From: Candidatus Uhrbacteria bacterium
Lineage (GTDB): Bacteria; Patescibacteriota; Patescibacteriia; UBA9934; GWF2-40-263
Length of the DNA: 40,429 bases
NCBI GenBank assembly: GCA_903843045.1
Contig: CAIMOJ010000029.1
Span: 1-40,429 of the forward strand
Reading direction: 5' to 3'
Shown in pieces: positions 1-40,429 of the stretch. A program made the translations under genes and the position numbers. The notes under the pieces are model-generated. The model saw only the letters and a list, made by a program, of their open reading frames with translations. It was not told where the DNA came from and ran no database searches. Within the stretch, counting starts at the first letter, position 1. Each line of letters begins with the position of its first letter.

Positions 1-51
1 GCAAATCAAAGCGCCCGGCCCCTTGCGGGACCGGGCGATTTTGTTCGTTCT

Positions 52-321
52 TTATGCTTGTCCCGCTTTGAAGCAGGCAAGGCACTTCACCGGCTTGTCG
101 CCGCGTGGCTGAAACGGCACCTGGCAGGCGGCGTTGCATTCGGCGCAGACGGCGTCGAACATCTGGCGCGGCGCATCCATGCGGTCGCGTTTCGCGCGCG
201 CGCAGTCGCGGCAGCGTGTCGGCTGGTTGGCCCATCCCTTTTCCGCGAAAAAGGCCTGGTCGCGCTCCGAGAAGGCAAATTCCTTTCCGCAGTCGCGGCA
301 AACGAGTGTGATGTCTCCCAT
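52..321 (-). CDS. Small zinc-ribbon protein (CxxC motifs)
   Basis: 89 aa ORF with CRDCGKEF, CRDC, CAEC and CLAC pairs; SD GGGAGA before ATG; strong promoter upstream. Confidence 0.8.
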   Translation of the reverse strand: MGDITLVCRDCGKEFAFSERDQAFFAEKGWANQPTRCRDCARAKRDRMDAPRQMFDAVCAECNAACQVPFQPRGDKPVKCLACFKAGQA

Positions 322-416
322 ACGATATGAGTGGCTATGTTTAAACCTGGGTCACCGACCCAGCGGAAGCACGAGACTTAGGCATCGCGTTCTTCCGAAG
401 GCTTGCAACGCGGGGA

Positions 417-445
417 ATCATACCATAAATGGGTCGAAATGTCAA
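417..445 (-). promoter_or_regulatory. Sigma70-type promoter of the zinc-ribbon gene
   Basis: Minus strand TTGACA (440-445), 17 bp spacer, TATGAT (417-422), TGG before the -10. Confidence 0.75.
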
Positions 446-475
446 TAAATTGACGTATTTCTTAGGAAAATAAGA

Positions 476-500
476 AAAAACACCTCGCAAGGAGATGTCT
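476..500 (-). terminator. Intrinsic terminator after tRNA-Gly
   Basis: Minus strand ACATCTCC-TTGC-GAGGTGT followed by TTTTTT. Confidence 0.65.
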
Positions 501-504
501 TTTC

Positions 505-579
505 TGGAGCGGGTAGCGGGAGTCGAACCCGCTTCATCAGTTTGGAAAACTGAGATAATAACCGTTATACGATACCCGC
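505..579 (-). tRNA. tRNA-Gly(TCC), CCA encoded
   Basis: Cloverleaf GCGGGTA...TACCCGC, anticodon loop TTTCCAA, T-arm GGTTCGACTCC, TCCA end. Confidence 0.93.
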
Positions 580-595
580 GCGTGGCGAAAGGATA

Positions 596-1435
596 TTACT
601 TCTTTCGCTTTTTGGCAAATTTCCTGTGGACGAACATCGAGAGCGCCGCGACGATGGCGGTCAGGGCGACCCATTTTGCCGCGGGGGGAAGGTCAATCGA
701 CGATTTCGTCGGTGGAACCGGGTATATCTCGCCCTTCGGCGGCGGGAACCCGACGCCAGGGACCACGTCGATCTCGGAGTCACTGCCCTTTGCCGCGGCC
801 ATCACCACGCGCCAGGTCAGCGTCGCGTCGCCGGATACCTCGGCGAAGGGGATGTGGTAGGCGATGGTATCCGTCCCGATCTCGAACGTCGACTTCGTCT
901 CCTTGTTCACCGCCCAGAACTGCGGGCCCTTGTTGAACCAGCGGTAATCCGTGTACCAGGGATGGTCCTTGGTGCACTGCACGCTGAATTCCATGTCCAC
1001 ACCGACGCGGATGCCATCCTTCGCGTTGTCAGAAAGATCGCCGTTCGTGTCCATCAGGATGAACAGCTCGGTTTTGTCCGTCGGTTTCTCGGGAATCGGA
1101 CCGCCAAGCGTCACGACCACGTCCCACGTCTGCGTCGTGTCGTTCCTCGTTAGCGTCGCTCCCGAGATGTCGCCATACGCCGCGTTGACCGTCGTCGCCC
1201 CGCCCTTGCGGTCCACCTCGTCGCCGAGCGGATCCGAGACGCTCCCGGCTCCCTGTACCGCCGAAAACGCCTCGCGCTGCTCGGTCGTGGCGTTGCCGGA
1301 AAGCTGGACGTCGGTATACCCGATCGATCGCAAATAATCGCTCGTGCCGGCCATGGGGGTCGCGGCCAGGCCGAGGATAGGGAGGAAGGAGACGGCTGTC
1401 GCGACGATGGCCGCGCGATGAAAACGATTCGTCAT
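596..1435 (-). CDS. Secreted/membrane-anchored protein (signal peptide, C-terminal TM and KKRKK tail)
   Basis: Start MTNRFHRAAIVATAVSFLPILGLAA; C-term WVALTAIVAALSMFVHRKFAKKRKK; the upstream part of the ORF is translated tRNA-Pro and was removed. Confidence 0.75.
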   Translation of the reverse strand: MTNRFHRAAIVATAVSFLPILGLAATPMAGTSDYLRSIGYTDVQLSGNATTEQREAFSAVQGAGSVSDPLGDEVDRKGGATTVNAAYGDISGATLTRNDTTQTWDVVVTLGGPIPEKPTDKTELFILMDTNGDLSDNAKDGIRVGVDMEFSVQCTKDHPWYTDYRWFNKGPQFWAVNKETKSTFEIGTDTIAYHIPFAEVSGDATLTWRVVMAAAKGSDSEIDVVPGVGFPPPKGEIYPVPPTKSSIDLPPAAKWVALTAIVAALSMFVHRKFAKKRKK

Positions 1436-1461
1436 AGGAATGTTGGTCCTACGTATCCCTC

Positions 1462-1537
1462 TGGTCGGGCCGGCGGGGCTCGAACCCACGGCCTCCTGGT
1501 CCCAAACCAGGCGCGCTACCAACTGCGCCACGGCCCG
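1462..1537 (-). tRNA. tRNA-Pro(TGG), CCA encoded
   Basis: CGGGCCG...CGGCCCGACCA, anticodon stem CCTGG-TTTGGGA-CCAGG. Confidence 0.93.
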
Positions 1538-1608
1538 TCCAAAGGGATACATACGAACGACAGGACAGTATCAAAAATCCCCTGCGAAGGCAAGGGATTT
1601 TTATGTTT

Positions 1609-1644
1609 CCCCTCCTCATGGGGAGGAGGGGTCAGGGGTGGTCG
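1609..1644. repeat. REP-like palindrome with GGGGTCAGGGGTGGTCG tail
   Basis: cccctcct-catgggg-aggagggg followed by tcaggggtggtcg. Confidence 0.5.
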
Positions 1645-1654
1645 ACGCGGATGT

Positions 1655-2788
1655 CTAGTACGGAAACGCGATGCTCGGATCTTTCTGCAGGTCTCCTCCC
1701 TCCGCGAAGTGCTCTATTTCGGAATCGTTGATGGTGAGGAAGAACGTGCTCACGAACCGCATGTAGCTCAGCGTGTCTCCCGGGAGTGTGTAATCTTTCG
1801 TCGCGTCGAGGTAGACGACCGCGCCGCTCGTGATCGCTCCGATCGAGCCGGCCGGGGGGACTTCGGTCGTGATCCCGTCGCCGACGGCGTAGTTTCCCCA
1901 GAAGGTGTCCGGGACGTCGATGACGCGCTTGGCCCAGTTTGTGCCGTAGAGCGCCCGCGCGATTCCTTCGGTCGTGACCCAGCGGAGCACTCCGCCCGGC
2001 TCGACCGCGTACACCTTCGGGTCCGTCGTGATCTTGACCAGCCAGGTTCCCGGGCGCACGGTCACGTTCGGCCCGAGCGCATAGGACGCGAGGTTCGCCG
2101 CGTCGATGTAGGCGATATCGTCGAAGTTCTGATACCAGGTCTTGAAGACGGTCTCGGAAGGGAAGGCGTGGCGCATCCCATGGTCGTCGACGACGTACAC
2201 GGCCTCGTCGACGGTCGTCGCGGGGTTGCCGTCGTCCACGAGCTTCACGAGCATTCCGCGCTGGGGGGTCGAGGATTCCACGGAGGGGGTCGAGGTGGTC
2301 GAAGGGGTCGGCTCCGGAACGACGACAGGTTCCGCGATGCCCGCGGCGGCAATCGCGTCCAGGCTCCAGAGCTCATTCTCAATGCAGGTGACGCGGACGT
2401 AGCGATAGGACGTTGTCCCGGAATATGGGACGGTCGTTTCCGTCGAATAGATGGCAAACGTCCCCGTGGTGTTCTGAAGGACGTTCGAGTCCGCGTCCAT
2501 CAGCTCGACCCGATAGGCCGCGCCGTACTGAAGGATCCTGTACGTCAGCGTCAGGTCGCCCGTTCCTTCCTCGTCCTTCCCCATGTCGAGCGTGACCGCG
2601 GCAAGCGCGTCCTGGAAATCCGCGTACGTGCCGTCGGGGGCGCCGACCGCGTTTTGCGGCTGGTAGACGGACGCGGGCGTATCGATCGCGACGTCCGCGT
2701 ATTGGTCGGAGACGGCCGCGGCTCGGACCGTCGCCGGAGAGAGACTGAGGAGGAGCAGTCCGAGGACGAGAATGTTCGCAATGCGCAT
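1655..2788 (-). CDS. Secreted protein: N-terminal discoidin-like region plus LVKLVDDGNPATTVDEAVYVVDD repeat domain
   Basis: 377 aa, signal peptide MRIANILVLGLLLLSLSPATVRA; motif resembles secreted Patescibacteria proteins (recalled, not searched). Confidence 0.7.
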   Translation of the reverse strand: MRIANILVLGLLLLSLSPATVRAAAVSDQYADVAIDTPASVYQPQNAVGAPDGTYADFQDALAAVTLDMGKDEEGTGDLTLTYRILQYGAAYRVELMDADSNVLQNTTGTFAIYSTETTVPYSGTTSYRYVRVTCIENELWSLDAIAAAGIAEPVVVPEPTPSTTSTPSVESSTPQRGMLVKLVDDGNPATTVDEAVYVVDDHGMRHAFPSETVFKTWYQNFDDIAYIDAANLASYALGPNVTVRPGTWLVKITTDPKVYAVEPGGVLRWVTTEGIARALYGTNWAKRVIDVPDTFWGNYAVGDGITTEVPPAGSIGAITSGAVVYLDATKDYTLPGDTLSYMRFVSTFFLTINDSEIEHFAEGGDLQKDPSIAFPY

Positions 2789-2793
2789 AGGGG

Positions 2794-2869
2794 ATTGGTC
2801 ACGTTGGTAAATTGGGAAGATTGGTAATGACCAATTTGACCAATTTGACCATTTTACCAGATTACCATA
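2794..2869. repeat. AT-rich tandem/inverted repeat cluster between divergent genes
   Basis: ttggtaaattggg...attggtaat opposite gaccaatttgaccaatttgaccattttaccagattaccat. Confidence 0.55.
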
Positions 2870-2949
2870 CCAGAAACGAGCGCATTCGTCATCTGTATTC
2901 ATGGACAAACCGCGCGATTTCGCGTACGGTCTCACTAAGGAGAAACAGC

Positions 2950-3378
2950 ATGTACCCAGAAGAAACCGTTTTCGACCGCGAGGCAAAGCGATATGCCTCC
3001 CACCATACGGAGGCGTGGAGGACCGGACTGATCGGCCTGATCGACGGCGTGTCGCATCCGTCGGCGGCATACGATCTGGCTGTCGCGTTCGAGAACGCCG
3101 CCCCGCTTCTCGCGGGAGTCGGCGAGCCCGTCTGGACCGGCACCGAGGACTGGGGACACCTTGCCAGGGCGGGCCGGGGCACTTCGCAGGGACTCCTCGA
3201 GCGGGCCGTCCTCCGCGGCATCGACGCGTTCTTCGCCGGCGTCCCCGAAGGCTCGCCACTCAGCGAAAAGATCCTCGACCTTTCGATCGAGCTCGGCGGG
3301 ATCACGAACGAGACCACGGTCTTCCTCGCCATCCACGACACGATCCGAAGGCGGTTCTATTCCGAGGAACAGGCCTGA
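2950..3378 (+). CDS. Hypothetical protein
   Basis: 142 aa, SD AAGGAG before ATG, terminator downstream (gaccc..cggtcgtttttt). Confidence 0.7.
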   Translation: MYPEETVFDREAKRYASHHTEAWRTGLIGLIDGVSHPSAAYDLAVAFENAAPLLAGVGEPVWTGTEDWGHLARAGRGTSQGLLERAVLRGIDAFFAGVPEGSPLSEKILDLSIELGGITNETTVFLAIHDTIRRRFYSEEQA

Positions 3379-3558
3379 GCCACACGCCTTCCGACCCGCG
3401 CAATGCGCCGGTCGTTTTTTATGTGTCAAAAAATACGTTTTTTTGGTTCGTTATGGTACAATTCCTCCTGTCTTGACCGTTTCCCCGTTTTTCATTAGAC
3501 TATCGGCACGGTGCGAATATTCGCGACCGTGATTCCCGTGGGCTCTGCCATTGTCCTT

Positions 3559-3635
3559 GGGCGTGTAGCTCAGATGGTTAGAGCGCGACACTGATAATGT
3601 CGAGGTCCCAAGTTCGATTCTTGGCACGCCCACCA
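3559..3635 (+). tRNA. tRNA-Ile(GAT), CCA encoded
   Basis: GGGCGTGTAGCTCAGATGG...CACGCCCACCA, anticodon loop CTGATAA; promoter TTGACC-N17-TAGACT upstream. Confidence 0.95.
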
Positions 3636-3697
3636 GAGAGTGGCAGAACCCGCGGGAATAGGAAATCGGTCGGGATACAGATCAAAACCGACGCCAC

Positions 3698-3772
3698 GCC
3701 TGGGTAGCTCAGTGGTAGAGCAGTGGACTGAAAATCCACGTGTCGTCAGTTCAATTCTGACCCTAGGCACCA
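3698..3772 (+). tRNA. tRNA-Phe(GAA), CCA encoded
   Basis: GCCTGGGTAGCTCAGTGG...CCTAGGCACCA, anticodon loop CTGAAAA. Confidence 0.95.
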
Positions 3773-3774
3773 GA

Positions 3775-3805
3775 AAAGACATCGCGTTTCCGCGGTGTCT
3801 TTTCT
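3775..3805. terminator. Bidirectional terminator between tRNA-Phe and pyrB
   Basis: aaaagacatcgcg-tttc-cgcggtgtctttt. Confidence 0.7.
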
Positions 3806-3810
3806 TTCGT

Positions 3811-4764
3811 TCAGATTGCATCCGGTCGCAATATCATGAGAAGCAGCGCCATGCGGATGTAGAGCCCGTTGCGCGTCTGCTCGGGGAAATATTTGGCGCG
3901 CGGATCGGCGTCGACTTCCGGGGCGATCTCGCCGACGCGGGGGAGCGGGTGGAGGATTATCGCGTCGGGTCTCATCGTGGCGACGTTCGTCGCGTTCAGC
4001 GCGAACCGCGTCTGGACCTCGAGGAACGCGGCGTCGCCGAGGAGGGCGTCGGCGAAGCGCTCGCGCTGGACGCGTGTCTGGTAGAAGACGTCGCAGGTCG
4101 GGAGCGCCGCGGACAGATCGTCGGTGACGGAGAAGGGGATGCCGGCGGCGCGGAGCTCGTCGAGGACGTCGTCGCGCATGGCGAGCTCGGGCGGGGAGCA
4201 GAAGATGAGGCGGAACTTTGCGTCGGGCGCGGCGTACTTGATGATGAGACGGCAGAGCGAGCGGACCGTCCGGCCGTGCTTGAGGTCGCCGCCCATCGCG
4301 ACGACGGTCTCCTCGCGTCGGACGTTCGACGCGATCGTATACAGGTCGAGCAGCGCCTGCGTCGGGTGCTCTCCGTCGCCGTCTCCCGCGTTGATGATCG
4401 GGATCCCGGCCGCCTTCGCTGCCGCCTCTGCCGCGCCGCGCTCCTTGTGGCGGATCACGATCGCGTCGATCTCATACGACTGGAGCACGCGGATCGTGTC
4501 CTCGAGCGTCTCGCCCTTCGCGGCCGAAGAGAAGATACCGGCCGCCTCGGTGAAGTCGGTGCGTCCGCCGAGATACCGCGCGGCAAGCCCGAAGCTGGTG
4601 CGCGTGCGGGTGCTTGGCTCGTAGAAGAGGAGATAGACGAGTTTGCCGCGCAGATAGTCGAGGACACCATGATCTCTACGTTCCTGCTTGAGTCGGTCGG
4701 CCGTCGCAAACAGCGAGGAGATTTCCTCGCGGGAGAACTGGGACGCGGAGAGAACGTGTTTCAT
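3811..4764 (-). CDS. pyrB: Aspartate carbamoyltransferase catalytic subunit
   Basis: EPSTRTRTSF, HPTQALLDLYTI, HPLPRVGEI motifs. Confidence 0.95.
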   Translation of the reverse strand: MKHVLSASQFSREEISSLFATADRLKQERRDHGVLDYLRGKLVYLLFYEPSTRTRTSFGLAARYLGGRTDFTEAAGIFSSAAKGETLEDTIRVLQSYEIDAIVIRHKERGAAEAAAKAAGIPIINAGDGDGEHPTQALLDLYTIASNVRREETVVAMGGDLKHGRTVRSLCRLIIKYAAPDAKFRLIFCSPPELAMRDDVLDELRAAGIPFSVTDDLSAALPTCDVFYQTRVQRERFADALLGDAAFLEVQTRFALNATNVATMRPDAIILHPLPRVGEIAPEVDADPRAKYFPEQTRNGLYIRMALLLMILRPDAI

Positions 4765-4799
4765 AAAAAAACGGAACGCCCAGGGCGTTCCGAAATCGT

Positions 4800-5132
4800 T
4801 TAAATGTCGAGGTTGTCCACGGAGATCACCGCGTCCGTGCCGTTCATCGCGGCGGCCTCTTCCGGGCTGTGCGCGCGTCGCGATCCTTCCGGCTCGTAGA
4901 TCTTGAGGTTGACCCGGGCATTGGCCTTGGCGCCGACGATCTTGAGGAGGGTGCGGATGGCGCGGGCGGTCTGTCCCTGGCGGCCGATGACGTATCCCAT
5001 GTCTTCCGGGTTGACATGGAGGGTAAGGAGGACGCCGCGCTCGTCGATGATGCGGTCGGTCGTGACGTCATCCGGGTGGTTTACGATGGCGCGGGTGATA
5101 AATTCTACGAACTCTTGGTCGAATTCTGCCAT
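4800..5132 (-). CDS. khpA: KH-domain RNA-binding protein (KhpA-like)
   Basis: MAEFDQEFVEFITRAIVNHPDDV...MGYVIGRQGQTARAIRTLLKIVGAK (GxxG KH motif). Confidence 0.85.
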   Translation of the reverse strand: MAEFDQEFVEFITRAIVNHPDDVTTDRIIDERGVLLTLHVNPEDMGYVIGRQGQTARAIRTLLKIVGAKANARVNLKIYEPEGSRRAHSPEEAAAMNGTDAVISVDNLDI

Positions 5133-5257
5133 ATCAGTGGATGGTAAGAACGATAAGGAATAACGGAATAAGTATACACTTGCTAGCAAATAGGGTCAAA
5201 AACTTGGCAAGTCCAAATTCATCCACAGCCCGTCCACAAGCCAACAACCCCAAGCCC

Positions 5258-5286
5258 TTGACAGGGTTTTATCCCTCGGCTAAAAT
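5258..5286 (+). promoter_or_regulatory. 16S rRNA promoter
   Basis: TTGACA (5258-5263), N17, TAAAAT (5281-5286). Confidence 0.8.
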
Positions 5287-5433
5287 ACCGGCACCTGACT
5301 GAGATAACAGCACAGGCGATCGTTCACAATTGAATCGAGCCAAATAAGAACCTAAGATCATTCGGAAGATTTTCTTCTGTGTGATTGCAACGTCTATATC
5401 AATACAATCAGATATCCGGTCGCAAGACTGGAT

Positions 5434-6940
<1,507 letters not shown>

Positions 6941-7082
6941 GAATATGAAGCGCTTGCGCTTCTACGATCCTAGGTCGAGATCAAATTCGTTTGATCAGAT
7001 CAAAGTCGTCCGATGTACTTCGGACGCAGGTAGACGTTGCAATCACACAGGTGACAATCTGGTTCTCGATTCAATTGACAAT

Positions 7083-7106
7083 CCACGCCCACCCGGGCGT
7101 GGTTTT
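7083..7106 (+). terminator. Terminator of the 16S transcript
   Basis: ccacgccc-accc-gggcgtgg followed by tttt. Confidence 0.75.
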
Positions 7107-7163
7107 GCGTTTCAGAATGTTCTCGCGAGAATCGTGAATAAAAAAACGAGACCCGTCAGGATC

Positions 7164-7964
7164 TCAGTCGATGCTTCTCAGGATGTTCGCGACCGCTTTT
7201 TCCGCCAGCTCCCTGCATCGGGCCGCGACGACGTGGCGGCCGTTCGCGAGGTTGAGCGGAATGACCGTTCCGTGCGCCTGTTCGACCAGGATTTGGTTGG
7301 CCAGGAGGTCCCAGTCGTTGACGAGGCGCGCGACGAAGATGTCGAGCTTCCCGTCCGCGACGAGGGTGAACGCCTGGAAGCGCGGGACGGTGAGCTGCAC
7401 GGGAAAGCTCCCCATGAGACGGTTGATGCAGATTCCCGCGTCCGCCAGCCTGTGCGGGTGGCCGAAGCAGACGACCGCGTCCTGGAATCGGTCCGGGATG
7501 GGGCGAGAGTTCGCGCGAACGGGGAAAATCGGAGTCCCGCCGCGCTCGGAGAGCCCGACGGTTTTCCACGACCCGCGGCCGCGTTCCGCCATCCAGAACG
7601 TGTCGCTCGCGGTGTGCATCACGATTCCGAGCTCGATACCCTGGGCATCGACGCGACAGAGCAGGGTTCCGAAGTCGTCCATCCCGCGGACGTACTGAAT
7701 CGTCCCGTCGAGCGGGTCCACGATCCAGTCGTGGCCGGACGCTCCGCGCGTCTCCCCGCCCTCCTCGCCGATGACGCCGTCATTTTCAAAGGTTTCGAGG
7801 ACGATCGATCGGATCGCCGCCTCGGCCTCCCGGTCCGCGATCGTCACCGGGCTGCCGTCCTTCTTGAGGATGACCTCGTGGCTGTCCCCGTACTTCAGAT
7901 GGATTGCCCGAGCCGCGACGCACGCGCTGAGTGCCGTGGTCATCGCTCGTGTCGGTTTGTACAT
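7164..7964 (-). CDS. Inositol monophosphatase family phosphatase
   Basis: KKDGSPVTIADREAE, GEEGG, WIVDPLDGT, NDWDLLANQILVEQAHG. Confidence 0.88.
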   Translation of the reverse strand: MYKPTRAMTTALSACVAARAIHLKYGDSHEVILKKDGSPVTIADREAEAAIRSIVLETFENDGVIGEEGGETRGASGHDWIVDPLDGTIQYVRGMDDFGTLLCRVDAQGIELGIVMHTASDTFWMAERGRGSWKTVGLSERGGTPIFPVRANSRPIPDRFQDAVVCFGHPHRLADAGICINRLMGSFPVQLTVPRFQAFTLVADGKLDIFVARLVNDWDLLANQILVEQAHGTVIPLNLANGRHVVAARCRELAEKAVANILRSID

Positions 7965-8052
7965 GTTTCCACTCCTTCGTTGTTGTCGTGGATGAGAAAT
8001 GTACCGGAAACGCTGGCGATTGTCAACCCTCGGCCAATAAAAATACGCCCCG

Positions 8053-8724
8053 TTACAGGACGCAGAAGCGGACGCGGACGGTGTCGGAACCGGGACCGTC
8101 GCCGGTTAGCTTGTCGATGAACACCTCGTTTGTCCAGGCTGCCCGCAGATCCGTCAGTATCTTCCGCAATTTCCTGACGTTCTGGTAGCCGAGCGAAACT
8201 TCCTGATCTTCAACGTAACGTCCGTTCTTTGGGAACCGTTGCCAGGTCCAGTGCTTCTCTACAAGCTGCGACAGGATCTGGTGTGCCTCGAGGATCGGGC
8301 GCGCCGATTGGGGTGCGCTTTTGGTGAGCCGATCGATCCACCTCGCTTCCGTCTCAATCCGGAAGCTCTCGAGGAGACCGGCACGGACGTGGAGCAGCAT
8401 CACCTCGGAACGACCGACGACGGTTGCGGGCCGCCCGAACTTGAATTCCCCGATGTGATCGCGCGTCCATCCGGTGTCGAGCGTCCGATTCGGTTCCATG
8501 CGCCGAGACGACGTTCCGTCCTCCTTCGACTGGGCGACCATCGCGCGAAGGAACCACGGCGCCTCGGGGATTGCGAAGATACCCGTCTCCATGAGCAATC
8601 GGGTCAGCGTGTCGACCGTGCCGGTGAGGCTGTCCGAGGGCGTCAGATACCGTTCGTCGACCGTGTCGAAGAGACGAAACTTGGTCTGCTTGCCCGTTTT
8701 CCAGGCGTGTACGAGAATGGCCAT
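8053..8724 (-). CDS. Hypothetical protein
   Basis: 223 aa from MAILVHAWKT; SD AAGGAG 5 nt before ATG. Confidence 0.7.
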   Translation of the reverse strand: MAILVHAWKTGKQTKFRLFDTVDERYLTPSDSLTGTVDTLTRLLMETGIFAIPEAPWFLRAMVAQSKEDGTSSRRMEPNRTLDTGWTRDHIGEFKFGRPATVVGRSEVMLLHVRAGLLESFRIETEARWIDRLTKSAPQSARPILEAHQILSQLVEKHWTWQRFPKNGRYVEDQEVSLGYQNVRKLRKILTDLRAAWTNEVFIDKLTGDGPGSDTVRVRFCVL

Positions 8725-8764
8725 GATGTCTCCTTGCGTGTTGTGGTCGTGGGGACGAAGAGGG

Positions 8765-8974
8765 CTACCTCGTCTCCTTGCTGAATTCGTCGTAACAGAC
8801 AATCTGGACGAACCCGAGAACGACGATGCAGATGAACCAGACGCATGCTCCGTCATTGCCGCCGTTCTCCGCGACGATCCAGCCCATGCGGTAGAAGAAC
8901 CACGTAAGCGCGACGCCCCATACCGTCGGAAGGAGAGTCAGGAAGAACAGAAGGATCAGTCGAAAGAGTTTCAC
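8765..8974 (-). CDS. Small membrane protein, two TM segments, GTG start
   Basis: VKLFRLILLFFLTLLPTVWGVALTWFFYRMGW...ACVWFICIVVLGFVQIVCYDEF; GGAG 4 nt upstream. Confidence 0.6.
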   Translation of the reverse strand: MKLFRLILLFFLTLLPTVWGVALTWFFYRMGWIVAENGGNDGACVWFICIVVLGFVQIVCYDEFSKETR

Positions 8975-9072
8975 TTTGCTCCTTGTTTCGTCGCAACAAG
9001 CGGACGATGCGAAAGAATACCAGCAATTCGACCGATCGTCAAGCGTCGGCGGTCCGTGTCGCCGAACAAAAA

Positions 9073-9091
9073 GATCCCCGTTTCGAGGATC
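9073..9091 (-). terminator. Terminator overlapping the stop codon of the 9090-9653 gene
   Basis: Minus strand GATCCTCGAAACGGGGATC-TTTTT; stop TGA at 9092-9090. Confidence 0.75.
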
Positions 9092-9653
9092 AGGACTCGG
9101 TTGCGTTGGCGTTGGCGACGTGCTCGAGGATGGCCTGTTCGACGTGGTCGCGGAGGACGGCGTCGGCCCATTGCCAGTAGGGGAAGTCGCGGTCGTTGCC
9201 GGTGATGATGAGGCGGGCGCATCCGTTGTCGTAAGCGATGCGCGGTTCCGTGACAAGGACGCATCCCTTGGAGACGTGGGCTGGCGGCTCGGTTTCCACG
9301 AACGAGCGCTCGGGGAACGCGTAGAGCAGGTTGCCCGCCTGGCGTGAGACGCACTTGGTGATCATCGCGATCGGGTACTGTTGCGCGATGCGGGTGTTCA
9401 CGAACGACATCATCGCGAGCGCGCTGGCGAGCTGGTCGCGGATGAAGTCGGACAGCCGTTCCGGATCCATCCGGCCCTCCTCTACGACCGTCCCGTCAAG
9501 CGTCCCGATTGCGACGCAACGTTCCGAGTAGAGGGTAACCGTGGCGGCGTGCTGCCAGAGAAAGAACAGGTACGCGTCGGATGGCGGATCGCACACCGGC
9601 ACCGCGCTTCCGTTGGAATCGCGGCGATAGCCTACCGTAAGGATCATGCCCAT
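9090..9653 (-). CDS. Orphan protein, paralogue A of a tandem pair
   Basis: 187 aa collinear with 9783-10349: SAVPVCDP, GTLDGTVVEEGRMDPERL, SFVETEPP, YWQWADA. Confidence 0.8.
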   Translation of the reverse strand: MGMILTVGYRRDSNGSAVPVCDPPSDAYLFFLWQHAATVTLYSERCVAIGTLDGTVVEEGRMDPERLSDFIRDQLASALAMMSFVNTRIAQQYPIAMITKCVSRQAGNLLYAFPERSFVETEPPAHVSKGCVLVTEPRIAYDNGCARLIITGNDRDFPYWQWADAVLRDHVEQAILEHVANANATES

Positions 9654-9765
9654 GACTTCTCCCTTGGTTGGTTGTTCGTTGCGTCGTCTGGACTTGCCCG
9701 CGAGGTGGGCGTGGGTGAAACATACGCGAAACGATGGCGAAAGTAAACGGCCGCAGAATCAAAAA

Positions 9766-9784
9766 GATCCCCGTTGCGAGGATC
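9766..9784 (-). terminator. Terminator overlapping the stop codon of the 9783-10349 gene
   Basis: Minus strand GATCCTCGCAACGGGGATC-TTTTT. Confidence 0.75.
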
Positions 9785-10349
9785 AGGACTCGGGCGCGGA
9801 CGACGTTTGGACGACGCGCTGGAGGATGGCGTCCTGGACGATGTCGCAGATCTGGGCGTCGGCCCACTGCCAGAGCGGCATGGTGTGCGGGTTGCCGGTG
9901 ATGACGACGCGGACGCGGGACCCGTCATACGTGATCCGCGGGTTCTCGAGCAGGACGGAATGTTCGGTGGTGAAGCGCGGCGCCTCCGTTTCGACGAACT
10001 GCCGGTCGAGGCAATAGAGGAGTCGCGTACCCGCCTGCGACGCGACAAAGTTCGCGATGATCGCGGCGGGATACTTTTCCTCGAGCGTCTGGCGGATGCC
10101 TTTCATGACGAGCAGCATGTCCGTTGCCATTGGCAGGAGCGAGCAGGCGAGCAGGTTCGGTTCCATGCGGCCCTCGATCGTCAGCTTGCCGTCGATCGTT
10201 CCCACGACGACGAATCTTGGCGCATAGAGCGTCACGAGCGAGGATCGTTCCCAAAGGAACCGAAGGATCTCGGGAATTTGGGGGTCGCACACGGGCTCGG
10301 CGCTCCCGTCCGGAAGGCGGCGGAATCCGATGGTGAGGTCAGGGGGCAT
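9783..10349 (-). CDS. Orphan protein, paralogue B of a tandem pair
   Basis: 188 aa: SAEPVCDP, GTIDGKLTIEGRMEPNLL, QFVETEAP, LWQWADA. Confidence 0.8.
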   Translation of the reverse strand: MPPDLTIGFRRLPDGSAEPVCDPQIPEILRFLWERSSLVTLYAPRFVVVGTIDGKLTIEGRMEPNLLACSLLPMATDMLLVMKGIRQTLEEKYPAAIIANFVASQAGTRLLYCLDRQFVETEAPRFTTEHSVLLENPRITYDGSRVRVVITGNPHTMPLWQWADAQICDIVQDAILQRVVQTSSAPES

Positions 10350-10407
10350 GTTCCATTCTCCGTACGCAGGACGCTATCAGAAATCCGCGCGCCTGTCCAG
10401 ACCAAAA

Positions 10408-10437
10408 CCGCCGGCATGCGTGCCGGCGGTTTGCAGC
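10408..10437 (-). terminator. Terminator of the 10449-11684 gene
   Basis: Minus strand AAACCGCCGGCACGCATGCCGGCGGTTTT. Confidence 0.75.
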
Positions 10438-10448
10438 TTCCGAATGGT

Positions 10449-11684
10449 TTATCGGTGCCGGAAGACGATCGCGTTCGGCAGTGTCCGGCTCGGCCCGTAC
10501 TCGTACGACCCGTCGAAGTACAGTGCGCTCGTCGCGCCCCCGTCGAGGTTCATGGCGTCGTCCGCGCCGACCGCCTCGTCGAAGATCGACGCGAGGTCGG
10601 TGACGGACGCGCTGTGGGCGATGACGAGGTAAAAGTTCTCGTCGTCGAATCCGATCCCGCCGCGCGACGCCTTCGTGCTCTGCGACGCGTTGACGATCTC
10701 GCTTCCGACGACGTTCGCGCCGTTCTCGACGAGCGACGGGTAGTTCGCGATCGCTGCCTGGAGCTGTTCGCCGGTGCGCGACTCGTAGTCCCGCACGGAC
10801 GTTCCGAGTTCCGAGGCTCGGTGGAAGTACGCGACCGTTCCGTCCTTCGTCGTTACAAGCATCGGTCCGGATTGGTACGGGAGATCGAACTCGTTGAGCA
10901 TCGCGGTTGCCGCCGTGTTGTAGACCGCGAGGTCGAACGATCCCGTTTGTCCCGCGCAACCGGCGTAGTCGGCCGGGCAGAAGTACGTCCCGTGGATTCC
11001 GATCGTCGCGTCATTCTCGGCGACGAAGTCCGCGAGCGTCTTCGTGGCGCATCCGTTCTCGCAGTCGTCCGTCTCCGCCGTGTCGGTGATCATCTCGTAT
11101 TTCGCGCGCGGAACCGTCACGAGGTCGATCGTGAACGTCCCGCGGCTCGTCGCGACGGTCTTTTCGACGTGCGTCGCGTCGGAGGAAACGTTTGGCACGG
11201 ACGTCGTCGGCAGAATTCCCGCGACGGGAATCGTCGCCAGGTTCGCGTCGGAGATTCCGAGCCCGAGCGCGGACATGGCCGCGAGCGCGTCGGACGGACG
11301 ACCGAGGTACGTCCGCTCGAGCGTCTTCGGATACACGTACCACGCCTCGCCGTGCGATTCGACCTGGAGGAGGATTCGACCGGACAGCCTTGTCTTCAGA
11401 GAGGCGTCTCCTTTCGATCCGCTGCCCGCCGTCGGAACGAGCGCCAGGTCCGCGTTCGAGATCCCAAGCCCAACGGATCTCATCACGCTCAGCGCGTCAT
11501 CCGGTCGTCCAAGCGAGTATCGGTTCAGCGACGTCGGATCCACGTACCACGCCTCGCCGTTCTGTTCCACCTGGAGCAGAATCATCCCCGCGGTTTGCGC
11601 CGCAAGCGACTGCGACGCCGAGCTTGGGAGCGGAAGGGCGAGCGAACAGAGTAGGATGAGCGCGAGAAGGCGTTGAATGCGCAT
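10449..11684 (-). CDS. Secreted phosphodiester glycosidase-family (NAGPA/DUF2233-like) protein with two N-terminal repeats
   Basis: C-term AMNLDGGATSALYFDG, SGPMLV; two ILLQVE..GEAWYV.P..L.R..LGRP.DAL..M...GLGIS repeats; signal peptide. Confidence 0.8.
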   Translation of the reverse strand: MRIQRLLALILLCSLALPLPSSASQSLAAQTAGMILLQVEQNGEAWYVDPTSLNRYSLGRPDDALSVMRSVGLGISNADLALVPTAGSGSKGDASLKTRLSGRILLQVESHGEAWYVYPKTLERTYLGRPSDALAAMSALGLGISDANLATIPVAGILPTTSVPNVSSDATHVEKTVATSRGTFTIDLVTVPRAKYEMITDTAETDDCENGCATKTLADFVAENDATIGIHGTYFCPADYAGCAGQTGSFDLAVYNTAATAMLNEFDLPYQSGPMLVTTKDGTVAYFHRASELGTSVRDYESRTGEQLQAAIANYPSLVENGANVVGSEIVNASQSTKASRGGIGFDDENFYLVIAHSASVTDLASIFDEAVGADDAMNLDGGATSALYFDGSYEYGPSRTLPNAIVFRHR

Positions 11685-11710
11685 AGGGCTATTGCGTGTG
11701 TAAGGGCGGA

Positions 11711-11739
11711 AGGATATCAGAAAATGACCCGATTGTCAA
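11711..11739 (-). promoter_or_regulatory. Promoter of the 10449-11684 gene
   Basis: Minus strand TTGACA-N17-TATCCT. Confidence 0.65.
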
Positions 11740-11775
11740 TGATTATAACAAAAAAAGACCTCGAGCGCGTCGAAG

Positions 11776-12867
11776 TCAGGTCGTGGTCGGTTTCGCGGGG
11801 ATGATACCGAGGGCGCGGAGGTCGAACTCGCGGGGCTCGTGCTCGGTGTCGACGCGGATGCGGAGGGTGTGGCCGTCCGGTTCGAGCGACGTGGCGTTCG
11901 GCCGCAGGCGTCCCTTGCATAGCCAGGTGAAGTTCGCCCAGACGCCCTGGTTTGTCTCGTAGACGACGAAGGGGCTGCCTGAGTGGTTGGGCGTCCACCA
12001 GTTGTCCAGGTCCTCGACATACTTCTTCGTTCCAAGGAGGTGGAGGTCGCTCGCGAATCGCGTCCCGGTCGCGTAGGCGAGCTGTCCGCCGACGTTCGAC
12101 GGGCCGTGGATGCGCTGATCGTTCGCCAGCATGCTGTTTCCCTGCACGAGGATCATGGCGCCGTCCTTCGACAGGACCGCGACGTACGGAACGTCGTCGA
12201 CCACGATCGGCAGGGTGACGTGCTGTCCGGCGCAGACGTTTCCGGCTCCCCAAATGAACCGGTGTTCGATGTCCGTCCGCCCCCGGTATGCCGGCTCGCC
12301 GTCCGCGACGGTCAGGCCGTCCACCTCGTTGAACTGCTGTCCCTCGGTGGTGCCCATGACGATATGCCCGACGTACTCGCCGTTCCCCGCGCGGTAGTTC
12401 ACCGCGTAGCACGGCTCCTCGCCGGTGCTCTCGATGCGGGCGATTGACCTCGGCGGGTAGAGCTTGCCTACCGTTCCGTTCCAGCAGACGCGCTGCACGT
12501 TGGTCGCGGCCGTCCTCTCGACCCAGCACGGCTCCCCGCGGATGATGCGGATCGGCACGTTCGGGTCGAGGAGGAAGCCGTCGGCGGCGTGGAAAATCCG
12601 GGAGCCCCACACGAACGACCTCTCTCCCGCGACGCGGTACAGAAGGCGCCCCTCGGGTAGCGTCACGCCAAGTCCGCCAGGGCACACGGAACACAGCCGA
12701 AGCAGCTGCCGCACCATGTCGCCGTGCGTCGCGCGCTGGCTCAGCGCGGCGGTGATCTCCCCGAGCAGATGCACGGGAAAGGATCGGTCGCCAGATCCGA
12801 GAAGCTCGCGGATGAGCGCGATCGTTTCTTCGGCATCCTCGGGATTCTCGATGAATGTTCGTTCCAT
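11776..12867 (-). CDS. Orphan protein
   Basis: 363 aa, SD AAGGAG; promoter TTGACA-N17-CATACT; terminator spans the stop codon. Confidence 0.75.
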   Translation of the reverse strand: MERTFIENPEDAEETIALIRELLGSGDRSFPVHLLGEITAALSQRATHGDMVRQLLRLCSVCPGGLGVTLPEGRLLYRVAGERSFVWGSRIFHAADGFLLDPNVPIRIIRGEPCWVERTAATNVQRVCWNGTVGKLYPPRSIARIESTGEEPCYAVNYRAGNGEYVGHIVMGTTEGQQFNEVDGLTVADGEPAYRGRTDIEHRFIWGAGNVCAGQHVTLPIVVDDVPYVAVLSKDGAMILVQGNSMLANDQRIHGPSNVGGQLAYATGTRFASDLHLLGTKKYVEDLDNWWTPNHSGSPFVVYETNQGVWANFTWLCKGRLRPNATSLEPDGHTLRIRVDTEHEPREFDLRALGIIPAKPTTT

Positions 12868-12944
12868 GGTCCACTCCTTCGTTGTTGCAGTGGATCGTGA
12901 GTATGCGGGAATGTGGCCGTTTTGTCAATGAATCCAAAGAAAAA

Positions 12945-12959
12945 ATCCCCGACGGGGAT
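12945..12959 (-). terminator. Terminator abutting the stop codon of the 12959-13489 gene
   Basis: atccccgacggggat followed on minus by TTTTTT. Confidence 0.75.
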
Positions 12960-13489
12960 CAGCAGGGAAGCTCGCTTGCGCGGCCGACCGTCTTCGGTCG
13001 AACGTCCGCGAAGGCGATTCCGTGGGCGGCGGCGACCTGGGAGAAGACTCGGCGCCAGGCGCAGTCGATCTCGGCGGGCATGGCAACGACGGGGCAGGCG
13101 TCGGAGGCGGCCGCGAGCTTGGCGGCGAGTTCCGTGGCGACCGCGGGCGTCAGGCCGGACGGGTAGACGATGGCGTACTCGGTCCTGTCCTCTTCGACGG
13201 GATCCGTCGGAACAGAAAGGAGCATCTCCGCGATCATCGGGTCGTTCGCGCGAATGGAGTCGACGAGCTTCCGCGTGGGGGTCATGAGCGACTTCGGCCC
13301 GTCTTCCCGCCCCTCGGTGCAGAACCCGATCAGGTCTCCTCGGACGCGCAGGCGGTCGGTACCCTCGAGAAACTCCGAGAGGAGCGCCCGGTAGAAGAAG
13401 AGCGTGGTGTGCCCGATCGGCACCCCCTCCGGCAGGCCGCGCAGAGAGTTGTTTTCCTGTACTTCGAACAGGTGCAGTAGCGTGAGCAT
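12959..13489 (-). CDS. Orphan protein
   Basis: 176 aa, SD GGAGGTTTTC-ATG. Confidence 0.7.
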   Translation of the reverse strand: MLTLLHLFEVQENNSLRGLPEGVPIGHTTLFFYRALLSEFLEGTDRLRVRGDLIGFCTEGREDGPKSLMTPTRKLVDSIRANDPMIAEMLLSVPTDPVEEDRTEYAIVYPSGLTPAVATELAAKLAAASDACPVVAMPAEIDCAWRRVFSQVAAAHGIAFADVRPKTVGRASELPC

Positions 13490-13547
13490 GAAAACCTCCG
13501 GCCTAACCCTAGCAAGTTTACCTGTTTTCGTCTAGGATAGGACCGAT

Positions 13548-14222
13548 ATGCCAAAGCAACGCCTTCGCCGCTACGACGTTCTCACTATCTTTCCCGCGAT
13601 GATTTCCGCGTACGCGCAGGAGTCCATCTTGGGGCGCGCGCAGGAGAAGAAGCTGATCGCGATTGCCGGGCATGATCTGCGCGATTGGGCGGAGGACAAG
13701 CATCGGCGGGTGGACGACACGCCGTATGGGGGCGGGCCGGGGATGGTGATGAAGGTCGACGTGATGGATAGGGCGGTTGGGCGCATTCGGCGCATGGGGC
13801 GCATTGGGAAAAAGACGCGGGTCATCGTTACCTCCGCGTCCGGAAAGAAGTTCACACAGGCGGACGCGGTTCGGCTGGCAGAGTACGATCAGATCATCTT
13901 TCTCTGCGGACGCTACGAGGGAATCGACGCGCGGGTCGAGGAGAACATTGCGGACGAGGCGTTCTCGGTCGGGGACTATGTCCTTACCGGCGGCGAGCTG
14001 CCGGCGCTTACGATGATCGACGCGGTCGCGCGAAACGTTCCCGGCGTGCTCGGCGCCAAGGAGTCGCTCGCCGAGGAGTCGCATACCGAGGAAGGAGTGC
14101 TCGAGTATCCGCAGTACACGAAGCCGGCGGTTTATAAGAAGTGGGAGGTGCCGGAGGTGCTGATGTCGGGCGACCATAAGAAGATCGCGGAGTGGCGGAA
14201 GGGAAAATCGAGGAAGGCATAA
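13548..14222 (+). CDS. trmD: tRNA (guanine-N1)-methyltransferase
   Basis: DVLTIFPAM, YGGGPGMVMK, CGRYEGIDARV, SVGDYVLTGGELPA. Confidence 0.95.
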   Translation: MPKQRLRRYDVLTIFPAMISAYAQESILGRAQEKKLIAIAGHDLRDWAEDKHRRVDDTPYGGGPGMVMKVDVMDRAVGRIRRMGRIGKKTRVIVTSASGKKFTQADAVRLAEYDQIIFLCGRYEGIDARVEENIADEAFSVGDYVLTGGELPALTMIDAVARNVPGVLGAKESLAEESHTEEGVLEYPQYTKPAVYKKWEVPEVLMSGDHKKIAEWRKGKSRKA

Positions 14223-14253
14223 AAAAAGAGCGACCAGATCGGTCGCTTTTGTG

Positions 14254-15258
14254 TTATCGCAACAGTTCTTTGCTTGCGCCGTTCGTCTCGTAGAACTTCT
14301 GGAAGAACTCCACGCGGTGGCCCAGTTCCTGTTCCTCCGTCAGCCCGTAGCGCTTGCTTTGGACGCTGACGTTTTCCATGTTGACATCCACCGTGAGTTG
14401 CGAGAGCAGCGTGCCCATGCTCACCGTGTCAAGCTCGCCGAACATGGACGTGACGGCGTCCTGGTCGCCCGGCGTGGCGTTGAACACCATGGCCTCGGGA
14501 TGTCCGCCCTGGGAGACGGCGAAGGCCTCGCGTCGCGCGCGGCTTGCCGTGACCAGATCCTTCCACTTGCCGCCGGTGTACTCGGTCAGGACTTGGAAGA
14601 CGGCCGCGTGCGCGTTGCCTTCCCCAAGCAGCCAGACTGGATCGGGGTAGTTGCTCGGCGGCTCGTGATTCACCAGGCAGTCGGTGGCATGCGACAGCTC
14701 GTGAGCGAGCAGGATGCCCTGGAGGAACGCGGTCAAGTCGATCTTCCGCAGGATCATCGCGGGAGGCTGGCAGCTGAACTGGGCCGCGACGTGAGCGAGG
14801 TTGTCCTCAAGGCCCGCGAGCTTGGCCGGATTGGCGATCACCAGGAACCACATCGGAGTCGTCGGGGTCGTGGCGTACTGCATCCGCTCGGCGTCCACTC
14901 GGATGGCGGGAAGGCCGTACGCGTCGTAGAACGCCAGAAGCTCCGCGGCCTTCTTGCTCTTCTTCGCGATCTCTACGAGGCTCGCGTGCGCCGCCGAGAT
15001 GATGGCCAGCTGGTCGTCGGGGATCCTGAGGGATCCGTCGGAAGACGCGGCGGCGGTCGGGACAGTCGTCGCGGTCGGCGACGGCGCGACGGGAATCGTC
15101 TCGGCCGCTTGTTCTGGCGTCGCGTTGTCTCGGTACCGACCGTACCCGATGACGGTCGTGACGACGATGAGGATGATCGCGATCGGAATCGCGTACCAGT
15201 GGTCTCGGAGCCAATCGACGGCGTCCGGCTTGAAAGGATCGCGGGTTGCGTTGCCCAT
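14254..15258 (-). CDS. Membrane-anchored protein with HExxH zincin-like motif
   Basis: N-terminal TM AIPIAIILIVVTTVIGYG; ILLAHELSHATDC; SD GGAG before MGNATRDP. Confidence 0.7.
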   Translation of the reverse strand: MGNATRDPFKPDAVDWLRDHWYAIPIAIILIVVTTVIGYGRYRDNATPEQAAETIPVAPSPTATTVPTAAASSDGSLRIPDDQLAIISAAHASLVEIAKKSKKAAELLAFYDAYGLPAIRVDAERMQYATTPTTPMWFLVIANPAKLAGLEDNLAHVAAQFSCQPPAMILRKIDLTAFLQGILLAHELSHATDCLVNHEPPSNYPDPVWLLGEGNAHAAVFQVLTEYTGGKWKDLVTASRARREAFAVSQGGHPEAMVFNATPGDQDAVTSMFGELDTVSMGTLLSQLTVDVNMENVSVQSKRYGLTEEQELGHRVEFFQKFYETNGASKELLR

Positions 15259-15344
15259 GGAAAGCTCCGTTTCTCTCCCCACCGGAATGGCAGGAGCGAG
15301 CGGGGACGGTACCGTGAAACGGAGAGACTGTCAATAGTTTTCCC

Positions 15345-15372
15345 AAAAAAAATCAGCAACCAGGCTGGTTGC
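15345..15372 (-). terminator. Terminator wholly encoded in the last codons of the 15353-16087 gene
   Basis: Minus strand GCAACCAGCCTGGTTGC-TGA-TTTTTTTT. Confidence 0.8.
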
Positions 15373-16087
15373 CACGAGGGAGCGGGGAGAGGCCGAGGGA
15401 CGCGCCGATCGTCTCGACTTCGAGGGGCGACAGGGACGCGTCGATTCCGTGGTGCTCATACGACTCGATTCCGAGCGGAGAGACGCGCCAGTTCCGGGTC
15501 TTGGATCGGACGTCGCGGCGGAGGGTTTCCATCAGTCGCTCGCTGGCCAGCTTGTAGCGGAGCGCGATGAAGAACCGCGCGTCGTTCTGGTTCGCGCATA
15601 CGACCGCGCTCGACAGCTCGGGCGGGAGGGCGTCGCCGTACCAGGTCTCGGCCAGGCGGTGGTTGGCCAGGAGGCGGAAGCGCCGCGTCCATTGGGGCGT
15701 GTTCTTGGACGGATCCCTCGGGGCCGGGACCGGCGGCGCGGAAGGCATTGGCGTCGGCTCCTCGACGATGTTTGCGCCGGTTTCCCGGATCATGACGGTA
15801 AGACCGCCAAGCGACAGCGCTTCGGGCTCGTATCCGGCAAGGAAGCAGTCCCTCCAGTCGTGCGGCTGAAGGACGACTCGGAACAGATCCTCAGGGAGGA
15901 CCATCAGGTATCGCGCCCGTATGAGTTCGCGCAGCGCCGGGTACACGAGGGCCGGGCGAAAGAAGTGTCCAGTGATCCGCCGGAGCAGCGGCTCCGAAAC
16001 GATCCCCCTCGTCCCCGTCATGACCGACGCCTCGTCCGCCGCCCGCAGCAGCGCCATCTGCACCTTGGTCAGCTTGATGCGATCCAT
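15353..16087 (-). CDS. Orphan protein with winged-helix-like N-terminus
   Basis: 244 aa; VSEPLLRRITGHFFRPALVYPALRELIRARYLMVLPEDLFRVVL resembles the sigma C-terminal extension. Confidence 0.7.
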   Translation of the reverse strand: MDRIKLTKVQMALLRAADEASVMTGTRGIVSEPLLRRITGHFFRPALVYPALRELIRARYLMVLPEDLFRVVLQPHDWRDCFLAGYEPEALSLGGLTVMIRETGANIVEEPTPMPSAPPVPAPRDPSKNTPQWTRRFRLLANHRLAETWYGDALPPELSSAVVCANQNDARFFIALRYKLASERLMETLRRDVRSKTRNWRVSPLGIESYEHHGIDASLSPLEVETIGASLGLSPLPRGNQPGC

Positions 16088-16141
16088 GGGTATTCTCCGA
16101 CCCAGAGAGTGCCAAGAAAATGCTATATTGTCAAGGAATCG

Positions 16142-16171
16142 TTGACAATTCTTACGATCGTCGACTACACT
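16142..16171 (+). promoter_or_regulatory. Promoter of upp
   Basis: TTGACA-N18-TACACT. Confidence 0.55.
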
Positions 16172-16188
16172 TCCGCCGAGACACAGGA

Positions 16189-16854
16189 GTTCTCAAGGCC
16201 CTTCCCAAAAACGTCCATGTTCTTCCCCAAACGGCGTTTCAGCGCGTGCTGATGTCGCGTCTTCGCGACACGACGACGGATACGCTTGGATTTCGGGCCG
16301 CGACCCTCAACCTCGGCCGGATGATCGCGCATCAGGCGATCGGCGAGATGTTCGTGGCGACCGGATTCCGGATCCAGACGCCCGTGGAGGAGACGGTCGG
16401 CCACGCGATCCTCGGATCGTCGTCCCTCGTCCCGATCCTCCGGGCCGGTCTCGCGCTCGAGGCGCCGTTCCTGGAGGTTCTTCCGAGGTCGAAGGTGTGG
16501 CACCTCGGCGTGAGCCGCGACCACGTCACGAAGCAGCCGAGGCCGTACTCGTGCGCGGTCCCGGACAGGATCGAGGAAGACGACTTCGGCACGCGAACCT
16601 GCTTCGTCCTCGACCCGATGCTTGCCACCGGCGGGTCGGCGGAGTACGCGGTGCGGCTGCTCAAGGGCCGCGGCGCGAAGCAGATCGTCTTCGTCGGCGT
16701 CGTCGGCGCTCCCGAGGGAGTCGCGTTCCTGCATGAGCGCCACCCCGACGTCCCGATTCACCTTGCACAGCTCGACCGCGAGCTGAACTCCGACGCGTAC
16801 ATTCTTCCCGGCCTCGGCGACTTCGGCGACCGTTGGACCGGAAGCGTTCCCTGA
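16189..16854 (+). CDS. upp: Uracil phosphoribosyltransferase (start uncertain)
   Basis: ILRAGLALEAPFLEVLP, CFVLDPMLATGGSAEYAV; N-term KNVHVLPQ...LRDTTT; frame open from 16120, no canonical start just after the AGGAG at 16185. Confidence 0.88.
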   Translation, partial: VLKALPKNVHVLPQTAFQRVLMSRLRDTTTDTLGFRAATLNLGRMIAHQAIGEMFVATGFRIQTPVEETVGHAILGSSSLVPILRAGLALEAPFLEVLPRSKVWHLGVSRDHVTKQPRPYSCAVPDRIEEDDFGTRTCFVLDPMLATGGSAEYAVRLLKGRGAKQIVFVGVVGAPEGVAFLHERHPDVPIHLAQLDRELNSDAYILPGLGDFGDRWTGSVP

Positions 16855-16944
16855 GCCCCGGAATTGCCGGGGCATTTTTTATCCACGACGATTGACACGG
16901 GCGTCGAAACGCGCTACTCTCCCCGCGTCACCCCGGAGACATCG

Positions 16945-17382
16945 ATGTTCCTTCTTCTTGCCTCGCTCGCCCTTGCCGCCGAGCCTCCCGTCGTCAACGT
17001 GAACGTGACGGTTAACGTCACGACTCCCGACTCGTCCGCCGTCGTCGTGGTTGGCAATCCCGCGGTCGCGGCCGAGGATACGGCGCCCCGCTTCGACGCG
17101 GTGCTCGCAACGATGCCCGGCTCCAAGTTCGCGGCCCTGCGCGCCGAGCTCGACGCGCATGCCGTGGAGTTCGGCGGGTGCTTTGTCTCGGAGGGCGCGA
17201 CGCTGTCCGGCACCTTCCAGATCCGACTCGGCAGCCTGTACGGAACCGGCGTCGCCAACCCGATGCGCAGCGACAACCTGCCCGTCGACGGCGAGGCGCT
17301 CGACTGCCTCAACGACGCGCTTCTCGACATGTCCTTCCCGGACACCGCGACCCCGACCGACGTCCGCTTCATCTTCCGCTAG
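16945..17382 (+). CDS. Small secreted protein
   Basis: MFLLLASLALAAEPPVVNVNV signal peptide; promoter TTGACA-N17-TACTCT; terminator after TAG. Confidence 0.65.
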   Translation: MFLLLASLALAAEPPVVNVNVTVNVTTPDSSAVVVVGNPAVAAEDTAPRFDAVLATMPGSKFAALRAELDAHAVEFGGCFVSEGATLSGTFQIRLGSLYGTGVANPMRSDNLPVDGEALDCLNDALLDMSFPDTATPTDVRFIFR

Positions 17383-17465
17383 CTCGGTCCCGATCATCTC
17401 GGGCCGATTTTTTTCGCATATAGAAAAAGACCCGAGCGAGTCGGGTCGAGAGGCCGGGCGGGGGA

Positions 17466-17792
17466 CTATCCGCGGGCGTGCGGCGGATCGTTGTAGTCGG
17501 AATCGGCGGGGAGAAGATCCACGCTCCAGGTGGCCCAGGCCTCCAAGGGGACTCCGTGGTTCCTGATCCACTGGGTCGCAAGCAGCGTCCTTCCCGCCCG
17601 CGTCATCGTCGACGGCGCGGCACGGATATGCTCGGCGAGGGCGAAGGTTGGCGCCGTGCCGCAGGTGATTACGTCGGGACGCGCGTTCGTCTCGACGAAC
17701 CGGGAGAGGGCCTCCGCGTCCTGGAGCGAAAGCCGCGCGTAGGCGAGTGGTTGGGAAGGGGACGATCGGAATCCAATCAGACAGTCACTCAC
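17466..17792 (-). CDS. Hypothetical protein
   Basis: 108 aa, followed by terminator GACCCGACTCGCTCGGGTCTTTTT. Confidence 0.55.
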   Translation of the reverse strand: MSDCLIGFRSSPSQPLAYARLSLQDAEALSRFVETNARPDVITCGTAPTFALAEHIRAAPSTMTRAGRTLLATQWIRNHGVPLEAWATWSVDLLPADSDYNDPPHARG

Positions 17793-17893
17793 GAGATACT
17801 CCGTTGCGGCGAGGATTGTATCAGATTTCTCGTTCGCGTCAAGGTATCTCCCCGCTTGTCCGTTGGCGGCAATGCGCCTACCATGGGAGCACT

Positions 17894-19024
17894 ATGTTTG
17901 CCACGCGCATCCAGCGGTTCCTGTACCGACGCATCGCGAAGCCCGTCTTCTTTTCGCGCGATCCCGAGGAAGTCCACGATGCCATGACCGCGCTCGGGAC
18001 CGCGCTCGGATCGTCCCGTGGCGTCCGGTCGATTCTCCGGTCTCTGTTCTCGTACGCGAGCCCGTCGCTTCGGCAGACGATCCTGGGGATCGAATTTCCG
18101 AACCCGGTCGGGCTTTCCGCCGGGTTCGACAAGGACGCGCTGCTCATGGACGTTCTCCCGTCCGTCGGGTTCGGGTTCGAGGAGATCGGGTCCGTGACGG
18201 GGGAGCGGTGCGCGGGGAATCCGAAGCCTCGGCTGTGGCGCCTGCCGAATTCGAAGGGGCTGGTGGTGTGGTACGGCCTGAAGAACGACGGGAGCGAGAC
18301 GGTGTCGGCCCGTCTGCGCGGCCGAACGTTCGAGATTCCCATTGGGACGAGCGTGGCACGGACGAACGACGCGACCACGGTCGAGACCGAGGCTGGGATT
18401 CGCGACTATGAGAAGGCGTTCCGCGCGTTCGCGGACATCGGCGACTATGCGACCGTAAATATCTCCTGCCCGAACACCTGCGGAGGCGAGCCGTTCGCGA
18501 CGCCGGAACGACTGGACGCGCTTCTGTCCCGGCTCGACGCGATCGCGACGCGCAAGCCGACCTTTTTGAAATTGCCGGCGGACATATCGACCGACGAGCT
18601 CGACGCGCTCGTGGCGGTCTGCGACCGTCACCGCGTCCACGGGCTCATCCTGTCGAACCTGACGAAGAGGCGCGATCGCGCGACGATCGATCCGACGGAG
18701 ATCGCCGTGACCGACAAGGGCGGCGTCAGCGGCAAGCCGGTCTTCGGTCCGTCCAACGAGCTGATCTCCCACCTTTGGAAAACGACCGGCCGCCGCTACG
18801 TCATCGTCGGGACGGGCGGGATCTTTTCGGCCGAGGACGCGTACGAGAAGATCGTCCGCGGCGCGTCGCTCGTGCAGCTTATCACAGGCATGATCTTCGA
18901 GGGCCCGCAGCTGATCGGGGAAATCAACCGCGGGATTGTGCGTCTCCTGGTACGCGACGGGTTCGCGACGGTCGCGGAGGCCGTGGGAACAAAAAACAGC
19001 CGGAAGGATCCGGCTGCAGGCTAG
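17894..19024 (+). CDS. pyrD: Dihydroorotate dehydrogenase
   Basis: FPNPVGLSAGFDKDA, NISCPNTCGGEPF, VGTGGIFSAEDAYEKI. Confidence 0.92.
   Translation: MFATRIQRFLYRRIAKPVFFSRDPEEVHDAMTALGTALGSSRGVRSILRSLFSYASPSLRQTILGIEFPNPVGLSAGFDKDALLMDVLPSVGFGFEEIGSVTGERCAGNPKPRLWRLPNSKGLVVWYGLKNDGSETVSARLRGRTFEIPIGTSVARTNDATTVETEAGIRDYEKAFRAFADIGDYATVNISCPNTCGGEPFATPERLDALLSRLDAIATRKPTFLKLPADISTDELDALVAVCDRHRVHGLILSNLTKRRDRATIDPTEIAVTDKGGVSGKPVFGPSNELISHLWKTTGRRYVIVGTGGIFSAEDAYEKIVRGASLVQLITGMIFEGPQLIGEINRGIVRLLVRDGFATVAEAVGTKNSRKDPAAG
18990..19016 (-). terminator. Terminator of the sigma-factor gene, inside the pyrD 3' coding end
   Basis: Minus strand CAGCCGGATCCTTCCGGCTG-TTTTTT. Confidence 0.75.
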
Positions 19025-20421
19025 GCGGCGTGCGACGCGAGGGCGCGGGAGAGCGCCTCGCGCTCGACGACGAGGCGCTTGGCCTCGTTCGCGAGGGCGT
19101 CTCGCCGGTCGCGAAGCGGGTCTGATCGGAGACGCGGGAGCAGGACCGCGATCATTCGCTCGCGGCGCGCGATGGCGACGATGCGCGCCTCGAGCTCTTC
19201 GGCCGTCTGCTCGGCTGCGAGATCGATGGGGCTGAGCCAGAAGTGGCGGTCGTCGAAGGCGCGGACGCCTTCGTTCCAGTGCGCGGAAAGCCGCTCGGCG
19301 GACTCGGGCGGGGCGAACCGCGCGGGAGTCCCGCTTGGCAGGCCGAGCTCCTCGATGCCGTGCACGGGCCTCCATCCGTCGCGGCTCGGAGAGCGCGCCA
19401 GGATGCCCGCGCGCTCCATCTCGCCGAGAACCCCGCGGGCGGGGACGCGGAAGAAGTAGGCCGCGACGGCCTCGACGAGCTCGTTCGGGACGTGCTTCGG
19501 GCCAAGGAAGGATCGCTTCAGGAGCTCGTGCAGGAGCCTCGCGCATTCGCACTGGCTGTGCGTCCATGAAGCTGGGTCGCCGACGGTCCCGCAGTGATCG
19601 CCCCTGAGCTCATGGGACTGGCGAAGCTTCCGGATCGCCTTGATCTCGATCTGTCGAATTCTCTCGCGGGTGACGTCGAGCCGACGGCCGACGTCCTCGA
19701 GAGACAGTTCTTCGCCGTCGAATCCGAACCGCCAGCGGATGACCTCGCGCTCGCGTCGGCTGAGGATCACGAGCGAGCGTCGGATGACGTCGGCCGCGTC
19801 GGCTTTCGCGGCGGCTTCCTCGGGCGTCGCCGAATCGTCCGTGAGCGCGTCGTGCCGCTCGACCCACTCGTCGCGGGTAAGCGTCGTGTCGGTTGGAACG
19901 CCCTCGTCGACGGCCACGAGGTCGTGGACGGGGAGAAACCAGTGGCGGGCCAGGGCGCGGGCACGAACGATCGTGTCCTCGGCGACGTCATATTGGTCGG
20001 CGAGCACCGCGTCGGGCGATTCCCACGGCGTCGGGTTCTTCTTGCGTCGAAACCCCCAGACGATCTGCTTGACCCCTTCCGGCACGTGGAACGGAAAGCG
20101 TTCGTCCTGCATCCGCAGGATGTTCTGCCTGATCCAGTACGGGGCGTAGGTGGAAAACCTCGTCCCTTTCCCAGGTTCGAACATCTCGAAGGCACGCAAC
20201 ATGCCGATGACCCCCTCCTGGAATGCATCGGATTTTTGAGGATGGCCGCTTGCCTTCCAAAGCACGAGTCGCAGATTGGCCATTGCGGTCTCGTTGGCGG
20301 TCGGCTGGATGCCCATCGCTCTTCGGTTCAGTCCGCCTACGGCGTGGAGCCAGGGCTCCGGATCGTCCACCGACATGCGCTTTGCCCGGCGCGGATACTC
20401 TCGATTCTGATGGTTTTGCAA
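19021..20421 (-). CDS. Sigma-70 family RNA polymerase sigma factor with ~190 aa C-terminal extension (TTG start)
   Basis: Region 2 FQEGVIGMLRAFEMFEPGKGTRFSTYAPYWIRQNI; region 4 LSRREREVIRWRFGFDGEELSLEDVGRRLDVTRERIRQIEIKAIRKLR; SD GGAG before TTG. Confidence 0.88.
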   Translation of the reverse strand: MQNHQNREYPRRAKRMSVDDPEPWLHAVGGLNRRAMGIQPTANETAMANLRLVLWKASGHPQKSDAFQEGVIGMLRAFEMFEPGKGTRFSTYAPYWIRQNILRMQDERFPFHVPEGVKQIVWGFRRKKNPTPWESPDAVLADQYDVAEDTIVRARALARHWFLPVHDLVAVDEGVPTDTTLTRDEWVERHDALTDDSATPEEAAAKADAADVIRRSLVILSRREREVIRWRFGFDGEELSLEDVGRRLDVTRERIRQIEIKAIRKLRQSHELRGDHCGTVGDPASWTHSQCECARLLHELLKRSFLGPKHVPNELVEAVAAYFFRVPARGVLGEMERAGILARSPSRDGWRPVHGIEELGLPSGTPARFAPPESAERLSAHWNEGVRAFDDRHFWLSPIDLAAEQTAEELEARIVAIARRERMIAVLLPRLRSDPLRDRRDALANEAKRLVVEREALSRALASHAA

Positions 20422-20503
20422 GGTACTCTCCAAAGCAACAGGGACGGGTGACTCTAGCCCGTTTTGACGATTCCGTCAATGGTCGAACAAAAAAGCCCGG
20501 CCG

Positions 20504-21370
20504 TTATGGGGCGCGGGCAGGGTCGGGCTGCGGTTCGGCGTTCGCGGCAATCGCCTCGAGGATGGCATTGACCATGGCCTCGAGCACTCCCGCGCGATCT
20601 TCTAGGGCGGAGAGATCGCTCTCGTTCAGCGTCTGGAGTCGAGCTCGGACGACGTCGAGCTCTCCGCGGACGCGATCGCGTTCCCGGGCGAGCCCGTCGT
20701 GCCGAGCGCTGGCGTCGAGCTTCTCGGCGTACGAGGCGTATCGCGCGAACAGCGTCTCGAGGAACCGGGCCTTTCGCCGGAGCGGAAGGATGTTCGCGCG
20801 GATCTCCGCGATCCGTCCGCGGACGGTCTCGAGGTCTTGTGATTCCTTCGCATGCTCGGCGCGCAGGTCCTCGAGCAGCTCGGCACGTTCGAGTTCGCTC
20901 ATTGCCGGGCGTGCGACCGATTCTGGGATCGGCGAGGCGGGCTCGTCGGCCGGGTCGCGGGCGACGGCGGCGGCGCCAGGGGTAATCCAGGCATCGGGCG
21001 AGTATTGGGTACAGGCGATCTTCGCGTTCTTCATTCCGTCCATCGGCTCGAAGCCGAACGCGCGGACGTTGGCCTCGATCTCGTCCTCGGTGAGGTTCGA
21101 TTTCGTTTCCGACTTCTCGACCGCGGCCTTCCCCTCGTCCGTGACGAAGGTTCGGAATCCGCGTTCGGCAAGGTGTGACTTTGGGGCATCCGACAGATAC
21201 CCGAACGTCCGAAGTTGGTTGGGCACCTGGACCCGCGTGTTCTCCTTCACGCCCGTGAGATCGCGCATGGCGAGCGCGTTGCGCAGGCGCGCGGGAAGCG
21301 GTCCGTCGAACCACACTTCGACTGCCAGCAGGTTGGCGAGAAACTGTAGGGACTTGGCATTGAGACGCAT
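20504..21370 (-). CDS. Orphan protein with C-terminal coiled coil
   Basis: Start MRLNAKSLQFLANLL; SELERAELLEDLRAEHAKESQDLETVRGRI...; promoter TTGACA-N17-TACGGT. Confidence 0.72.
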   Translation of the reverse strand: MRLNAKSLQFLANLLAVEVWFDGPLPARLRNALAMRDLTGVKENTRVQVPNQLRTFGYLSDAPKSHLAERGFRTFVTDEGKAAVEKSETKSNLTEDEIEANVRAFGFEPMDGMKNAKIACTQYSPDAWITPGAAAVARDPADEPASPIPESVARPAMSELERAELLEDLRAEHAKESQDLETVRGRIAEIRANILPLRRKARFLETLFARYASYAEKLDASARHDGLARERDRVRGELDVVRARLQTLNESDLSALEDRAGVLEAMVNAILEAIAANAEPQPDPARAP

Positions 21371-21492
21371 GGGTTTCCTGCCTCTTCGTCCGCGCCGGGA
21401 TTCGGCGTTAGGACGATGCGCGACCGTACCAGCGATCCCGATCCGTGTCAATGTCACTCCCCTCGCGCTTCGTGCTACACTGGTCGCCAAGT

Positions 21493-22233
21493 ATGGACGC
21501 GCACCACCTCCCGAACATCTTCTCCTCGATCGTTTCCACCGCCTGCCGCGTGGTCCCGGATTTGGCGCACGTCGATCCGTCGAGGATCCTCGTCTGCGTC
21601 CGCAAGCTCCCTCCCACCCGGCTCGGCGAGACGCTCGGGCTGCGGCAGGCGAAGGCGCGACGCGGGCATGACCCGGTGTTCTCGACGATGTCCGTCGGCG
21701 GACGCGAGATCCTGTACGTCATCACGTTTAACGTCTCGCTCGTCTCGACGGCAGCTCCGTCGCGTCAGGCGCTCGAGACCGTCATGCACGAGCTTTGGCA
21801 TATTGCCGAGGAATGCGACGGGACGATTCGGCCGGCGCGGCATGGGAAGGGGTTCAACGCGACGGTCGCCGAGCTGCACGACATTTACCTGTCCGTGGGC
21901 GGTCGTCCCGTGCCGACGTTCGAGCCGCATGCCCGCGTGCGTCTCCGTCACCTTCGCGGAAAGGGAAGGCCGGGAGTCCTGTCCGTCCGACGCGGATTGT
22001 CGATCGCGGCGACGGTTCCGAAGGCATGGAAGCAGGCATGGACGGAGGATGACATGCGCGAACGAACCGCGGTTCTTTCGAAGCTGCTCCCGCCGTCGTT
22101 TTCCTACGTCTGTCCGCACGGCCACGAGGTCGTTCGATTCCGAAAATTGTCGAAGGCGAGTTCGTGCGCAGCGTGCTCGAAGACGTTCGACCGCCGATTC
22201 CTTTTGTCGCCCAATAAAAAGACCCCGACGTAG
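21493..22233 (+). CDS. Putative metallopeptidase-like protein with C-terminal zinc ribbon
   Basis: VMHELWHIAEECDG (HExxH), C-term CPHGH...CAAC. Confidence 0.7.
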   Translation: MDAHHLPNIFSSIVSTACRVVPDLAHVDPSRILVCVRKLPPTRLGETLGLRQAKARRGHDPVFSTMSVGGREILYVITFNVSLVSTAAPSRQALETVMHELWHIAEECDGTIRPARHGKGFNATVAELHDIYLSVGGRPVPTFEPHARVRLRHLRGKGRPGVLSVRRGLSIAATVPKAWKQAWTEDDMRERTAVLSKLLPPSFSYVCPHGHEVVRFRKLSKASSCAACSKTFDRRFLLSPNKKTPT

Positions 22234-22245
22234 GCCGGGGCAGGG

Positions 22246-23274
22246 TCAGGGATTTTCCAGCGTCAGGGCAGCGACGATGGGGTCGTAGTTGTCGTGAAGG
22301 TGCCGCAGGTGGTCGCGCCGGCGGGAAAGCTGGGCAATCTCATCGTCGTACCACGCGATCAGTTCCACGATCTCCTCCTTGGTTCGGAGGCGCGGGCCCG
22401 GGACAGGACTCGCGATCGTTTCGACCGGCGGGCTGGTCGGCTCCGGGACCGGCGTCGGCTCGGAAGCGGCTTCCGGCAGCTCGATCCGAGCCCCTGGCGT
22501 GCTGGCAACCTCGACGACCGGGGCCTCGTTCGCCTTCAGTCTCGCTTGCCGCGTCAGCGTCGCCTCCATCCCGGCAACCTGCATCACCGTCAGCCGTCGG
22601 AGGCGGGCGATGTCCGGCTTGAGGGCGGGCAGGTCGGGTCGGCCGTAGCAGAGCCGCATGATCGTCCAGTCGGTCTCGTCGATCTCGAACGTTCGTTCCC
22701 TCGGGCCGACGGAGTAGTTCCCGCCGTCGTCGAGGGCTCGCTTCGGCCACGTTGCCGGGTCTTCCGTGATCGTCGTGTCGGTCTGGCTGTCACTCATGGT
22801 GGTCTCCTGGGGTGTCGCCGGGACAAGTTCCGGCGGGGGTTCGGGAACGGAAGGAACGGGGGAATGGGTCTTCGCGGGCCTGTGATCCCGCCTGGACGCG
22901 GGTTTGTCGGGAGGGTCAAGCAGGTGCTCTGCTCGGAATCTCCGAACGTCGTTCTTCCAGTGCGCCACGAGGTTCGCGGCCGCCTCGTCGGGCACGTTCT
23001 GGAAGGACGGGCCGTCGAGGCCCGTGCCGGTCCCGGGGATGGCATCCTCGTGCACCCGGTAGTTTTCCTGCGTCCGGTCGAGCGACATCCATCCATGCCG
23101 CGAGAGAGCGCCGATCTTTCCGGCGAGCGTCCCGGGCAGCAGCAGGTCGATCACGAACGATCCGAGCTCGAGCGGGACGGAGTCCTTTCCGAGCAGGGAA
23201 GCGATCTCGACGAGCAGAAGGAGCGTGTCGTACTGCAGTCGTGTCGGCAGGTGCGCCGGCGGCGGGTTTCTCAA
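22246..23274 (-). CDS. Orphan winged-helix-like protein sharing a domain with the sigma-factor extension (TTG start)
   Basis: SD TTGGAGGATCCA-TTG; VPDEAAANLVAHWKNDVRRFRAEHLLDPPD. Confidence 0.7.
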   Translation of the reverse strand: MRNPPPAHLPTRLQYDTLLLLVEIASLLGKDSVPLELGSFVIDLLLPGTLAGKIGALSRHGWMSLDRTQENYRVHEDAIPGTGTGLDGPSFQNVPDEAAANLVAHWKNDVRRFRAEHLLDPPDKPASRRDHRPAKTHSPVPSVPEPPPELVPATPQETTMSDSQTDTTITEDPATWPKRALDDGGNYSVGPRERTFEIDETDWTIMRLCYGRPDLPALKPDIARLRRLTVMQVAGMEATLTRQARLKANEAPVVEVASTPGARIELPEAASEPTPVPEPTSPPVETIASPVPGPRLRTKEEIVELIAWYDDEIAQLSRRRDHLRHLHDNYDPIVAALTLENP

Positions 23275-23362
23275 TGGATCCTCCAAGGTTGCTTCGGACC
23301 GTCCGAAGGGGCGAACAATGCCATGAATTCCATTTTCCGTCAATCCCGCCCCGCAAACGAAA

Positions 23363-23381
23363 AACCGCCTAAGCGGCGGTT
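23363..23381 (-). terminator. Terminator at the rpsP stop codon
   Basis: Minus strand AACCGCC-GCTTA-GGCGGTT-TTT; stop TAG at the loop/arm border. Confidence 0.75.
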
Positions 23382-23692
23382 TCCGTTGCCTTCGCCTTTT
23401 CGGTGGCGATGGTCTTCTGTCGTGCCTCGGTAAGATGCGTCACGTTGCGCTTCTTGCCGTCCACGATCTTCTGGTCGACCAGGAGGTTCCAGACCGACTC
23501 GGAAGGCTGGGCGCCCTTGCTGATCCAGTATTGGATGCGCTCGGCGTTCAGCATGGTTTCCTTGGTTCGCGGGTTGCGGTGGCCGAGGATTTCGAGGGAT
23601 TTGCCCCACGGGTCCTTCTGCTTGTCCATGATGACCACGCGGTACATGGGCTGCTTCTTTTTTCCGACGCGGGTGAGACGAATTGACAGCAT
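23369..23692 (-). CDS. rpsP: 30S ribosomal protein bS16
   Basis: MLSIRLTRVGKKKQPMYRVVIMDKQKDPWGKSLEILGHRNP. Confidence 0.96.
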   Translation of the reverse strand: MLSIRLTRVGKKKQPMYRVVIMDKQKDPWGKSLEILGHRNPRTKETMLNAERIQYWISKGAQPSESVWNLLVDQKIVDGKKRNVTHLTEARQKTIATEKAKATETAA

Positions 23693-23756
23693 AGGTTTGG
23701 TTCAAACATGAGCGTGTTGAACGGTGCCGGAACTATAGCGGAACGGGGAAAGGATG

Positions 23757-25127
23757 TCAACGAAGCATGGATACGGCGGCCGCGGACCCGGCCAGGGACA
23801 TAATTCCGACGATTGCCCAGCCGATAAGCGATGCAATCGGCCCGTTCGCCCGTTTTCCCATGATTTTGTGGTTTCCGCTGATCCGGATGATCAGGAACAG
23901 GATGACCGGAGCGATCATTCCGTTCGCGACCGCCGACCAGACGAGCGCCTTGATGGGGTCGAGCCCGACGAAGTTGAGCCCGAGTCCGACGAGCATCGAC
24001 AGGATGATCACGCCATAGAACGCGTGGGCGGACTTGAACGGGCGATACAGTCCCTGCTTCCATCCGAAGCTTTCCGAGAGCGCATAGGACGCGGATCCCG
24101 CAAGGACGGGAACGGCGAGCATTCCCGTGCCGATGATCCCGACGGCGAACAGAAGGTACGCGTACTCGCCGGCGATCGGCCGGAGGGCGAGGGCGGCGTC
24201 GGCGGCGGTCACGATGTTCGTGATGCCGTGCGTGTACAGCGTTCCGGCGCAGGCCGCGATGATGAAGAACATTACCACGTTCGAGACAAGCATCCCCGAC
24301 CAGACGTCGACGCGCATCTTCCTGATATCGTCGTCGCTCGTCTCCTTGCGACGCTCGCGGACGGTTGTCTTTCCCTGGAGAATCTGCTCTTCCACTTCCT
24401 GCGACGTCTGCCAGAAGAAGAGGTATGGCGAGATCGTCGTCCCGAGGATTCCGCAGACGAGGAAGATCTGGTCGCGGGAGAAGGTCATGGTCGGAACGAT
24501 CGCGTGCGTGAGGACGTCGCCCCAGTCCAGTCTCATCATGAGCGCGGAGAAGACGTAGGCGAGGAGGACGAGCGCGAGGTACTTGAGGTACTTCGCGTAC
24601 CGGGCATAGGTGGTGAAGATCTGAAGGGTGACGCTCAGCACGGCGAAGAAGACGACGAACAGGCCGACCGGAATCGTCGGGAAGAGAAGGGTACCTCCTT
24701 CGGCCATCGCGCCAAGGTCGGCTCCGATGTTGAACGTGTTGGCGATGACGAGCAGCGACGTGCAGAGATACAGCACCCACGTCGGATAGTGGCTCCGGAT
24801 GTTGGCGGCCAGCCCGCGCCCCGTCACGAGCCCGATGCGCGCGCACATCTCCTGGACGACGGCCATGAGCGGAAAGGTAAACGCCGCGAGCCAAAGCAGC
24901 TGGAACCCGTACCGCGCTCCGGTCTGCGAATAGGTCGCGATCCCGGACGGGTCGTCGTCGGACGCGCCGGTCGTGAGCCCTGGCCCGAGCGTTTCCCAGT
25001 ACTCCTCGGCGTCCTTGAATGGTTTTTTATCGAACAGCCGATGAAAAAAACTCGAGGAAGCGTCCATGGTCTTCTCAAGCGCCTCCGACGGGGCCGTGGC
25101 AATGTCCTCGATGAGATGGTCTGACAC
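23757..25127 (-). CDS. Nramp-family divalent metal transporter
   Basis: LGPGLTTGASDDDPSGIATYSQTGARYGFQLLW and many TM segments. Confidence 0.88.
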   Translation of the reverse strand: MSDHLIEDIATAPSEALEKTMDASSSFFHRLFDKKPFKDAEEYWETLGPGLTTGASDDDPSGIATYSQTGARYGFQLLWLAAFTFPLMAVVQEMCARIGLVTGRGLAANIRSHYPTWVLYLCTSLLVIANTFNIGADLGAMAEGGTLLFPTIPVGLFVVFFAVLSVTLQIFTTYARYAKYLKYLALVLLAYVFSALMMRLDWGDVLTHAIVPTMTFSRDQIFLVCGILGTTISPYLFFWQTSQEVEEQILQGKTTVRERRKETSDDDIRKMRVDVWSGMLVSNVVMFFIIAACAGTLYTHGITNIVTAADAALALRPIAGEYAYLLFAVGIIGTGMLAVPVLAGSASYALSESFGWKQGLYRPFKSAHAFYGVIILSMLVGLGLNFVGLDPIKALVWSAVANGMIAPVILFLIIRISGNHKIMGKRANGPIASLIGWAIVGIMSLAGSAAAVSMLR

Positions 25128-25200
25128 AAGATTTTGCGCGAGCGCTCTTAGAATCTTTGCGATTATACCATAAAAAAAATCCGACGGAGCGTCGGACAGA

Positions 25201-25788
25201 CTAGGCGTTGGAAGCCACGTGTCTCGGGGGCATGGATCGTCTCCAGGCGAGGAGGTCGATGGGTCTGGGGCAGATGACGGAGTGTTCCTGGGCGGAATGC
25301 TTGACGGAGGCGGCCCAGGGGACGTGGTCCTCGTCGAGCAGCGGGGAATGGTGCTTCGCGAGCGAGTCGACGACGTCGGCGAAGACGAGCGGGTCGATGT
25401 CGTGGAGCATCGCGGCCATCTCGGGCTCGAGCAGATCGAGCCGACCCGCGTGGGCGAAGAACCGCTCGACGATCTCGACGCGGATCAGCTGCGCGTCGCA
25501 TCCCTCGGCGGGGTGCCGCGTGATGGCCGCGGAGAGCTCCTGCGCGAACTGGACGTGGTCCGCCAGGATGCGCTGGCCCTCCCGTTTGAGCTCGTTTGCT
25601 CGCTGGTCGGCTCGGTCCGCGCGCAGGGCAAAGAACCAGAGTACGGCGACGGGGGCGACGGCGTCGAAGAGCGCCAAGGCGGAGAAGGGGACGGCTCCGA
25701 CAAGAAATCCGATGAGGTTGAGAACGACGATCGCCGCGGTGATCCGAAAGGCGGTCGTTCGCGCGGCGGTGGGGGTTGAGAAGGGCAT
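25201..25788 (-). CDS. Hypothetical membrane protein
   Basis: 195 aa, two N-terminal TM segments then cytosolic helices. Confidence 0.65.
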   Translation of the reverse strand: MPFSTPTAARTTAFRITAAIVVLNLIGFLVGAVPFSALALFDAVAPVAVLWFFALRADRADQRANELKREGQRILADHVQFAQELSAAITRHPAEGCDAQLIRVEIVERFFAHAGRLDLLEPEMAAMLHDIDPLVFADVVDSLAKHHSPLLDEDHVPWAASVKHSAQEHSVICPRPIDLLAWRRSMPPRHVASNA

Positions 25789-25884
25789 TGGGTGTTCCGT
25801 GAGCTACGCAATGGTAGTCCTCCGGGGAGACGGGGTCAAGAAAAAGAGCGGCCCGACGCACGGTCGGATCGCTCTTATTGTTTT

Positions 25885-28140
25885 CTAGTGCCTCGCGCTC
25901 GCACCGCTCGTCACGTCCGACAGATTCACGCTCAGCAAATTCGACACGCCGTCGTCGCCCATGGTGACGCCGTACAGTACGTCGGCCTTTTCCATCGTCG
26001 CGCGGTTGTGGGTGATGACGATGAACTGGGTGAGCTTGGCGAGCTCCTCGAGGATGCCGGCGAAGCGGAAGGTGTTGGCCTCGTCGAGGGCGGCGTCGAC
26101 CTCGTCGAGGACCACGAACGGGCCCGGGTTTACGGCCATGATCGCGGAGACCAGGGCGATGGAGGTCAGGGCCCGCTCGCCTCCGGAGAGAAGGTTGAGC
26201 GCCTTGAGCTTTTTGCCCGGCGGCGTGGCCTGGATGTCGATGCCGACGATGCGGTCCTCGCGCTCGCGGATGCGGAGGGCGATCTTCTCGGTCTCGCCGA
26301 GCTGCGCCACGGCCTCATCGAGGTCGTCGCCTTCCGCGTCCTTCTTTACCTCCTCGCGCGACATCTTCACGAGCGAGCAGCTTCCGCCGCCGAACAGCAT
26401 CTTGAAGTACTTTTCGAACTCGTCGTTGATCTTCTTGAACGCCTTCTCGGACTGCTTGTGAATTTCTTCGTCGAGCTCGTCGATGATCTTCTCCGTGTCC
26501 GCCACGGCCGAGCGCAGGTCGCTCACCTGGCCGTCGAGGAACGAGAACCGCGCGTTCGTTTCCTCGAATTCCTTCACGATCTCGGGGTCGATCCCGCCGA
26601 TGAGCTCGAGCTTGTAGCGCAGGCGCTGGATCTCCGGATAGGTCGCGGCGGTGTCGACCTTGATCTCGACGCGGCGCCCGCGGATGTCGCCGGCGAGCTC
26701 TTTTAATTGCTCGTCCATGTCGCGGCCGAGGTTCGCCTGGCGTTCCTCGAGGCGGGCGAGGTCGATGGCGACGGCGTTGCGCTGGTTCTCCACGAGGTGG
26801 ATCGCCTGCTGCTTCTGGCGCAGGTCGCGCTGGAGGTCGAACAGCTCGGTGCGCACCTGCTTCTCGGTGACCGCGTGCGTCTTCATGCTCTCCTCGAGCG
26901 TCTTCAGCTCCGTCTCGGTCCCGGCGATCATCTCGCCAAGCTCGACCACGCGCGCGATCATCTTCGGGTCCGACACCACGTCCTCCGGGCTCGGCCGCTG
27001 GAGACGGGAGACGAGCGTCGTCGACGCGCTCAGCATCTCGTCGATCTTCGCGTACACCGCGTCGAGGTCCTTCATCTCGCGCAGCCCCTTGAGCCCGAGC
27101 GTCACCCCTTCGATCCCCTCGATGATCTTCGTCAGCGGCAGCGGCGCCCAGTTGCTCTGCGCGCGCACCTTTGCCATCTCGATCTCCTTCTGCACCTTGA
27201 ACTGCTCGTCGCGGAATCCCGATCGCTTCCGCTGCATGTCGTTGTACTGCTTCTGGATGACAATGAGCCCGTCGTCCTGCACGTCCTTGTCCTTCTCCTC
27301 GCGTTCCATCGCCGTGACCTTTTCGACGAGAGCGGCGACCTCGGACGTCTCCTTGTTCACCTGAATGTCGAGCCGCGAGAACTTCTCCTTCACTCCCACG
27401 AGCTCGTCGGTGAGCTGCCACCACATCGTCCCGAAGTATCCCTGCTCCAGATCGCGCAGTTTCTTCTCGACCTCCTCGCGTTCCTGGAGTCGTGACACCT
27501 GGCGCTTGAGCGACTTGAGGCGCGGCTCGATCTCGGTGAGGAGCATCTCGACCTCGGCCAGGTTCTCGTACGTTCGCTTGAGCTTCAGCATCGACTCATG
27601 GCGCTTGATCTGAAACTGCTTCACGCCGGTCGCGTCGTCAAAGAACGCCTTGCGCTCCTCGGGGGAGGACACGAGGATATGGTCGACCATCCCCTGGCCG
27701 ATGACCGAGTACGATCGTTGTCCTACGTTGGCCTGCGCGAGGAGGAGCTGGATGTCGGAAAGCCGCGCGGCCGAGCCGTTCAGGAGATACTCGGAATTGC
27801 CGTCGCGGTACAGCCGGCGGGTGACGGTCACCTCCGAGAAGTCGATCGGCATCGTGTGGTCCTCGTTGTTGAAGGTCATCGACACCTCCGCGAAACCGGA
27901 GCGCCCGCGCCCCTCGGATCCCGAAAAAATGACGTCCTGCGACTCCTTCCCGCGCAAAAGTTTCAACGACTGCTCGCCAAGCACCCACCGGATCGCGTCC
28001 GAAAAGTTCGATTTTCCCGACCCGTTCGGTCCGACGACCGCGGTAATGGGGGATACCCCGCCCTTTGGAGGAAGGAACGACAGCGTCGTTTTCTGGGCGA
28101 ATGTCTTGAATCCTTGAAGTTCGAGTTTGAGGAGAAACAT
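25885..28140 (-). CDS. smc: Short SMC-like ATPase
   Basis: Walker A VGPNGSGKSN, signature LLSGGERALTSIAL, Walker B FVVLDEVDAALDEAN; 751 aa from MFLLKLELQGFKTF. Confidence 0.88.
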   Translation of the reverse strand: MFLLKLELQGFKTFAQKTTLSFLPPKGGVSPITAVVGPNGSGKSNFSDAIRWVLGEQSLKLLRGKESQDVIFSGSEGRGRSGFAEVSMTFNNEDHTMPIDFSEVTVTRRLYRDGNSEYLLNGSAARLSDIQLLLAQANVGQRSYSVIGQGMVDHILVSSPEERKAFFDDATGVKQFQIKRHESMLKLKRTYENLAEVEMLLTEIEPRLKSLKRQVSRLQEREEVEKKLRDLEQGYFGTMWWQLTDELVGVKEKFSRLDIQVNKETSEVAALVEKVTAMEREEKDKDVQDDGLIVIQKQYNDMQRKRSGFRDEQFKVQKEIEMAKVRAQSNWAPLPLTKIIEGIEGVTLGLKGLREMKDLDAVYAKIDEMLSASTTLVSRLQRPSPEDVVSDPKMIARVVELGEMIAGTETELKTLEESMKTHAVTEKQVRTELFDLQRDLRQKQQAIHLVENQRNAVAIDLARLEERQANLGRDMDEQLKELAGDIRGRRVEIKVDTAATYPEIQRLRYKLELIGGIDPEIVKEFEETNARFSFLDGQVSDLRSAVADTEKIIDELDEEIHKQSEKAFKKINDEFEKYFKMLFGGGSCSLVKMSREEVKKDAEGDDLDEAVAQLGETEKIALRIREREDRIVGIDIQATPPGKKLKALNLLSGGERALTSIALVSAIMAVNPGPFVVLDEVDAALDEANTFRFAGILEELAKLTQFIVITHNRATMEKADVLYGVTMGDDGVSNLLSVNLSDVTSGASARH

Positions 28141-28185
28141 AGGGGCGGGAGGGGATACGATAACGGGGAAATTATAGCACATGCG

Positions 28186-28214
28186 ATTGACAGGGAATGC
28201 ACCCCATGGTCTTA
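28186..28214 (+). promoter_or_regulatory. Candidate promoter of the leader RNA before the MFS gene
   Basis: TTGACA-N17-TCTTAT. Confidence 0.55.
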
Positions 28215-28217
28215 TGG

Positions 28218-28380
28218 GGAGGTATGAACAACGCGTGTCGCGTCAACCAGGGTTACGCAATTCTCTCGTCCGATTGGACGATGGAGAAGATTTCGTATTC
28301 CCGAGTCGGCGCGACGGTGGCGAGGTAACCCCTCGTCATCGCAAGGCCGGCCCGGGAATTACCCCGGGCCGGTTTTGTTT
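28218..28380 (+). ncRNA. Structured leader RNA ending in a terminator, before the MFS transporter (riboswitch-like)
   Basis: Nested stems GTCGCG/CGCGAC, GGG/CCC, TACG/CGTA, TTCTC-TCGTCC-GATT-GGACGA-TG-GAGAA; then terminator 28347-28372. Confidence 0.6.
28347..28380 (+). terminator. Intrinsic terminator of the MFS leader
   Basis: ccggcccggg-aattac-cccgggccgg-ttttgttt. Confidence 0.85.
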
Positions 28381-28390
28381 CGGAGTAACC

Positions 28391-29572
28391 GTGACCTGTA
28401 TGAAATCGACCACGACGTACTACCTCTTCACCTTCCTCTTCCGCCTTGGGCTCGGCGCGACCATGTCGCTGTACACGCCGTTCCTGGCCGACATCGGGCT
28501 GACGTTCGCGCAGATTGCGACGGTCAACGCGTGCTACTGGATCGCGACGCTTTCCTTCGAGATCCCCACCGGGATGCTCGCCGACGGGCGCGGGCGCGGA
28601 TGGTCCGTGATGATGGGATCGCTCTTTTACGCGGCCGGCGGGTTCTGGTACTCGATGGCGCACGGGTTCTGGCACGCGGTTAGCGCCGAGCTGATCATCG
28701 CGGTCGGCGCGGCCTTCATCTCGGGCGCGCTGTCGTCGTGGATCGTGGACGCACCGGATCGCAAAGAGCCCGTGTCGCACGTGTTCGGGACCGCGACGGC
28801 GTTCGCGGGGCTCGCGACGATTCTCGGGACGCTGCTCGGCGTCCATCTCGCCGTCCCGTTCGGCCGCGGCGTCGCATTCGCCATCGACGGCGCGTTCTCG
28901 CTGTTCGCGTTCGTCGTCGCGGCGAGCCTGATGCAAGGAAAGGAGCTCGAGCACCCGATGGGAGAGTTCGACGCGCTCGGTCGCGCGTTCCGCCATCTTA
29001 AGTCGTCGCCGACGATGCTCTGGGCCGCCGCGATGCAGGCGTCGTACGGAATCTTCCAGACGTTCAACATGTTCTGGGCCCCGCTGCTGCTGAAGCATCT
29101 CGACATGAACGGCGTCGGCTACACCTGGATCGGGATGTACGCGGTCGTGGCGGCATCGGGCTTCCTCGTTCGCACCAGGTTCGGCCAGAAGGACGGCACC
29201 GGCGCGGGAATGGCGCTCGCCCTCGCGTTCGCCGCCGCGCCGATGCTCGCCTTCGCCATCCTCCCGCCGCTCGCCGCCTGGTTCGTCCTCCTCGCCGTCC
29301 ACGAGCTCGGCCGCGGCGCCTTCGCCCCGTTCGCCGACGCGTACGTCCACGAGCGCATCGAGTCGGGCTACCGCGCCACGTTCTCCTCGCTCCAGTCGTT
29401 CGCGCAGGAGGCCGGCATGGCCGCGACCCTCGTGGTCCTCGCCTTCGCGATGCGCCCGTTCGACAACGACCCGCAGGCGATCGTGTGGATGTGGGCGATC
29501 GCGGGCGCCGCGTCGCTCGGGGTGACGGCGGTGTTGTGGGTGAGGAGGCCGAGACTGCCGGATGCCCGTTAG
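28391..29572 (+). CDS. MFS transporter
   Basis: Multiple TM segments, LADGRGRG loop; GTG start (SD GGAG-TAACC-GTG) or ATG at 28400. Confidence 0.85.
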   Translation: MTCMKSTTTYYLFTFLFRLGLGATMSLYTPFLADIGLTFAQIATVNACYWIATLSFEIPTGMLADGRGRGWSVMMGSLFYAAGGFWYSMAHGFWHAVSAELIIAVGAAFISGALSSWIVDAPDRKEPVSHVFGTATAFAGLATILGTLLGVHLAVPFGRGVAFAIDGAFSLFAFVVAASLMQGKELEHPMGEFDALGRAFRHLKSSPTMLWAAAMQASYGIFQTFNMFWAPLLLKHLDMNGVGYTWIGMYAVVAASGFLVRTRFGQKDGTGAGMALALAFAAAPMLAFAILPPLAAWFVLLAVHELGRGAFAPFADAYVHERIESGYRATFSSLQSFAQEAGMAATLVVLAFAMRPFDNDPQAIVWMWAIAGAASLGVTAVLWVRRPRLPDAR

Positions 29573-29589
29573 CGGGCGTCCGGTTTTTT
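29558..29589 (+). terminator. Terminator with the MFS stop codon in its loop
   Basis: CCGGATGCCCG-TTAG-CGGGCGTCCGG-TTTTTT; TAG = 29570-29572. Confidence 0.9.
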
Positions 29590-29643
29590 GTTGGTTGTTC
29601 GTTTGGCCAGGCTGATTGGAAACTCAATGTTAGCGGATTTAAT

Positions 29644-29736
29644 GCGACCGCACGAAAAGCACCAACGTTATACGATTTCATACGACCGTACGAAATCCTC
29701 TTACATCGGGGACGTTGGTGGAAATCGTGTGGTCGT
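29644..29736. promoter_or_regulatory. Nested inverted-repeat operator cluster
   Basis: Outer arms gcgaccgcacgaaaagcaccaacgt / acgttggtggaaatcgtgtggtcgt around the inner palindrome gatttcatacgaccgtacgaaatc (29674-29697). Confidence 0.7.
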
Positions 29737-29753
29737 ACTAAAATGGAACACAT

Positions 29754-30257
29754 ATGGGAAATCGCAAGGTGGAGGTTGTCAGAGATGTGTTGCTCGGACT
29801 GTATGAGACAGCCGACCATATCGGATCGCAGTACCATCAGCTAGGAAAGACATACCCGCAGATTCTAGCGATTCGCGCGGTCAAGGAGCGTCGTCGACAG
29901 ATGGGCCTGGTCATGGCAATGAAGCGTCGCAACCTCATCGATACGCGCAAGACCGCCGCGGGACTCGAGATCGCGCTCACCGCGAAAGGTTCCATGCGCG
30001 CCGTCCGCGAGGCCGTAAAAGGGAACCGTACCAAGCTTCCGACCGGTCAGTCCTGCATGGTCCTCTTCGACATCCCCGAAAGTGCGAGCGCCTCGCGCAA
30101 CGCGTTCCGTTACTTCCTAAAGGACGCCGGATTCAAGATGGTCCAGCTCAGCGTCTGGGAAAGCCCGTTCGACGTCTTCCGCGACGTGCTCAATTTCGTC
30201 ACCGCCGCCGCGATCGACAAGTGGGTGACGGTCGTGGACGCAAGGGTGAGGACGTAG
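29754..30257 (+). CDS. PaaX/Cas2-like-fold regulator with N-terminal winged helix
   Basis: CMVLFDIPESASASRNAFRYFLKDAGFKMVQLSVWESPFD; no SD. Confidence 0.72.
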   Translation: MGNRKVEVVRDVLLGLYETADHIGSQYHQLGKTYPQILAIRAVKERRRQMGLVMAMKRRNLIDTRKTAAGLEIALTAKGSMRAVREAVKGNRTKLPTGQSCMVLFDIPESASASRNAFRYFLKDAGFKMVQLSVWESPFDVFRDVLNFVTAAAIDKWVTVVDARVRT

Positions 30258-30313
30258 GCTTGTTGGTTGACTCGAGGTCGTTGGCCGGGTAAGCTCCTCG
30301 CAGGAGGTGAATC

Positions 30314-30763
30314 TTGCAATCAGAACGTTTCGTAGATGCCGTTGATCGCGCAGGCCTTTCGACTCGTGACCGCCGCATTACGCTGGCCATGCCTGGCCTA
30401 GGGTTCGGCTTCGCGCCGAGGAACTACGACGGGTTCGTCGAACGCATCGAATGCCCGACGTGCTCGAAGATGATGGATCTGTTCGACGACGCATCAAAAC
30501 CCGTCGAACTGTCGCTTGAGGACAAGGAGCGCAAGGCGGCATACGAGCGCCGTCGCGCCTGGCCGCTCATCGGACGATTCATTCCCCATCCGGTCTACGA
30601 CTCCGCGCCGTTCGACGCGAAAGCCATGTTCGCACGTCTCGACGCGATCAAGGCCGCGTGTCCGCGCCACTGGGGAACCCCGGAAGCCAGCGCGATCGGC
30701 GAGGAGCTGATGGCAAACTACGTCCGTGCGGACCAGCTGGTTCACTCCAGCGGATCTCTCTGA
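30314..30763 (+). CDS. Hypothetical protein (TTG start)
   Basis: 149 aa, strong SD AGGAGG-TGAATC-TTG; CPTC motif; terminator after stop. Confidence 0.65.
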   Translation: MQSERFVDAVDRAGLSTRDRRITLAMPGLGFGFAPRNYDGFVERIECPTCSKMMDLFDDASKPVELSLEDKERKAAYERRRAWPLIGRFIPHPVYDSAPFDAKAMFARLDAIKAACPRHWGTPEASAIGEELMANYVRADQLVHSSGSL

Positions 30764-30838
30764 CCATCGCCGTTCTCGGCGATTTTTTCTTTGGTCGATT
30801 GACCTTCCCCTCGTCCGATGGTATGCTCGCCCACCGCT

Positions 30839-31816
30839 ATGGAATCCTATACCCACCGCCGAATTCACGACCTTCTCCTCAAGGCCAAGCGCCCCGTGTT
30901 TATTGCGGACGAGCGCATTGACGGGGACTCGCTTGGGTCGTCGTTGGCGATGGCGGATTTTCTCAAGGGTCGCGGGATTCGCGTTCCGGTGTTCGTCTCC
31001 GAGCCGATCCCGTCGAAGTATCGCTTCCTCCCGAACGTCGATCTCTGCACCACCGACGCGACGGTCTTCAACGACCCGTCTATCGACCTCGTCGTCTCCT
31101 TCGACTGTTCCGACGCATCCTACGTCACCCGACTCCTCGCGCTTTGTCCGGCTCGCCCGATGACGATCAACATCGACCATCATGCGACGAACGCGCGATA
31201 CGGCCAGGTGAACCAGGTGGTCGTCTCGTCCCCGGCGACGGCGGAGGTCGTCTATCGTTGGTTCAAGGAGAACAACGTCGTCCCGAGCCGCGAGGCGGCC
31301 ACCTGCCTGATGACCGGGATTTGCTTTGACACGACGGTATTCTCGAACGCGGGGACGAACCTGCGGGCGTTCGAGGCGGCGTCCGAGCTGCTGATGGGCG
31401 GGGCGAAGATCCAGGAGGTAATCCGGAACATGTACCAGAACCGCGGGGTGAACGTTCTTCGCGTCTGGGGCGCTGCCCTTGAGAGAATTCGTCGCCACGA
31501 GTCCAAGTCCGTCGTCGCAACCTTTCTTACGCGTGCCGACATTGACGGGAACGGGGCGACCGACGACGAGGTAGACGGGCTGTCCAATTTCCTAAATCTG
31601 GTGACCGAGTCCGACGTCCTGTTCGTCATGCGCGAGACCCCGGACGGAGGCATCAAGGTTTCGATGCGTTCCTCCGGTCCCGACGTGGCAAAGGTCGCGG
31701 CGGCCATGGGCGGGGGAGGACATCGGAAGGCGGCGGGATTTTCCGTGGGCGGGGTGGCGTGCACGGAGGAAGGGTGTTGGGGGTTGGTGGAGAAATGCTG
31801 TAGTATGTTCGAGTAA
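30839..31816 (+). CDS. DHH-family phosphoesterase (NrnA-like)
   Basis: [34 protein letters not shown]. Confidence 0.92.
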
Positions 31817-31921
31817 GTTCGAAGTTCGAAATCCGAAGTTCGAAAAAAGGCCGGAAGGTGTAAATCTTCAAGCCTTAAAACTTTTAACCTTTTTTCGAAT
31901 TTCGAGCTTCGAATTTCGAAC
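31817..31921. repeat. 34-bp inverted repeat built from TTCGAA units
   Basis: gttcgaagttcgaaatccgaagttcgaaaaaagg (31817-31850) vs ccttttttcgaatttcgagcttcgaatttcgaac (31888-31921). Confidence 0.85.
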
Positions 31922-31931
31922 TTTATCCACT

Positions 31932-32531
31932 ATGTCCCCATCAAACAATTCCATCCTCATCCCGACCGTCATCGAAAAGACCCACATGGGCGAGCGCGCC
32001 TATGACATCTACTCGCGGTTGCTGAAGGACCGCATCATTTTTCTCGGGACCGAGATCGACGATACCGTCGCGAATCTGATCATCGCGCAGCTGCTGTTCC
32101 TCGAGTCCGAGGACAAGACGAAGGACATCAAGATCTACATCAACTCGCCGGGCGGATCGGTTACGGCCGGGCTCGCCATCTACGACGCGATGCAGTACGT
32201 GAAGCCGGACGTCTCCACGATGTGCGTCGGGATGGCGGCAAGCATGGGCGCGGTGTTGCTCGCGGGCGGAGCGGCGGGGAAGCGGTTCGCGCTTCCGAAC
32301 GCGGAGATCATGATCCACCAGGTGCTCGGCGGATTCTCGGGCCAGGCGACGGACATCAAGATCCATGCCGACCGCATCCTTCACATCAAGGATCGGCTGA
32401 ACGAGATTCTCGCGAAGCACACCGGGCAGAAGATCGCGAAGGTGGCGCAGGACACGGAACGCGACAATTTCATGGATCCGGTGACGGCGCAGAAGTACGG
32501 CCTCGTGGACAAGGTCATTGGCAAAATCTAG
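31932..32531 (+). CDS. clpP: ATP-dependent Clp protease proteolytic subunit
   Basis: [43 protein letters not shown]. Confidence 0.96.
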
Positions 32532-32568
32532 GCTTGTTCGACAGGAAAAACGTCAATTTGCTAAGCAA

Positions 32569-32597
32569 AAAACAGATCGCTTGCGCGGTCTGTTTGT
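32569..32597 (+). terminator. clpP terminator
   Basis: cagatcg-cttg-cgcggtctg-tttgttttt. Confidence 0.7.
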
Positions 32598-32625
32598 TTT
32601 TGGTAACATTCCTCGGTGACAAGGC

Positions 32626-32654
32626 TTGACAAAAGCCTCGTTGGCTGGTATTGT
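32626..32654 (+). promoter_or_regulatory. Promoter of intergenic ncRNA
   Basis: TTGACA-N17-TATTGT, TGG before the -10. Confidence 0.75.
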
Positions 32655-32660
32655 TCTCCC

Positions 32661-32813
32661 TCAAGCGATTGAGAAACGTCCGTTGCGCCGTGTTACCTGC
32701 AGGCACGACAAGCATGGGATTTCATTTCATGGAAGTATCTGGTCTCCGGACTAGATCTCTCCACGACTGAAATTTCTTGCCTGCAGATTACAATGCGCAA
32801 CGGACGTTTTTTT
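32661..32813 (+). ncRNA. Structured ~150-nt ncRNA, 6S-like rod architecture
   Basis: Perfect 15-bp closing stem aaacgtccgttgcgc/gcgcaacggacgttt, inner CTGCAGGCA/TGCCTGCAG, apical ATCTGGTC-TCCG-GACTAGAT, T-tract. Confidence 0.75.
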
Positions 32814-32845
32814 ATTTTCTTTTTGTTGGTCCTCCATCCGACCCG

Positions 32846-34726
32846 CTAGTTCGTTACCGGCGCGTCGGTGGTTACCAATGATGATACGCTGTCCGTCGCA
32901 GGTTGCAAGTCTTCGGGTGTGGATAATTGCTCGACGCCGACAAGACAGATTTGCGGAAGCGGTCGGTAGTGCGATTCGAAGACGCGGTCAACGCTCGTTC
33001 CGTCGGGATGCGCGACCGTGTACGTGAACGACGTGTCCGCTCCGACGTGCACGTTCTGACATTTTTTTTCTCCGACCGCAAGCGCCGTCGTCTCCGTCTC
33101 GACCGGGTCGCCGGCGGCAATCCATCGCTTCACGACAGGCGGCGTGTACGATCCCTTCCGTCCGTCGCTCGTTCCCCACAGCGTGAACGAGAGCGACTGC
33201 GCGGTCGCGTCCATCGACGCCTCGAAGAGGACGTAGTGCCCGGTGTCGTTCTTGAACTTGAAGTCCGGGGCGGGGTCGTAGATGGTCGCGTCCGTGCCCG
33301 GATTGTTGTTGGACGGGTCGTTGTAGTACGAGACGACCAGGGAATGGTTCGAGCGCTCCACGACCTCGAGCCCGGCGTTCATGACGGCCCGGAACGTGGT
33401 CGTTCCAATCTGGCACAGCCCGCCCGCGATCTCCGGGAGAATTTTGTCGCCCTTGATGACGAGCTCGGGAAGGTATCCGTTGTCCGTTTCGAACGGCTTG
33501 AGGGCGTTCAGCAGGGAAAAGGTCTCGTCCGGGGCGAGCAGGAGGCCGTTGAGCAGGTTCACGCCGTTTTGGATGTTGGTCATTCGGTTCTTTGGCGAGC
33601 CCTTGAAGCTCGACGTTCCCGTGCCGAGGGCGTCGGTGATGCCGAGGTCGTTGCCCTCCGAGGAAGTGACGGTCGGCTCGACGTCAACGAACGAAAGGAA
33701 GACGGTCGTTTCGACGCCATTGAGCGCGGCGACGAAATCCGCTCGCGCCTGGTCGCGGTTCAGCGAGCGTCCCATCGCGGATGTCGCGAACTCGGTGACG
33801 CGCCCGTTTTTGCGCTCGAACCGCGCGTTCTGCGCCGGGACGTCGACGGCCGCCGCGATCTCGTCGAGCTGCGCGTCGAACGCCACGGGGTCAATTTCAA
33901 GGCCGTTCGTCCCCGGCCTGATGATCTTGGCGAGGTCGGCCGCGGAGACGCTCCATGAATTCCCAGGGGCCTTTGTCCCGTCCGACGGAACGGACATGAC
34001 GAACGGTGCGCGCGACAAAGACGCCGCGGCCGCTCCGGTCTCCGTCCGCGCGACGTCCTCCGTCACCTCCGGATCGCGGTGTACGATCGCGAGCTCCGTG
34101 GGCGCGTCGTCGAGGTTCGAGAGACGGGCAATGAGAACGGGAAGGAACGGCGCGAAATCGAACTCGTCTCCCGGCGTTCCCGCGATCACGTCCGCCTTCC
34201 ATCCGTCGGACGTCTTGGCGATCGAAAAAGTGGCGTCCGTTCCCGGCATCTCCTTTCCGGTGAATGTTTCGCGGACCGCGCCACGGATCGCATCCTCGTT
34301 TCCGCTGACGACCGCGCGGATCGCCGTCGGCCGCATGGTCGCCTCGATCAGCCGGACGGCGTTCCAAAACCCGTTGGCGTCATGGTTTGACGTCTCGGCG
34401 GCGGCGACCGTCTTGTCGAGGTCGAACCGAACGATCTCCAAGCCGTCGTTTCCCGTGAGCGACGAAAGCGGTACGGCCTTCGTGCTTCCGTCTACCGTCA
34501 CGAGGAGTCCTTTCGCGAAGAACCCGTCGATCCTCTTCTGGACCTCCTGCCGCGCCGTCTCCGGATCCATCCCGCTCACGCGAACCGGCCCCACGAACGT
34601 ATTCGGCCCGATGCGCCCGTCGAACTGCCTGGCCCAGGCAAGCGAACCGCCGACGGCAAAGAAGGCCAGGAGACAACAAAAAACCGCGATGATCGCGATC
34701 TTCGTTTTGCCGGTTATCTTTTTCAT
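32846..34726 (-). CDS. VanW-family protein
   Basis: N-terminal TM; NRMTNIQNGVNLLNGLLLAPDETFSLLNALKPF, GGLCQIGTTTFRAVMNAGLEVVERSNHS. Confidence 0.88.
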   Translation of the reverse strand: MKKITGKTKIAIIAVFCCLLAFFAVGGSLAWARQFDGRIGPNTFVGPVRVSGMDPETARQEVQKRIDGFFAKGLLVTVDGSTKAVPLSSLTGNDGLEIVRFDLDKTVAAAETSNHDANGFWNAVRLIEATMRPTAIRAVVSGNEDAIRGAVRETFTGKEMPGTDATFSIAKTSDGWKADVIAGTPGDEFDFAPFLPVLIARLSNLDDAPTELAIVHRDPEVTEDVARTETGAAAASLSRAPFVMSVPSDGTKAPGNSWSVSAADLAKIIRPGTNGLEIDPVAFDAQLDEIAAAVDVPAQNARFERKNGRVTEFATSAMGRSLNRDQARADFVAALNGVETTVFLSFVDVEPTVTSSEGNDLGITDALGTGTSSFKGSPKNRMTNIQNGVNLLNGLLLAPDETFSLLNALKPFETDNGYLPELVIKGDKILPEIAGGLCQIGTTTFRAVMNAGLEVVERSNHSLVVSYYNDPSNNNPGTDATIYDPAPDFKFKNDTGHYVLFEASMDATAQSLSFTLWGTSDGRKGSYTPPVVKRWIAAGDPVETETTALAVGEKKCQNVHVGADTSFTYTVAHPDGTSVDRVFESHYRPLPQICLVGVEQLSTPEDLQPATDSVSSLVTTDAPVTN

Positions 34727-34731
34727 ACGCC

Positions 34732-35124
34732 TTACTCGTCGAGCTCAATCACCGAGACTCTCGATCGCATTTCAACCTTTTTGAGCGTGACGGTCAAGAT
34801 GCCGTTCTTGAGCGTGGCGTCCGCGTCCTCCGGACGGATGTGGCAGGGAAGGACGACCGAGCGGGAAAAGGCGCCCCAGTAGCACTCGGTCACATGCGCG
34901 GTCTGGTTCCTCTGCTCGGCGCACCCGTGCGAACGCTTGCCGCGGATGGTCACCGTGTCCACGGTGACGCTGATGTCGAGGTCCTCGGCCGCCACTCCCG
35001 CGATGGCCGAGCGCACGACGATTTCTCCTGCCGACTCCAGCACGTCGACCGAAAGCTGTCCCTCGGTATGAGAGAACCAGTCGGTGGTGGCCAGTCCCTG
35101 GAAGAATTCCGTGTCGGTTGGCAT
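34732..35124 (-). CDS. Hsp20/alpha-crystallin family small heat-shock protein
   Basis: LSVDVLESAGEIVVRSAIAGVAAEDLDISV...GAFSRSVVLPCHIRPEDADATLKNGILTVTLKK. Confidence 0.9.
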   Translation of the reverse strand: MPTDTEFFQGLATTDWFSHTEGQLSVDVLESAGEIVVRSAIAGVAAEDLDISVTVDTVTIRGKRSHGCAEQRNQTAHVTECYWGAFSRSVVLPCHIRPEDADATLKNGILTVTLKKVEMRSRVSVIELDE

Positions 35125-35127
35125 AGC

Positions 35128-35820
35128 TTATTTCAGCTTGATTTCCCGCATGTACTCATAGAGCGGACCGATGGCGAATCCGACCACTCCGGACCAGACG
35201 ATCTCTTCCACGGGGATTCCGCCGAGCATCAGTCCGCTCAGGTGCCGTGCCTGCCAGAAGGCGGGGGCGGCCTCGGGGAACATGCGGACGAAGAAGATCT
35301 GCTCGGCGGCGAAGACGAGGAGGGAGATGAAGATGCCGGACAGGAGCGCGTTGAACATGAGGTCCTTGCGGTCGGCGATGACGTACGTGCCGACAAGGAG
35401 TCCTCCCACGACCACCGCCTGAGAGGCGGTGAGGGCGAGAACGACCGTGAGGGAAAGCGCGACGCAGGTCCAGATCCCGAGCGAGATCACGAGGTGGGCG
35501 AGCCAGTGCGAGGCAGGGTGCGAGAGGAAGATGCGGTCGCCGCGCAGCTTCTTGGCATGCTTGCCGAGCGCGGCCTGGTAGATGACCGACGCGAGGCCGA
35601 ACACGGAGAAGGCGAACAGCAAATCCTCGACGCCGATCGTTCCGCCGACGGAGACGCCCGACGCGTTGTTGTCGAGCGACGCGATCAGGATCGCGCCCGG
35701 GGAAAGGACGATCCCAATGACGCTCATGATGAGCTGTTCCTGGCGCGTTTTCTTCGAGAGGAAGAACACGCCGCACCAGACGACGAAGAGCGCGAGGGAA
35801 ACGTAAAGGAAGGGAGTCAT
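35128..35820 (-). CDS. Integral membrane protein, possibly lycopene-cyclase-domain-like
   Basis: Multiple TM; GGIPVEEIVWSGVVGFAIGPLYEYMREIKLK. Confidence 0.6.
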   Translation of the reverse strand: MTPFLYVSLALFVVWCGVFFLSKKTRQEQLIMSVIGIVLSPGAILIASLDNNASGVSVGGTIGVEDLLFAFSVFGLASVIYQAALGKHAKKLRGDRIFLSHPASHWLAHLVISLGIWTCVALSLTVVLALTASQAVVVGGLLVGTYVIADRKDLMFNALLSGIFISLLVFAAEQIFFVRMFPEAAPAFWQARHLSGLMLGGIPVEEIVWSGVVGFAIGPLYEYMREIKLK

Positions 35821-35889
35821 AGGATGGGTACATTGTACAACAGAAAACAAAAAAGCGCCTGTGGAGAAGGCGCCAGCGACCACGGCGGA

Positions 35890-36180
35890 TCACGGGGGGA
35901 GGTCGTAGAACATTCCGGTGGCGATCTGGGCAAGGCCGTCGAGGATGCGATAGCGCGTTCCGGCGCCCTCGGGTTCGAGCGAGAAGACGAACTCGTGGTC
36001 GGCGAGCGCGTGGAACGATCCGCGTCCCGCCCCGTCGCGTACGGCGACCGACCCGTAGCCGCATCCGCCCACGCGAAAGTGCAGGCTCTGCCCGTCGCGC
36101 GTCACTTCGACGGGCATCCGGTCGAATGTCACGGGTTCGCCGTTCGCGTTTGGAAATTTTCCGGTCATGACGGTCGACAT
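35890..36180 (-). CDS. Hypothetical protein
   Basis: 96 aa from MSTVMTGKFPNANGEPVTF; SD CGGAGG. Confidence 0.6.
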   Translation of the reverse strand: MSTVMTGKFPNANGEPVTFDRMPVEVTRDGQSLHFRVGGCGYGSVAVRDGAGRGSFHALADHEFVFSLEPEGAGTRYRILDGLAQIATGMFYDLPP

Positions 36181-36285
36181 CCGTTCCTCCGTGTGGAACC
36201 GAATGAAACCACGTGCAAGGGGAAACGTCAAGCGCCAAGCATTGACAAAATGTCAAAAATTGGCCAAGATACGGTCGGAGGTTCG

Positions 36286-37143
36286 ATGCCAGAGCAACGA
36301 TTTCAATGGATGCGGACGGATTCTTGCGATGCCAAGGCGTCCCGGTGGAACACGGTCGCGAACGGGGCGGCACCTCGGGAAACCTGGTACTACGGGCCGC
36401 GGATCGGCCGCACGGAGATGACGGACGCGCTTCGCGCGGACATCAGGCGCGCGTTCGGCCCCAGCGTCGACGCCAAGTTCGACGAGACGCTCGTGATCAA
36501 CGGCGCCCCGCTCCTGCGCGTGACGCTCCCCGGCAAGTTCGTCCCGCACTTCGACGCGGACGACACGACGTTCTACCTGTACAAGGCCGTTTCCGCGCTG
36601 ACGGTCGTCGACTTCGGGCGCCAGTGGGGAGGCCCGCTGGCAGAGCCGGCGTTCCGCGCGTCGCCGATGACGAAGATGGTCGCGGGCGACGAGGTCCCCT
36701 CGCCGCGGGCGGTCCTGCGGAAGGACCTCGATCGCGCGGAGTTCGCGTCGCAGGGCCCGGTGACGACCGAGGTCGAGCCGGTTCCGGACCAGCCGGCGCC
36801 CAGGATCGTCGAACGGTACCGTCCCGCGCGCAAGCCGATCCTGTCCGTCGAGGACCTTCCCGACGTTCCGGTTTCCAACCAAACGCTCATTCCGCCGCCG
36901 GAACGCCTCGGCACTCCGGTCGCCCCGTCGGCGGACGTCTGGAAGGCGTTCGGCGAGGAGGGGGGTGACGAGGGGGAGGAGCCGGTCGTCGCTCCTTCGC
37001 TGAGTTCCGTCCCCGTCGAACCGCCCAAGCAGGCGGTTCGGTCCGAAGGCTCCGAATGGATGGGCGGTGTCCTGGCGCTTCTCCTGGCATGCCTCGTGAT
37101 CTCCGTTTTCTGGGTGTTCCACCTGCTCCCCTGGTCGCGCTGA
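36286..37143 (+). CDS. Hypothetical tail-anchored protein
   Basis: 285 aa, SD GGAGG, C-terminal TM GGVLALLLACLVISVFWVFHLLPW; terminator overlaps stop. Confidence 0.7.
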   Translation: MPEQRFQWMRTDSCDAKASRWNTVANGAAPRETWYYGPRIGRTEMTDALRADIRRAFGPSVDAKFDETLVINGAPLLRVTLPGKFVPHFDADDTTFYLYKAVSALTVVDFGRQWGGPLAEPAFRASPMTKMVAGDEVPSPRAVLRKDLDRAEFASQGPVTTEVEPVPDQPAPRIVERYRPARKPILSVEDLPDVPVSNQTLIPPPERLGTPVAPSADVWKAFGEEGGDEGEEPVVAPSLSSVPVEPPKQAVRSEGSEWMGGVLALLLACLVISVFWVFHLLPWSR

Positions 37144-37158
37144 CCAAGGGGATTTTTT
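37127..37158 (+). terminator. Terminator spanning the stop codon of 36286-37143
   Basis: tcccctggtc-gcgct-gaccaagggga-tttttt. Confidence 0.8.
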
Positions 37159-37231
37159 TATCCACCGTGTTATCCACACCCACTTTTGACCACGGTTCTG
37201 CCGGCCGGTAGTGTGGCCATGAGGTTGAACC

Positions 37232-38422
37232 ATGACACAGAAGATCCCGTCCCCTCCTTCGATCGAGCGACGCGCGCTCGACATCGTTTCCGCGTCCCCG
37301 ACGGCGACCCGCCACGTCTCGGAATTCTGGGCCGAATACGCCGAGGTGTTCCATGCTCTGCGGGCCACGCTCGCGTTCGCCCGCCTGGATGGAATTCGTC
37401 AGCTTGGACTCAAGCGTGGAACGCTTGGCGTCCCCGGGACGATGGTCCCGTTCTGCGGAGGGCAGGAGGCGGGCACGACGGCGCTCGACCCGTTCACGCG
37501 GCGCGACCATTCCGAGCGGATGTGCGCCACGGCGCTGTCGCTCTGCGCCCTCCACGGGGTCACGCCGGCGGCGATGCTCCATGCCGCCGTCGCGGCGCTC
37601 CTGCACGACATCGGCCACCCCGCGTTCTCCCATACCGTCGAGCCGATCCTGCACCGGCACGGCCTCCCCGACCATGAGGAGGCCGGACGGCGGATCGTCC
37701 GCGGAAACGCCGAGATCCAGGCGATCTTTTCCGAGTATGACGTGGACACGGAACGCGTGATCGCCATCGTCGAGGAGAAGGGGGACTTCGGGATACGGCA
37801 GAGCCTGTGCGACACGCTGACGTACCTCGTGCACGACTCGCGCACGGCCGGACGTCCGCTTGGCGGCGCGTATGCCTGGCACGTCCTTCAGTCGGTCCGT
37901 TCCGTCCGCGACGGGGCCATCGACGTGGAGGACTCGTTCGTCCTCAAGGAGTTCCTTGAGCAAAGGCACGCGATGACGGTCGACGTCTACGAGCACCCGT
38001 ACAACCGGGTCAACTCGTTGCTCGTGTGCGAGACGCTGGACTGGCTGGCGCGGAACGACCACCTCGACGTCGCGGCCATTCCGGACCTGAACGATGCCGA
38101 CGTGCTTCATGCCCTCGACGTCGCCACGACCAAGCGCGTTCCGGCCTGGATCCGGTCGGCCCGTCGTTTTCTTACGACGCAGCCGGCCGAGACGAGGCAC
38201 TGGACGGTCTCGGAGCACGGCGAGGAGTCGTCCGCGCGCGCCCTCGTGGCAACGGCGACCGCGGACCGTCCGTGCTTTCTCCTTCCGCCCATCGACTTCA
38301 CGGGAAAGTCGCTCCCGGTCCGTCTTCCGGACGGCACGGTCTCTCCCATCCGCGTCTCGCCGACGTCGCGGCCGCGCCACCACCGGGTCTGGCATACCGT
38401 CGCCTACGCGGGTCCTCTCTAG
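37232..38422 (+). CDS. HD-domain phosphohydrolase
   Basis: RRDHSERM, LLHDIGHPAFSHTVEPILH, DHEEAGRRIV. Confidence 0.85.
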   Translation: MTQKIPSPPSIERRALDIVSASPTATRHVSEFWAEYAEVFHALRATLAFARLDGIRQLGLKRGTLGVPGTMVPFCGGQEAGTTALDPFTRRDHSERMCATALSLCALHGVTPAAMLHAAVAALLHDIGHPAFSHTVEPILHRHGLPDHEEAGRRIVRGNAEIQAIFSEYDVDTERVIAIVEEKGDFGIRQSLCDTLTYLVHDSRTAGRPLGGAYAWHVLQSVRSVRDGAIDVEDSFVLKEFLEQRHAMTVDVYEHPYNRVNSLLVCETLDWLARNDHLDVAAIPDLNDADVLHALDVATTKRVPAWIRSARRFLTTQPAETRHWTVSEHGEESSARALVATATADRPCFLLPPIDFTGKSLPVRLPDGTVSPIRVSPTSRPRHHRVWHTVAYAGPL

Positions 38423-38436
38423 GGCTCGTTTTTTTT
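38409..38436 (+). terminator. Terminator spanning the HD-gene stop codon
   Basis: cgggtcct-ctct-agggctcg-tttttttt. Confidence 0.7.
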
Positions 38437-38488
38437 CGGCGCGTTGACGCGTCGTCCGCGCCCTGCTAGGTTCGGTGCGGGAGGAATC

Positions 38489-39466
38489 ATGTCACAGCGA
38501 CTCAGTGCCATCCGAACGCTTCTCGCCGCGCAGCCGGGGCTTGCCACGGACGACGACCGCACGGCGTGGCTGAACCAGGAAAGCTACCTGCTGAACGGGA
38601 GCGTCGGTCCGTCGGACTGGTCGCTGCTGCTCGACGGGCTGTCCCGCCGGATGTCGACGTCGAGACGGATCGCGCGAACGGACGCGTGGTTTGCCGTCGC
38701 CTCGGCGCTCGCGGCGGCGTTTCCCGAGGATACGGACGACAGCCTGCTCGGCATCTCGCTCTGCGCCCAGGCCCATGCCGTCGGGATGCGGTACGACGAC
38801 GTCGAGTCGTACGTCCGGCTCATCGACGGGTTCCGCGCGCTCTTTCTTGAGTGGGCGAACCTCCAGTCCGGTCCGGCGGCGCGCGATGCCCGCCAACGGG
38901 ACGGCGACGACGAGGAAGATCTTGAAAATACGCTCTTCGACTTCGTCTGCGACCGTCTTCAGGAGTTTGAGACGGCGATGCAGTACGAGACCGAGGAGGA
39001 CGACGACGGCGACGAGCCGCTCGCGTCCGACCACGTCGGCGACCCGGAGGTGGTGGTTGGCGCGTCCGCGCTGCTCTGGGACGCGATTGAGGACCATATC
39101 GACGAGGCCCGCGAGGAGAATGACGACGACGAGGTGGACTCAGACGACATCGCCTCGTTCGTCCTCAGCGTCGGCCACTACCTGTGGGCCTGCCACCACG
39201 CGAAGCGCCAGAGGATCGGTCGGTCCGAGCTGACCGCGTTCGTCTGCCAGTATGCCGGGGACTGGCGCGAGCTGATGGAAGACCTGCTGAGGTTCGACCT
39301 GCTTCGCCCCGGCGTCCTCGAGGCGTTCGCGGAAACGAGGGGTCTCGCGACGGAGGTCATCGAGCGGGGCGTCGACCTGATGATCGAGTACCAGGGTCTC
39401 CGCACGGACATGACGCCCACCGAGTACATGGACTGCCGGCTCGCGGCCGTTGAGCAGAACGCTTGA
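38489..39466 (+). CDS. Hypothetical acidic protein
   Basis: 325 aa with D/E-rich stretches; GGGAGG SD; terminator overlaps stop. Confidence 0.72.
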   Translation: MSQRLSAIRTLLAAQPGLATDDDRTAWLNQESYLLNGSVGPSDWSLLLDGLSRRMSTSRRIARTDAWFAVASALAAAFPEDTDDSLLGISLCAQAHAVGMRYDDVESYVRLIDGFRALFLEWANLQSGPAARDARQRDGDDEEDLENTLFDFVCDRLQEFETAMQYETEEDDDGDEPLASDHVGDPEVVVGASALLWDAIEDHIDEAREENDDDEVDSDDIASFVLSVGHYLWACHHAKRQRIGRSELTAFVCQYAGDWRELMEDLLRFDLLRPGVLEAFAETRGLATEVIERGVDLMIEYQGLRTDMTPTEYMDCRLAAVEQNA

Positions 39467-39480
39467 CCGGCCGCTTTTTC
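39443..39480 (+). terminator. Terminator spanning the stop codon of 38489-39466
   Basis: gcggccg ... cggccgc-ttttt; TGA at 39464-39466 in the loop. Confidence 0.75.
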
Positions 39481-39530
39481 TTTTCTTGCGAAGCGTGCCA
39501 TTCGTGATAGGATGTCCGAAATTCATCTCT

Positions 39531-40429
39531 ATGTCGCACGGCCAAACCCAAGGTTACCTTCCCGTCGTCATCGCCCTGATCGGAAACGTCGTCGTGACCG
39601 TCATCAAGTCGATCGCCGCGGCCGCGTCGGGATCGAGCGCAATGTTTTCCGAGGCGGTACACAGCTTCGCCGACACCCTCAACCAGGCGCTTCTTCTCGT
39701 CGGGCTCAAGCGCTCGCTCAAGCGCGCCGACGAGGAGCACGCGTACGGCTACGGGATCGAGCGGTTCTTCTTCGGGCTCATCTCGGCATGCGGCATCTTC
39801 TTCGTGGGGGCCGGGGTGAACGCGGCCCGCGGAGTCGAGGCGTTCCTGCATCCTGAGACGGTCGTGATCCAGCCTGTCGTATTCCTCGTTCTCGGCGTTT
39901 CCGCCTGCGTCGAGTCGTACGCGTTCATCGTTGCCGCGCGGGAGCTGGCGCTCCAGTACCCCGATCATTCCTGGCGCGACCGGATCCAGCACGCCGACAC
40001 GTCCACGCTCGCCGTCCTGCTCGAGGACAGCGTCGCGGTCTTCGGCATCTTCGTCGCGGCCGCCACGATCGGGCTTGCCATCGCGACGGGGGACGGACGG
40101 TGGGATGCGGTCGGCTCGCTCGTGATCGCCGCCCTTCTCGCCGTCGTCGCGGTGGTCCTCATCCTGAAGAACCGCTCGTACGTGATCGGCCGGGCGATGC
40201 CGGAGGACATGCGCGAGGAGGTGCTCGAGATCCTGAACGCCGAGCCGTCCATCGAGAAGGTTCTCGACTTCCGCACGTCCGAGATCGGCCTCGGAATCTA
40301 CCGCATCAAGTGCGACGTCGAGTTCAACGGCTCCGCCCTCGCCCGAGAGCTGTTCGAGGACTGGAGCGTCGCCGACCAGTTCGAGGAAGCGACCGAAAGC
40401 GTCGAGTCGTTCAAGCGCGCCATGATCGA
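39531..40429 (+). CDS. Cation diffusion facilitator (CDF) transporter, truncated by window end
   Basis: My translation: MSHGQTQGYLPVVIALIGNVVVTVIKSIAAAASGSSAMFSEAVHSFADTLNQALLLVGLKRS..; absent from the ORF track because it has no stop. Confidence 0.9.
   Translation, partial: MSHGQTQGYLPVVIALIGNVVVTVIKSIAAAASGSSAMFSEAVHSFADTLNQALLLVGLKRSLKRADEEHAYGYGIERFFFGLISACGIFFVGAGVNAARGVEAFLHPETVVIQPVVFLVLGVSACVESYAFIVAARELALQYPDHSWRDRIQHADTSTLAVLLEDSVAVFGIFVAAATIGLAIATGDGRWDAVGSLVIAALLAVVAVVLILKNRSYVIGRAMPEDMREEVLEILNAEPSIEKVLDFRTSEIGLGIYRIKCDVEFNGSALARELFEDWSVADQFEEATESVESFKRAMI

Follow-up and report, generated by a model that had tools for sequence, protein, structure and literature searches.

A predicted near-leaderless upstream reading frame in a probable ribosome-mediated attenuator ahead of a drug-efflux-pump-like gene of Candidatus Uhrbacteria

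The leader of an MFS transporter gene in the window, the 40,429-nt stretch of Candidatus Uhrbacteria DNA analysed here, holds an upstream open reading frame (uORF) and four RNA segments with alternative pairings (regions 1 to 4), and is probably a ribosome-mediated transcription attenuator of a drug-efflux pump, like bmrCD or mef(E). Comparison of homologous leaders shows helices 1:2, 2:3, 3:4, and P2, the frame of the uORF, the spacing between promoter and ATG, and the link to one MFS family; we infer translation of the uORF, the transcription start, the direction of the switch and, as its usual trigger, a protein-synthesis inhibitor exported by the pump. The features of the locus, in window positions, are:

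28187–28215, + strand: sigma-70-type promoter, TTGACA-17-TCTTAT, read from the sequence
28224–28328, + strand: uORF of 34 codons, predicted to be almost leaderless, with the putative translation MNNACRVNQGYAILSSDWTMEKISYSRVGATVAR followed by a stop, assigned from the open frame and the ATG position
28236–28247, + strand: region 1, the anti-antiterminator 5′ arm (uORF codons 5–8), pairing with 28305–28316, assigned from permutation and covariation
28261–28288, + strand: inner hairpin of the leader stem, TTCTCTCGTCC GATT GGACGATGGAGAA, inside the uORF, assigned from the fold
28297–28310, + strand: region 2, the antiterminator arm ATTCCCGAGTCGGC, pairing with 28346–28359
28316–28340, + strand: hairpin P2, with the uORF stop TAA (28326–28328) at the loop, assigned from the fold and a homologous helix
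28345–28380, + strand: intrinsic terminator (regions 3:4) with T tract, assigned from the fold and covariation
28346–28359, + strand: region 3, covering the 5′ arm of the terminator and the first part of its loop and pairing with region 2, assigned from pairing
28391–29572, + strand: MFS transporter (MFS_1), distantly Tet(40)/NorA-like, with a GTG start and GGAG at 28382–28385, assigned from a profile

The preliminary description had read this locus as a transcription-attenuating riboswitch, and the promoter, stems, terminator, and start signals that it named are all present. Specifically, TTGACA at 28187–28192 is followed by a 17-nt spacer and TCTTAT at 28210–28215; the stems GTCGCG/CGCGAC, GGG/CCC, and TACG/CGTA and the TTCTC...GAGAA hairpin all occur in the minimum-free-energy (MFE) structure of the leader; the terminator has a stem of at least 10 bp (28347–28356 with 28363–28372) followed by TTTTGTTT; and GGAG (28382–28385) precedes GTG 28391, a start supported by the ATG found at that place in the close relative G001 (Candidatus Uhrbacteria). 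The proposed pairing between leader and terminator arm is real and longer than first described, with ATTCCCGAGTCGGC (28297–28310) and GCCGGCCCGGGAAT (28346–28359) forming 13 of 14 pairs. The MFE of the leader (28220–28383) is −88.6 kcal/mol, compared with −58.5 kcal/mol for shuffles (z −6.8), and z is −4.1 when the terminator is left out. P2 is the apical hairpin within the antiterminator fold. A simple consensus scan listed neither the promoter, because only −10 boxes with A as their second letter pass it, nor the terminator, whose hairpin its rule missed.

The product of the downstream gene is best read as a predicted drug-efflux-pump-like exporter. Its profile finds NorA in the PDB and, in NCBIfam, matches Tet(40)/TetA(P) weakly and far below the cut-offs, a distant similarity. 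Directly past the gene lies a reading frame (29754–30257, + strand) for a 167-aa protein with a PaaX_M (Cas2-like) domain. Divergent from the leader, on the − strand at 25885–28182, lies a gene for an SMC-like protein of only 765 aa, both ends of which are spanned by SMC_N; usual SMC proteins have ~1,150 aa, and the coiled coil of this one seems to be shortened.

Homologues were fetched by similarity of the MFS protein alone, and the upstream DNA was read afterwards. At the threshold used, the MFS protein has a match in 31 of the 43 genomes from the same family. The genome collection gave 36 distinct named loci, from Candidatus Uhrbacteria and from records labelled Parcubacteria group, Patescibacteria group, or bacterium, and the same leader precedes the MFS gene at 36 of 36, with the arms of a few leaders assigned by hand. 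The parts in common are a promoter, an ATG at the 5′ end, an ORF of 26–39 codons that contains an arm of the UUUCYCGGGU type, a hairpin spanning the ORF stop or close to it, and a ACCCGGGAAA-type terminator. Apart from that of G001, the homologous MFS proteins are about 31–54% identical to the window protein (best segment). DNA similarity to relatives gave a whole-leader match in G001 only, the other short matches being mostly chance or pieces of terminators. The G001 leader is 86% identical and its stems change compensatorily (for example, GGTGGCGAGG...CCTCGTCATC versus GATGGCGAGG...CCTCGCCATC); both sides of the outer leader stem differ between the two.

A covariance-model search of 381 genomes of the class placed the element in several families, and five further leaders from this search completed a set of 42. 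All inspected matches in the class at E <= 1e-6 lie ahead of an MFS gene. The best match of all is the leader of L096 (G050), where the MFS gene at 2501–3158 is apparently split in two. Weak matches (E about 1e-5 to 1e-2) were, among those examined, mostly plain terminators and were left out of the counts; the exceptions were L146 and L147, which have a clear uORF, arms, and an MFS gene. A draw of 380 genomes from the phylum added two matches only (~3e-5), both plain terminators. As far as this model reaches, the element is tied to a single MFS family of the class. An independent small RNA (for example, 6S-like) was considered and rejected, since at every locus retrieved through the MFS protein the leader accompanies the MFS gene.

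The uORF, overlooked in the preliminary description, fills the leader. At the window locus its ATG lies 8 nt past the −10 box, and its mRNA is therefore predicted to be almost leaderless; the usual distance from a −10 box to a transcription start site places the predicted start at ~28222, ~2 nt ahead of the AUG. Among the 42 leaders, the best −10 hexamer ends 8–9 nt ahead of the uORF ATG in 34, the ATG is at the corresponding place in all, and position −1 is always T. No stop interrupts the first 25 codons in 42 of 42 leaders, compared with 3 of 42 and 26 of 42 for the other two frames, a count that is partly built in because the ATGs were picked by eye as short-ORF starts; the fixed position after the promoter is not built in. 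Substitutions are spread evenly over the three codon positions (78/63/67) with no third-position excess, so that it is the open frame and the ATG that speak for coding; translation of the uORF is putative, in a frame favoured by the comparison. One homologue (L054/L165, G016) has region 2, a P2-like hairpin, and the terminator, and has no clear 5′-terminal uORF.

The uORF overlaps regions 1 and 2, and the regions follow one another in the order 1, 2, 3, 4 of the classical trp attenuator. In particular, helix 1:2, the shield, joins uORF codons 3–8 (uORF nt about 8–22) to a segment that overlaps the antiterminator arm, starting inside the 3′ end of region 2, and competes with helix 2:3; helix 2:3 in turn shares the 5′ arm of the terminator, so that the antiterminator excludes the terminator, an exclusion that covariation supports. 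Examples of 1:2 are ACATGTGGACC/GGTCCACATGT in L087, CTGTTACCAG/CTGGTAGCAG in L092, and a pairing of 14 nt in L063. A pseudoknot of 1:2 with a shortened 2:3 is possible.

Covariation among the homologous MFS leaders, which the preliminary description had named among the checks to make, supports helices 1:2, 2:3, and 3:4. Across 26 sequences, the antiterminator 2:3 (in most, UUUCYCGGGU with ACCCGGGAAA) is paired in 92% of cells and the terminator helix 3:4 in 94%. The P2-homologous helix, at or near the uORF stop, is 89% paired, with two-sided changes at 6 of 7 pairs. Helix 1:2 has two-sided changes in at least one sequence at 10 of 12 pairs and is only 58% paired in a fixed-column alignment, because its register shifts between sequences. 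We therefore also compared, free of register, the best self-pairing of each leader with its pairing to other species. The own-leader sum for 1:2 is 732.8, compared with a mean of 536.5 (sd 18.6, maximum 603.4) in 5000 between-species permutations, and that for 2:3 is 944.8, compared with a mean of 810.5 (sd 18.4, maximum 879.0) in 5000 permutations. In a minority of leaders, 1:2 pairing is no better than shuffled. The covariation score is 0.328 for the OFF fold (shuffles, 0.181) and 0.291 for the ON fold (shuffles, 0.150), with slid controls far lower for both; since the sequences are related, all these shuffle and permutation figures are descriptive and not exact probabilities.

The helices bear directly on the riboswitch reading, according to which a metabolite-binding RNA would act through an expression platform of this same terminator/antiterminator kind. 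The genuine switch, the long leader stem, and the transporter gene downstream fit that reading; against it stand a uORF present in 42 of 42 homologues at the predicted transcript 5′ end and overlapping both competing arms, a helix 1:2 whose sequence varies freely while its pairing is maintained, and the absence of a conserved unpaired core, the conserved columns being the ATG, the arms, P2, and the terminator. We consider a riboswitch very unlikely: the attenuator with its terminator/antiterminator switch is upheld by covariation, and the riboswitch part of the earlier proposal is not supported, given the uORF present in all homologues used and no aptamer-like core seen. The leader had not been recognised as a known class, and indeed no Rfam 15 family matches it at gathering score, which also speaks against a riboswitch; at permissive thresholds the matches have E of 0.2–10 and are irrelevant. 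The MFS substrate had been suggested to point to the ligand; with the element read as ribosome-mediated, that substrate need not bind the RNA.

In the proposed ribosome-mediated mechanism, RNA polymerase would start ~2 nt ahead of the uORF AUG, and a ribosome could therefore load on the 5′ end. A freely translating ribosome would cross region 2 and stop in or near P2; with region 2 covered, region 3 would pair with region 4 and transcription would terminate ahead of the MFS gene (default OFF). A ribosome held in the first codons (about 1–8) would instead cover region 1 and block the 1:2 stem; region 2, left free, would pair with the emerging region 3, the terminator would be pre-empted, and the pump would be made (ON).

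Equilibrium folding qualifies this scheme. For window RNA without the terminator 3′ arm, the antiterminator has a value of 0.78 without a ribosome and 0.87 with a ribosome at the start; a sharp change is seen in only about 7 of 37 leaders, and most, the window included, have no clean ON/OFF contrast. Given this preference for the antiterminator without a ribosome, an OFF state of the untranslated leader is putative. On this modelling, either timing during transcription would matter, or the untranslated leader would also be ON, with OFF arising only from a translating ribosome; both alternatives are ribosome-mediated attenuation.

The leader is likely to respond to ribosomes being slowed in general over the first codons and not to a single amino acid or metabolite: relative to the uORF, region 2 is found in each of the three frames (23/9/5), substitutions are even, and no amino acid is universally repeated. 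The layout 1:2/2:3/3:4 is identical to that of a trp/his-type attenuator, in which ribosomes would stall in the uORF for want of an amino acid that the MFS protein would import, and early codons are rich in Asn, His, Tyr, and Lys. Patescibacteria are mostly auxotrophs. However, codons 2–12 have no amino acid common to all leaders (Asn occurs at least twice in 24 of 42, others rarely twice), a search of the 42 leaders found no regulatory codon run common to the homologues, the codon bias follows the A-rich, G-poor start of the uORF (A 0.34, G 0.16 in nt 4–36), and the MFS relatives found are exporters; an amino-acid attenuator is thus unlikely. The excess of NAY codons (Asn, His, Tyr) at the uORF start is not fully accounted for by composition, and the A-rich, G-poor start may serve leaderless initiation.

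The uORF peptide varies among homologues, as does its frame relative to region 2, which indicates that what is conserved is the pairing of the RNA and not a stalling peptide. A drug-specific arrest peptide, in which nascent chain and bound drug would stall the ribosome at a fixed site (compare the ErmK and MefE leader peptides), would find a basis in the M-N-x-x-C-[YHF] start and the F-[PS]-G near the end that recur in one lineage. The RNA accounts for both motifs, M-N-x-x-C lying in region 1, which pairs, and F-[PS]-G in region 2, which occurs in all three frames, and third-position bias is absent; we rejected this interpretation of the motifs, and regard an arrest peptide as very improbable.

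As a more speculative extension of the ribosome-mediated reading, which we offer tentatively and hold to be somewhat doubtful, the 5′-terminal AUG itself could be the detector in a lineage-old drug sensor of Patescibacteria: ribosomes frozen in the course of initiation or right after it on the leaderless ORF would cover region 1 directly, and any inhibitor that stalls ribosomes at the start codon would turn the pump on, with no particular peptide needed. Tetracycline and retapamulin each arrest ribosomes on the start codon of the toiL uORF (PMC12121999); such a hold would, in the present leader, cover region 1.

Similar layouts and logic are established experimentally elsewhere. In bmrB-bmrCD of Bacillus subtilis, the leader ORF likewise overlaps a predicted anti-antiterminator and antiterminator ahead of a multidrug transporter, leader translation is required, and several ribosome inhibitors induce; there the transporter is of the ABC type, the leader ORF has 53 codons, the promoter lies ~70 bp upstream, and the terminator is inside the ORF (PMC4191407). 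In the Uhrbacteria leader, by contrast, the predicted 5′ end is where the ORF starts, and the terminator lies beyond the ORF; the likeness drawn here concerns layout and logic. Mef(E) is an MFS pump. In the mega element of Streptococcus pneumoniae, the efflux-pump operon mef(E)/mel is under macrolide-induced transcriptional attenuation via a leader peptide, a logic shown experimentally; its leader peptide, MTASMRLR, has 8 codons and a ribosome-binding site (PMC4335068). Leaders of the Uhrbacteria type, in contrast, have 26–39 codons, a variable peptide, and no space for a Shine-Dalgarno site.

Attenuators of trp and his operons use a four-region logic, with a 1:2 shield, a 2:3 antiterminator, a 3:4 terminator, and a leader ORF in the switch region. 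The Uhrbacteria leader has this four-region logic with a leader ORF, and differs in having no regulatory codon run and an MFS transporter downstream. Mycobacterial Cys-rich uORFs, in bacteria where leaderless mRNAs are common, have been proposed as attenuators, and are likewise small ORFs at the transcript start that would control downstream genes via ribosome behaviour; they have a Cys theme and metabolic genes, whereas the present leaders have no amino-acid theme and a drug-pump-like gene (PMC4633059). A literature search for Patescibacteria with a leader peptide or with ribosome-mediated or translation-coupled attenuation found no report. The kind of attenuator is already known; judged from the literature searched, what appears new is a form of it that is near-leaderless, does not depend on the peptide, and goes with a single pump family across Patescibacteria.

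Patescibacteria account for a large uncultured share of the diversity of bacteria, and there is demand for inducible expression systems that work in them (PMC11665869). The element predicts that a pump is regulated in response to ribosome inhibition even in small-genome Patescibacteria, and names arms, codons, and inducers that can be tested. Its near-leaderless design, in which the shield helix starts within the first few codons, would show how a switch can work with neither a Shine-Dalgarno site nor a stall peptide. If the proposed reading is true, these bacteria have a built-in sensor of blocked protein synthesis; if the AUG is itself the detector, that sensor could answer compounds made by host or neighbouring bacteria, for example ones resembling tetracycline or pleuromutilins.
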